A DNA stretch of 64,000 nucleotides, taken from positions 1,736,001 to 1,800,000 of the forward strand of contig JAHWDD010000008.1 of NCBI GenBank assembly GCA_023897205.1. The letters are read 5' to 3'. Position numbers and translations under genes: made by a program. The DNA comes from Exophiala sp. HKRS030. Lineage: Eukaryota > Ascomycota > Eurotiomycetes > Chaetothyriales > Herpotrichiellaceae. Below are positions 1 through 64,000 of this stretch, in pieces (positions within the stretch are counted from its first letter, which is position 1; each line of letters opens with the position of its first letter). The notes below the pieces were generated by a model, which saw only the letters and a program-made list of their open reading frames with translations, was not told the origin of the DNA and searched no databases.

Positions 1-426
1 ACAATATCTGCTTGCCTATAATCTACTACAAAGCTCTAATTGAGGTCCTCGTTGTCTCTCTCAGCATTTCTCTCAGATTCTTCGTGTCACAATGGAGAAA
101 GTGCAAATGGAAGATCCACGATGGACCATTACGTATTGTACATAGCTCAGTGAAGCCTCGGAAGACATCGGCATCGACCTCAACCTCGAACCTCAACACT
201 CAACCCTCCGGCCACAGCAAATACCATGTCGAATAATCGTCCTCTGTGCGCACATTGAACTTTGACTACTGTTAGCCAATAGACGCCATCCATGTTGGCC
301 CATCATCAGATCTGTTCTGCTACAGAGCACAGCTAAGACTGCACTCCAATTCATGTCTTCATTCCTGTATGCTTCATTCCATGTTAATCCACTGCCTGTC
401 TCCGTTATGTGCCCTCTTTTTACCTT
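1..426. other. Intergenic, no gene seen
   Basis: Low-complexity fungal intergenic sequence. A 74-codon open frame on the plus strand begins at a TTG and has no recognisable product, so I do not annotate it. The stretch next to 427 is the 3' flank of the Q-rich gene on the minus strand. Confidence 0.5.
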
Positions 427-3028
427 TCAATAGTTCAAGTCGAATTGCCAATTGTTGCTGTCTTGTCCCATCATCAAGCTTGAATTCAGTGCAGGCAATG
501 GCACGGTATTGTATGCTTCAAGCACAAGGTCTGGTTCGCCGATGAAGTCAGTGTTCATATTGGCTTGTTGCGTAATCATGCTTTGCTGCTGCTGAGACTG
601 GTCAAACACCAGTCCCTGGTTTATAATGGCCCAATCCACATCCGTGAAACAGTTTGCATAATTGGTATTGGAGTCGGCAGCAACGAAATCAGTTTGTAGC
701 CCGAATTCCGCTGGACGTATGGAAGCAGGTATATAAGCAGAATTGGTATCGTCGACGTTGTTGACATAACCATCATTGAGGTATTCGAAGCCTCCCATAC
801 TAACATGGACATCTCCGTCCTCCCTTCCTCGAGCCATCTTGTTGGCCAAATCTTGTGTTGCAATGATCCCTCTTGGAAACGGAACTGGTAGGTCATAGCC
901 GCTGTTGCGTCGGAGACCACTGTCTGGAGGCAAAGGATCTTGGGCTTCTCGTCCATGCCAATTCCACTTCTGAGCGTGATACTGAGCAGCTAGAGTTGCT
1001 TTGACCGGCGTTGGAGTGACATAGGCTGGTAGAGAAGAAAGGGACATTGCTTGGTGAGGTGATGAAGTTGGCGGTGTTAGTTGCTGAGCCTGGTTTTGTT
1101 GAAATTGTTGAGTTTGGTTAGATGCCAACACAGTGCAGTTTCCTATCTGAGATTTGGACTGTGGCGTAGGGGTCACATGTTGAATCTGTTGTCGAGCCGC
1201 CAGTCGTCTTTGTATCTGGGCTTGATCAGCCTGACGCTTTCGCATCTGCAATTGCCAGGCATATGCTTGCTGCGCTTGAGCTTGCCGTAAGTAGGCTTGT
1301 TGCTGGTGGGGTTGCTGCTGTCGAGTCTGCAGCATGGTCTCCACTCTGCGTGCATCTTCCATTCTCTCCACCTGTTGAACCTGCTCTGCCTTTTCCGCTT
1401 GGCGTGCTTTGACAGAGTGCAAGATGTGCGAACTGGCCATCGGATCTGGCAGCATGTTCATGGGTTTTGAGAGGGAGCGCCGACTTCCGTCACCACCTTT
1501 GGATTTTGGAGAGATCGATTGCACGTACTCTCGAATATTATCGTAATTTTCTCGCATGGTGGCAAAGTTTGTAGTAACTTTGCGGCTTGCAAGGGATGTA
1601 TTGCGGTTATGACCCTGGTCGGCGCGAGGACGAGGAGCGGCCATTGCACCACGTTGACGTTTCGTCTGCGGTGTTCCTATGGCATCTGGGGATGGCTCCT
1701 GATTACTAGTACATTTTCTCTTGCGTTTGATAGTCTTTGAAACTGGCCCGGACGGGGAAATGGTGCCAGATGCCACATCTGCAGAAGAGTTTGCCAATCC
1801 TCTATCCGGCTGCTTGGATGCTGCACCATCCTGCGCAATTACTGTCATTTCTGAGTTGGAGAGAGTGGTCTGTGTCACAGCATCCTGTCGGTGCTGAAGT
1901 CCGTTATTGGCAGTAGAGCCTGTTGTGGGATATGTGAAGGCATGCAGCTCTTGAAGTCCTAGGAAGTCTTCGGGTTGGGCCCACGGTTGAATCGGATTGC
2001 TAAACACATCATGTGAGGCGTGATCAGAGGAGCCGGCGTCGTTCGGACCCTGATAAAAGCCCAGGGTCGGGGCTACCAGGTTTGGCTGGTGAGACTGTAC
2101 CACAGCCTGTGGGTTGTTATGAGCAGCATCAGTTGTACTGTCGCACACGGCAGTACTTTCCGTGATCATAAGATCACCACTAGCGGTAGTGGCAAGGTTT
2201 ACTTTGGGGTATATGGCCTCGGTCGACACGGTTGGGTCAAGTGCGACGCCGAAAATGGTTTCGATATCGTCCGAACTGAGATTTAATTCTCCTGTTGTCA
2301 TTTTGAGCCATTCGTCAAATTGCGTCGAGTCAAATGATAGAGGATCTGCATTTTCAATGCTTGGGAAGGGGATATTTGCATGAGGGTGATTCAAGTCCAA
2401 GGCGTTTGCGGTGTACATGGTAGGACTTGGGGTGGTCTCGTTTGTAGTGTCATCGCAAGAAGGAGAGCTCGTGACTCTATTGAGCTCAGGAGACGTGTCA
2501 GCTGAAAGAGCCAAGTATTCACCCGTACCACAACTCGACTTTGTTGAGCGACTGGGTGCCTGCGGGACTACCATTTTTGGCGTAGAGATCGGAGTTTTGG
2601 GATCATTTGTGCCCGTGGAGGGACTGACGGATTGTTCGGTTGTAGGAGGCGTCGGAGCTCGTAGATCCTGTTCAGTTCTTGGAGATTGGTCGACCTAGGT
2701 GTCATTAGCAATTTGGACTTGAGAAATGCAGACGATCGATTACAAAGTGATCATGTGAAGAGTCCGCGGCATCCGGCAGGGACAAAAGACGGTCGTGATC
2801 AATGAGATCCTCGAAATTCTCACCCATTGGCTCAGAAACAGGGTCAAACGCCGTGAAGGCATCATCAAAGAAGCAGTTGTCGGCCAGATGGGGCAGAAGA
2901 TTCTCTTGACTGTTATATCTCGGCAGCATGATATCTGGGGATATGACAGGTGTCTCTTGAGTCGCAGCGCTGAAGTTCCCGGCGTATTGGTCACCAGGCT
3001 GAATTTGCACCTCATCAGTCTGGTCCAT
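427..3028 (-). CDS. Glutamine-rich putative nuclear protein
   Basis: Unrecognised protein of about 850 residues from two exons, 3028-2744 and 2694-427. The 49-bp intron (2743-2695) starts GTAATC, carries the branch site GCTAATGAC and ends CACCTAG. The splice is phase 0 and joins an acidic N-terminus to a long low-complexity body. ATG 3028 is the first in-frame methionine; the frame stays open further upstream only to a GTG. Visible features are a basic patch (TIKRKRKC) that could be a nuclear localisation signal, a central Gln/Arg-rich helical stretch with many QQ and QAQ runs, and a C-terminus rich in Asn, Gln and acidic residues. I see no zinc cluster, bZIP or homeodomain. Inference: a transcriptional co-regulator or activator-like protein. 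The function is not established. Confidence 0.7.
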
Positions 3029-4116
3029 GTCTTCAGACTCGTTTTGCAAGCTTCTCACGCTGTTAGATTGCGACCTGAGGCGAGGATAGTCAGAGAAAAT
3101 GTACTCCAGTTTGAAGTATTTGTGTATGACTCGTCGGACGACTGGATTGTCAAGGAATCGCACTCATCAGCGTTATGGCTGTAGCACCGATCTGTTTGAA
3201 GAACATCGAGGGCGGAGAGAAATATGAAAGACCCTGGGAGGAACATGAGTCGGCGGATCCCAGCCGCGTTCATTTTGGTTGAAGAGTGAATAGTGAATGA
3301 GCAATATTCTCCTTTTGAAGCATGAAAACAATACCAGCCTCTCGCTATTGGTGTCTGCCACACCGGGTTGGGCAGAAGCAACCTCATCTCAGTGAATATC
3401 GTCTCAAAAGGGATTGGCTCCACGACTCGCGCGGCTGCCCTGTGACGAGTTCTGATTCCTCCAGACTTAGACTAGGTCATCTGCTCCGAACCACTCAGTA
3501 GAGCAACAGAATAGTGACACTTCCTGACAGTTGTATGAGAGTCGTCTTGATTTCTGCGTAATAGTCATGGTTATGGATTTTGAATTCACTCACGTTTGGA
3601 GCGCGTTTTCCGAACCCTCGCGGAAGGCGCGTCACAAACCAATTATCATGCCGTTGATACACAAACGAATGCTGGGCAGAGAATGTTAAAGGTCTCATTA
3701 TCTTGAACCTTCAGGAGAAAGGCTTGAAAGGAGTCTCCTTGCGCTTTTCATCGCTGTTACCATTGCCTGGCTCGTTGGGCTTCTGTCCGACGATAAGACT
3801 AACGGTCATTTCTCCCTCGGTTGTGAAGGTCATTAGAAAAGCGGAAACACTGTCGCGCCGTTGCGCAGGCCTTCTACATGTCTGATTTTGACATGCAAGT
3901 CCTAACCAAGTTGTTGAAGACATTGAAAAGTGTCGAGCGAGTGAAGTGGACATTTAGATTTTCGACATGACAGTCTTGGCTGTTCAGATATCACGTGATA
4001 TCTAGCCTACCAGGCGAGGCAGAAACGCAAATAGCACAGATGCTGAGTTGTAAATGTCTTGATGCACATTCCTATGTTCAGAGAACAGCCTGGTATCTAT
4101 CACAGAATTGGCCGTT
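3029..4116. other. Intergenic between Q-rich gene and IDO
   Basis: This is the upstream flank of the Q-rich gene and the 3' flank of the dioxygenase, both on the minus strand. Open frames here (the longest about 122 codons on the minus strand) begin at GTG and show no motif. No gene is supported. Confidence 0.45.
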
Positions 4117-5672
4117 TCAATATGAACATAATCCCCCGGCGTTGTCCTCCATATTCCAAGACCCAGCTAATCCAACGATATGCGGCTCGTCTGAATCCAG
4201 TTCAGCGGCATTGATTCTGCTTTCTGAGGCAATCTCTTGGTCGGCTTCAGTACGTCGACCACCCATGAGCAGCCTTCGGGCCCATTCATCAATAGCGGGT
4301 TCTCCGGTCTCATCTCTAGCCTGCTTCAGGAAAGGAATAAGAGCAGTGCCACCAGTGCCTCTCATTTTCTTCTTCTTCTGGGTGCTATCCTGTGGTCTGT
4401 CATACTGGATCGATGCGATCCCTTGTCCTCTTCTGGGTGCGAGCTCAGGACTGCCCTCTCCTCGATTTCGGCTCATGCTGCGAGATTCTCTGCTCTTAAC
4501 AATGATATATCTTGACACCATTTGAATGTGTTTGTCTCGCAGCGAGCGTAGCATAGCTAGACACGCATCGTACGCGATAGTCAATTCTCGCCTCGTCCTG
4601 TGGTTTTCAACATATTCTCGAATGTTCGCAACTCCTTCGACCGCTTGTAAGAACCGTCTATGAGGCCCAGGCATGTACTGTCTCATATCGTGAATAAAAC
4701 TGTGTCTCGGTTTAGGAGCGGCTCCGGGCTCTGCTTCGGATTCAGAGGTAGTGTCGTCCTTTTTCGATCCCGTTGGTCGGTGCTCAACACCCAAAACAAC
4801 GTCGAAGAATTGGATCATGCTACTCTGCGCATTTGAACCTCCTCCATATTGCCTCCAAGTGGCGTTTCTAGTTCCGTCGTCGTAGAACACACCTTTGGGC
4901 AGACCGGCGTCTTTCATATTCTTACTTCCTGCTAGAAACGGTCGTATCCGGTGGTAGAAGACGTGTGGGTCGCAACTCTCGTACATTCTCAGAAGAAGTG
5001 TGCCAAGTTCGTCTAGGGTTTGAGCAAATGACTGCAAACAGCTGGTGACGGTATCCAGGTCATCGTTTCGCGCAGCCTGAATGGCCTCAAGCATGATGGG
5101 TATGCATGGTCCTCCCTTGGCCTCCATGGCGACGCTGACTAGGTAAAACCATTGTTCGTCCAGTGAACCGGTAAAGGTGTGGAGGGCGGACAGATTGTCA
5201 AGAACGAGATCGTCGGAAAAGAAGATAGGCTTGAAATTCCACAGACATAAACCCGCATAGGTAGGTACTGGGGGTAATTCAAGATGGTCGCAGATTTGAA
5301 GTAAGGGGTACGTTATTGACGGAGGCAACCGCTAGAATCGTGTCAGTGCTGTTGGACTAAGGACTGGAAACAGAGACGGACCTCAGATGGTTTCTCTCCA
5401 CCCCAAATATATCCATTGGCAAAGAAGGTGAGGATGCAATATGCCCGCCGCCACTCGGCTTCAGTCTCCAAATGTACCGCCGGAATGATGGGTAACCTGT
5501 CGATCAATGTCCGTAACCTTTTTGACAGTAGCAGAGACTGGAAGTTGTTCATGATGCGTTCCCAGCGATCGTATACGGGATGTGGAAGACATTGCAGCGG
5601 TAGTTCGGTTGGCAAAAAGCCTCGTTCTGGCGACACACCGTAGTCTTGTGGTCGAGGCACAGGGGGCAGCAT
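4117..5672 (-). CDS. Indoleamine 2,3-dioxygenase (BNA2 type)
   Basis: Haem dioxygenase that opens the indole ring of tryptophan to N-formylkynurenine, the first step of the kynurenine/de novo NAD pathway. It is cytosolic and about 501 residues. Exon 1 is 5672-5382 and exon 2 is 5331-4117. The 50-bp intron begins GTCCGT and ends TTCTAG, and the splice gives the family sequence KPSE-RLPPSIT. Family hallmarks are YIWGGEKPSE near residue 93, YAGLCLWNF, GSLDEQWFYLVSVAMEAKG, a GGGSNAQSSMIQFFDVVLG block, HDMRQYMPGPHRRFL, and RDKHIQMVSRYI, whose His is the expected proximal haem ligand. A Ser/Glu-rich insert lies between the last catalytic blocks, and the C-terminal tail is longer than in animal IDO. 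The frame is intact. The gene ends about 1 kb from the Q-rich gene, on the same strand. Confidence 0.93.
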
Positions 5673-6954
5673 CTTGTCTTAGTTTAGATGGATGTAAACG
5701 TGCCCGACAACAAAGTCCGGGACGTGTGGCGAATACCGTGTGCAAGGCTGAGAAAGCCTGTTGAAGTTAAACGACGGGAAGAAGGTTGGTCGCCACTTCA
5801 GAAAGGAGGACAAAAGGAAGACCGTGCTTGTAATCTTAATTTTGATGGATATTGAATAGGAATATGCAGTATAGATGGTGAAATCAAGTCCTTATGGATT
5901 GGTCATCACTGGAAGGATAATAGTGAGAGTAAGGAAGAAGCAGGATGAGAGATTCAGTAGGTGTCAAGGTAACCAGATGTAAGGGTTAGGTCAAAGAGAG
6001 TAATCCGACGATGAGATGGACATAAGGAAATTCCGGAGGACAGGACTCGGCAGGCGGATTGCTTGATGTGAATTGTCATCTGCCTCGATTCAAGAAAAAA
6101 CTCGAAGGGATGGGCCACGATGGGCCACGATGGGCTCAACGGGTCTAGCCGGCCTCGGAGGAGAAAAGCATGTTCTTTTTTTCTCTCGAGGACTAGCCAC
6201 CCGAATTTCGCAGTGGAATGTGAAGATAGTTCCACGGTACACCAACTACGCACATCTAAACGACAGGGAAATATGTTGTATAGCTATTATACCTTGACTT
6301 TTCGATACTATCATGGCTCTTGATGTAATGTTGAGACGGGTCTAATGATGAAATCGCTGGGCTCGCTGAGAGGATGGGTGATTATGAAATGGATCAAGGC
6401 ACACAAAAACATTGCCCCTCATCTATCACCACTAATTGGTGCCACCGGGCCCGAGTAAATGAGGTCCAGCCCACAGGTCGCCAGGCGAGAAGGATATAAG
6501 ATGCCGTAGGTACTAATGTCAATATCATTATTCATGTCAACTACAGTAGGATAATGCACATTGTAGATCGATCTGAATTACCCTGCCAGAGAACCTGCGT
6601 GACCTGCCCAGCGTTGCCCATCTGCACAGTACCTGCCAATACTGCCACTGCCGCCATTGGCCCCTGGCCGCACCTGCCGCAATGGATGACAAGTATGACA
6701 CACAGGACTGGCAGGAGCCATCGTGGTCATCGGCTCGTGGGTACTACGGATAGTTAGTTAACCCAGTAGCCTTATTAGGCCGGGAACAAAGGCTAGCCGA
6801 CTCCCGAAAGCCCGAAGCCCCTCGGACATCAAAATTCAAGGTTCAAGGGCCACGAAGGGCCAACGGATGAGGAATCCCGCTTCCCCGCTGCAGCCACGTG
6901 ACTCAGGGCGTCTTCCACGGTCAGGCACGGTCAGCCCACCGTCTGCCTCGGGCT
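5673..6954. other. Intergenic: IDO upstream region and 3' flank of the regulator
   Basis: About 1.3 kb with no credible gene. It contains a short direct duplication, GATGGGCCAC twice at 6111-6130, and a C-rich patch at 6600-6680. The IDO promoter must lie at the left end. I see no clear TATA element. Confidence 0.5.
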
Positions 6955-8825
6955 TCATCCCCATTTACAATATGGCCCATGTGTAGACCCAACATACAAT
7001 GAGTCTTGGTATCCATGAATCCATTCTTTGAGCTCTTCCGAGATATCATGATGGCTCTTCTTCAGATCCCAGAAGTCCCTAGGAAGAGAAGAGGGTACTC
7101 CAGTATCAACTTCCACAATTCCGGCTCGAAGGGCAATATCCAGTCGTCTCGCCAGTGGCCATCGTCGTCCACACATATTGACTCCATGCATCAAAGTATC
7201 AAACATGGGTTCGCGGCTCTGCTCCAGGTACTTGTACAGGATAAGTTTGAATCTGGCCGCAATGAAGAGAAACATGCTCAGGAATGGCGTATTGAGCTCG
7301 GCGTCCACGTCGCTGATGCTTCGCACTGCCGCCACTAGGTCTTCGCATGCTTGGACACTGCGACGAAGCGGGATCTCACTGCTTGGCGATCCATCCAGTC
7401 GTAGAACCCGTTGGTACAGCACAATCACGGCCGCTGGAGACAGCACGCTTGTATGCGTGAGATTAGGGTCAAAATCGATCAGGCCGTTCGCCAGCAACGT
7501 GTAACTGGTATTGGGATGGGCACTGACATAGCTCATCAAATTGTTGTAGATCTCATCGCACGTGCTGAGTGCCACATCCTCCCGGTTGTCATATCGCCCT
7601 CTTTCATGCTCGTGAATGAAAGAGTGTAATGGTTGAAGTGCAATGGCGGCAAGATGCACGTGGCTGCGAAAACTATCCTTGAGGTCCGGTGTGCTGATAT
7701 AGGCTATACTGGAGAGGTGGTCTACCAGAGCCGCCGAAACATCACGCCATGAAACTCCCAACGTCGACACTGCATCGATTGCCAGGGTCACCCAAGTCAG
7801 GGGGATAGCACGCTCCTCTCCTGCATTACTACCCGCTGCCGGAGGTCCAACTTGGGCAGGACTTTGCACCGCCATTTGATTCAAGAGCTTGCGAAACAGT
7901 CCAATGTTTTCACACATGCGTCGACAAACCGACAATAGGCTGAACGTGCTTTGGATATTATCCGATCCGCAGTCGAGGATGGCCACGATCAGGAGTGCCT
8001 GCAAAGAGCTTAGCGAAGCTTTCGACAACGCCTCAGTCAGCACTTGGGATCGAAGATGTTGCGACAACCGATGTCGACCATGATAGCCCAGGCAAATGGC
8101 TTGACTGGAATATGCCACTTGTAAAGCAATTACCGCCTTCAACACAATGTCATCAATGTGGGTCAGTGGCGTAGGCAATGCTTCAAGAGCACTTTGAACA
8201 TGCTGCCGGCTCAAGATGGGCAACCAGAGGTGAGTCTCTTTGAAATGCTGGTCCACTAGGCTGTACAAATATTCTCGTGGGAAGGTCATCAGATCCCTGA
8301 CTGCATCTTCAGACTCGGTAAGTACTTTCTGTCGGACAGGGCCAGGCGTGAACGGCGTTGGTGTGTTATCAGTCACATTCTGCGTTGGGCCTGTGTATAT
8401 CTGTCCAGGCACATCTAATATCACCGGCGATGATTCTATGGCTCTCGTAGAGCCCTCCACATGACTAGACGAAGGTGTACTCGCACTCTCCCTCAGCGTC
8501 GTCACCTCCCTTTCCAGAGATTCTTGGACCAGCAGTAACATCAGCGAGGAATCCCGAACCCACCCAAAGACATTCAACGGAGAGTGACATACCAAGCCTC
8601 GCTTCAAGTTCCGACACATATCCAGCACGTAGACCTCGTTTCTTGGGCTTTGCCACATACTGGCAACTGACCTTTGCCTTTACACAAAACCCACACCGAG
8701 GTAGGATGCGATCACATTTCGTTTTCCTCTGTCTGCACAGGTAGCAACTGCACAGTGCAAAAATCCGTGTTAGCCCAAAATATCCCGTTGTAATCCAAAC
8801 ACGAGATGCTAGGCGACATGTTCAT
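6955..8825 (-). CDS. Zn(II)2Cys6 fungal transcription factor
   Basis: Predicted nuclear regulator of about 581 residues in three exons: 8825-8803, 8747-8593 and 8522-6955. The zinc cluster reads CYLCRQRKTKCDR followed by LPRCGFC and a final Cys, which is the C-x2-C-x6-C ... C-x2-C-x6-C pattern encoded at 8746-8675. It is followed by the basic linker KPKKRG and a short heptad-like segment (SELEARLESLEREV) formed across the 70-bp second intron (GTATGT...CCAAG). The rest is a fungal-specific middle homology region with LWLPILSR and a long helical body. The first exon (MNMSPSIS) is inferred from a 55-bp intron with GCTAAC branch and TGTGCAG end, so the true start is less certain. It is divergent from the polyol dehydrogenase at 9661, a layout often seen for pathway-specific regulators. 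The target pathway is unknown. Confidence 0.85.
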
Positions 8826-9660
8826 CTCACACTGTATTACTGGTGCCTTCCACGGCCGACTCGTCCGAAGTCTGACTTCGCATTCCCGCGTCTCACAGCC
8901 AGTGCTAAGTCTCTCGAGATAGAAAGATTCTAGAAGTCGAAAGCTAACCAGGACGGCGAGACTCGCAAATAATGATCCAGTTTTGACTCTGTGAACTACA
9001 TCTCGGGCACAAGGGCCCGAAGACGATGTGACGGCGGGACATGGCCCGATAGAATTTCTCCAGCTTCGCCTTGTACCTACGGAGTAGGTTAGGGGCGAAG
9101 TCTATTGCCGATTCAATAGTGGATCTACATGTTTACTTACAGGCCGATCCAATAATGGATGTTTGGACTTTATGTTGTGCTGATCCGTTCCGTACTTCCG
9201 TGGAGCTTAGACATGACGATCTTGGACCGTCGTGGACCGTCTATGGTCAAAGCACCAAAAGAACCGATCGATTCTGCGGAGAAAGGACCAGCAAACATGA
9301 TAATTCGTGTATTCAAGCGAAACCCCCAATGACAATGTGACCGTGTGTCAATTGGAGACGTCTTTTGCAGAGCGGGGTGTGCAGGCCACACGTGGCACGA
9401 GCAGGGGAGGAAGATAGAGAGACCTTGTGTGACTGACATCCAGATGGATAAAAGATGTGCTGAACGACATCGCTATAAAAGAGTGGCTTGAATCTTCTTG
9501 AAATTCACAGAGGCTCAATTTGGACATGCCACTCGACCTTTTGCAGACGAGAACAATCTCCGACAACACGAATGCTTAAAGGTCCCAATGAACAGTAAGC
9601 CGTTGAAAAGCATATCTTGAACCTACAGACCAACCGTCATCCCACTTTGCAAACCCAGAT
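8826..9660. promoter_or_regulatory. Shared divergent promoter, regulator / polyol dehydrogenase
   Basis: About 835 bp between two divergent starts. TATAAAA lies at 9474-9480, 181 bp before the dehydrogenase ATG. One perfect copy of the dispersed 9-mer TACGGAGTA is at 9078-9086. No open frame of note. Confidence 0.5.
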
Positions 9661-10892
9661 ATGTCCATGGCAAACCCATCGATATTCCTCTACGGGCCCG
9701 GTGATGCAAGGCTCGAAAACCAACCTGAGCCGCGCATCACGGACCCCAGCGACGTGATCGTCAGGATCAAGTACGTCGGCGTGTGCGGAAGCGATGCAAG
9801 TATCCCCCCTGTTCTTACACAGACGCTACGCCAGGCCCAACTATACACAAAACCTCTACTACCACGGTAAGCGAGATGAAATGAACGAACACTAACACGA
9901 AAAGCGAGGGATATACAGGTCCACTTCTGGCAACACGGCGGCATCAACAACAAGAACGTCAGTCCAACCTCACCACTCGTCATGGGCCACGAAGCATCCG
10001 GGACAATCCACGCGGTCGGCCCGGCCATCACCCACCTGCGCCCAGGGGACAACGTCGCGATCGAACCTGGCCGGCCATGCCGGATCTGCACTCGCTGCAA
10101 GGAAGGCTTGTACAACCTATGCATCAGCATGAAATTCGCCGCCTGCCCGCCGGACACACAGGGCTGTCTGGCCAAGTACTTCAAGACCGCGGGCGATTTC
10201 TGCTACAATTTGCCCTTCGGGGTGAGTCTGCAGGAGGGCGTGCTGGCGGAGCCGTTGGCCGTCGCGGCGCATGCGGTGCGAATGGTCAATGTGAGGCACG
10301 GGCAGAGCGTCGTAGTGTTTGGATCAGGCACGATTGGGCTCCTGTGTGGGGCGATGGCGAGGTTGTTTGGCGCGAAGAAGGTCATCATGGTCGATTTATT
10401 GCAGCGGAAACTCGATTTCGCTTCGCGGTTCATACCAGGCGTCGTTGGCACCGTGGTGCCGGAGCAGGGGGTGTCGGTGGAGGAGAGCGCGGCGAGGATG
10501 GTGCACAGGTTTGAGCTGGGACTGGGTGCAGATGCGGTGATTGAGGCGTCTGGCGCCGAGAGTTCGATTCAGACAGCGGTCCATGTGCTGAGGCCTGGAG
10601 GGTCGTGTGTGCAGACGGGGTTGGGCAAGGCTGTGGTGAATTTTCCTATCTTGGCTATGAGTGAGAAGGAGCTGCACATGCATGGGGCGTTTCGATATGG
10701 CCCGGGGATTATCAGGTTGCGATGGATGTACTTGAGGCGGGTAGCATTCCAGTGAAAAGCCTCATTTCGAATATCTTTGAGTTTGAACGCGCGACGGAAG
10801 CTTGGGAGGCGACACGGCAAGGTAGCGGGATCAAAAACATGATTCGTGGTTACGGATATAGAGAGTCGAGTTCTAGCCGGTCAGCATTATAG
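9661..10892 (+). CDS. Zinc polyol dehydrogenase (xylitol/sorbitol type), frame slip near 3' end
   Basis: Medium-chain NAD-dependent dehydrogenase that would oxidise xylitol or sorbitol to the ketose; about 369 residues if the slip is corrected. Exon 1 is 9661-9795 and exon 2 starts at 9919. Evidence: VGVCGSD with the catalytic zinc Cys, then VHFW, MGHEASGTI (zinc His and Glu), the structural zinc lobe CRICTRCKEGLYNLC, MKFAACPP as in fungal xylitol dehydrogenases, a VFGSGTIGLLCG Rossmann motif, and MVDL ending in the NAD-selecting Asp. At 10699-10707 the frame stops matching the family after GAFRYGPG. Adding one G to the GGGG run restores DYQVAMDVLEAGSIPVKSL and an end at TAG 10890-10892. Without that the frame ends early, at 10755. 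Junction 1 is either a GC-AG intron (GCAAGT...ACAG, 123 bp) or a GT-AG alternative adding six residues. Confidence 0.88.
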
Positions 10893-11051
10893 CGCCAGGT
10901 GACACAAGATGACCATGTGAGTGTAGACGGATCCATGAGATAGAACACAACAGCTTTGCATGACATAACTACCTCCAAGATTATCTGCTCATCTTTGTTC
11001 ATAGCCATATATATACAATTTTGGAAAAGACATTATTGAGCACAAGAGCTC

Positions 11052-12655
11052 TTAGTGTTGGCTCCATTCGATAGTGTTTAGATCAATACCTTCCTGCACA
11101 AGTTCCCAGAGGGGCTCAGCTCTCTCAGGAACGTGACACGTTCCTTGACAGCTTGCAGGACATAATCGATCTCACTAGTAGTGGTGAATCGACCAATACC
11201 GAATCGAATACTGCTATGAGCACTCTCGTCGCTGTTTCCTAGGGCACGGAGGACATAACTTGGTTCGAGTGATGCAGACGTACAAGCACTGCCGGATGAA
11301 AGAGCAATATCTTTCAAAGCCATCAGAAGCGATTCGCCTTCAACATAAGCGAATGAAACATTGACACATCCAGGGTAGCGTCTCTCGGCATCTCCATTCT
11401 GAGATGTGTGCTCCAACGATAGAAGTCCATTGAGTAGTCGATCAGACAGGAATTTGATTCTCTTTGAATCGTACTGTACAAGAGAAGTCAGTATATGCCT
11501 TAGGCAAAATGCATGTGATGATGTTGGATATTTTGCTTACCTCCATTTCCTCTTTTGCGATACGACAAGCCTCACCGAAGCCAACGATTAGGTGAGGAGC
11601 GAGAGTACCACTTCGTAGACCTCTCTCTTGACCACCTCCACTGATGATTGGATCCAATCTCACACGAGGACGTCTCCTGACATAACAAGCACCAACACCT
11701 TTGGGACCATAGATCTTGTGGCCTGAAATTGACATCAAGTCGATATTCCAATCATTGACGTTAATGGGGATTTTGCCCACTGCTTGGGCGCCGTCGGTAT
11801 GGAAATAGACCTTGTGCTTCCGGCAAATCTGTCCTATCTCTTTCATGGGCTGAATTACGCCAATCTCGTTGTTGACAGTCATGATACTAACAAGGGCAGT
11901 TTCTGGCTTGATGGCAGCTTCGAGTTGTTGAAGGTCGATCAGGCCGTTGTTACCAACAGGCAGATATGTCACCTCAAAGCCCTCATCCTGCATGTGTCGA
12001 CAGCTGTCCAAAACACACTTGTGCTCAGTTTGTGAGGTGATAATGTGCTTCTTTTTTCCAGCTCGACCGAAAAATCTTGCAACACCCTTAATACTCATGT
12101 TGTTACTTTCGGTAGCACCACTGGTGAAGATAATCTCTTTGGGATCAGCACCAATCAATTTAGCAACATGCGCTCTAGCTTGTTCAGCACCCTGCTCACT
12201 CTCCCAGCCGTATGCATGTGTCCTCGAATGAGGATTGCCGTACAATCCGGTAAGATAAGGAAGCATTGCGTCGAGGACTCTGGGGTCAACTGGGGTAGTA
12301 GCTTGAGCGTCAAGATAGATGGGCCGCGTGCCTTGATCCATTATAGTCGCTTGCTTGAGTATGCCAGCCTGAGGACTCATCATGGCGTCCCAGACAAACC
12401 CGTGCCAGGTGTTTTGACTTGTGATGGTAGATTTCCTGTTTCAGATATGAATTTTTTCTGGTCGGCCTTGATAGCCGATTCGACGTCGGTGACCTGAGCC
12501 TGGACAGGCTTGGATTCGGAGACATAGTTTCGGTGCTGGTTGAACCGCGTAGCAATCAGGGCCGGGGATCGTGAGTGTAATGATGGAACAGTACTGAGAC
12601 GACGTGGGCAGATGCGTGAAGCATGGCGCACAACGCTGGAGGCCGGGCCAGACAT
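11052..12655 (-). CDS. NFS1: Mitochondrial cysteine desulfurase NFS1, two frame slips
   Basis: PLP enzyme that takes sulfur from cysteine for Fe-S cluster assembly and tRNA thiolation, in the mitochondrial matrix. About 512 residues once corrected. N-terminal presequence ([19 protein letters not shown]), then [83 protein letters not shown] with the PLP lysine, QERGLRSGT and the active-site loop [21 protein letters not shown]. One intron, 11540-11474 (67 bp, GTAAGC...TACAG). Two slips: at CCC 12388-12390 the conserved DAMMSP motif appears only if one base is added, and at GGGG 11111-11114 one added base gives the family C-terminus [20 protein letters not shown] and a stop at 11054-11052. NFS1 is essential in yeast, so these are most likely assembly errors. 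Confidence 0.93.
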
Positions 12656-13810
12656 GGTTGATGCAGGTCAGACCAGCTGACTGACGATTGAAGTTTTCGT
12701 GGCTAGAGTGCGATGCACTGCAGAGGGATGGGTTCGTGGAAGATAATGGTGATGCTCAGAATGAGGAATGTTGGAGGCAAATCTACACCCTACCGGAAAG
12801 TTGTATTAATCAGATAAGATCAGATCGAGTTCAAAGCCGAGCACCGCTCGGCTTTATGGGGCGGAGCATAATGTCGACGGAACTCATGATCCGCTGTACG
12901 CAAAAAAGGTTGACGAGGCGTGACGAGGCCGTCCGCATGACTCGAGTATGCTGTACACCTAGGTGATGTCCATGAGCATTCAGATCCCGAAGATAGACCA
13001 TTGGGAACATGGCGAACAGGAATCAAGATGCTTTGCTAAGCAACATATTCTTGCGGTTATCATCCGATGTATATTTCTACGTGCATAGGTGCCACTTAGG
13101 TGGGTGCAGGATTCATGACTCTCTGTTAGGAATTTGTGAATGAGTGCATTAAGCTTGAAGAACGTAGGATTGGCATCATGTGGCGCCAATAGTCATCATG
13201 AGCCAAGAGCTTCAGCCACAGCCCATAGCGAATGCCGAGGCGGAGATGGAGGAAAGTGCGTCATCAACTGGGCGATTCAATGTGGTCCGTGGCCTGTCTC
13301 GTATGCTCACCGTGGCTCACCTAGGCCATAGTGGCCGTAGCTCTTCAATAATGGGACTGTAAGCAGGTAGCCTGTAGCCTAGTCACCTTCTGAGCAAACC
13401 AAAACTCGTGTATGACCCCGGTAAGCGCAAGCCTGAGCCTAAGTCTGAAGGCCTGCAGCTGCCAACTACCCTGTGCCCATGCCTAATAAGATCTTCCAAC
13501 TCCTCCCTGCTGTTATTTCTTTTACCCGCACCCGCAACATCGTTGTTTGTGATCCTTCCAAGTAAACGGCCCCTCCATCTACACACCTTTCAACCACACA
13601 TTTGGCCTTGATTCAGGCACCACCATATTCAATCCTAGTTCTCTCTCGCACTCAACAATACGACCGCACCTTTGAAGTCTTTCTCCAAATCATACAACAT
13701 CGAAACGAGAATCCCTCCTCTTCCGAGACTTCCATTCCTCGACTTCAGTCGCACAATCTCGACAAAGTGAGAGGAGACAAATCAAGCCCATTGGCGACAC
13801 CCCACCAAGC
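12656..13810. other. Divergent intergenic region NFS1 / amphiphysin
   Basis: No gene is supported. Pyrimidine-rich sequence at 13490-13760 probably forms the 5' leader of the amphiphysin gene. The open frames here overlap each other and lack motifs. Confidence 0.45.
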
Positions 13811-15177
13811 ATGAGTCTCAAGGGTGTAGGAAAAAGTCTTACTCGCGCACCCCAACAGTTCAAGCAACGCTTTAACATTGGGGATAACACAAAAGATGCT
13901 GTCTATATCGATGCGGAACGTCGTTTCGCAGAGCTAGAAACAGAAACCAAGAAACTCCACGATGAGTCTAAAAAGTACTTTGATGCTATTAATGGTGAGA
14001 TAATCGATGCGCAATGCGAGGCGATCTCACTAATATCTACAAGGCATGCTCAGTCATCAGATTGAATTCTCCAAAGCCATTCAAGAAATCTACAAGCCAA
14101 TTTCGGGTCGTGTGTCAGACCCAAACTCGATAATCCCGAGGGAATCCAGAAGGCATCAGAGCCTGTGAGGAATATGAAGCCATCGTTCGAGAATTACAGG
14201 CGACATTACAACCCGAACTAGAAATGATTGAGCAAAGGGTAATTGCGCCCGCAGATCAACTCCTTGAGGTCATCAAAGCCATCCGGAAACAGTCGGTCAA
14301 ACGCCAACATAAGCAGCTTGACTACGACCGGCATCGCGCCACCCTGAAAAAGCTGCAAGACAAAAAGGAGAAGACGCTCAAGGATGAAAAGGCTCTTTTC
14401 AAGGCGGAAAACGATGTGGAACAAGCCACACAGGATTACGAATATTTTAATAATCTGCTCAAGGACGAATTACCCAAGTTGTTTGCCCTGGAAGCCGAGT
14501 TCATCCGCCCGTTATTTCAGTCATTCTATTACATGCAGCTGAATGTATTCTACACGCTCCACGAAAAGATGCAAGGCATTAACATTGGCTACTTTAACCT
14601 GACTTTGGACATCGAAGAGGCTTTTGAAATGAAGAGGGGTGATGTCAAAGAGAGGGCCGAGGAGCTTTCGATAGTCCATTTCAAAGGCATCGGAGGAATC
14701 AAAGTGCAGAAAGGCCTTTCAAAATATGCGATTGGGAAGTCAAAAGAAGCTGAAGCTAGCAAGTCAACCTATGCCCGGAAGACGCATAATCCCGAAGACG
14801 GCATTTCGAATCCTCCTCCACCATACTCACCGACAGGTGGTGGAAGTGCACCCAGTAGTCCTGCTCTGGCAGCATCCATCGCCGCAAAAGGCAAACCACC
14901 ACCACCCAAGCCCAAGCCAAGTCGACTCAGCGGAGTACCGGCAGCAGAGACGGTAACGGCGTTGTATGACTACGAAGCACAAGCCGAAGGGGATCTGAGC
15001 TTTATGACCGGCGATGTGATTGAAATCATTTCGCGAACACAAAATGAAAATGAGTGGTGGACAGGAAAGGTCAATGGTAAACAGGGCCAATTTCCTGGTA
15101 AGTCTACGGTTGAAACTAGATGTTGCATTCGTATATATTGACAATGTGTTACAGGAAATTATGTCCGCCTAAACTAG
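13811..15177 (+). CDS. BAR-SH3 amphiphysin-like protein (Hob1/Rvs167 family), frame slip
   Basis: Membrane-curving endocytic protein acting with cortical actin patches; about 420 residues. Exon 1 is 13811-13994. Intron 1 is 49 bp (13995-14043, GTGAGA, CTAAT branch). Exon 2 is 14044-15097. Intron 2 is 57 bp (15098-15154). The last exon is 15155-15177 and encodes the SH3 end GNYVRLN. The BAR domain covers about residues 15-250 ([59 protein letters not shown]). A Pro-rich linker ([20 protein letters not shown]) follows, then SH3 ([33 protein letters not shown]). At 14134-14142 (TCCCGAGGGAA) the frame breaks. Adding one C and one G gives the family block IPEGNPEGI; removing one C also restores the frame but loses that match. 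Confidence 0.9.
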
Positions 15178-16221
15178 GCCTGTCCTCTTCTAGGAGTACG
15201 TCCGTCGGGATTTTGTGCGAGGGTACCTAACGACAGTACAGGTGTCGCTCCCTCGTCATCCATCGAATCGTGACACCGCACAGATTTAGAACCTATTTTC
15301 AGGCCAAACGTTCTGATAAATTCCGTCCCGTCAAGTTCTAGCTATAACTTGGGGCACAATCCTGGAAACTCAGATATTGATCCAATTACCTTGGTTCGCC
15401 GGCGCCCGTCACTCCCGGTGTTCGACTTGTAGCTTGGGAGTCCTACGAGAGTTCAAAGACAGAGTTTCTGTCATTACAGGCCTCAATGAGTCCGCACAAA
15501 AGGACGAACATGATCCGAGTTAGTAGGACAACCTGGAAGATAGACTGGAGGGCGGTGACCGTGGCATTTGTGGCATTTGTGGCGATTAGCATAACGAACC
15601 CGAGGTCTGTGGAATGTTCAGGATACAGTACTCTTGTTCGAACGGGAACGGTAGAAAGACGTAAAACTCCTGTCAAGTGCTGTATTAGATCAGTGATAGT
15701 GATGGTGACGATTGATGTTGATCCTGTGGCTTTGTTAAATTCCCTATGTGCTGCATCCTCAGGAACTTTGGATTCGTCGCTCGGAATTACCACTTCGCTA
15801 GACAATTTTCTTATGTTGTATCTAAATCTGGTACAGACGTTCAAATTCTAGATTATGTTCTTTACGAGTAAGGACCAGAACGGTTGGGGCTATCGACGGG
15901 CCTTGAAGGCGTCTGCTTACCTACAAGAATCTCAGACCAGGGAGCTTTAAATACCTTAACGCCAGTACACACTACGTCAGAATTTTACTGTGAACAGCAG
16001 CCAAGCATGCATTGGGAGAAATTGGTACGAAACGAGATCAGTCTAGCAGCTAGGATATTTGAGTAATCGTGGTTGACAATATTGAATTCTTTTGGGGTAT
16101 CATAAAATGCTAATTGCTAATTCATTCAGGCATGCAGAGTAGTAGAGTCCGTCAGCGCCCAAGTATCAGTAGGATATTTGGTGTCGAGTGTGTGGGTTGG
16201 AAGTGTGGCCACTTGTCGTGT
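15178..16221. other. Intergenic, no gene supported
   Basis: Between the amphiphysin and the convergent CsbD gene. Both strands have a roughly 120-130-codon open frame at 15443-15851. Neither has an ATG context, domain or intron signal that persuades me. A direct repeat GTGGCATTT lies at 15561-15578. Confidence 0.45.
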
Positions 16222-16817
16222 CTACTTTTGCTCAGCTTCAGCTTGCTTCTGAAGGTCAACCTCAACACCACGTTGTCTAGTCTTTCCCTCATCATGCTGG
16301 TCTGCGAACTTGGCTTGAGCCTCGCGATCTCCAGTAAGACCAGCGACTGCACCACCCAAAGAACCCTGGATACGGTCACTCACACCCTGGCCGAGATCGG
16401 TGAGTTGACCCTTTGCTTCTTGGCCTTGACCTTGCAAGTTCTGCTCTCGGCCTTGCTGCTTGAGATTGTCATTGCCAATGAGATTACCGGTTGCCTCTTT
16501 GATGCTACCAACGGTTTGATCCCATTGGCCTTGGGTACGATCGCTGTTATCCTTGGCTGCACCGGAAGTGCTGAGGGTGAATGGACCAGCTTTGGCAGCG
16601 GTATGAGAAAGATCGGATTCGACGGCGCCTTTGTTCTTGTATTCATCCGCTTTGGCCTGCACCGCATGTGTTAGTCCTTCTGTAGTCAGACACTGTAAGA
16701 ATCACAACTCACTTGGTCACCAGCGCTACCGGTTAGCGAGGCGATACCGGCATTAACATAGCCAGTTGCGGTGTCGACAACCGACTTGAGAGTAGAGGTG
16801 TTATCGTTGGTAGACAT
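16222..16817 (-). CDS. CsbD-like stress protein
   Basis: Small hydrophilic protein of about 179 residues in the CsbD-like family; some fungal members are annotated as mismatch/cruciform DNA-recognition proteins. Exon 1 is 16817-16713 (starts MSTNDNTSTLKSVVDTATG, ends GSAGDQ). The 56-bp intron runs 16712-16657 (GTGAGT...GTGCAG). Exon 2 is 16656-16222. Two CsbD-like blocks are visible: TQGQWDQTVGSIKEATGNLI and the second unit around GDREAQAKFADQHDEGKTRQ. The protein is rich in Gln, Gly, Lys and Asp, has no Cys, and looks disordered. A TATTTAA box (minus strand, 16937-16931) lies about 115 bp before the ATG, which suits an inducible gene. Biochemical role in fungi is not settled. Confidence 0.87.
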
Positions 16818-17902
16818 ATTGATGAACGGAGTTGACAGTTTGATTTGTGAAGTGCGAAGTTTAGTTGAAAGATGATTTTAGTTTGACTGGGTGATGAAAG
16901 TCGTAAGAGATCGATGGATGGAACAAGGACTTAAATATTCGAGAAGCAACAATAAACTTTTGTTTGTTGCTTGAAAGTTGCAGGCGCGATCTTGACACGA
17001 TTCACGCTTGCAGTTTGACGAATGCACATGCACTGAGATCTTGGGAAGGAGTTGTGATGGAAATGATGTCATTGACGTCATTCTGCATGGTCACCAACAG
17101 ATGCCGATCCACAGACGAACCATTCGAGCTGGTTTGACCACCATGGCAATTTGCGAAATTCTGGTTGTCCAAGGCGCCACAGGCCATGCATCAGTGGAAC
17201 TCGATCTAGCAATCAGATCCGATCTAGACTTCAAGACGTGCATATTGAGATTTACCGCGTGACCTTCTCCACAAGGCCGCATCCATGTCGTCGATGTTTC
17301 GGGAGGCTTCTGCCTGGCTAGAACGCATGTGAACGTTGTCCAAGCTCCTTCATTCGAGACTGAGAATCTCACGGCCTGTCGCCATCCAGAACGGATCGAC
17401 CATCATACTCAATGCGGCATCACTTGACATCTCCTCGTGGCAGGAGTTGATTTGATCGGGCAAGAGCGTAGAGATTCGCCAGTGACTGTCAGTACACTAG
17501 GCTTGGGAGCCATAAAGAGATTCCATACTGTATAGACGGGATCGGTAAGACACCAATGGAATAAATCCTCTTTCCGGATTTGAACAAAACGGTTTCTTTC
17601 AAATTAGGCGTACAACACAGCCATTTAGCTCATATACATGATGATACACATGATTGCCTCGTAACATCAATTCATACCGTTTCAAAACCACCAGCACGAT
17701 AGCTTCACACCTACCGTAGAACAAAGGAACATCGTAGCTTGGCTTGTGGCTCAATGTAGTGCGACGTTTGAGCGTTGGTCAGTAGCAACGGTCAGAGTCG
17801 GATTATACCAGACACAACACCTTTTCCGACAACCTTGAAAGGCGGAGAATTGGACAGTGAAGGCACAGCCTGAAGTCCTTCAACGACTTGTGCATAACAC
17901 AA
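16818..17902. other. Intergenic: CsbD promoter and USE1 3' flank
   Basis: About 1.1 kb. It holds the CsbD promoter with TATTTAA at 16931-16937 and the 3' side of the SNARE gene. I see no gene. Confidence 0.45.
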
Positions 17903-18949
17903 TCAAAACCTCAACTTAGGCCCGACGAAAACCAAGAGGATAGCTGCAATCCACATGGCGAAAATCATGGCGTAAAGTTTGAGACGACCGAAGATTCCCT
18001 GTTCTTCGCTCATACGCTTCAAGAAGACCATTTTCTTGCTGGCGGCCTCCATTCCTGTTATACTGACATCCAGGCCTTCGAGTGCTCGGTTAACCAATGT
18101 TTTATCCTGTTCTAAGGAGAATGCCATAGCGTTACTCTGTTGCTTCAATTGAGCGGCCATACTAATGAGCGAGGATGTGATATCTTCGTTGACTCGCGAT
18201 GAATCCAAGAGGGATCGCTCTGTGGATTGTAAATTGGAAAAGCCCGATGTTTTGGCCGCGGGGGATTCGTTAGAGGAGGCGGGCTGGCCATTGCGCCGGC
18301 GGATGCTCGAAGACGAAAACAGGTCATCATTTAATTTCGATTCAGACTCTTGAACAACGTCACGGGTCTCATCCTCCAGCTTGGTGACTGTCTTTCCATT
18401 TTGCAGTAAGGAGTCCTCTCTGTTCGTCGGCTTCGACGCGTCTGGTCGTGATTGGCGCTGAGCTTGCAGGATGTCATAAAGCGTATCTCCTTCATCTTCG
18501 TAGGGAGGCTGGAAGTCCTTCCCACCTGCCAGTTCAACCTCGCGTCCAATTTCTTCCACTCGATACCTCAATTTTTTGATGGCTGAGCGTTTCTCAGCCA
18601 AGTCTTTCATGATTTCATGTCTTGTGGACTGTACACGTATAGACTGTGCTCGCCGCTCGAGTTGTAGCAACTGTGTCCTAGCGCCTTCTATATCGTTTAG
18701 CCATTTACTCCGACCAAAAGGCAATGGTGACCACAATTCAGCTTGAACATGCTTCTGTAACGGAGACAGGTCGGTAACCTCCTCGGTAGGCTGGAGAGGG
18801 ACCAGAAGGATCAGATTCTGGAATCTTTGGAGGGTTCGTTGCAAATTAAGATAAATGGTGGTCTCCTGGAAAGGGACGGTTCGAGTAGCATTGGCAGCAT
18901 CCCGATTGAAGGACAATCCGACAGGAAGGAGACTGGGAGCGAGCGACAT
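17903..18949 (-). CDS. USE1: ER SNARE Use1
   Basis: Single-exon 348-residue protein of the Use1 family, a Qc-type SNARE of the ER that acts with Sec20, Ufe1 and Sec22 in retrograde Golgi-to-ER fusion. The N-terminal half is helical with a coiled region (TRHEIMKDLAEKRSAIKKLR). A variable Ser-rich linker follows, then a SNARE helix at about residues 245-315 (ITSSLISMAAQLKQQSNAMA, LEQDKTLVNRALEGLD). The end has the family-typical KKMVFLKRMSEEQGIFGR, one transmembrane segment and the short luminal tail VGPKLRF. The ATG at 18949 gives a normal length. It is divergent from the ETF-alpha gene with 461 bp between the starts. Confidence 0.85.
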   Translation of the reverse strand: MSLAPSLLPVGLSFNRDAANATRTVPFQETTIYLNLQRTLQRFQNLILLVPLQPTEEVTDLSPLQKHVQAELWSPLPFGRSKWLNDIEGARTQLLQLERRAQSIRVQSTRHEIMKDLAEKRSAIKKLRYRVEEIGREVELAGGKDFQPPYEDEGDTLYDILQAQRQSRPDASKPTNREDSLLQNGKTVTKLEDETRDVVQESESKLNDDLFSSSSIRRRNGQPASSNESPAAKTSGFSNLQSTERSLLDSSRVNEDITSSLISMAAQLKQQSNAMAFSLEQDKTLVNRALEGLDVSITGMEAASKKMVFLKRMSEEQGIFGRLKLYAMIFAMWIAAILLVFVGPKLRF

Positions 18950-19410
18950 GTCGGGGTATTTTATGGAGATTACATGGCGGTGGTGTACGGTTTACAATAT
19001 CCGTCGATGCGCTATGGTGACCGCACATGGAACACAGTGTTCGACGGAGAAAGTTAGTCACGTGAAATGACGGCACGTGCATTTGAGAGGCCGAGAAGAA
19101 TCCGGACGTTATTCGGAGGCTCCTCCGACACGGCAGGTGCTTTCCCGAGACGGCCATGCACGGCCCAGGCCTGGTCACATGACTCTAGTGCATCCGAGGT
19201 TAAGCTTCTATGCTTGCTCTCATAGTGGGCGTCCTCAAGAAGTAACAGGGCCGTCAATACCCTCGCTCCGAACTTCGGGATTCTGGAGATTTCATGGCGA
19301 TATTTGAATGACATTTCTCGACACACCCTCGACAATACTCTCACCCGCCTTGCTGGTCAACAAAGCTCACTTCCCACCTCATCCTCAGTGAGAGTACAAC
19401 GTCAGTGGTC
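18950..19410. promoter_or_regulatory. Divergent promoter USE1 / ETF-alpha
   Basis: 461 bp between two divergent ATGs, so it must serve both. CACGTGA-type E-box sequences occur at 19060-19066 and CACGTGC at 19074-19080. No TATA element is evident, as is common for housekeeping genes. Confidence 0.4.
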
Positions 19411-20516
19411 ATGTCTTTTCTCTACAGACAGTCGGCTCTTCAAGCCGTACGAGCGTCATCGACTCCCTCCGCCCTCTTCGCTAGATCACAGTCAATCTCC
19501 TTGTCTCGCTTACTATCCACACTCGCAATCCTCGAGCAAAGGGATGGCAAACTTAACACAGGATCGTTAGGCGCTGTGACGGCAGGTCAAAAACTCGGAG
19601 GCTCCGTGCATGGCTTCATTGCTGGAAAAGGTGCAAAAACAATCGCCCAAGATGCCGCAAAGATTCAAGGTTTAGAAAAGGTTGTTGCTGTGGACAGTGA
19701 AGCTTATGATCGGGGATTGGCCGAGAACTGGGCTCCTCTGCTGGTTGAGAATATCAAAAAAGGTGGTTATACACATGTCATTGCAGCACATTCCGCATTT
19801 GGCAAGAGTCTATTGCCCAGAGTGGCAGCATTATTAGACGTTCAACAGGTTTCCGACATCATGTCTATTGAGGGCGAAGACAGTGAGTCAAGATACCCGG
19901 AACGCAATGCCTGGATGGATACTGATCACTCGGTACAGCCTTTGTAAGACCTATTTATGCTGGCAATGCCATTCTCACAGTCCAGAGTTCTGATCCGATC
20001 AAATTACTTACCGTCCGACAAACTTCATTCCCACCCGCCGAGACTGAGGGAGGCTCCGCAAGTGTTGAGGAGGGTGTTGATCCCAAGGTTGAATCTCCCA
20101 CTGAGTGGCTGTCAGAGAACCTCGCCAAATCCGACCGTCCAGAACTTGCGTCTGCATCTAAAGTGGTGTCAGGCGGACGAGGTCTCAAGTCGAGGGAAGA
20201 ATTCGACCGATTAATCCCTCCATTGGCCGATGCTCTGGGTGCCGCAATTGGTGCATCTAGAGCTGCTGTCGACAGTGGATTTGCCGATAACAGTTTACAA
20301 GTTGGTCAGACCGGAAAGAACGTCGCACCTCAGTTATACTTGGCCGCTGGAATCTCAGGCGCCATTCAGCATCTTGCCGGTATGAAGGATAGCAAAGTCA
20401 TTGCCGCCATCAACAAAGACCCCGATGCTCCTATTTTCCAAGTGGCTGACGTTGGTTTGATTGGAGATCTGTTTGAAAAGGTTCCAGAATTGACCGAGAA
20501 GTTGAAGTCATCATGA
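19411..20516 (+). CDS. Electron transfer flavoprotein alpha subunit, mitochondrial
   Basis: FAD-binding subunit that carries electrons from acyl-CoA dehydrogenases to ETF-ubiquinone oxidoreductase in the mitochondrial matrix (yeast Aim45); about 349 residues. Exon 1 is 19411-19882, the 56-bp intron 19883-19938 (GTGAGT...TACAG), exon 2 19939-20516. The N-terminus is a Ser/Arg-rich presequence. The N-domain starts [12 protein letters not shown]. The C-terminal FAD domain has [69 protein letters not shown] and [19 protein letters not shown], all standard for the family. The frame is intact across both exons. Confidence 0.95.
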
Positions 20517-22638
20517 ATTAGTCACACGAGCAACAAAGGCGTTGGCATGGATTGTGCCAGATATTTTGAAATGTACAAAGCAAGGGATTTCGATTTTAAA
20601 TCTAGCAGTGGTACAACAAAATGGGTCAGTGTGGATCAAGAACAAGTTCATGGATTTGCCCGTGCTTCTCTTGTTGGAAGCGTAATTGTGTCTCTGAATT
20701 GTATTACGAATTCCCGGGTAGATTCCACCTGCCAGACCGTAGCAGTCCACCGTGAGCATCCAGTTTAACAAACATAGTTGGCATTGTAAGTGGGTGTATT
20801 CTTCAATGTCCACTTCATGAAAGACTCAGATCAATTAGCACGTGAGAAATGGGGATATGATGTCCTCTTCGCACATCCAAATAATTACCAATCCCAATGG
20901 ACCACGAATGCGTGCCTTTGTTTATCGCCCGTCGAGTTATGTACCTAAAGCGTCGATCTCTGGCGCGTACAAGAATACGCAGGCCAGCAGAAAAACGCCT
21001 GGGCCAATCAAATCATCGTACGGCGCACACTTCATATCCAGAGGGCTTGATCTTCCGGCAGTGGCACCACCGTTCTTATTGGAGTCCTACACGCTTGACC
21101 AATGCTTGCCAGGACCAGTTCGGACTCGAGAGGGTCAATCACTCGTGATATCAACTATCAAAGCCAGGCCGCTTGAGTCCGCTGAGAGACCGAGCCAGAT
21201 TTACTCCGAGCGGCTTGGATTACGGAGTCGTTGTCTCGGTCAGCTATCATTGCCATATTAGTCTGTATCTTGTACGACATGTTGCGCCTCGATTGCATGC
21301 TGTCAGGAAGTCGGTCATCGTTCGTGCGCAGGGTTTCATATGAGATTGTCATTGGGGTCTACCAGGTCAAGCTCTTCCAGAATCCAGGCTCTAGTACACA
21401 AGGCAGGTAACAGTAACAACCAGATCGAACAACTAATGGCGAACAGTGGAGATGTCCCCATCGGCGTGCCGAGATCATGCAATCAGGGTCTAATTATCTT
21501 GTACTAGATGATGACTCATTTTCACAGTCTCCGCTGCGCGAGAGGCTCGTCGTCGCGCTTCGATGGACCACGCACTTGTTGTAAGACTCACGTCGATGTT
21601 CTCGTAAGGAAGTCGTTGCATCAACAACGGGCATGTATTAAACACATGGGTACTGCGTATCTAGATAACAGATTATTAGATTCTATTTTTTGAGGCACTT
21701 CTCTTGAATCTCTTTGCTTAGCCTATGCACAGCAAGATCCGTTGCCTTTGAAAAAGCTAGAGTTCAGAGTTTCAACATGACTCGAATACTTCCAAACCCA
21801 TGATACGCGTCGGTTCATGCCCTCTGGGATGGATAGTCTGATCCTTTCCTCGCTCAACAATGACCAGACATGAGTCACAGGGCGTTTTGGCGTACCATGA
21901 CTCTGTGAGGACCCTGCGCGGTTTTTTGGGGTCGCGTATTGTGAAATACGACCACCAGTGACTACGCCCTTTCCGTTCGCTTGCCCCACTAAACGTCCAA
22001 GATCCCGCTTAGTGATGCCTGGATTGGATATTGCATTATACCAGAAGAGAGTTGCTGCCTGGGAATTTTACTAATTTCAGTCTAAAAGTTGGCGAGTAGT
22101 GTATATCCGCTCACTGTCAAAGGGAGTACGCCCGATGACTGGTGAGGACCGTGAGGTTCCAGCGTTGTTGCGAGGGAGCGGGAACGTGCTTACGAACAGT
22201 ACTCGCACGAGCCAACGTATATAAAAAGCATCATTGAAACCTAGATTCGAGAATTACTCGTTGGTGCCTCAGGTCTGTGAGAACTTTATTGTCAATCTAC
22301 TATATACCAGGAAACTGCTGCGATTCATTTGTTTCGTTCAGTTTGCCCCTTTCGTATTCCTATACATTCCTCTGCGTGGCTCTTAGGTCAGCTCACCCGG
22401 CCCACATTTCTTAACATCCATTAACTCCTGATAGGCGACTCTATATATTCCAGACGACGACCGTCTTCGAGGTTCGTGGAACATAGACAGCTTGAAAAAT
22501 AAATCAACAATTCGCATCTGTTGATACTCACCTTTTGATCGACAAGTTCGTCCGACTTACCGGATAACCATTTCGTACCAAGACACGCAATCCACTCTAT
22601 TTCATATTCCTCATATCTCTTCGACAATAAATACAAAT
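20517..22638. other. Gene-poor 2.1-kb interval
   Basis: No gene supported. A 139-codon frame at 20842 begins at GTG and lacks motifs. A one-mismatch copy of the dispersed motif (TACGGAGTC) is at 21231-21239. TATATAAAA at 22219-22227 is the best candidate TATA box for the 67-residue gene downstream, which would then have a leader of roughly 400 bases. Confidence 0.45.
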
Positions 22639-22842
22639 ATGCCTTCCACATATACCAACAACAAGGATGTTGCCTCAGCTGACATTGCATCTATTCGAAG
22701 TACATCGACACTATCAAGCTTGAAGAACTTATTGCCCAAGCGATCTGGCGAGAAGCAAAAGAAGGAGCTTCAACAACCCCTGACAAGGGAGCAGAAGGCT
22801 GTCAATATGGAGGCCAGGGCTAACTATTTCGCTCTGAGATAA
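22639..22842 (+). CDS. Small protein of 67 residues, function unknown
   Basis: Intact ATG-started frame without introns. It begins MPSTYTNNKDVASADIAS and continues with a Ser-rich segment (IRSTSTLSSLKNLLPKRS), then a Lys/Gln-rich stretch ending in REQKAVNMEARANYFALR. No signal peptide or membrane segment. The amphipathic C-terminal helix and the TATA box about 415 bp upstream make it look like a real, possibly stress- or starvation-induced gene. I do not recognise the family with certainty. A short protein like this could also be part of a longer transcript. Confidence 0.55.
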   Translation: MPSTYTNNKDVASADIASIRSTSTLSSLKNLLPKRSGEKQKKELQQPLTREQKAVNMEARANYFALR

Positions 22843-23258
22843 TTGGAAGTCAAGGCAATTGTAAAATTTGGTGCTTGACATGTGGGAGGATATTTTTGTT
22901 GGTCGGTTTGTCGGGTTTCATTAAAATGCACCTAATGTTGAGTATGGCTGTGGAAGGAATCATCAATGGTTCTAATGGAGACTGGTCTGGCTAACGATGG
23001 ATGAATGATCGGGTGCTGCAGGTGCGGAAGGCTGACGCTGGACAAATCAGTGCGAGACAGGAATAGACGTAGATATCAAAAGTATGGAGCCGCCTGCCTT
23101 TGACACTGTCGAAGGAGTTTCGAAAGTGATGCCAATGAAGTGTAGCAGCCTGATGAATGATACTCAGGACAAGGAGAATTCAAATCGCTGTCCCAATAAA
23201 TCAAAAACATAAACCAACCTTCAATGACAACATCTTCTCATAAGATCAATCTCCACGT
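22843..23258. other. Intergenic between two small genes
   Basis: About 416 bp, 3' flank of the 67-residue gene. Nothing recognisable. Confidence 0.4.
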
Positions 23259-23786
23259 CTAGTCAATTAACGCCGGCGCCTGAAGAGCATTCCTCACTTT
23301 GACTGATTGGTCCAGCGAAGCCAGCAAGCTGATGGTCGCTGTTGAAGTTCGAAACACGTCGTAATAGCCTCTTACCTGGACAACCTGGGAGTCGAGAAGA
23401 TAGACGTGCCACCTGGCCACAGCCGGCATGTTGTCTGCTGTCTCAAGAACAGCTCCGATGCGACAATCCAATGCCGCAAGAAAAGGAAGGAATGAAGCAT
23501 ACAAATTGGAAAACTTAGGCTTCGCAAAGATAGAGGCTTTCCAGGGGACCATTGTGACATCGACTGGCCTCTGAGTGGCTGCACTATAAGGGCATCGGGG
23601 ATCAACCCAGGTCAAGAAAGTGAGATTCAGTACAGCCGTAAAGGGTGAAGGGTATATGTGAGTGTGCTGATTCATGACTCCTGATGAACAGAGGTCTCCG
23701 CCGTTGCTCTCGGGGCCGTCGAGTGTCTTCGGCCGAACATAGGTTGGGCCGACACGTGACGGGCCGAATTGAGCATTTGCTGCCAT
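23259..23786 (-). CDS. Hypothetical protein, start uncertain
   Basis: Open frame with no recognised domain. From ATG 23786 it encodes about 175 residues starting MAANAQFGPSRV; the frame stays open to 23867 without a further ATG. Mixed composition with a few hydrophobic segments (FLPFLAALDCRIGAVLE, STATISLLASLD). An upstream exon is possible: ATGATGGATCAA near 24030 is followed after 16 codons by a GTAAGC donor, but I could not find an acceptor that keeps the frame. It could be a chance ORF. Confidence 0.35.
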   Translation of the reverse strand: MAANAQFGPSRVGPTYVRPKTLDGPESNGGDLCSSGVMNQHTHIYPSPFTAVLNLTFLTWVDPRCPYSAATQRPVDVTMVPWKASIFAKPKFSNLYASFLPFLAALDCRIGAVLETADNMPAVARWHVYLLDSQVVQVRGYYDVFRTSTATISLLASLDQSVKVRNALQAPALID

Positions 23787-24706
23787 GATCTCATTGGCTA
23801 GTCTCTTACGAGCGAGCTTGCACTGCTGTGTGTCGTACAAGGAAATTGTCGACCTCGTTGCTAACAACGGGCTTGAGGTTACTGCCGAAGATCTTTGTCA
23901 GTGCGACGGAGAAATTCTGTTCACTCACTTGCATTGTTAAGATCTCGGCGATAATGAATGTCTAGGTGATTGAGCAATGCTTACGCCAGTCGCAATATTG
24001 CCCAACTTGGCAACCACGATTTGATCCATCATAACTGCCTGAGGCTGGCAGACTAATCTGAGCTTGCGGCTATCAGTTCCTCAAGATTCAAGCATCGACG
24101 GCGGCAGATAATTGCTCCGTGCGTTGATGTACGAACATGTCCTTTTGTATCAGGTCCTGAGGTGGGTTGGTCGTGGTTGGTGTGAGGTCTGGAATGAAAT
24201 TGCTCCGTGGAACCGAGTCAAAACTCCAGGTCCTCCTGTTCTTCCTGGTAGTTGCCTGGGACATCCTTCCGCATTTGCAAGCAGATTTGACTTAGTGAGT
24301 CACTTCAACCAATCATTGATCTTCTAAGCGGGACACTGTTCCGTCTCCACCAATGAAACAGAAGGCTCTCCACTTCGAGCTCTACTAGATCGCCAGTCTG
24401 AGGCATGTCACCGGCACCGGAGCTAAGAAGGCCATCTCGCTCTTAACAGAACCCGAGTCGTACTATCGAACAGCCCACAAGGAAATCGTCCCAATTTCAA
24501 TGCTGTTGGAAAGCTGGATCGGCAATCATGAATCCCATCTTATCTAGACCTATATATGTAGGGAGCCTGGGCATCGCGAATCGACTTGCCACCAAGCCTC
24601 GTCACGAGACCTCCCCTACTCGTGATCTATACAGAGTAACCGCCAACTTCAGTGTACCTACATCCTGAAGCATCAGAAAGATATTAGGCTTTCACACTCA
24701 GCCGCC
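23787..24706. other. Intergenic before MFS transporter
   Basis: About 0.9 kb. It may hold a 5' exon of the uncertain minus-strand gene near 24030. The right part is the transporter promoter. No other feature. Confidence 0.4.
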
Positions 24707-26147
24707 ATGTCCCAAAGCTTGGAAAAAGAGACCAATGTCACCGACAAAGATGGACAAGGTGTACTCCCTTCTCAGACCCAATCTACTACAGAGCAACCGC
24801 TGTCCTCATCTCGACCTTCTTCTCGTGACGAGGAAGTCGTTCAAGTTGAGGCGGAAAAGGCCCCATACAATCCATGGGCTGATCCCTCGTCATTTCCTGA
24901 TGGGGGATCTCGCGCCTGGTTGACTGTGGCGGGTGCCGCTGCCGCTTTCTTTGTATCTTGGGGGTAAGCAAAGAACTCCTGTCCTCTTTACATCTTCGTC
25001 CACTAATCCGCTCAGATGGATCAATTGTATTGGAGTTTTCCAAGAATATTATCAGCGAGAGCAACTAAGCGACTATTCCCCCAGTACCATCGCCTGGATC
25101 CCATCATTAGAAACCTTCTTCATGCTCGGCTGTGGACCTTTTGCCGGCAAAGTCTTCGACGATTATGGCCCAACATACCTCCTCATTTTCGGTACGGTAA
25201 TGCACGTCTTTGGCCTCATGATGGCCTCCATCTCCCACAAGTACTATCAATTCCTCCTCAGTCAAGGCGTGTGCTCGGCGATCGGGGCAGCTTGCATCTT
25301 CTCTGCATCCATCAGTTCCCTTCCAACGTGGTTCTTTAAGAAGCGAGGAATGGCAATCGGTCTCGCCGCCTCAGGTAGCTCCCTCGGCGGAGTACTCTTC
25401 CCTATCATCGTCTCTCGAATGCTCCGACAGACCTCTTTCGGCTGGACAATGCGGACCTGTGCCTTTCTGGTCCTAGCCTTGTGCCTCTTCAGCATTGCCA
25501 CAGTCCGCAGCCGCCTTCCACCCACCAAACGACGCGTGGAACTCATGGCTTTCATACGCCCGCTATCGGAATTGAACATGGTCCTCTTGACCTTTTCTGT
25601 CTTCTTTTTCTATTTCGGCATGTTCCCGATCTTCTCCTTCATCTCCGTTGTCGCCAACGGCCGTGGTTTGTCGACCGACATGTCTCAGTATCTGGTATCC
25701 ATCCTGAACGCCGGATCCATTTTCGGACGTACGTTGCCGGGAATACTCGGCGACAAGATCGGTCGGTACAACGTCATGAATATATTCTGTCTGCTCACCG
25801 TCATCTTCGTCCTCGCTATCTGGATTCCAGCAGACACGCCAGCCGCCCAAGTGGTTTTCGCTCCACTATTTGGCTTTTCCTCAGGTGCAGCTATCGGCCT
25901 CACACCTGCTCTGCTCGCCCAGATCTCTCCGATCAAAGAAATCGGGGTTCGAACCGGCACTGTCTTGGCCGTGGGCTCCATCGGTGCCTTGACCGGCGCC
26001 CCTATCGGCGGTGCACTCATCGCACGGGACCACGGCGGATTTCTCTATCTGCAACTTTTCAGTGGATGTACCTGCTTTGTCGGCTGTATCTTCTTCATCG
26101 TGGCGAGAATCAAACTGGCCGGATTAGGCCTCAAGGCGAAGGTCTAA
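24707..26147 (+). CDS. MFS transporter, monocarboxylate-transporter-like (MCT)
   Basis: Plasma-membrane major facilitator of about 462 residues. Exon 1 is 24707-24963, the 52-bp intron 24964-25015 (GTAAGC...CTCAG), exon 2 25016-26147. The N-terminal 65 residues are a Ser/Thr/Glu-rich cytosolic tail. The family signature PDGGSRAWLTVAGAAAAFF leads into TM1, and GVFQEYY follows. About twelve hydrophobic segments are visible, with a charged central loop (RSRLPPTKRRVE) and the second-half motif GRTLPGILGDKIGRYNVM. Fungal members of this group are usually annotated as monocarboxylate or riboflavin transporters. The substrate cannot be read from sequence. Confidence 0.88.
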
Positions 26148-26602
26148 GGGATTTGCGCTTCCGAATTCATGACATAATACGGCATCTGTAATAGAGAAAA
26201 AGCATATTCGACCCACTCAATGTATTCATAACAGCGGCGTCTCCACTTTCGACGGTTCATATGTTTAGATTAGCAAATTTATAAATCTCCAACATTTCCA
26301 CACTCGGCCTGAGGCCACCCCTTAGATGCTTCTTCACGTCGAGAAGAGTAAGCGGCGAGAGATCTAATTAAATGAGAATGAAATGTGACAGCGGGACTGT
26401 GACTATAACATGTCAAACTGGAAAGGGTTTCGATTTATACTGCACAGCTGGCGGACGCCAATGATGGCCACGAGGCCTCCCGTGCACAGACTATGAAGGG
26501 CAGTTCGTGGGTTGTGACGAGCAGCCACCGAAGTGTAATATCTAGCAAATACACTCGGAACCCGAGATCCTATATACCCGTTCTGGCTCTCCTCTCTCGG
26601 AT
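26148..26602. other. Convergent intergenic spacer
   Basis: 455 bp between the plus-strand transporter and the minus-strand paralogue A. A+T richer at 26200-26300, consistent with 3' ends. No gene. Confidence 0.4.
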
Positions 26603-27379
26603 CTACGCCCCAACAGTCCACGCATCCACTGCCTTCTGGTGCTCGGCCTGTTCGTCAGTGGAAAAGGCCAGGCGACGAAGGCAGTCTGGTCCATGACGGG
26701 CGCGGGCTTCGTCCAACTCGGCTATCCGCTCCCTGGCAACGTTGTGTCCCGCAATGGCCCACTGGGCATCGATGTCCGGGCCAGGCTCGATGCCGATGCC
26801 GTCAGGCGGACCGACGAAGAACCCAGCCTCATTCATCTCGTATCCATAGTGCTCGAGTTCGAACTCGTATCGGGCTTTCTCCCTTTGCAGACGTTTGTAC
26901 GTCATTTCGCGTCCGGACAGGAGCTTGATCTCGTACAAGGGCCATCGGAGCGTTTTCTTGTCTGACTCCGGCAGCGTAGGGTCCCAGAGAATCACGGCGA
27001 TTTTGAGCTGGTCTTCTATATTGTCCTCGTCCACAATAGGATTGATTGTTGACTTCCATGCTTGGTATTCCTGGTCGGTGGTGATCAGGCGTTTCGACGT
27101 CACGTTGTCCATGATCGAAGGGCTTTGGAAGTTTTCTTCGCTAGTCGGGCCATATGTTGCCAGACCTACCAATTTATACTTGCTAATATCGATATGCTCG
27201 GGTTCCTCGATGAGCATACCGATGTTGATCTCGATGAACTCGACCAGCGCAGGAAACGTGCCGCATGCCTGAAGGCTGGTCCACAACTGGAGAGTGAAAA
27301 TCTTGTGTTGTGGCACGGCGATGTGAACAATGAGCGGGAGGCTAAGAGTTGGTGGCGTAGCAGAATTTTCACGTGTCAT
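26603..27379 (-). CDS. Unknown protein, tandem paralogue A
   Basis: Intact single-exon frame of 258 residues with ATG at 27379. No known domain. It shares a clear scaffold with the neighbour at 27976-28764: IHIAVPQHK near the start, KYKxxGLATYGP, a LITT-x-Q/K motif, a hydrophobic K-I-A-x-I-x-W-D strand, LRWPLYxIxLxxGR, and EEQ/DEQAExQxAxDAW at the C-terminus. The C-terminal half is rich in Arg and Glu and probably helical. No signal peptide or membrane span. The even spacing of conserved Trp and Gly residues suggests a folded cytosolic domain. Same strand and order as its paralogue, so it arose by tandem duplication. Function unknown. Confidence 0.72.
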   Translation of the reverse strand: MTRENSATPPTLSLPLIVHIAVPQHKIFTLQLWTSLQACGTFPALVEFIEINIGMLIEEPEHIDISKYKLVGLATYGPTSEENFQSPSIMDNVTSKRLITTDQEYQAWKSTINPIVDEDNIEDQLKIAVILWDPTLPESDKKTLRWPLYEIKLLSGREMTYKRLQREKARYEFELEHYGYEMNEAGFFVGPPDGIGIEPGPDIDAQWAIAGHNVARERIAELDEARARHGPDCLRRLAFSTDEQAEHQKAVDAWTVGA

Positions 27380-27975
27380 GATTGCGGTAGTTATAGGTTC
27401 TGTTCCAGAGTCCCTGGTTTGTGTAATATGTCTGATATATGTCTATCGATCGATTGTTCAAAGGTGGGGAAACGAAAAGGCGAAGCAATGAGCTCAGTGC
27501 CCGGTTTTATGGACTACCATTGATGAAGCAGTGGTTTGAATGACTCAGAGGACGTGTCTCAAAAAGTCATGGTACTTCCCAATTGCTCGGGTTGACTATG
27601 CCTTGGGGAGTGACAGATGGAGTAGCAGTCATCACTGGAGATCTGTGAATGAGTTTGAACACATTGTGGTTACATTTCGCCAGAAAGAGTCATCTCAGAT
27701 ATCAGTGGGGACAGAAAAGCCCACCACATCGACCGCTTGTTGTCGTCGGAATACAGCGGCCTATGACGCGTCTCCAGGTACTCGCCCATGATATGTTTCG
27801 AAGTCGATGGGGGTTCTGATGGCTTCGTAGGGTTCGCTCCTTCTCCTTTCGAGAGCGTCCTCTTTAGAATCGAAATTCGCTCTCAATGGCAGGTAAAGAA
27901 GAAAGAAATGAGGGTGGCGATTGGTAAACCAATTCTCGAAGCCGTGGTACAGTTGATTATTGTTCGAGTTCAATG
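27380..27975. other. Spacer between tandem paralogues
   Basis: 596 bp, presumed promoter of paralogue A plus 3' flank of paralogue B. No further repeat of the coding duplication is seen here. Confidence 0.4.
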
Positions 27976-28764
27976 CTATCTTCGAGACAGGGGTGTAACG
28001 TACGGAGGCATCGGCCATGCACTCGCACTCCACGCGTCCAAAGCCCTTTGACGCTCAGCCTGTTCCTCGGTCTTGAATGCGCGACGAGAGATGTAGCCTT
28101 CACCGCCTAGTCTTCTCCTAGCGGCTTCTAGCCTCTCGAGGTGCTTGAAGACACCAGCACGGTCTGCTCTGCAATGTCTGATGTTTTCAGATTCTTTCCT
28201 AAGCACAACCTTGTCAGATTCATTCAAATTGACATTAGCGTCAATGAGTCGTTGCTCTAGTCTTTGTCGCAGGCGGTGCAGGCTTCCAAAGCTGAGTCGA
28301 CCTTGGACTAATTCGATGTTGTACAATGGCCAACGGAGATATCTCTTCGTCGTGTCAGGAGCGTTCATATCCCAGAAGATGAAGGCGATCTTGACCACTA
28401 TGTCAGGGCTTTCGGGGTGGCGATCTAGAGTCCACCACCAGTCTTTGAATTGCTTGGCCGTGGTGATAAGCTGCTCTGATGTGTTCTGGAGAGACGTCTG
28501 GGTTTTTAGGTGTGCTTTTGGACATGGCCCATAGGTAGCCAACCCCAGAAACTTGTACTTTGTAAGGTCCAAGTTCGCGCGCTCAATCTCAGGACCAAAA
28601 CTTCGCTCCGTCCAGTTCAACAATGTTGGTAGCATATGACATTCGCCAATGTCAGATTGCAACTCTCGCGTGTATAACTTGTGCTGTGGCACAGCTATAT
28701 GAATCCAGAATTGTAATTGGTTCAGATTATAGGCCTGTGACCCCTGGCTTGTAGTTGAGGCCAT
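27976..28764 (-). CDS. Unknown protein, tandem paralogue B
   Basis: Intact single-exon frame of 262 residues with ATG at 28764, about 600 bp upstream of paralogue A on the same strand. Shared blocks with A: WIHIAVPQHKLYT, LTKYKFLGLATYGP, QLITTAKQFKDW, VKIAFIFWD, RYLRWPLYNIELVQGR and the tail FKTEEQAERQRALDAWSASA. It has its own C-terminal extension (PMPPYVTPLSRR). The two proteins are diverged by eye to well under half identity, so the duplication is not recent. No domain recognised. I infer a lineage-restricted family. Confidence 0.72.
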   Translation of the reverse strand: MASTTSQGSQAYNLNQLQFWIHIAVPQHKLYTRELQSDIGECHMLPTLLNWTERSFGPEIERANLDLTKYKFLGLATYGPCPKAHLKTQTSLQNTSEQLITTAKQFKDWWWTLDRHPESPDIVVKIAFIFWDMNAPDTTKRYLRWPLYNIELVQGRLSFGSLHRLRQRLEQRLIDANVNLNESDKVVLRKESENIRHCRADRAGVFKHLERLEAARRRLGGEGYISRRAFKTEEQAERQRALDAWSASAWPMPPYVTPLSRR

Positions 28765-29482
28765 GTTTGGGAGGGTGATCTTGAGTGATATTGTGGAACA
28801 ACGGGAATCTTCGTGTCAGATCGAGAAGCTGAGAAGGCATGAGTTGATGCAGAACACATGGATGTCAGAGTAACAACCAGAGCTTTTGAATGACCGCAAA
28901 CAGTCCACCAGACCCATCGATTCGTTTGCTTTGGAAACGTTGAGTATGGCACTGCTCATGGTGAAGACCGGGGTGGTTTGGCGACTCTATAGAGGTGATG
29001 CTCTTCGATAAGTGTGATGGTTTTGACTCGTGCAAGTTGTGAAACCATGTTGAAGCTTTGGTATGACACGATGGTGACAAGTAGTATTCACAGCGTGGAG
29101 GCTAATAGTTGAGCGTCCCAAAATTGAAGTGTCGAATTTTATGACAGTCACGACAAGTGTCGGGTGCGATACAAGAGACTGTTTTTCGAACCTCAACAAC
29201 AGCTTCCAGTTATGTGTTCGAGAGGACGATCCGTACGTGACAATAGGGTTCCTGGAAAGGACGGTTTTACAATGTGACAGGCGAGTCTCTTGTCGAATCA
29301 TTCTTCACATCTCACTAGATGATCTGTTGGCGGCGAACCTTTCATCCGAGGGAAGACCCTTAGCCTCTTTCGCATGTCAAGGCCGGCCTGCACAGGAAAA
29401 ACTCACCAACAAACTGTAATGTCGTTGGCAAACAAATTCCGTCGGAACAAGAGTGTTATCATCATGGTCCAAAGCAATCTGC
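28765..29482. other. Intergenic between paralogue B and the SDR gene
   Basis: About 718 bp, probably the promoter of paralogue B and the 3' flank of the dehydrogenase. No gene. Confidence 0.4.
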
Positions 29483-30491
29483 TTAGCCCGTGACTAGAGC
29501 AAATTTCAATAAATCTTTAGTAAGAATCTCATCCTTTCTGGACACCAGCTCGTTCATATCCCACTTTGCAGAAATCAACCTCCCTGATAGCCATTGAAGG
29601 TCTTGAACTTGGTTGCTGAGCCAGACACAAACCGCTCCACACAGGTCGACGTCATCTATCAGATCTGTGGGGAAGGATCAATTCAGTTTGATTGATAGGA
29701 AAATTTGAGATCGATTACTCACATGGCAGGAAATCTTCTGGAGTGTTACCCTCAGCCATCTTTGTCTTGACAGCGCCTGGATGACAGGCGACGGCAAGAA
29801 GACCTTGATTAGAATACTGTTCCGCAAGATACTCGACAAGGCGGATCTGAGCCATCTTGCTGATGGTATATCCGGTGTTTGCTATGGTGCCTCGTCTAAT
29901 GCAACCAGCGATCGAGCCGATGGCTATGAACGCCTTTGCCCCTTGGACAGATTCAAGAAGGAGTGGAACAAAGTAGTGGGCAGCAAGATATGTGCCCATT
30001 GCATTCACATCGAAAGCCTGCTGAACCCATTCCGGACTTCCCTGATGCATCTTGAGTGTCACTGGGCCCGCATAGGCGGCATTGGGGATCAGAACATCCA
30101 AGCGACCATACTTTGTGGACACGAACTGTGCCAAAGCTTCAACGGATTCAGCTTGGGAGATATCGCATGCTTTGATGTCGACGTTAACCTGGGGACTAAT
30201 TGTGTGGATATTCCGTGCCACGACTTGGAGGTCGGCGAGGGTACGAGAGGAGATTATGATGTTGGTTGCATGGCTCTGTGCGAATGCGTATGCGATATGC
30301 TCACCGATGCCGGCAGAAGCTCCAATAATGCAAACCGTGAAGTCCCTGGGTAAGGATACATTGGCGGGGTCCAGATCCGATGGTATCGAGGTATGGGTGG
30401 TTTGGGTGAATTGCCCGACTTCAGCAACTCGTGGATCCCGTGACATGGCTCCGAAGTGACGACTGTAATCTGGTTTCACCAATATGCGCAT
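29483..30491 (-). CDS. Short-chain dehydrogenase/reductase
   Basis: Classical-type SDR of about 316 residues. Exon 1 is 30491-29723, the 58-bp intron 29722-29665 (GTGAGT...CCACAG), exon 2 29664-29483, which encodes a C-terminal tail continuing LIDDVDLCGAVCVWL. ATG 30491 is the first methionine in the frame; MSRDPR 17 residues later is an alternative start. Cofactor motif IIGASAGIGEHIA, a NAAYAGP motif in place of NNAG, the catalytic Ser in AIGSIAG and the Tyr-Lys pair in GYTISKMA are present. The loop CHPGAVKTKMAE follows. The substrate is unknown. It sits in a run of minus-strand genes of unknown function, with no biosynthetic core enzyme nearby. Confidence 0.88.
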
Positions 30492-32902
30492 TAATTGAGA
30501 AGGACGTTGGAGAGAATTGAGTAATATGTACAAAGGTTGATCCAAATTGGGTAATCCGAAGTTGTTTGGGTATGATCTGCACGTTTTCGTATTTCGGCCG
30601 CGTCCTGAGAGTGCTTACATATCATATCACGCAATGGCTGCACTCCAAAAAACTGGGGGCCTCGCAAGACTTGTGATGGTTGCATGGTATAGCAATACCT
30701 TAGTCACGGCGACCAGCCTCGTATGGTCAGAAGTTCCGTGAGGAAGACATCCATGCAAGGTACCGGACTCAGGTGGCATAGTGTCCAGTAAAGCCAACAC
30801 GGTGACTTGGCGCCGGATGCATTTGATATTTTCACTTTCACATGATGCTAGAAATAGACATGCAAGGTGACGGGCGCCGGGCAGGTCGGGAAGAACTTGG
30901 AAGTGGTGCAGATGTCGAAGACGTCGTGTAAGCCGTGTTATCAACGGATATTGATGCTGATACTGAGGGAGACGAGGATGCTAGCTGGTAGTAGACAACG
31001 GCACTAAGTAGGTACTTAGTCAGGCCGAATTGCCCATATCAAGTGCGATATTGTCTTGCCAGTGGAAACCGACTAATCATGGCATAGATATGCAGAGACT
31101 CTAGCTAAATCGAGTAATCAACCAAGTACTTTACTTGGTGGTAGCCAGCATGGCTCTTGTGCTCTAACAACGGGGTTAAGCAGTGATGCTACAATCACAT
31201 GTCATAACATTCGGGTTGAGGAAGGTGCCTACTACCTACTACCTCCATAGGTGCCTACCTAACCTACTCCGTAGGCACCTACAAGGTACTCGGTACTCCA
31301 CATGACGAGATGGCATTTGTTGCAAGGAAAGAGCAAACGGTCCCAACGAAGTACCAAGTGGCAGGTGGCAGGTGGCAGGGTAAAAGGGCCAAAGGAAAGA
31401 GGCACCTGGGAGGCACCTGAAAGGCACCAGTTGGTTGGGTTTCCTGCCAAGTTCCTGCTTTTCAATGGCCCACGCCTCAAACCGAGCCAATGAGAAAGAC
31501 CATGGGAGCCTTGAGGACGCTGGACAGTGAATTTTTGCACGACTTGGAGTGGCCATGTCTCACAATTACCACTCGGACAGCTAAAAAGGGCAACTTGTAG
31601 GGTGCAGAAAGACATCGACGACCATGCCACCATGCCACCATGCCCACCACGCCCACCTACGGCCTCGTGGGCCTCTGAAAACACTCGTGCCCACACCAAT
31701 GACAGCATTTGGTATCCATTGAAGAACCCAATGTCTGAGACATGAAGGAAGCACACATCCAAGCTGAAAACCGTTGCAGTTTTCCATTTGCAGGCGATCT
31801 GGTGTGATGGCTAGTCCAGGGGGATCAAAGGGGTGGTTTCCAACTCGTCCTTGACTCCTTGGGGCTTCTGGTGCCTTGGAGTTTCTACTGTAAATTTGGG
31901 GGCTTTCTGGGTGGCTGGCGAGAGCTTTCAGAGGCTAACTTAGTTGGAGATTCAAGACTCGAAACTCGAGGCACCTTCGAGGGACTCCTCCCTGAATCCC
32001 TGACAAATGCCGACACTGCCGTTGACGTCCTCGTGGATTCCGGACGACGAGATCCTGGGAAAACGAGTTAGTGGTTACTACGACAAAGGCTAAAGCCCGT
32101 TTAAGAGTCGAAGAGTCCGAGACTGACGAGCCAGTGGAAGCCAGTGGGAACCAGTGGGAGCCTAAGGATCCTACAATAGTCACATCCCGCTCTCGGCTCG
32201 CCACCTGGATTTCCTTTCCGCACTCGCATCTGCATTGTCAAGACTCAAGACTCGCACCCGCTAACTAGTGAATCGGTCAGGCCATCTGATCTGATACTGG
32301 TCCACACTCTAAACTTGTCTGGAAATTCAGTCCTTCGTTCAGAGGTACGCACCTACAAACCTCCATTCGCTCGCTTCGTCTACATGACTACTTGCATGTC
32401 TCCAGTATAGTATTATACATAGCGACATACACACATACACTCGCTTGTGTCTCCGCTCTTCTCCTCCCTCCCTCCTCAAACTTTCAACCACAGCCTTCAG
32501 GGAACCTCAGGGTGGATGCAAGTTTGCCCAAGCCTCAACTCCGCTCCCTGCCCTGCTCCAAGCCCACCTACACTCGCCGCGTCCTGCTCTGTCGCCGTGG
32601 CTTCAATCCTGACGCTCGACGCTCCACTCAATTGACCAACAAAAAAAGTCTCTTCTCTGCCTTGTCTGCCACTCTCGGGTCTCACGGGTCTTGACCTCTG
32701 GACCTCTGGACCTCTTGACCTTTTGGCGAACCTTCACCATCGTCCATCTTTTACCTGACCTGCAATCATCCTCGAGGATTGTTGAATCCGCACTCATCCT
32801 CCTCCTCCTTCCCATACCACCTATACCACGAGAATAAGCACCTACTGGGTCTTCCTATCGTTATCTACCGGCTCCTCTTCGATTGCGTCTAGCTTACGAA
32901 AC
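30492..32902. other. Gene-poor 2.4-kb interval with short repeats
   Basis: No gene is supported; frames such as 31259-31762 (minus) are TTG/GTG-started and repetitive. The region has an 11-bp inverted repeat (31248-31258 / 31271-31281) around a TACTCCGTA copy at 31265-31273, a GTGGCAG triplication at 31358-31379 and CCATGC repeats at 31622-31650. The last 450 bp are pyrimidine-rich and look like the leader of the GPI-protein gene. Confidence 0.5.
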
Positions 32903-33709
32903 ATGCTGGGATTTTGTAAAGCCTTCGTTTTGGGCACCATCCTGCTCGGCGCGTGCGGTTCTCCGGTACACAACGATGAAGACAACCACTCAATAGTCAA
33001 CTGGGGCGCTTTCCAGTCTCTCCTCGATACCATCGATCCAGCAGCCTTACATTCCGTCTTACACTCGCTCTCTCCCAAGTTTCAAGATGGAGTTTTCAGC
33101 AAAGATCGGTCTGCAATCGAACACGTTCACTCGGAGAATCCTATAATGGCTAGCAAGCTAGTACACATTGCAAAGAAGAGACAAGAGAGCAACTCTACTA
33201 CGACAGCCACTTCTTCCACCACCACTGCTTCCACTACTTCAACTCAACCCACCTCAGATGCTCAGTCGAGCTCCGTAGCTGCCAGTATCTCTTCGGTCTT
33301 GTCCTCCGCCATCCTCGCGTCCACTGTCCCCGGTGCCACAACTGTGGTGGTAGCACCTTCAGCTCCTACCTCAGCTACCGCCGTCGCAACGACCAACGGT
33401 GCTGTCGTTTTCAGTACCATTGGAGGAGGTTTGGTGACATTGACATCATCCTCAGTCGGGGTAAGATTTACACCTAGCACCTCGACCCATCTTTACTACG
33501 CCACCCTAAGCGACGGTTCTATATCCACTTCAACATCGGTTGTGGTTGTAAACGCACCCATCACAGGCAGTGCAGATCCCACAGGTGCTGCAGGTGCTGC
33601 GGCAACCACTGGAAGTGATCCTTCTTTGCAGGATGGCGCCATCTCACTCAAAATCTCCAGCCTTACCATTGCACTTGTTGCTCTTGGGGCAGTCTTGATT
33701 TTCCAATAA
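32903..33709 (+). CDS. Ser/Thr-rich GPI-anchored cell-surface protein
   Basis: 268-residue intronless secretory protein. Signal peptide MLGFCKAFVLGTILLGACGS at the N-terminus. Residues about 25-90 form a non-repetitive domain (NWGAFQSLLDTIDPAALHSV, LSPKFQDGVFSKDRS). A basic site AKKRQ near residue 93 could be cut by Kex2. A long Ser/Thr/Ala tract follows and is a likely O-mannosylation region. After a Gly/Ala stretch the protein ends in a hydrophobic tail (ISSLTIALVALGAVLIF) with almost nothing beyond it, as expected for GPI attachment. I infer a cell-wall or plasma-membrane protein. No enzymatic motif is seen. Confidence 0.78.
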   Translation: MLGFCKAFVLGTILLGACGSPVHNDEDNHSIVNWGAFQSLLDTIDPAALHSVLHSLSPKFQDGVFSKDRSAIEHVHSENPIMASKLVHIAKKRQESNSTTTATSSTTTASTTSTQPTSDAQSSSVAASISSVLSSAILASTVPGATTVVVAPSAPTSATAVATTNGAVVFSTIGGGLVTLTSSSVGVRFTPSTSTHLYYATLSDGSISTSTSVVVVNAPITGSADPTGAAGAAATTGSDPSLQDGAISLKISSLTIALVALGAVLIFQ

Positions 33710-36480
33710 TGACGGCAGAACCTTGACTGCCACTCACTTTCCTTGTAATCATCCGGCGGGCAGACTGTTTCCAGTACCAAGCTGACCCGCAGCATATAAC
33801 GACGATACGGCTCAGCATTTCTCTCATTTACGATCATCCGCTGTAGACATAGCTTCTGGAGTTTTTCTTTGGGGTTTGATTTCCAAATAATCTGATCTGT
33901 GGGGGATCTGGATTTCGGCAATACGACCAACCATACGTGTACATGATGAGAACTGGTCTTGGGGTGACGAATATAGATCAAGATATTGACGACATGATAT
34001 TTGCTAAAAACAAATCTGTCATCAGCACACTTTTCCATAACTAGATTATAACGAAAGCTAGACTTTTAGGTCTAGTCCAATCGAACAAACACTGTCCATT
34101 TAAACAACCTCAGACAAGGCCGTGTTGTATGCAGGTTGGTTCGTGTTGACGAGGCTGAGCCGTGCACTGGCGCCATAATCCATTTGCAGTCATTGGCTCG
34201 TGGTCAAGGATCAAACGAGGCCCGAGTTTCCGGGTGAGACGTTGAGCGGGAAGGGAAGCCCAAGAAAATAAACGAGCTTTTGTTTCGTTTTGCCTGAGAT
34301 TCGTACGAGATGTCAAAAGAATGGGGTCTCTCAAAGGAAAGCTGGTGCATTGGCCTGTATCATGGTCATGAGAGGCATTGATGGGCCCAGGGGCTCGACT
34401 TTTTCATTGTCCCAGTCCCAAAGTGAAATTTCGCCGAGACTCCTTGGGGTACAGTGGATGGGCAAGACAGACGATCCCAAGACATGGACAAGAAAAGATC
34501 ATCTCCTGGGTTGCGTGGCATGTCTTGTCGTGGGTATATATAATTTTCGAGACAAACTGGCACGACTGGGTTGTTATATCAAATTATCATCCAAGACATG
34601 GTCTCCCTCTTTAGCGGCCTGCCTTGAGATGAACCCCATGTGGCCTGGGAGATTTGAGGGACTGTCGATTGGGCCAAGTAAATCAGGTGGGTATCTCAAT
34701 GCTGGATGTCTTGAAACATGGTAATCGGTGACTTTGATAAGCATGGACGAGGGGATTACTACGAATCGACTACTTCGCAACGGCTACGGTTTTTTATGCA
34801 ACAAACATATCTAGAGTGCAAGCAAAGGCTGAGATTACTATGGGTAAAAACCGAGGCGAGCTAAGGGACAAGTACTGTAACTTCGACTAGAAACAGATAA
34901 TGACAACGAGATAATTTAGCACCTCCAGGTCGTACTGTAGTGGATGGAGTCCATATCTATGGAGTACTTGGTAGATAGCTAGCTATTGGAACCCGACGAC
35001 TCCCGGACTTGGAATGGAGTTGGAGAAGACTTCTTGAAACAAGCTTGGTGCCGATCGTGGCAGTGCAGTTGGTGAAGAGAGATTGACTTGCACGCGACTT
35101 GGTATGATTGATGGACATGGTGAAATCTCAGACGCATGTCGCATGTCGCATGTCATGTCGCTGGAGATCAATGTCATTGGGCCAAGAGTGTAGCATTAAT
35201 CATGATCGTTAGGGTATATCTGTAGCTCTCTTGGCGATGGGTTGGACGCCTGAACATAGAGAATCGTTGACTGCAATGGGAGATGCAGAGATGCAGATGT
35301 AAATACTCGGTTCTTACCTACCGTCCTACTCTGTAGTTAGTACCTACCTATGTAGTCATGACATGATCCAACAAGAAAGAATGTTGCTCGTGCAGAAGAT
35401 TCCGCATGCTCCATCTGCCAACCAGGAAAACAAAAGACGATCCATGAGCGCAATTCGAAACCTGTGCCAATCAACCCCCACAACCGCGAGCGTCATTGAG
35501 TCAAGCACATTGGCAGATCCGCCGCCAACAGAAAAGTGTCCGGGGGCACGCAGGGGAGGCACCGAGGGATGTGGGAGTGGCAAAATGCCTGCATCACGGG
35601 CCAGTGCTACAATGCATGGTTGGCAAGTGGCGTTGGTGGTGTGCATATTAAATCTACTGTGCTAACTACTGTAAACTCAGCGGCCGCCTGAGTGGCTAGT
35701 TAGTGGCTTGTGGCTACCTGGAAATGTGGAAACATAGAGCGTGGCCGCTTAGGTCCCTCCCTAGCCCACAGGTGGTCAATCGCCTCTCATGGGGCTTGAT
35801 GGGGGGCTTGACTTGGTCAATACAGCACCTGTGGCACTGGGCGCTGGGCGCTGGGCGCTGGGCGCTGGGCATTCGACACCCAAGAGCCAAGAGTATACAT
35901 CCCCCCTCAGGTGCCCCTAAGACTAAGACTGCATTCCCAACTACGGAGAGGTATGGAGTACTCAGACTCAACGGTGAGTGGTCAGTAATCACACCCCTGT
36001 CTTTCGCATCCCAGCCAGACAAGCCAAACTCTATCCACAGACCACATCCGGACGGACGTTCTCAAGAAGTTCAGAAATGCAAAACTCAAGCCTTCACAGC
36101 GTGCCAATGCTTGAGATTCACTGGATGCATACAAAATATTCCTACTGAAGGTTTGATGTCGCTTTCCTTTCTTCTCTCCATCTTCTTCCCATTCATCAAC
36201 CGGTCATTCCAGACTGAGAACTCTTCACAGTCGTTGGCGTGTTGCACTTCCCTCGTTTGCTCCTTCCTTGAGCACGCGTCGTTAATACCTTCACCTTTCT
36301 AATACTGTCTTTTGTCTTCTGGATTTTTGTTGAGACTCCCCACTCACTCGGATCTCGATCACGATCACGACTTGTTTTTTGGGGGACTCTCAAGTCTATT
36401 GATCGATTTAGAGCCCTTTTCCTACTTGAACAAGCATATCTCGTGCCTTCCTCGACTTCTCTTTCTGACCAGTCAACATC
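33710..36480. other. Gene-poor 2.8-kb interval upstream of GH72 gene
   Basis: No gene supported. A 144-codon frame at 34290 begins without ATG and is motif-free. A 7-bp minisatellite (GCGCTGG repeated about four times) lies at 35841-35869. The final 320 bp (36160-36480) are CT-rich, as is usual before strongly expressed fungal genes. Confidence 0.5.
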
Positions 36481-37898
36481 ATGCGTTCCGCCATCCTCAC
36501 TTCCGCTGCCTTGGGCTTCGGTTCTGCCGCAGCAGCCACTTTGAAGGCCCGAGCTGTTGAACCAGTCACAGTCAAGGGCAATGGTAAATGATTCCTGTGT
36601 TCAAACCATGCTATACGTTGTCTCTAACCTGTTGCCCAGCGTTCTTTGCCGGTAACGAACGCTTCTACATGCGTGGTGTTGCATACCAACCCGGTGGTGC
36701 CTCCAATGTCGCAGATCCCATTGCAGACACCGAAGGATGCTTGCGTGATATCGAGTACTTCAAGAGATTGGGCCTCAATACCATCCGTGTATATTCGGTC
36801 GACAACTCGGCCAATCACGACGAATGTATGAGTGCTTTGGCAGATGCTGGCATCTACCTTGTTCTCGACGTCAACACTCCCTTGTATTCCCTCAACCGAG
36901 CAGACCCCAACCCATCATACAATGCCGCATATCTCCAGAATATCTTTGCGACCATCGACATCTTCCACGCATACGACAACACCCTGGCTTTCTTCTCAGG
37001 CAATGAAGTTATCAATGACCCCGAAACTTCCATCACGGCACCCTACATCAAAGCAGTCACTCGTGATATTCGACAATATATCCGAAACCGTGGCTACCGT
37101 ACCATTCCAGTTGGATATTCTGCCGCCGATGTTAGTGAGAATCGTCGCGAAACTGCCGACTACATGAACTGTGGAACGGATGACGAGCGATCGGATTTCT
37201 TTGCCTTCAACGATTATTCTTGGTGCTCGCCATCTTCCTTCACCACATCTGGTTGGGATCAGAAGGTCCGGAACTTTACTGGATATGGATTGCCCATCTT
37301 CCTTTCCGAGTATGGGTGCAACACAAACACTCGTGATTGGGGTGAAGTTGCTGCTCTCTACAGTACTAACATGACTGGTGTCTACTCTGGTGGACTTGCT
37401 TATGAGTATACTCAAGAACCCAATAATTACGGTCTGGTCCAACTCGGCAGCAGCAATGGTAGTGTCACTGAGCTTCCCGATTTCCAGAGGCTAGCAGATG
37501 CCATGGCTGCAACCTCCAATCCTTCTGGAGATGGTGGTTATGATCCTCAACACGCTGCTTCGGAGTGCCCTTCATATTCGGAGCCGGCTTGGCTTGTTCG
37601 TGGCTCTGCACTACCTGCCATTCCCGAAGGTGCTAAGCAATACATGGATGAAGGAGCTGGTCCAGGTGTTGGTTTGTCTGGACCTGGTTCTCAGAATGCT
37701 GGAGGCGCCTCAACCGGTACTGCCACCGCCGGCAGTGGAGCAGCTACCCGAACCGGTGATTCTGGCAGCAGCTCAAGCACCAGCAGTGGTACTTCAAACG
37801 CTGGCTCATCATTGAAAGTTTCTGAATGGTCTTTTGCTCCAGTTGTCTGCGGCGCCGTTGTGGTCTTATCGACATTTGTTGGAGCGTCTTTGTTGTAA
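36481..37898 (+). CDS. GH72 beta-1,3-glucanosyltransferase (Gel/Gas type), GPI-anchored
   Basis: Cell-surface enzyme that cuts beta-1,3-glucan and transfers the new end onto another chain, elongating wall glucan. About 453 residues. Exon 1 is 36481-36583, the 56-bp intron 36584-36639 (GTAAAT...CCCAG), exon 2 36640-37898. The signal peptide ends near SAAAATLKA. Catalytic core: FFAGNERFYMRGVAYQPGG, GLNTIRVYSVD, the acid/base Glu in FFSGNEVIND (about residue 157) and the nucleophile in IFLSEYGCN (about residue 258). GGLAYEYTQEPNNYGLV also fits. There is no Cys-rich X8/CBM43 module. A Gly/Ser/Thr-rich stretch and a hydrophobic tail (APVVCGAVVVLSTFVGASLL) follow, so it belongs to the shorter GPI-linked class. 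Confidence 0.95.
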
Positions 37899-38166
37899 AC
37901 TCAGCACACCTGGTGTGGCGCATATTCAGGGGTGGGCAATATTTACATTGATAAGGAACATTGGTCGACACAGGCTCATGACATGGTTGATATTTCTTTT
38001 GTGCCATTGGGACTTTGAAAAATTGTGTCACTCTTAGGAGAGACCTGAGTGTAATTTGTTTTGCTCGGGATGATAGACATGGCGTATAATTAGGAATTCC
38101 CAAGACCCTTGCAAAACATGCTTGAAATTTTATCTTTCCTTTGTACGATCATACTAAAAGAAGCCA

Positions 38167-38805
38167 TTACTTCACTTGAGTGAAACTCGAACCTTTGACT
38201 TGAGCCTTCTTGGCCGTCCACGGCCCATCGAACCAAACGCCATCAGTAACAATCAACTTCCCATCCTTTGTAAACCGAACGCCCTCCTCGGTCAACAGAC
38301 GCAATTTCATGACCTGATTGACGCCCGACGGCGCCTTCTCCCAATCACCCTTGAACCCGCCGACAAACCCATCACTCGCAATCACCCGGTGACACGGCAC
38401 CTCGGGCGCGAACGGATTCACGCGCAGCGCACCCCGACCGCGCGCGGCGACGACCCCAGTGCCCGCGCCAGCGCCGCGTACGTCGTCACTTGCCCGCTTG
38501 GGATCATCAGGAGGTGGGCGTAGACGCGCTGTTGTAAAGAGAAGAGAGGGGGATCGGTTAGAGAGGTTGCAATGCAGGAGATGGGGAAGGAGGTGAGAGG
38601 TGAGAGGTGGGAAGTGAGAGGGGAAGGGCGTAGCTAGGTTTGAGAACGAGAGGGTAGGTAGGTAGGTAGGTAGGTAGGTAGGTAGGTAGGTAGGTAGGTA
38701 GATAGGTAGGTAGACAGGTAGACAAGTGGGCGGGTATATATGTATACAGAGAGTGAGTGAGGGAAGGAAGAACATGCTTACCTCTTGGAATTCAGTCACC
38801 GCCAT
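38167..38805 (-). CDS. MGMT-family protein with catalytic PCHR motif, frame slip
   Basis: Small O6-alkylguanine alkyltransferase-type protein of about 128 residues once corrected. Exon 1 is only 38805-38782 (MAVTEFQE). A long 253-bp intron (38781-38529, GTAAGC...CAACAG) contains a GGTA microsatellite. Exon 2 starts RVYAHLLMIPSGQVTTYAAL. Downstream come NPFAPEVPCHRVIASDG with the alkyl-acceptor Cys, and GGFKGDWEKAPSGVNQVMKL. At CCCC 38432-38435 the frame breaks; one added base gives SPRAVGGALRVNPFAPE as the family requires. In length it resembles the alkyltransferase-like (ATL) proteins, which lack the N-terminal domain and carry PWHR, yet this one keeps the Cys. Role: repair or recognition of alkylated guanine in the nucleus. 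Confidence 0.85.
   Translation of the reverse strand: MAVTEFQEVSMFFLPSLTLCIHIYPPTCLPVYLPIYLPTYLPTYLPTYLPTLSFSNLATPFPSHFPPLTSHLLPHLLHCNLSNRSPSLLFTTARLRPPPDDPKRASDDVRGAGAGTGVVAARGRGALRVNPFAPEVPCHRVIASDGFVGGFKGDWEKAPSGVNQVMKLRLLTEEGVRFTKDGKLIVTDGVWFDGPWTAKKAQVKGSSFTQVK
38653..38712. repeat. GGTA tetranucleotide microsatellite
   Basis: About twelve consecutive GGTA units followed by interrupted copies (GATA, GACA variants) up to about 38725. It lies inside the intron of the MGMT-family gene; on the coding strand it reads as TACC repeats. Confidence 0.95.
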
Positions 38806-38830
38806 ACTCCTCCTGCCCGCTACCTTCTTA

Positions 38831-38940
38831 TGTATGTTTGTCTGTCTGTTTGTCTGGATGTCTGGATGTCTGGATGTCTGGATGTCTGTCTGTCTGGATG
38901 TCTGTCTGTCTGGATGTCTGTCTGTCTATCTGTCTATCCA
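38831..38940. repeat. Compound TGTC/TGGA microsatellite
   Basis: Alternating TGTC and TGGA tetramers just upstream of the MGMT-family start codon (38805, minus strand), so it lies in the promoter or 5' leader. A shorter GTAT run follows at 39044-39062. Confidence 0.9.
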
Positions 38941-40703
38941 GCAAGGGCTTGCCAAATGTTGATGTCGATGCTGCAACTGGCAATCTGGTAGACTACTGGA
39001 CTGGCTGCTGCTGATGGATTTGAAAGTAGGCTTGTCGGTTGCTTGTATGTATGTATGTATGAATGTCAGGAGATGAAAGGAGAGGAGGTGGTGGTGGTGG
39101 TAGGAATTTATGAGTTAATGAGTTACGGGTATTGAGAGATGGTGGTAATGACTCAACGACACGCACGCGCAATCGCCAGATCAGAATGAGAATGAGAGTC
39201 AGAGTCAGAATCACTTTTTGATTGCAAAACGTGAAAGATCTTAGATATTTACACTTCCTCAGTCTTCCCTTCGGGACCGTCGTCGTCAAGTACCTAGACA
39301 TTAATTGGACGACGAAAGTAGGCATCTCGGTCATGGGAGTGGTTGTGATTGGTCACATTAAAAGCAACACCTAAAACAATATCTCTCGAATGGGGAGGAA
39401 TACGAGTGCGACAGGACGGGGCCTTAAACTGAACGCGGGTGTCGGAGCCTGGATTTCTGCAAGGTGGGTGTGGGTGCGCGTAAACGTCGCCAACTCACGT
39501 GCTCTACCTATATCACTAACTAGGTAGTTAGTTAGTTAGGTAACACTGTGGGTTACCCATTATTCCAGATGTCCCACTGTAGGCGTTGCTATGGAATTCA
39601 ACATCGGTACATGGTTGAGATCTTGGGAGACGGCCTGGCCTTGTGACTCATATTCTACGCCAGGAGCGACAGGAAGAAGAAATGAACCGACTTATGATCC
39701 CATTACCATTCTTTCTGCCACGGAGTTTTCATGGGAATCGTTGTCCTCCGATATGGTAACTAGGCGGCTCCCTGGGAGACAGAGACGACAGAGTCGATAG
39801 GCTAGATGGCTTTGTATGCAAGTGAGCGTGCTCCTTACCTTTGAGCTTCCTTTCTAGAACGAGGTTGGATACTCTTGGTTGTGCTGAGCCTACTCCAAAG
39901 TTGGTGTCATGAACAATGACTGGTCCACCACGCCCGACAGTCTGTCCAGCAGATCGTGCTCCAAAGCGCGTATGGGCTGGCAGCTCGAAGAAACAATTAT
40001 CACGGATGAGATTCTAGTTAGTGATTCGTTGCGTTAGCTCTTTCGCCTTGCTGTGTCTCTTAGACTGGGTGAAGCACTGAGGTTCTCGGCGCAATAAGAC
40101 ATGAACTTGTAGGACGGCACACAGCACCGTCCACGTGGACATACAAATCAAGTTCGTCAAGAGTCGTCGCTCGACTTCAATACAGTATGCGATCCCACCA
40201 GAACCCGTGAGCTGAAGGTATCCGAACCTGTGGTCCGTCTTCGTGGCTTAAGCTTTGTCAAGGCTCAAGTTTTGAGTTAACACCTTGTCCATTTCTGGCA
40301 ACTGCACAATCAGCCCTCTCCACTCATATATCGACAAAAGACCATTCTAGCACCTTTTCCATGATACTGGTCCACGTAGTCGGGTCCTGGAGAGTTCAAA
40401 ACTGGTCAAGCTTGTCACTCTGTCTTCACATCACCTTTTTGTGGAAGCTTGTTATACGAGGTTGCCAGCACGATCCCAGTAGATTCTGTGGTTGTGAAGA
40501 AAGCCCCATGTCCGGAACACCTATCATGCGCAGTCGGCTGATTGTACTGCTTTATACTCCGTATTTAGACCTGATATATAACCTGATTGAAAGACTCGTG
40601 CTCACGATGCACCCTTCATCCCTATACCTGTTTCTCTCAATCCTGCCACTTTAAATCAAACAATTACGAATAAAATCTCAACCTACCGCGCGTTCTCTCA
40701 TAA
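38941..40703. other. Intergenic; promoter of the repeat-precursor gene at right end
   Basis: No gene supported. GGTGGTGGTGG trinucleotide run near 39088. A perfect copy of the dispersed TACTCCGTA motif is at 40555-40563, just before a TATATAA box at 40575-40581, about 125 bp upstream of the ATG at 40704. Confidence 0.5.
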
Positions 40704-41296
40704 ATGAGAATCATTTACCTGTTGGCCGTGGCTCTGCCACCATTGATCTTAGCAGCGCCTCTTGGGTCCAAGTTGGAAACAAGGGAAGCCATTGCCCAGC
40801 TCAGCCATTTTTCAGAGCGTCTTCTTCCACCTCGATCCACATCTGAGATCTTAGGCCTCCTCCGTCGAGACGCTGAAGCCAACGCAGAGCCAGGTGGCCA
40901 TTATTGGGGTGGGAAACGGGATGCAGAGGCTGATGCAGATCCAGGTGGCTCTGCATGGGGTGGGAAGAGAGATGCTGAAGCCAACGCAGAGCCAGGCGGT
41001 CATTACTGGGGTGGGAAAAGAGATGCTAAGGCCAATGCAGAACCGGGCACTAGTCAATGGGGAGGAAAACGAAGCGCCGAAGCTGATGCAAACCCAGGTG
41101 GCTCTGCATGGGGTGGGAAGAGAGATGCTGAAGCTGATGCAGAACCGGGGCTCGTCAGTGGGGTGGCAAACGAGATGCTGAAGCCGATGCAAAGCCAGGC
41201 GGCTCTGCATGGGGTGGGAAGAGAGACGCTGAAGCCAACGCCGAACCAGGTGGCCACTACTGGGGTGGGAAAAGGAGTACCGAAGCAACTTCATAG
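40704..41296 (+). CDS. Secreted multi-repeat precursor with Kex2/Ste13-type sites (KEP or pheromone-like)
   Basis: Predicted preproprotein of about 197 residues if one frame slip is corrected. Signal peptide MRIIYLLAVALPPLILAAP, then a pro-region ending LGLLRR. Eight tandem 17-residue units follow at exactly 51-bp spacing (40869-41275). Each begins with X-Ala dipeptides (DAEANA, DAEADA, SAEADA), then a nine-residue core, then a Kex2 dibasic (KR, once RR upstream). Cores seen: EPGGHYWGG (three times), DPGGSAWGG, EPGTSQWGG, NPGGSAWGG, EPGARQWGG and KPGGSAWGG. X-Ala leaders are the substrate pattern of Ste13 dipeptidyl peptidases in alpha-factor maturation. GGGG 41147-41150 appears one base short; as printed, the frame leaves the repeat in unit 6 and ends at 41318. 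The cores have no Cys, unlike known ascomycete alpha-pheromones. No UstYa-like gene is seen nearby, so a dikaritin-type RiPP is less likely. Confidence 0.72.
40869..41275 (+). repeat. Eight 51-bp tandem repeats coding peptide units
   Basis: Units start at 40869, 40920, 40971, 41022, 41073, 41124, 41174 and 41225. All are 51 bp except the sixth, which is 50 bp because of the short G run at 41147-41150. The copies differ mostly in the core codons and at synonymous sites. Confidence 0.93.
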
Positions 41297-42027
41297 CTGG
41301 ATACTCGTGCCGGGGTAAAGGGCTGTACCTGGAAGGGATACTGATTGAACTGCTATACATTTCTCCCTGTAGTGGTGTTTGTCGAATATGATCGCATACG
41401 TACACGGCTTTCGTGGGTGAAGCTCTCAACATATGGATTTGAGTTTGGGTTGATTGCATCTTGTAATAGCTGGTTTGGGCTGCACAATTCTCCGTCATCC
41501 CAGCACAGCTTCCATGGGCTGGTAAAGTGACTCGATGCAGCGGAAACAAAGGATAACACCTCCTCGTCATCTTCTTGATCCAGGGTCTGCAAAACATCAT
41601 AACATATTGGCTTCGATTTCGAAGGTAGATGTGAAATGGAAAAAGTGATCAAGTACGGTTTGGGCGAAAGTTCGCTGTCATAGGTTGATTCATTGAGCCA
41701 TTAGCAATAACCAAGGGTATGCATGATGCAGAGACACCTGTGCCATGCATGACCTTCGATGACTGTTGAGCAACATAAAATAAGTCCAGAGATAGGCTGA
41801 AGAGAACCGTCAGGACTGCCGAGACACTTGCGGCGTTAATTGGCCTTGTAGTCAGCCCTACAGTCGAACCCCAATGTTGCACTCAGAGTAGCTATGCTTC
41901 TCTCAATCAAAGCTCCTTCACTCCTCCACCAAACGAATCCAACATCGCAGACAACTACGGCTACAGGAAGGCGCATTCCCACCTGCCCTTCTTCCAAAAG
42001 TCCGATCTATCGCAGATTCTCCCAAAT
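41297..42027. other. Intergenic before NDUFB7
   Basis: About 730 bp. 3' flank of the precursor gene and promoter of the complex I subunit. Overlapping frames on both strands have no motif. Confidence 0.4.
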
Positions 42028-42524
42028 ATGACGATCATAGAGAGCGTGAAGGAGGCCGTCGGCCTGGGTGAGACCGGTACGGTGCCCTCAGATTGCTCAC
42101 TTCATCAGTGGACAGCTTGAAGTCCTTTCACCGAAACCAGACTGACTCAACGTTACAACAGCTGGCGCACCCGCTTCTCGAGAAGCCATGTCCGAAGCTA
42201 GGCTCCCACTGGCATACCGTGACAACTGTGCTGGTCTCCTTATTCCTTTAAACAAGTGTCGACACGATACATTCTTTGCGATTTGGAAGTGTGAGGTGAG
42301 TGGGAGACTTTTGTCCTTCTGAAGATGTGGTTTCGGATGCAACATGAATTCTACATTTCAACGATTTCACGAGCTGACTCTATGGAATTTCCTCGCCGCC
42401 TCTACAGAACGAGAGACACGCATATGAGAAGTGCCAATACGAAGAATTCAAGAAGCGAGTGGTTAAGATGGATGAATTGCGGGCTGCCAATCTGAAGGCC
42501 GAGAAGGAAGGCGCAGCGGCGTAA
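42028..42524 (+). CDS. NADH:ubiquinone oxidoreductase B18 subunit (NDUFB7)
   Basis: Accessory subunit of respiratory complex I with a twin Cx9C (CHCH) fold, imported into the mitochondrial intermembrane space through the Mia40 route; 96 residues. Three short exons, so no long open frame is visible: 42028-42067, 42162-42295 and 42408-42524. Introns are 94 bp (GTGAGA...CAACAG) and 112 bp (GTGAGT...CTACAG). The spliced product starts MTIIESVKEAVGLAGAPASR, contains the first twin-Cys motif CAGLLIPLNKC and, across intron 2, the second, CENERHAYEKC. It ends in a charged helix (YEEFKKRVVKMDELRAANLK). All phases close and the stop TAA is at 42522-42524. Confidence 0.93.
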
Positions 42525-43819
42525 GTGGATGGTCATGTGTACACACCGAAGAAGAGCGTTGGACGATGGAGCCGGAACGACAAGTAGGCACGGTCGTCAT
42601 TGTATATATGGGGTAGAGCAAGAGCTCGATCGAGACATTATCCTTGGGGCGTTTTGTTACGAGGGATCACTTCTTTCGATGAAAAAGGATCCAAAGGAAA
42701 ATAGACGCCAAATCTTTCCTGACTTGGTCGCACCAATTCAGCAGACTCGTGATGCATGGAAATGAGAGAACACGAAGCATCGTTCAGCCGAAGGGGCTTG
42801 AGAATCAACGCTGTGCGTCCTCGTCTCGGCTGGCATGGATCATCGGAGCAGTGCCGAGAAAACACATTAGTTGCCAGTTCACCGGCCAGAAGCGAGCCGA
42901 TTTGACATGTGTGATATCAGAAATAGTCCACGTCTAAATACCATGCAGGTTGTTCTGTAGGTCAACTCATTTCGTCCTATAAAATCAGGTCCCCCACGCT
43001 CGCTAGTTAGCCCGAGATGGTTGGCGTGAATGATGTGATTTCATACACGAACCACTACGCGGATTTGGGCGGCAATCAGAACGACGTGCCATCGGAGGAA
43101 GTGAATCTAGGCGTTTCTCACATGAGAAGTGAACGAGTACAAGATACCTCATTAGACACTCTCATATCTCTTTTTCCGTCTGGCATTTTAACTTCTATTC
43201 TGACCCGACCACTTCAGTTTGAACGTGATTCCGCCCAATGACAAGCCCGATGACTAATTCGTTCTGAGACTTTTCGCGGCAAGTACGACTGTGGAAACAC
43301 TTCCTTCTAATTGGCTCGGGATTCGAATTTCTCTTCTCTTTTCATTGCAAAAACATCCGGTCCTTTCTCTTTTGGCACCTTGTCCTTCTCTATTTTGGCC
43401 GATAATCTTTGTGAATCGGTCATCACGAATTGAAGAGTTCTCGTTAGCCTCGAATCCCGTTTGTCCCTTCGATCTCTCGTCTCGCGGTTCCATAATCTTT
43501 GACCCGAGGTTGATCCGTTCGGTCGAGAAGCGGGAAAAAAACGTCACCGTCTAGAACTTTTTGCATCGTCTTTACTATCTACCTATTTTGGAGGACACGC
43601 GACTCAGTACAGTCTGGCTCTCTAGGGCCGGATACCACAATACATTTTGGTCCAGTCCAGGCGCCTTGAACTTGTCCGCCAGGATTGGAACCACATCTAT
43701 AGAGAATATCAGCTTGGCAGTATTTCACCCGATGGGGGTGCCTTGAATTTTCTTGTCTTTACACCGACGAATTACACATATCCGATTTCGATTTTCCTCC
43801 TACATTTCCCTTCTTAATC
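42525..43819. promoter_or_regulatory. GSH1 upstream region with Yap1-like site
   Basis: About 1.3 kb without a gene. TGACTAA at 43251-43257 (TTAGTCA on the other strand) lies about 560 bp before the GSH1 start. TTAGTCA is the AP-1/Yap1 response element known in the yeast GSH1 promoter. The last 300 bp are CT-rich, suggesting the leader. The site assignment is inference from the match and position. Confidence 0.4.
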
Positions 43820-46095
43820 ATGGGGCTCCTGTGCGTATTTCTATTTGAATCCGAGCATGTACACATTTGCTAATGGACAGAAAGAGTGCAAGGTACTGCA
43901 CTCCAGTGGCCAGAGGCCAAGCTACAGGCAAGCAAGGTGAGAGAATGGGGAATTGAGGTATATTCGAACATTCTTGGTTCAACTCATGCACATTGCTCAT
44001 CATCCTCCAGCAACTACTTAACATTTGGCGAAAAGCCAAGGGAAAAGAGCGTGATGCGTTACTTTGGGGCGATGAGGTATGTATGTCACTGTTTGAGGTT
44101 GAGCGCATAATTGATTGTATAACAGATTGAATATCTTGTCGTCGCGATTGATGAGGAGCAGAAGAAAGTCCGACTCTCATTATGTCAAGCCGACGTCCTG
44201 GCAGCTCTTGCTCACGACGAGCAACTGGCAAAGCAGGATCCTGTGGTTCCGGATTTACAGGATACTTCCAAGTACGGAACGTTACCTTGGATTTAAGGGA
44301 GTCTCGCTAACCAGAAGATAGCAAGCGTGGGACACTACCAACTTTTCATCCAGAATTTGGGCGGTTCATGTTGGAAGCCACCCCCGGCAAGCCGTGGGGC
44401 ATTGGCTTCAAGGATTTGCTTGATGTCGAATCTGACATGAAGAGGCGTCGTATCATTGCAAAAGATCATATGGATCCGGACCAATATCCCATCACTTTAA
44501 CTACATTCCCTCGACTTGGATGTCCCGACGATTTTATCTCCCCATATTATCCTCCATCTGGACCGGCCTTACGATCTCAATTTGTCCCTGATGAAATCGC
44601 CAATCCACACATTCGCTTTCCTACCCTTGCTGCCAATATTCGTTCTCGGAGAGGACGCAAAGTCGAAATCAACGTTCCAGTATTCAAAGATAAAAACACT
44701 CCCTCTCCATTTCATGACCCAACCGTGAATTATGATCTTCATAATTGGCCTGAAGATGATGATGTGCGAAATGGTGCCGCAAAGGTAGATCATGTCTACA
44801 TGGACGCCATGGCTTTTGGTATGGGTAGTTGTTGTCTCCAAATTACTTTCCAGGCCAAGAACATCCGCGAAGGTCGAACACTGTACGATCAGCTATCTCC
44901 TCTAGGACCAATCCTATTGGCTTTGACTGCTGCGACTCCGATTTACAAAGGCTTTCTCGTTGACACCGATGTCCGGTGGAATCAAATTTCGAGAGCCGTC
45001 GACGATCGAACACGTGAAGAACTAGGCGAAGTGCCACTGAAAAACGATCGATGGCGAATACCAAAGTCTCGATACGCGAGCAACAGTACTTATATCGCCG
45101 AAGACCCAAGGTTGAGGCCAGAATATCTTGACCCCGATCTTATTGTCGACAACGCCTTGAAGCAGAAATTGTTAGATGGAGGCATGGATGAACGTCTTGC
45201 CACTCATTTTGCGCATTTATTCATCAGAGATCCAATCGTCATCTTTTCCGAAGATCTAAAAACCCTCGATCCCGAAGGTTCTAATCATTTTGAAAACATT
45301 CAAAGTACAAATTGGCAACACATGCGATTTAAACCACCTCCTCCCGATGCCGATATTGGATGGAGGGTGGAGTTCAGGTCAATGGAAATCCAGATAACGG
45401 ATTTTGAAAATGCTGCCTTTAGTATCTTCATCGTTTTGATCACAAGAGCGATTCTGTCCTTCGACTTGAATTTTTATATTCCAATCCAACGGACTACCGA
45501 AAACATGGAAACTGCTCATATTCGTGATGCAGTCACACAGTCCAAGTTCTGGTTTCGAAAGGACCCTCGTCCCAGACGAAAACAATCCCCTGTCTTGAAC
45601 GGTATTGCTGATTCATTAGTCGCCTCTGGTACAATTCCTATTAACGGCGATATTTCTTCTACACCAAATCTCGAGCCCAGCCGTCCTCAATCACCCGGCC
45701 CAGTGGAGGATGAATATACACTCATGACCGTTGACGAGGTGATCAATGGTGGCAATTCTGATGATCCAGATGCATTTCCTGGTCTTATCCCTCTAGTAGA
45801 ATCCTATCTCGACAGCGTCAACATTGACGTTGCGACTCGTTGTGAGCTAGCTCGCTATCTTGACCTGATCCGGCGACGTGCCAACGGCACATTATGGACT
45901 GGTTCCAAATGGATCCGAGAGTTCGTGAGAACCCATGAAGACTATAAAGACGACAGTGTTGTGAGTCAGAAAATCGTGTATGATCTATTCAAAGAGGTTG
46001 AGGAAGTGGGTAAGTGTGAAGGTAGGCCGGTGGGCAAAGGTGCAGGCTGGCAAATGTTCAGTGCAAGAGAAAGACAAAAAGGAAAGGACGATTGA
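43820..46095 (+). CDS. GSH1: Glutamate-cysteine ligase (gamma-glutamylcysteine synthetase)
   Basis: First, rate-limiting enzyme of glutathione synthesis: ATP-dependent joining of glutamate and cysteine, cytosolic. About 689 residues from five exons: 43820-43830, 43885-43957, 44011-44076, 44126-44271 and 44322-46095. The first coding exon is only 11 nt (MGLL plus a split codon). Introns are 54, 53, 49 and 50 bp with GT/AG ends, and every junction keeps frame. Family blocks in order: LQWPEAK, RKAKGKERDALLWGDEIEYL, VRLSLCQADVLAAL, GTLPTFHPEFGRFMLEATPG, MDAMAFGMGSCCLQITFQ (substrate-binding region), LYDQLSPLGPILLALTAATP, NIQSTNWQHMRFKPPPPDA, IGWRVEFRSMEIQITDFENA. A long GCS C-terminus with an insert (SPVLNG...PGPVEDE) follows. 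The frame is intact. Confidence 0.96.
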
Positions 46096-47059
46096 TAATT
46101 GAAAGCTCGATGAGCTATTCATATGAAAGCATGACTTGCATCATTCCTCACAACATTTTATGACGGACGCTGATTAGACTGCGGACTGAAGTTGAGTTGA
46201 TTGGATATGGAAGAGTAGGGATTTTGCATCGTCATACAGGCGCACAACTACCATATAATTTTTGGCATGTCTTTATCCGTATACGTACTCAAAGATCATT
46301 CATCTATCTCCATCACCCTAGCTAGCAAGACCATTGATCTTTCCCACGGCTGTCCGTCGCACAAGAACATTGACATGTATGATGTACCCCTTCGGGGTGC
46401 GGCAACCACCTGCCTTCAAGACAACCATCTTCGCAGTACGATAGCAGCCAGTTATAAGTTATGGCCGCGAGCCATTGCCCTCGTTCGCTGATAAGCCATT
46501 GATTCGTCATCAAGCGGACAACAACCCATGCTGAAATCCCCCAGTCAACACGAGGAAACAGGTCGCATCCATCTGACATGCGATATCAGACAGTTCTTGG
46601 ACGCTCAATTCACGAAGGAAAGGATGTAATGAGGCATACGCAGGAAAAGGAAAACATCGTATAGTCTCATTAATTCACGACATTGGCGTTTCCAATGGCG
46701 TCGCTACATCAGCGATATATCTATACGCTCTCCCCGCGTTGCTCGTCTCATATCGCAACATCCATTCATTGGTATCATTTAAAAACCCAAAAACTGAAAA
46801 TCTGAGGTCTTAAAGCAAATCATCTAGAGTTTGAGCGCGGTGTAGAGTCGTGAAAGTCCCAGGGGCTTCCGAACGCAGAGGCTGGAGATTAGCGCTGCAG
46901 CTTGGTGTACCCATTCATGAGGAACTAGGGGACTGGAAATGAAAGGTGCGGTCCACATTCCTTCTCATTTCCTGATGTCGGGAATTGCCACTCGAAGCCG
47001 TCGAGTCAGCACATGCCCTCTCTAGGCCGCCCCATTTTGCCCTTCGTTACAGACTACTC
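46096..47059. other. Convergent intergenic region GSH1 / permease
   Basis: About 960 bp between converging genes. Nothing recognised; small frames lack motifs. Confidence 0.45.
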
Positions 47060-49361
47060 TCAATAGCGACCTTGCTCAGCCTTGTTCAGAGTATACGCGG
47101 TCTTCTCGGGGCCTGCAACACCGACACCGGTGCCAGCCCCAGCGCCACCGCTCGAGCGCTCCTCATCGTACGGTTCGCCATCGGTGTAGACGACCGAGAA
47201 CTGGCGGTCGGCCTCGTCGGGTTTCTCGCACCAGACGCGGCTCGTCGCTGGGAGAGGCTTAAAGCGTGAGAGCAGATAGTACACGCCGCTGCTGACAATA
47301 AAGCCCGTGAAGAAGTTGAAGCGGTAGATGTAGACGGCCGCCATAGGCATCTGTACAGAGAGAATGTGAGAAGAGGGTCGCGGAGCAAAGTGATTAGGAA
47401 GCACATGAGATAGAAAGGGGGCCATAGGGAGGAGAAGAGACAACAGGGGAGGAACCGTGGAGGTTGGGGTCTGGTTAACGCATGGACGGAGAGCACCCTC
47501 TCTCGTCTCCTGTCAGGTATAGCAATGATCATGTTGACAGTAGCTGTAAGGCTCGCGGGGAGGTTTGGAGGCGGCATTCACAACTTGAATAGGCCTTCGC
47601 GTGCGAAGATATCACTTACCGGACCGTTTGTACCGATTGCATCTACAAAGCCCACAATATTGATGGCAATGCCGCAGATATAAGCGGCATAGCCGTGCCA
47701 CGACCAACCGTAGAAGTAGAAGTAAGGGCCATCCTTGCGTGCCGAGTATAGATCCTTCAGGACCAGATAGCCTCTACGGACGACATAGTAGTCGCAGATC
47801 AACACACCGGCGATAGAGGACAGGAAGACCGAGTAGGCTGACAGGTAGGTGGTGAAGTTGTTAGACGAGCTGAGCAGGTTCCACGGGCACATGCAAAGGC
47901 CGACGATGGCGCAGATGTAGCCTCCACGGCGGATATTGAGGTAGCGAGGCAGTAAGGCAGTCAAGTCGGTGCCAGCCGAGACACTGTTGGCGGCAATATT
48001 GGTGCCGAGTTGCGCCAGCACGAAAGCCGCGGCAATGACGAAGACGCCAAACCGTTCGGCGCTGGTCGCGTCGTCCAGTAGGAACTGCGACAATAGGTCT
48101 AGAGGGTTCCAGATCGCGGTTCCGTAGATGACCATCGACGACGATGACACGATGATTCCGATGAACGATGTCACCGCGAATCCGATCGGGATCGTGAATA
48201 GCTGTGACCAAAGTGCGTCGCGGGGTTTGGTTGCAAAACGACTGAAGTCCGGGTCGTTGACGATCAGGGTTGCGAAATTGGCGATCGATGCCATCTATCA
48301 TTGAGAATTAGTTATTTTTCGGTTCTCGTGAGGAGTGGTTGTCGAGGGGAATGATCAGAACATAGAGTGGTCAAGGTCCCCGAACGTGCAAAGGAAGTTC
48401 TGGATGTGTAGACTTACAATGCCAGAGATCCACCCCCATGCCAATCTAGACCCGAAGCTTCCGCTGGTTGGCGTACGATGGGTCCAATTCCTTTGGCACG
48501 TACGACGGCCCAGATGAAGAAAGCCACACCCGCTGTCGGGACGAAGTATGCTTTGGCCGTGAAGAGATGTCGAATCTTGTGGACAGGGAACCAGATAGCA
48601 GGAAGAGACCCGGCCCAAAACAGGAAGAATCCCACAAAGTCTCGTGTCGTGGTTCCTGAGCCCTCAATGCCGTTGGGAATATCGTTGAATGATGGCCACT
48701 GAGATGGTTCGGTGCGTTAGTAAAACCTGAGAGCTGGCACGGTTTGGTGACTTCGATGCACTTACTATGGATCTGATCATCAGTGTCACACATTGACCAC
48801 CGATATAGGCCTGGACTCCGTACCAGATACAAGCCATGGCTAGAGAGCGCAGGTGAGCAAAATAGCAAGCAGACAATATCTCGGGGGTGTTACTCACCTG
48901 CACGGTTGAAGACAGGCCACAGGGAACCCCAGATTCCAAAAGATGATCGAGCTACCACAGGGAAAGAGATATGGTATACCGCACCAATTCGACCAGTCAG
49001 ACAAATGAAGATGGCAGCGATGAAAGTAGCCAATCCACACGCAGAGCCAGGCGTGCCACCATGCCAGGCCGCTCCCGGTAATCATGGAGGAAGCAATCAT
49101 CCAGGTGTTGATGTTGAAAGAGTCAGCGACCCAGAAGCCTGGACACGATGGTTAGCAATTGGATTCCTCAAAACAGGAACATCCAGCTCTCCAAAGGTGC
49201 ATACCGACGAAATTCCAAGGTCCCCATTGCCGTCTCTCCGGTTCGACGGGCTTCAAATCATGGTTGGTGAGCATGAGCTGGGCATTGGTCAGACCAGGCT
49301 CAGACTCGGTCTGTAGCTTGTCCATGATGCGGGAAACCTTGCTGCCCCTGTATCGAGACAT
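47060..49361 (-). CDS. NCS1 nucleobase/nucleoside permease (Fur type), two frame slips
   Basis: Plasma-membrane nucleobase-cation symporter-1 of about 572 residues, probably for uracil, uridine or allantoin. Six exons: 49361-49205, 49138-48898, 48839-48766, 48698-48418, 48294-47620 and 47350-47060; introns 66, 58, 67, 123 and 269 bp. Family blocks: [134 protein letters not shown], and [14 protein letters not shown]. Two slips: AAA 49023-49025 seems one base long (family WIGYFIAAIF) and CCC 48451-48453 one base short (family [13 protein letters not shown]). With both corrected, exon lengths sum to a multiple of three. The start could lie upstream. Confidence 0.9.
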
Positions 49362-50823
49362 GATGGCGGCGAGGTCTTGTTGGCGCTGTCGAGGCAAGCG
49401 AGAGAAAATCCAAGTCAAGGCTATTCCACTCAAGGTCTCTTCAGTTTCTGCTGCAGTGATGACATCAGACGATGGAACTGCTGGCACAGTAGAGGGCCGG
49501 AGTAAAGGCTCTGTGTCCGCCCAAGTGGAAGAGCCAGCCAGATTCGCGAACGGGGAGATATATCGTCCAACTCTATATCGAGATCGAAGCGGGTGGCCGT
49601 AGGATGTGAGAGGGACATCTGACGTCTTCTTATATGGGCACGCGAGCCAAAAGCAACATGCATGCGAGATCGCCAGATTCCCAAGGCCAAGCCTTCTGCT
49701 GGATTGATGTCACATCAAGATGGACATGTGGTCAGAAGCTACTGCACTTCGTTATCAGTAAATCAAGTCAGGGAAAGAGCGACAAGGCTAGCATGGAAGA
49801 CATGGTAGATGATAAGCGATACTTGACTACAATAAGAGTGTGGCCTTGGTGGGATATTGATGGTGGTGCATCTTCATTCGTAGAGGCTTCTTGTCAAGAT
49901 GTATGCCGAGGGCTGGGCACAGCGCGATTCCGCCCACAAAGCCAGGGAGGGACTCGAACAAACTCTGGGAACCCTACTAGATGGAACCATGAAGGACTTG
50001 GCGAAATTGAGTCTTTTGAGTCCTCTGGTACTGCTTCGGAATCATAATCTTCACCCCGCGTCGACTTCTAACGAGGGGAGCCTCATGCCTTCAACGGTTG
50101 CGTCATAAAGCATGCTTCCTTTTATAGACCAGAAGATTCTATGTACGAAATGGCCATTCCAAGGAAACCAATATAACCGTCGACAAAATGGATTCAATTA
50201 AATAGATGTACTCCTTAGAGTCAAATTTTATGTGAGATCTTGTTGAATCCCCAGAGTCACTTCCAAAGCATTAGTGTCATCGTAGTAGCGTCTTTTGCGC
50301 ATAAGGTTGCCCGATATGATAGACCTGTTTTCGGAAGTGATCCAATCCAGCCAGCTTTTTTACAGGTTACAGCATCCTGAGCTTGTGGGCCCGATGCAAG
50401 TTGCGCGTTGGGCAACTCTTTGGTCTCTGCTAAGATTGGCCGTCGGCCAGTTGTATTCGATAAGATCGAGTAATACGAACAGCCCGACCCAAGAGCTGTC
50501 CTTATCAGTGATTTCGGAGAAGAAAAGGTGCGCTTACGGAGCTTGCAGTCTGGGCACTCTGCAGTTTGCCCTTAGGCCAAGCAATGTAGAATCACATCTC
50601 GCTCTGCTTATCAGATGTACCAAAGCTTGCGCATTGCAAAGTTCACCAGGTGGTCCCGGCATTTGCATCAAAGTGGCTGAACATGTTGATGCTGTAGCTT
50701 GGAAATCCTTGACTCTTCCCGCTCATATCTGGAGTCTAAATAATCCAGGTGCAAATAAATCAACTGTGCCTTGGAGATAAGCAGAAAAGGTGTCGGAATA
50801 TTGCAAAGACATGGTCCAGGGGC
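49362..50823. other. Intergenic, permease upstream region
   Basis: No gene supported. The minus-strand frame stays open upstream of the permease start to about 49690 but has no ATG, so an upstream exon cannot be excluded. A 137-codon and a 161-codon plus-strand frame (49634 and 50295) lack motifs. Confidence 0.4.
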
Positions 50824-51637
50824 TCATTTGCAGAATATATTCATCAGCTTCCTCAGTATTCTTGGCAGGAATTTCCTGACCACCTTCTCGATCTCTGCAT
50901 TTTGTCCACCGTCTTGTTGATGCTGCTGCTGCTGTTGCTGCTGCTGGTAGTGTGGCTGCTGCTGTGGTTGATACTGGCCGTGGCTTTGTTGCTGTTGGTA
51001 TCCGCCCCAGTTGTTGACATTATGCATGTCAACAGCACCACCAGTCAGGTTGACATAGATCCTTCCCTCGTTTGGTTCGGTGTGATACTGCAGTCCAAGC
51101 TCTTGACAAACCTGCTCCACACGAGGCTTGATCTTTTGTACGTGACCCGGACTGTGATTACCTTTGCCGACAATGACGTGCAGGTGGGTTTGGCCGTGGG
51201 ATTGCGCGTATCGGATGCGCTCTTCGAGGATATCTTCAGCTTCCTCAACGAATTGTCCGTGAAGATCAATGGTATCGGGAGGCACTCGACCATCTGCATT
51301 GTTTTCCCGGAAGATGAATTCTGATGCTTGTTTATTGTACTGATCCATCTTGACACCGTGCTCTTTGCCCTCTTGAGACAAAGCGTGTGCCGCTGCGCCA
51401 TCGCCTTTGCCGTACGCTTGTTGGGATTTTGCGAAACAGGAAGAACGTTTGCTGGCTTCTTGACGCGCCAGGTCGCGTAAACGATCGTATTCCTGTTCGG
51501 CATCGCGTGATGAATCGTGGTTGAAGGCTAGATTGGAGTGTCAGAGACAGATAAAGATACATTTGAAGCCTGCACAGAGGTCACATACGTCTGCCTCCTA
51601 CTCTGGTAGGGCCCTTTGTGTTCATTTCGTAAGACAT
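50824..51637 (-). CDS. Smr-domain protein with DUF1771 and poly-Gln tail
   Basis: Protein of about 250 residues. Exon 1 is 51637-51589, the 61-bp intron 51588-51528 (GTATGT...ATCTAG), exon 2 51527-50824. The N-terminus contains the DUF1771 helical region (EQEYDRLRDLARQEASKRSS, KEHGVKMDQYNKQASEFIF). The Smr domain follows: DTIDLHGQFVEEAEDIL, LHVIVGKGNHSPGHVQKIKP, VCQELGLQYHTEPNEGRIYV, with the diagnostic DLHG and the GKG loop. Smr domains are nucleic-acid-binding and often endonucleolytic; fungal relatives act in RNA quality control and no-go decay (Cue2 type), though this short form lacks CUE domains. A Gln/His-rich tract coded by CAG/CAA repeats precedes a basic hydrophobic C-terminus (VRKFLPRILRKLMNIFC). 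Confidence 0.9.
50920..51003 (-). repeat. CAG/CAA tract coding poly-Gln
   Basis: Trinucleotide repeat inside the Smr gene (CTG/TTG on the plus strand), coding Gln with occasional His, Tyr and Pro. Likely length-variable between strains. Confidence 0.85.
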
Positions 51638-52218
51638 GGTGACAGAAATGATGTAGGCGCACCGATTGTAGAAAGATACGTGTACGAAAGGCAAGCTGGA
51701 TCGGAAAACGGTGAGAGATTGTTGTAAGGTGCCACAGAGAATTACTTGATAGCAGAATCAAGCCAATGATTGGGTTGGATGCAATGTATAACAAAATAGG
51801 CGTGGGTGCATTGAGGTGAGGGAGATTCGCTCAAATAAACAGGTCGCTGAGCCAAAATTGGAGATAGACCTGGGAATCGTTGGAATGCAGCTTCAACTTC
51901 AGCTGGCAACCGCGCCGCGCCTCGGGTTGCGATCGTGGGGAAGAGATCTACCTAAGTTAACAATTTGACAAGCGGGATCTTGATCAGCTTGACAGGGGGC
52001 ATTTAGGCTTGTTCCATGGTTGGAATGGGTTAGAACAGGCTTTAGGCTCTACTGGACTGGGGGTCTGGCCCTCCTAAGAAGCACCAACCCTGGGCCTTTG
52101 ATGCCCTGGACCAATCGCCTAGGAATCGCGTTGGTGCTACCTGGTTAGTTACCTACGGAGTAGTCACCACCTGACAGCCATTTGTTGTAAACTTGAGGTT
52201 ACTGACTTCGTGCCTGAG
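51638..52218. other. Intergenic before Cys-rich patch
   Basis: About 580 bp, promoter of the Smr gene on the left. A perfect TACGGAGTA is at 52154-52162. No gene. Confidence 0.4.
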
Positions 52219-53580
52219 TCATGCTTCAAATTGCTGATATTGGAAACAGAAACTGCACATTGTCATTGATGACCGCTTTGCCTGATTTTCAAGTCTTTGG
52301 AGTCGCGTGAAGGATATCTTTTCCTGTATCTGGCATAGTTGACAATAGGGTTCACCCACAGATCTTGGTGCTTCGTCGCTCCCATCGACTGAAGTCGATG
52401 CAATGCGCGGTCCTGTATCGTTGGTAGGCACTGACAAACCTAGCACAATGGCCTTGTGCAAAGAACAGGCGCAACTCTTGTGGTCGAGTTCATGGCAGCC
52501 AGGGTTCGGAGGCGTCCAGCGTTTCAACCAGCCAAAGTTCTTGCAGGTATGGGAGTGCCCGCAGTAGCTGCGAGATACCGTGTTTTACCATGTTGCAGTA
52601 GAGAACCAGAATGACAACTTGTGCAATCCGTGGGTGATATCCGTCCTAGCGACCATCTGGTTTGTTGATTCTGGGCACAAACGCAGCTTCAGAAATGGTG
52701 CTAGAAGTGAACGTTGTTCAACCTAACCTGTGAAAGGACTCGGTATGCCTGGACAAAGCCGCTCTTGAATTTGCCCTGTGAATACCCACCGGAGCACGAC
52801 CATGCGAGCCACATATCAAATTGTGGACGACATCTACCCTGAAGGGAGACATACCGCTATCGATGCTTTTAGTCACTTGCACGCACTGCTCATTCTTGAT
52901 ATTGATGTCCATCAGCATAGTGGTGACTCGGCCACTTAGGACGTCTCTGTACTTTCGCGCGATCCGTCGGTGGGTGCGCGACACGTTCCCAAGACAACGA
53001 ATGTCAATGGGATCCGCCTGCCTGTCATTGTCTATCAGAGATATCCTCTCGGTCCAATGATTGATCATCAGCCGAACCACAATCAACTCCTCCGTAGATC
53101 TTGAACCGCACGAATAGCCGATGGTTGCATCCTCCAGAGTCTGACCGAAGGATGTTATTGTACTCCGTCACAGTCCGCACACCCACACATCTTGTAAAAT
53201 TCATTCAATGAAAGGTTGCCAAGCTTCAATAATCTCGGTGTACTGCGTGCTCTGTGCTTTGGGCACGTCCGAACTTGTGTTCAGAAAGGACATGGGAAGC
53301 CGAACACGTCTTTCACACAGCATCGGTCAAGAGGCCCGACACCGATTCGGAACGAAGATGGAAGAAAATAAGGAATCTTGATATCATTGGTATGTGCAAG
53401 GCCAAGTACAATAGGACAATGGTGGTAAAGTAATTCCTGGATGAAGAAATAAGGAGGCCTGGTCCACGTCATGATCACCACGAACGGCATTGCTGAGAGT
53501 GCTTTCCGGGTTTCTGAAATTGCTTGTTTCGCACCATGATTGTTCTCCTTGTGGTTCCGGGATTCGAGGGTTCAGCAAGA
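52219..53580 (-). other. Unresolved coding patch, Cys/His-rich hypothetical
   Basis: Several minus-strand open frames without a joining model. At 52219-52560 a frame reads YCGHSHTCKNFGWLKRW, then PNPGCHELDHKSCACSLHK, and later CQLCQIQ and MCSFCFQYQQ, a Cys/His density that looks like metal binding. At 52718-53110 another frame holds NDRQADPIDIRCLGNV and RRIARKYRDVLSGR. At 53281-53580 frames encode PQGEQSWCETSNF and PYFFIQELLYHHCP. Donor-like GTATGT at 52855 and acceptor-like CTCGCAG near 52570 exist but give no consistent phase. Either a multi-exon gene with frame slips or a decayed gene. I do not recognise the family. Confidence 0.3.
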
Positions 53581-56500
53581 ACCGATATTTATTGTACTCA
53601 AGCAGGCGAGGTGTGGTCGCTGGTAGTCAATCGTGACCTATCAAGACATCGGCTCGGAAATATGTGTTGGGAGCAAGTGTTTCAAGGTTGATGTTGGCGA
53701 CAGGTCCGAAGACGCGGGAAAGATGGTCAATACAGAAATGCCTGAGGTATCTGATGTATGTACCGCAGCCTGTCCATATGTAGGTGTGATCGTCGGAGTC
53801 TATTGAGGAACGCTCGTGTGTGGAAAGGCTAGACCCGATCCCAACCCGGATCCTAGCTTACCAACTTGACATCTTGAGCCCGTCAGGCCTAGTGGGGCTA
53901 ACTTGATTCGAGACATGACTTGAATCTCTCAAGGATATCTTACTGTTATGTCTCAAGGATCTGCCCTGTGTGCAAGAACGATCATTCATCCTCACCTGTC
54001 TCGCTGTTGCTGCCACTGGAGAAATTCGGCCTCAGCCAGTCATGATGCGATGGGATGCGTAGCTGTCGCGTAAAGGAAAAGCCATATACGTACAAGCCAA
54101 ATGTGATAACTGAAACCGTCCGTGTATAAACAAGTACTCCGTCCTCATCATCTGTTACATCGACGCACAGTTGTGAATGGGATACCGGTAAAATTCGATC
54201 CCATACTTTCAGGCAGGCTCACTCACACCCTCATTAAGCACTTGGATGATTGAGACCAAGAAGTTTAACAATTCACCAATCGGTAAAAGCTTGGGACCTG
54301 CATGGTCACGACCAAGGCAACAGGAATCCACGAGAGTCTGTGCAAGCTTCTCGAAGGCTCTGAAACTTTCGTCATGATTGTCGAGAGAAGGTCAAGGAGT
54401 CTTGGACGCACGAAATCCCAAGTTCGTAACAAATCAATTTCCAGTCATCTCGCCATTGTTCGCTATTGTTCGCTTGCCAAAGGCTATTGCAGGTTGAAGC
54501 CTGACATAGTCTCCTCGAGTCTCGCTCTCACCTCTCAAGGTATAGGCCACGGACCTTCCGTTGGGTGGATGCAAGGGTAATAGCATTGTAGACGGTGGAG
54601 GGAGACGAACGGACATGCCTAATGCCAGTACGCTGTGGTATTCAGGGGCCGCACCTACAGTCCACTAGCTGACTAGCTGCAGCATAGCATCATACGGTGG
54701 CCTTCATCGAGATTGGGCAAATATCGAGTGGCGGACACGTGTTTTGTCGTGAGCAGTGAGGAATTTGGGATAAGCGAAACGAGGGAAGAATGGAGTTCGA
54801 GAAGCGAAGTTCATAGCGCTACCATACGTACTTGGGCTTAGACTTGGTGTTAGACTTGGTGTTAGACCATTACTGAGTAGCCTAAGGAGTAGATCGACTT
54901 ACATTCGAGTAAGCAGGCCCACAAGGAGTACTCTAGAGGTACTCCGTATTGTGCACTTGGCGACTTCCGAGTAGTTAGACAGCCGTTGAAGGTGTCCAGG
55001 TACGCCAGGCTTATCGCTAGTGTTGGCAAGAACCGAACGCTTCCATTCTTCTCGCGTTGCGAGATTGCATAATCCTTGGGAGATGAATCTCACAGTTAGG
55101 TGATGGGCGGTGCGAACAGGCAGGAATTGCCTCTGTTGCAGAGTGGTATCAGAAAATTGAGACAGAACCACATGATCATGATCTTGATCTTGATCCTGGA
55201 CAACTGGGACGTGACACCCAAGACTCAAGAGGTTGGAAGGCTCCATGCAGGTCCCTGGCAAGGATCCAATGAAGATTGACTTGATAACTGATCCAGCGGC
55301 CTGTGCCAGTGCTCAGAGAGGTGTTGGATTAGGCTGTCAGAGATTTGCAGTTGGATCCAGGCGAGGGTTTGACCAAAGCTGCAGAAGTGGCTGCGGGAAG
55401 AGGGCGTCAATCTGACTGGCACTAGCCTGATCTTGTCTAGTTTCCGCTTTTAGTGGCACACTGGGCCACTAGGCCACTAGCACCTGGAGCCTTTGGTGCC
55501 TCCGTGGTGCCTCCTTAGGCCCCTTCCAGAGTCAAGGGCAATAAGCTGCCAGGTAGGGTTGGCTAGGGTTGCTATTCTGCGAGAAGTGGCACCTCCGACA
55601 GTACTAAATACCCTTACTGTCTGTTATTACTACGGAGTTCTCTGTACAGTCTACCACAGTGCCGAAGTTGGTACCTAAGGGTAATTCGGATTCTGTACGG
55701 AGTTAAGTGAACCGCACAGGACGAGAGGTTATCCCACTACTCCGTAGACACCATTGTATCACCTGAGCATGTCGGTACTGTATCTAGACACAAACGAGCA
55801 CTTGACATATGTGCGCCAGATACCTCACGGTCACTGACAGACACAATCATACCATTGCCTCAAGGCTTCCTACCAAGTACAGAGTAGGACTCGATGTTTG
55901 CACCTCCCTTCCCCCTTAAATTCCCGGTCATGGAAGCCTACAAGACTTGCGACCAGGGCCTGATTGGTACGATCCTGACGAATCTCAGTGGTTGTCCTTA
56001 ATAGGCCTAAGCCCGGCTCGCGAGTCAATATTTCCTTGATCCCCCCACCCTCTCTCTCCTTCCCCCGTCGAGCCCCGTTTACACGGTCACCCTAGGAGCT
56101 TGTACCTGAATCCTGAATCGCTCTGGGTGCCCTGGTGAGCAATGGCAATTCCTCAAAGGTTCCACGCTCCTGGCGCTGGCTCCCTTCCTCAGCCTCTGGG
56201 TATTGCTAGCAGCTAGAAGCTAGCCCGCTTTTCCAGCTTCCCCCTGCCACCCAGGGATGATGGCGTTCTCCGGGCCTGGTCGCGAAGCACTAAAGTGGTT
56301 GCAAATGTCCCGTCACGGTATCGCTCTGTGCAGGCACTGCGGGTTCCAACCTCGATATTCGACATTTGGGTCCTTAGCCTCCTTTTTAGAGCGCCGGTGT
56401 GCCCCATTCATTCCCAGTAACGAGCCCAACGAGCCCTTGGGGCCCCTTTAGTCTGCCCAGCTTTCTCCCTGCCTCGCTTGTACCAGACGCCCACTACGCC

Positions 56501-57504
56501 CTCTACGCCTTAGCTCCGTCGGCGCTCCAAGGCTCAAGCGTCGCACTTTGTTCACAACCTCGCACAGTCTTAGAGTTTATTGGTGTCGGTTCTGCGACGT
56601 TCCATTACTGACCAGTAGTGATTGAACAAAACTACCCCGTCAGTGCTAAGCACCTGTTAGGTGCCTGTGGACTGTAGTACTAACTAGTAGGTAGCCACTG
56701 TAGCTAACTACTCCGTACTTTGCAGGCGCCTTGGACTGTTCAGGGTCAGGCTCTTATGGAAAGCCCTCCGCGAAACAGAGACCCTCAACCTCGACCTCGA
56801 CCTCAATTCGTTTGATTTCGTATTTCCAATCACTCTATCATCCCCAAGTCCATCACTAGGTATTGAACATTTTCTCCTTCAACCTTTTCCCCCTTCACCA
56901 TCAAGACTCTCCTGCGCACGATCGTGCTGTATCTTCGGCGACTATTGGCGTCTCCCCATTTCTCCAATTACGTGCAGTTCAGCTGCTGAGCCTATTTATC
57001 TCGGCCTCAGTCATTTGGGGAGTTCTTATCGACGCTTTTGTCTTTTGACAGGCCCGACCGCCATCTGCCACCCGCTATCCGCCCGCGACACTCCAGTGAT
57101 CGACGCCAACTCGACCACAGCTTGTCCACACCCGGACTGATCGCCCTCGCATTTCCATCAGTCTCAATTCGCCTACCTACTGCTCTCTTCTCACCTCCAT
57201 CATTTCCATCTCCATTACCATCACCCATTATCACCACCTTTTGTCACTTCCAGAGACCCCTACCCGTTCGTTACAATCACCTTCTGCAATTGACTTCTGT
57301 CCTTCATCTAGGTAAGTCATCACCCACGACCTGCCTCAAGGCGCACTTTGGGCCAATCATTTCCCGTTTCGACCTTGACCAGCCCCGTTAGAAATATTGT
57401 CCAAGACTAATCCTGGCCGCAGTTCCTTTCATTGACTTGGTTGTGCCTTTCCACCCTTCCAAGTCCTCTCATTCATCCTCACAGAGCTCGACAATTCCTA
57501 CAAG
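53581..57504. other. Gene-poor 3.9-kb interval and long 5' leader of G-alpha
   Basis: No gene supported. Perfect copies of TACTCCGTA/TACGGAGTA at 54940, 55738 and 56709 and one-mismatch copies at 54135, 55631 and 55696. A short tandem TTAGACTTGGTG doublet lies near 54838-54866. From about 56840 the sequence is pyrimidine-rich and looks like the leader of the G-alpha gene. It contains a probable 5' UTR intron at 57312-57422 (GTAAGT, CTAAT branch, CCGCAG). Confidence 0.5.
57312..57422 (+). other. Probable 5' UTR intron of G-alpha gene
   Basis: GTAAGT at the left, GACTAAT branch-like sequence and CCGCAG at the right, 111 bp, ending 82 bp before the ATG. Spliced leaders of this kind are common in fungal signalling genes. 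No transcript evidence is available here. Confidence 0.5.
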
Positions 57505-58781
57505 ATGGGGTGCGGCGCCAGTAAAGAAGACACCGCCGGAAAGGCAAGAAACGATGAGATCGAAAACCAACTCAAGCGGGATAAAATGGCCCAACGCAAT
57601 GAGATCAAGATGCTCCTCCTCGGTAGGTTGACAAACTCGTTACGTAGCCTAAGTCAAGGCGATCTAACAGTCCGCAGGTGCTGGAGAGTCAGGCAAATCT
57701 ACCATTCTTAAACAAATGAAGCTTATCCACGAAGGCGGATACTCTCGAGATGAACGCGAGTCCTTCAAAGAAATCATCTTCTCCAACACCGTTCAGTCCA
57801 TGCGCGTCATCCTCGAGGCAATGGAGTCACTCGAGCTCCCCTTGGATGACCAACGGGCCGAGTATCACGTTCAGACCATCTTCATGCAACCACCACAGAT
57901 TGAAGGCGAGAGCCTACCTCCTGAAGTCGGTGCCGCTATCAAGGCCTTGTGGCAAGATATTGGTGTGCAAGAGTGTTTCAAGCGGTCACGAGAATACCAG
58001 CTCAATGACTCTGCTCGATAGTGAGTACTTTTGACTTGGGATAGCAGCCCAAATGACTAACTACTTCTTCCAGCTATTTTGATTCAATCGATCGTATTGC
58101 GGCTCACGATTACATGCCCAATGACCAAGACGTTCTCCGATCTCGAGTCAAGACGACCGGTATTACTGAGACTACCTTTATCATCCAAGACCTGACCTAT
58201 CGTATGTTCGATGTCGGTGGACAAAGATCCGAACGCAAGAAGTGGATTCACTGTTTTGAAAATGTCACTACCATTCTTTTCTTGGTCGCCATATCCGAGT
58301 ACGATCAATTGTTGTTCGAAGACGAAACTGTCAACAGAATGCAGGAGGCTCTCACTCTATTCGACAGTATCTGCAATTCAAGATGGTTCATCAAAACGAG
58401 TATCATCTTGTTCCTCAACAAGATTGATAGATTCAAAGAAAAGCTACCCGTTAGCCCAATGCAGAATTATTTCCCTGACTACGAAGGTGAGCATCACCGC
58501 CATGATTGTGGTCGCAATCGTTGCTAACTTCACTACAGGTGGTCCTGATTACGCTGCGGCCTGCGACTATATCCTGAACCGATTCGTTTCCCTCAACCAA
58601 GCCGAGACCAAACAGATCTATACTCATTTCACATGCGCAACCGATACCACACAGATCAGATTTGTTATGGGTGCCGTCAATGGTGAGTGGATGATACTGA
58701 GATGATATTATACATGCCTTTTAGAGCTAACATATTACAGACATCATCCAAGAAAACCTGAGAATGTGTGGCTTAATATGA
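57505..58781 (+). CDS. Heterotrimeric G protein alpha subunit, group I (FadA/GNA-1 type)
   Basis: Plasma-membrane GTPase coupling GPCRs to cAMP and MAPK signalling, controlling growth, conidiation and mating in filamentous fungi. About 352 residues, five exons: 57505-57622, 57678-58020, 58074-58486, 58539-58682 and 58741-58781; introns 55, 53, 52 and 58 bp. MGCGAS gives the N-myristoylation Gly2 and palmitoylation Cys3. P-loop GAGESGKST spans the first intron. Switch I Arg is in [10 protein letters not shown], switch II is [12 protein letters not shown], the guanine motifs are FLNKIDRF and TCATDT. The C-terminus RMCGLI has the Cys at -4 typical of the Gi class (pertussis-toxin-sensitive position). 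The frame is intact throughout. Confidence 0.97.
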
Positions 58782-60892
58782 TGACTCCTACCTGACTGAA
58801 GCGTCATTTTACCTATCCTGCACCACCACGACTGCATATACCTCTGGCGTTTGCGGACTGCATCATTTGGTCTCCTTTCCAACCGTTTCTTCGGTGCTGC
58901 ATACCAATCCGGCGCCATCGTTCCCCCTGGATTCAAAGCATCCAGGAACCAATCCTTCTCTTCCCGGTCTTACAACCTGAACGGGTTACGGTTAACCTTT
59001 GCCTTCGAATTACAACCCCAGATCTTTGACCTTTGCTTAACCTCACCTCCTATGGAGGTCAGAATTTTTCACTGTATCTTTTTTCGATCTTGATTTGTCG
59101 CCGCAGCTCGACACATCAATCCCCAATCGAATCGAGTATGCGAGCCACCGCTCTACCGCCTGGCCATGTATTTTTCTTTGATCCATGCACGGTTTGCATG
59201 GAATGGAGTGGAGGGCTTCGGTGTGGGTGTTCGATCAAGTTTGCTTTTCTTTTTGCTTCGATCTTTGCGAAAAAGCTAGATGAATGAGAAGTCGAGACAG
59301 TAGAAGCAGGATCTTCTCTTTTATCCAGGATTACACTTTGGGCTACAGCGGAGATGATATGACGCAAGGACAAAAGAGGTGACATGAACCTGGGGCATTC
59401 TCTTTCTTGAACAAACGAATTCCAGAAGGGTGACTTAGGGTCTTTGGTGTCCTGTTCTCTGAAAAACAAAGACCAGACCAAAGTGTGTACAAGAGGCCCG
59501 CCTTGATGGACGAGAAAACAGCCACAGCAGATGAGAAGTTGAATGTAGGTATTGTAGTAACCCTTGTGTATGTATGTACATCACTTGAACGAATGAAAAG
59601 GAAATGAGGGAAGAGTTGTCAGAGAATCATCTTTCACCTAATTTACCACGATTCAATAGACACTTGTACGTTGAATATCTTTGATTCCCTTCCCAAAGCT
59701 GAACCTGTCAAGACCTCAAAAACATCTTTGTCTCAATGATTTCCATCAATCACTCACATTACACAACGATTCGAACCAACACACCATTCGAGATGAGCAC
59801 TGTTCGACTCACCGATGTTTGGTTGGATCTTGCTATTTCCATCACGATGCGCACTTTGCCGAGTACATACTCGTGATACCACTGTCGTTCGGCCGAGTCT
59901 CCTCTCACCGTAGAGCTCATATCACGCTATGACCCAAGCAAGGCAAGAGGAAATCGTTGTACTGTACTGTTTACAACGAGTCTTTTTGCCTTGACGGCCT
60001 CGCAACTCCACGGTTTCCCAGCTCCGTCTGCTCTGTTGCTATCTACGTGTCCGGTTAGTATATTTTGATCGCGTGGTATGGAAGGGGATACGCAAGATGA
60101 TAAAAGTACATGAAGTGCCTTCCTTGCTTGCAGGATGGGATATGGGATATGGGAAATGGGGAATGGGGAATGGTGTTTGGGGGAACGGGTTATGGCCAGA
60201 AGAGGAGAGAATGCAAAGTGCCTGGGTGCGACGTTGGGGTGATGCATGTACATGTACATCCATCCACGTGTGAGTTGTGTATGTCGATATGTAGGTGGAG
60301 GAGGAAGTGTCTATATTGCTTGCGTGCTTGGAGGTGGTTGTGCATACCGGGCTCGCCTGGGGCTCTATCAAGTCTGGGTTGTAAGGACCATTCAGCAATG
60401 TGTGACAGGACTTGACTTGATTCTGTCCAGCAGTGATGGAATCTTGAATTCCATTGCTGAATTAGACTGACTTCTACTCATTGGTTTGAGGCTGTGGAAT
60501 ACCATGTGCTCTCGTTGCTCGCATCGAGCTTGAATATGACTGGGGGAAACGGTGGTGGGTTTCATCTTCTCCTTTTGTCCCAATAATCACTCCAGGGATA
60601 CAAAGTTGAACAAAGAAATCGATATGGTGTAAACCATTTCGCTATGCAGACTCCATGAATTGGACGCTGAACGCTGGACAGACAAAAATTCTCCATTGAC
60701 AAATGAATAGGCGAGACTGATGATGACCAACCACGACACATACGAAAGAAAAGACAGTGCCAAAGAACTGTCTGCAGAGCATTCGTGTGCAGCTATCATA
60801 TCTCTCACTTTCACACAGAAAACTCATGATTTCCTTCTCTCGTCTCTGAAACCACCATTCTGCATTTTGTTCTTGGCGGCAACAAAAGATGA
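58782..60892. other. Convergent intergenic region, G-alpha / FHA gene
   Basis: About 2.1 kb, 3' flanks of two converging genes. GGGATATGGGATATGGGAAATGGGG-type G-rich short repeats occur around 60136-60180. Open frames up to about 120 codons on both strands have no motif. Confidence 0.45.
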
Positions 60893-62514
60893 TCATTTAG
60901 GCTTGCGCCAATAGTATTGCTAGAAGCACGGTCGGTTAGTGGATAGCTATGGCCAACAATAGACGAAGAGAAAAGAGAGGGTGAGAGGTATACAGCAAAA
61001 ACTGAAGAAGATGAACAGACCTTATGTTGCTTGCGACAAGCACGTAGACCGGGCTTTCTCAGATCAGTCACGACTGCTTCCTTTCTCTTCTCGTCTTCGT
61101 CAAGATCTGGAATGTAATAATATTCACTTTCGAGGGCTTTTCCCGCAGCATCTTTTCCTTCTCGGGTCACCTCCCCAATACAAGGCGTCGTAGAGACAAT
61201 CTTTCGAATATCGCTTTTGGTGAAGAGGCCAGCATCATGAGGAAGGTGGCTAATAATAGTTGACATTGGGGTTGAGGATAATCGGGAGTATGCAAGTTGG
61301 TTGATGATATGACCTTGTACATCAAAGTCGGGCAGGTTAGAAGCTTTGACGGACGGTTGTTGGGGTTGGAGGGGTTCGGTATGTGATGATCTGGAGCTCT
61401 TGACAGAGTTAGTATTGCTTAGACTTGGTGAATCACCAGCGGTGAATGAAGCCAGTCTCGGTAGAATGTTGGCTCCAAAGGGACCAAAAGAGTGGACTAT
61501 AGGATCATTCTCCTCATCATTATCGGAAAAATCCTCCGTCATCGAAGGCAAGGTATTCTGTGATAGTGTCGAGGATGGACCATTCTGTGCTGTCTGGGAT
61601 GAAGCTTGCACGGTAGTGATAGAAATGTTAAGCGGCTCAGAAGAAGGATCTTGCTTGAGGTCATTAGCCGGTTCGGGATCTTCATATATATCTACAGTAT
61701 CGAGGTGTGATCGCATGGGTGCTAGCGGTGGAGACGAGGGTAGGAGTGCTTGAACTGCAGGGGATGGGGAGATCGGAGAAGCAGGACGGCGTCGAGATTG
61801 AAGAGGACTTGGGCTTGGTGGAGTCGAATGTCTTAACATGACCCGTTGTCTCTTGGTTGGGGATTCCAGCTCTTCATCGTCGTCTTCGTCGGAAGAGATT
61901 GCGCCCAGGCGGGGTTTAGGAGGCCACTGTAATACAACACGACTATCATGAACGTCGAGCATGATTTCGGCGTCCCTAACATCAGACTGAAACGTGTCTC
62001 CCTTCTTGACCTCATACACCTGGCCTTTGCAATGAATCCGAATGCCATTCCATCCAGTGCAGGTCACCTCGACGTGTTCACGGGCGAGACGCGAATTAGA
62101 GGACTTGTAACATGCCTTGACATGGACTCGGGAGATGAGACGATTTGCCGAGAATTGGTAGTCACAAGAAGCACTTGACCTTCCCATACGCGTTACTTTG
62201 CCATCTGGGTGTAGTTGAATGCAAGGAACCGCACCCAAGGGGACACGTTCCGAAACAGTGCATGTCTTTTGCAGAGCTGATGTCGATTGGGCGACACGCG
62301 ATGGCGAGGAGGTCAAGATGGCAGTCGAAGAAGTCGGGACAGGAGTTGGATATGTGTTGAGGTCGTCCAAAGCATCACGGTTCCGCTTTAGCGGTCTTGG
62401 TAAAGCTGGAGAAGACGAGAATGGTTCGAAGGCAGGAAGCAGGGTAGCGGTAGGCCGAGTGCCTTTTGTGATGGGAGAGAGAGCGGTTTCTGACACTGTA
62501 GTAGAGGGAGCCAT
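60893..62514 (-). CDS. FHA-domain protein (Tos4/Plm2-like)
   Basis: Predicted nuclear protein of about 506 residues. Exon 1 is 62514-61021. The 101-bp intron 61020-60920 (GTCTGT...CTAACC...TTCTAG) leads to a 27-nt last exon, 60919-60893, encoding QYYWRKPK. The FHA domain covers about residues 90-200: KVTRMGRSSASCDYQ, FSANRLISRVHVKA with the phosphothreonine-binding Arg, Ser and His positions, then WNGIRIHCKGQVYEVKKGD. A long Ser/Pro-rich disordered segment with acidic SSDEDDDEELESPTKRQR (nuclear signal) follows. The conserved C-terminal block has HIINQLAYSRLSSTPMSTI, DIRKIVSTTPCIGEVTREG and KPGLRACRKQHK. Yeast Tos4/Plm2 are SBF/MBF target chromatin factors at G1/S; assignment to that group is inference. 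Confidence 0.85.
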
Positions 62515-64000
62515 GACGAGAGAGGATGTGTGTGTTCGGCCAGGTCAGCCAAACGGTGAAAGCTGAGGGATTTGTGTCGGGCCTCACAGCGCGTCTTGAA
62601 CCCCAGAGACACGGATCAAGACGCGAGTCTTGTGGCTCGTAGACGCTCTGAAATCAGATGTTGCAAGACATGAGAGGAAGATGTCTTGCACAGAAGAGTG
62701 TGGAGGTGGTCAGAAAAGAGGTCGACCTTGGGGCTTGAGAGGTGGGAGGAGGAGAAAAGAGATGTACCTCACGCGAGGTTTGGTGAGAGGATGAGTGAAT
62801 GGACGTTGGTGGTTAAAATGGTCAAGTAGATTATCGATGGGTGGTAAGTGGTAAACCGGCACGCCGTAGTGGTAGTTAGTAATGGCAGTAATGGTTAGTG
62901 ACTAAAGCCGTGGTAGTGTAGTACCGTAGTACCGTAGACCGTAGTACCTGGTGGGCGTCAGGTGGGCGTGGTGGTACCTAGAGGTGTGCTGGTTGGAAGC
63001 ACTTTAGGTGCTTGGTCCACCTCGCGCCAGGTTTTGGCGGGTTTGGCGCGTTCAGAGCTCAGGCCGTGGGTCCCGCACCAACTCGCAACTACGTCAATTT
63101 CGAGACCGCGACTCACTATGGAGCAGAGATCACGACAAGGAACGCGTTTCGTCAAATTGTAGCACCGGTCAGGGTTTAGTGGGCTCGTAGAAGAGAATTA
63201 TTGTGAAGTCGAGAATGCTCGGTGCTAGGTCTGCTCAGAGGTGTGAAAGAGAGGTTGCTAGATTACTCAAGGTCGGCACATGCAGAGTTACATTGTCTTA
63301 AAGACTCGGCCTCAGTTTGAGCTAGACGATCAGAGGCCACATGAGGCCTCGGACTTTCTATTGCTCTTCTCCAAGCTTTCACCGGCATTTACGGAGCAAA
63401 TCCCATGACAGCATTACTACCCAGGTAGGTAATACACTCCTCGTCTAAGAGTTATAGGTGTGTCAAGTATTCGCACAAGTCTTTAGAGATGAGAAGGACT
63501 GTATGCTTTGATGCTCCTGTGCTACATATTGCCCAGCGTTCAACCCATGCACATGTACTTTGCCTGCAAATATCTTTGTTGAGTTTTACATGCTTTCAGC
63601 AGTATATGGAATGTGTTGTCATCATCTCAGCATTTGGTGGGCGACGTAGCGGGGCAGCGGTGACGGTGGGTTAAATAATAGCCATCCCACCGCCTACGGG
63701 CGACCACGTCGGTTAAGGACCAAAAATTGGAGATTGACCACGACTGACCACAAACTGCCTAGTAGGTGCCTAGTACGCGATACTTGGAGTTTCTCGAGAC
63801 ACGCGCTGGGACTGAAAAACTTGTCAAAGTAGATGATTGTGGCGGGAAAGTTTCCCGAGACGACCTATACCATTTTTATATTAGCATCAACTCTAATTCT
63901 CTCCTGTGGCATCAAAGGCGGTGACGGCACTTTTTTTCTGCCGATGTTGCAGAGCCTGGCGGCTTCAACTTTTTCAGACATGTACATGCAGCAATCTGAC
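62515..64000. other. Intergenic, right end of window
   Basis: FHA-gene promoter on the left. GTAGTACC-type short repeats at 62914-62948. No gene is supported; open frames are at most 70 codons. Part of a further gene could lie beyond the right edge. Confidence 0.45.

What the first reader, a model, noticed from the sequence alone, without database searches (positions are those of the whole stretch)
40704..41296. Eight-unit secreted peptide precursor with cysteine-free Pro-Gly...Trp-Gly-Gly cores
Seen: a signal peptide, a pro-region, and eight 17-residue units at exact 51-bp spacing. Each has X-Ala dipeptides, a nine-residue core and Lys-Arg. Known: alpha-factor-type precursors are cut by Kex2 and trimmed by Ste13, and KEP and dikaritin RiPP precursors share the layout. 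Inference: the gene releases up to eight copies of at least six related peptides such as EPGGHYWGG and DPGGSAWGG. The cores lack the Cys pair of known ascomycete alpha-pheromones, and I know no family with a [EDNK]PGxxxWGG core. It may be a new pheromone, a signalling or antimicrobial KEP, or a RiPP substrate.
Basis: partly seen in the sequence, partly recalled or inferred. Interest (0 to 1): 0.88.

Follow-up and report, generated by a model that had tools for sequence, protein, structure and literature searches.

The report
Repeated secreted peptide precursor, black yeast
A black-yeast fungus carries a gene built like a mating-factor precursor that should be cut into several copies of short, cysteine-free peptides ending in Trp-Gly-Gly; the layout is of a known kind, the peptides look undescribed, and one repeat is a base short so the reading frame breaks after five copies in this assembly.

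Summary
The precursor is real: signal-type start, pro-region, then eight repeats, each with X-Ala dipeptides, X-Pro, a G..xxWGG core and Lys-Arg. The finding missed that unit 6 is 50 bp, not 51. The open frame is 40704-41318 (204 aa) with five intact units; units 7-8 lie in a shifted frame ending at 41296. Codon changes between units favour silence (at least 20 of 30, about 23% expected), unit 8 included, so the break is recent or an assembly error. The fungus is an Exophiala-type black yeast (one STE2 equals an E. oligosperma protein). No Cys-type or Pleosporales-type alpha-pheromone was found, none of 14 UstYa matches lies on this contig, and two STE2 genes lie on it at about 310 and 325 kb. 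Best reading: a KEX2-processed repeat protein (KEP) with STE13 signature giving linear secreted signal peptides. That it is the lineage's alpha-pheromone is open.

The parts
40704..41318 (+). Open reading frame of the peptide precursor as it stands in the assembly (204 aa, single exon)
40704..40757 (+). Signal-type N-terminus (residues 1-18; cleavage after 17, 18 or 22 fits the -3/-1 rule)
   Evidence: simple rule only
40758..40868 (+). Pro-region ending in Arg-Arg (residues 54-55)
40869..40919 (+). Unit 1 DAEANAEPGGHYWGGKR
40920..40970 (+). Unit 2 DAEADADPGGSAWGGKR
40971..41021 (+). Unit 3 DAEANAEPGGHYWGGKR
41022..41072 (+). Unit 4 DAKANAEPGTSQWGGKR
41073..41123 (+). Unit 5 SAEADANPGGSAWGGKR
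41124..41173 (+). Unit 6, 50 bp, one base short: the reading frame changes inside it
41174..41224 (+). Unit 7 in the shifted frame, DAEADAKPGGSAWGGKR
41225..41275 (+). Unit 8 in the shifted frame, DAEANAEPGGHYWGGKR
41276..41296 (+). Short tail STEATS and stop (41294-41296) in the shifted frame

Best explanation
The gene encodes a KEX2-processed repeat protein of the alpha-factor build. The protein enters the secretory pathway; Kex2 cuts after each RR/KR; a Kex1-type carboxypeptidase removes KR; a Ste13-type dipeptidyl aminopeptidase strips three X-Ala dipeptides and probably also X-Pro. What leaves the cell is a set of linear, unmodified, cysteine-free peptides: GGHYWGG, GGSAWGG and GTSQWGG (or the 9-mers with X-Pro still on). 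They most likely act as a secreted peptide signal between cells of the same fungus. Shown: repeat anatomy, invariant cleavage and ladder residues, excess of silent change between units, a Kex2-type gene in the genome. Inferred: each cleavage step, secretion, the 7-mer end point, the signalling role. In this assembly the frame breaks in unit 6, so the gene as read would yield five cores; the break is either recent or a sequence error.
For: Anatomy. Position by position in 7 of 8 units: A at 2, 4, 6 and P at 8 never change while 1, 3, 5, 7 vary (D/S, E/K, N/D, E/D/N/K); G9, WGG and KR never change. Selection: over all 17 codon columns of the 7 units at least 20 silent against 10 replacing changes (binomial P about 4e-7 at 23% silent, 4e-4 at 35%); in the 10 residue-invariant columns 12 codon changes, none replacing. 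Units 1, 3 and 8 (grouped because their peptides are identical) differ by 5-7 silent changes per pair, dS 0.67-1.42, dN 0; in the other two frames the same differences are mostly replacing, 16 of 16 and 10 of 16. Machinery: Kex2-type P-domain at C1:5118786. Layout and STE13 signature as described for KEPs and alpha-pheromones in PMC6339444 (Results, first part of the Discussion, one further section and passages seen). No UstYa match on C8 (0 of 14, a lower-bound count).
Against: No transcript or peptide data. The frame is broken in unit 6. Summed over all 21 unit pairs, replacing differences outnumber silent ones, 155 to 124 (44% silent, still above 23%). Different cores in one precursor are unusual for a single-receptor signal (recalled). 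Ste13 and Kex1 genes were not searched. The only Pfam match over its cut-off, Apidaecin, best fits residues 53-66, spacer and first core residues, and says nothing of function.
Confidence: 0.6

Rival explanations
1. It is the alpha-mating pheromone (STE2 ligand) of this Exophiala lineage, a cysteine-free type replacing the Cys-type peptide. This is a special case of the best explanation.
For: Alpha-factor build with X-A/X-P ladder. No Cys-type precursor found: 7 matches to the WCxxxGQxC DNA pattern (reversed control 6), none in a KR-repeat frame; a Cys-type precursor protein (P0049) used as query gave 3 matches, the two best (14.7 and 14.2 bits) on this very gene and one at 10.8 bits on C1, while mock Cys-type precursors score 24-60 bits with two to four copies and 17-19 bits with one. 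No PYG[LM]P[IV]G match. Two STE2 genes on the same contig and a MATalpha_HMGbox gene at C8:2575133.
Against: The L019 receptor is identical to an E. oligosperma protein yet no hit named as E. oligosperma resembles the precursor. Cores differ within the precursor. The receptor genes are about 310 and 325 kb away, so there is no tight linkage. The mock scores come from local phmmer, not from the tool's own first-look filter. A single-copy or differently built Cys-type gene would be missed.
Confidence: 0.25
2. It is a KEP whose peptides act on other organisms (antimicrobial or host-directed), the core variety reflecting several targets.
For: Two cores each present in three units, plus another in unit 4. 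PMC6339444 discusses such roles for KEPs.
Against: The 7-mers are short and mostly Gly, with no Lys or Arg and no amphipathic stretch (from sequence); PMC6339444 says the STE13 signature is absent from precursors of toxic cyclic peptides.
Confidence: 0.18
3. It is the substrate of a cyclising RiPP pathway (dikaritin type).
For: Signal peptide plus Kex2 repeats is the shared layout. UstYa genes exist elsewhere in the genome.
Against: None of 14 UstYa matches lies on contig C8; PMC7329392 gives an average distance of 3.09 genes when the two occur together. Neighbours here are a GH72 glucanosyltransferase, an alkyltransferase, glutamate-cysteine ligase and a purine permease. A ladder for dipeptide trimming is not expected.
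Confidence: 0.07
4. It is a decaying gene: the 1-base shortfall in unit 6 is real and fixed.
For: Unit 6 is 50 bp; no hit named as a close relative.
Against: Five intact units remain and Kex2 sites up to unit 5 are unaffected; unit 8, past the break, shows only silent differences from units 1 and 3, and the shifted frame stops 18 bases after the last KR.
Confidence: 0.12

Closest known systems
KEX2-processed repeat proteins with STE13 signature (Le Marquer 2019, PMC6339444; Umemura 2020, PMC7329392)
   Same: Secretory start, at least 3 tandem repeats, KR sites, X-A/X-P dipeptides after the cut. PMC7329392 Table 2 already lists two KEP types that include Exophiala: G-7, mostly without a DUF3328 neighbour, and G-3, mostly with one
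   Different: The core G-[G/T]-x-x-W-G-G is not named in the parts of either text that I read; PMC6339444 names a YVW[G/A][G/S] conserved core, which shares only the W-G-G end. The profile logos (figures) and supplements, among them that of G-7, were not seen, so this gene could belong to a type drawn there
Filamentous ascomycete alpha-pheromone precursors (Cys-type; Pleosporales PYG[L/M]P[I/V]G type)
   Same: Whole precursor layout and processing logic
   Different: No cysteine, no PYGxPxG; several core variants in one precursor
Alternaria repeat proteins P0001 (A. alternata) and P0044 (A. tenuissima)
   Same: Signal-type start with VALP...ILA, repeats ending in WGGKR; P0001 has GPGGVKWGGKR
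   Different: Longer and irregular spacers without a full X-A ladder; P0044 core GKGVHWGG; P0001 at E 2.5e-4 by single-sequence search, so distant kinship or convergence cannot be told apart
Dikaritin precursors (ustiloxin type)
   Same: Signal peptide plus Kex2 repeats
   Different: No UstYa match on the contig; STE13 ladder present

Membership tests
KEX2-processed repeat protein (KEP) | Secretory signal peptide | tested here: inconclusive
   Hydrophobic stretch and -3/-1 sites by simple rule only
KEX2-processed repeat protein (KEP) | At least three tandem repeats bounded by KR/RR/KK | tested here: met
   Five in-frame units, eight in DNA
KEX2-processed repeat protein (KEP) | Kex2 protease in the genome | tested here: met
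   One P_proprotein match, C1:5118786-5118956, 59.2 bits, positions 1-57 of 86
KEX2-processed repeat protein (KEP) | Peptide release | not testable with these tools
   Needs mass spectrometry
STE13-signature KEP / alpha-factor layout | X-A or X-P dipeptides directly after the Kex2 site | tested here: met
   (X-A)3(X-P) in 7 of 7 comparable units
STE13-signature KEP / alpha-factor layout | Ste13 and Kex1 enzymes in the genome | not tested
Ascomycete alpha-pheromone | Known core type (Cys pair, or PYG[LM]P[IV]G) | tested here: not met
   Cores have neither
Ascomycete alpha-pheromone | STE2 receptor in the genome | tested here: met
   Two STE2 matches over cut-off
Ascomycete alpha-pheromone | Activates STE2 | not testable with these tools
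   Needs a receptor assay
Dikaritin RiPP | UstYa (DUF3328) gene close by | tested here: not met
   0 of 14 UstYa matches on C8
Apidaecin (Pfam PF00807) | Pro-rich antibacterial core | tested here: not met
   48.4 bits, over the cut-off of 23.1, but the best stretch is residues 53-66, mainly spacer

The most novel reading that the evidence does not exclude
Some Exophiala-type black yeasts have given up the cysteine-type alpha-pheromone and mate, or signal, with cysteine-free heptapeptides of the form G-[G/T]-x-x-W-G-G; this genome carries two different STE2 receptors and one precursor that releases at least two core types, so receptor and ligand may have diversified together.
Probability: 0.22. 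Interest if true: 0.72.

Novelty: new member of a known kind. Interest (0 to 1): 0.45.

Why it matters
In the open-licence library I saw no described alpha-pheromone for the black yeasts (order Chaetothyriales): listings (8 of 8 papers; 15 of 89; 8 of 10), and passages of three of these papers; one of them reports alpha-factor-like precursor and receptor genes lost in Endocarpon, a lichen fungus of another order. Yet 18 named hits from black yeasts and relatives carry the STE2 domain. If this peptide or its relatives bind STE2, it would name a missing ligand and allow mating tests in fungi known mostly as asexual. If not, it is one more KEP with a conserved, testable product.

Tried and rejected
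Pfam Apidaecin match: rejected, mainly spacer. NCBIfam at E up to 1: no match for the precursor or the two Alternaria proteins. Core DNA pattern over the whole genome: 27 matches against 21 for the reversed control; I had written that pattern one base too short, so it could only fit the 50-bp unit 6 of this array and tested nothing; the pattern of right length was then run on the window alone. Paralogue of the precursor in its own genome: all 5 matches at E up to 10 lie in this locus. Copy at the duplicated neighbour loci: the second glutamate-cysteine ligase (C6:1985038, 82%) and the second GH72 gene (C8:1666279, 79%) were located and 8.0 and 7.5 kb beside them read; several frames have four or more KR/RR, none has tandem units or a W-G-G-K-R end. 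Synteny of the window with C6 near the second NFS1: matches only for window 6.9-15.1 kb. Mixture of two species as the sole cause of the doubled STE2: not settled; NFS1, GCS and a Use1-like gene (Pfam score below its cut-off) have second copies on C6, but STE3 and the MATalpha gene have one match each. Core words in papers: nothing relevant by title. Bacterial promoter scan and Rfam gathering search: nothing of use. PDB sequence search with the two STE2: no match. P0002 and P0051 carry WGGKR repeats, name no organism and were not used.

Full report
What is there. The window is C8:1736001-1800000 of an unnamed 59.8-Mb genome in 50 contigs. At 40704 a frame opens with a hydrophobic start, runs through a pro-region to Arg-Arg at residues 54-55 and then enters a 51-bp tandem repeat. 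Eight units can be counted in the DNA, but unit 6 has 50 bp. The frame from the ATG therefore carries five intact units, ends in a tail without any Lys-Arg and stops at 41318 (204 aa).

Is it under selection. Seven units can be compared codon by codon (unit 6 was left out). A lower-bound count over all 17 columns gives 20 silent and 10 replacing changes, against about 23% silent expected from random single changes (22-24% by unit). In the ten columns where the residue never changes there are 12 codon changes. Summed over all 21 pairs of units, 124 differences are silent and 155 replacing, 44% silent. Units 1, 3 and 8 code for the same 17 residues with 6, 5 and 7 silent differences (pairs 1-3, 1-8, 3-8); these three were grouped by their identical peptides, so zero replacement there is partly by choice, but the number of silent changes is not, and in the other two frames 16 of 16 and 10 of 16 of the same differences would replace residues. 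In a simulation of nine random substitutions, all nine were silent in 0, 0 and 1 of 200,000 trials at transition weights 2, 4 and 8. Unit 8 lies beyond the frame break and still fits, so the break is young or a sequence error. I could not look at reads.

How it most likely works. After each KR come residues X-A, X-A, X-A, X-P. The A and P positions are fixed in 7 of 7 units and the X positions vary (D/S, E/K, N/D, E/D/N/K). Ste13-type enzymes take X-Ala and X-Pro dipeptides (stated in PMC6339444, passages seen), so the ladder can be followed through the X-Pro. The likely products are GGHYWGG (three units in DNA, two in the open frame), GGSAWGG (three and two) and GTSQWGG (one and one). This end point is inference. 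A Kex2-type gene is present; Kex1 and Ste13 were not searched.

Whose genome. One STE2 protein (L019) is identical over 415 residues to an Exophiala oligosperma protein (P0003; order Chaetothyriales); the other (L018) groups with E. mesophila and an unnamed protein. NFS1, GCS and a Use1-like gene have second copies on contig C6 at 86, 82 and 56% identity, while STE3 and the MATalpha gene have one match each. The genome may be an old hybrid or partly doubled; I could not settle it.

Pheromone or not. No Cys-type precursor turned up: the DNA pattern for WCxxxGQxC gave 7 matches (reversed control 6), all read in frame and none in a KR repeat; a Cys-type precursor as query gave three matches, at 14.7 and 14.2 bits on this gene and at 10.8 bits on C1, against 24-60 bits for mock precursors with two to four copies and 17-19 bits with one copy. 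The Pleosporales motif gave no match. The nearest named proteins are from Alternaria (P0001, P0044), with WGGKR repeats but other spacers. P0044 was found with a profile that already held P0001 and is no separate evidence.

RiPP or not. None of 14 UstYa matches (a lower-bound count) lies on C8, and the nearest named neighbours are household genes. In PMC7329392, 22% of KEP genes have such a neighbour, at an average distance of 3.09 genes, and 98.6% of putative fungal pheromone genes have none (abstract and two sections read).

Known or new. The build is that of KEPs with STE13 signature (PMC6339444; Results, first part of the Discussion, one further section and passages). PMC7329392 already lists two KEP types that include Exophiala (G-3 and G-7), so a KEP in this genus is expected; their profiles are in a figure that I could not see. 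Neither the text that I read nor the word searches show this core. I file it as a new member of a known kind. The wider claim, a cysteine-free alpha-pheromone of black yeasts, stays possible and testable.

Noticed in passing
L018 (C8:2102195-2102842) and L019 (C8:1467403-1467972): Two STE2-type receptor genes, 39% identical over 363 aligned residues, on one contig, placed in different Exophiala clades, whereas STE3 has a single match.
   Followed up: partly
window 6900-15200 and C6 about 2132000-2140300: Inverted block of several genes shared between C8 and C6 at 68-79% DNA identity; together with second copies of GCS and a Use1-like gene on C6 it hints at a hybrid or partly doubled genome.
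   Followed up: partly
C2:2353222-2358890: Five UstYa-type matches (exon by exon) within 6 kb, a likely dikaritin-type cluster elsewhere in this genome.
   Followed up: no
window 40851-41600, minus strand: A 249-aa open frame mirrors the repeat on the other strand; most likely a by-product of the repeat.
   Followed up: no
window 38653-38935: Short tandem repeats (periods 4, 8 and 16) beside the alkyltransferase gene.
   Followed up: no
P0002 and P0051: Proteins without an organism name and with many WGGKR repeats (FYPWGGKR, SWGGKR); they recall animal neuropeptide precursors with amidation sites (recalled, not tested).
   Followed up: no
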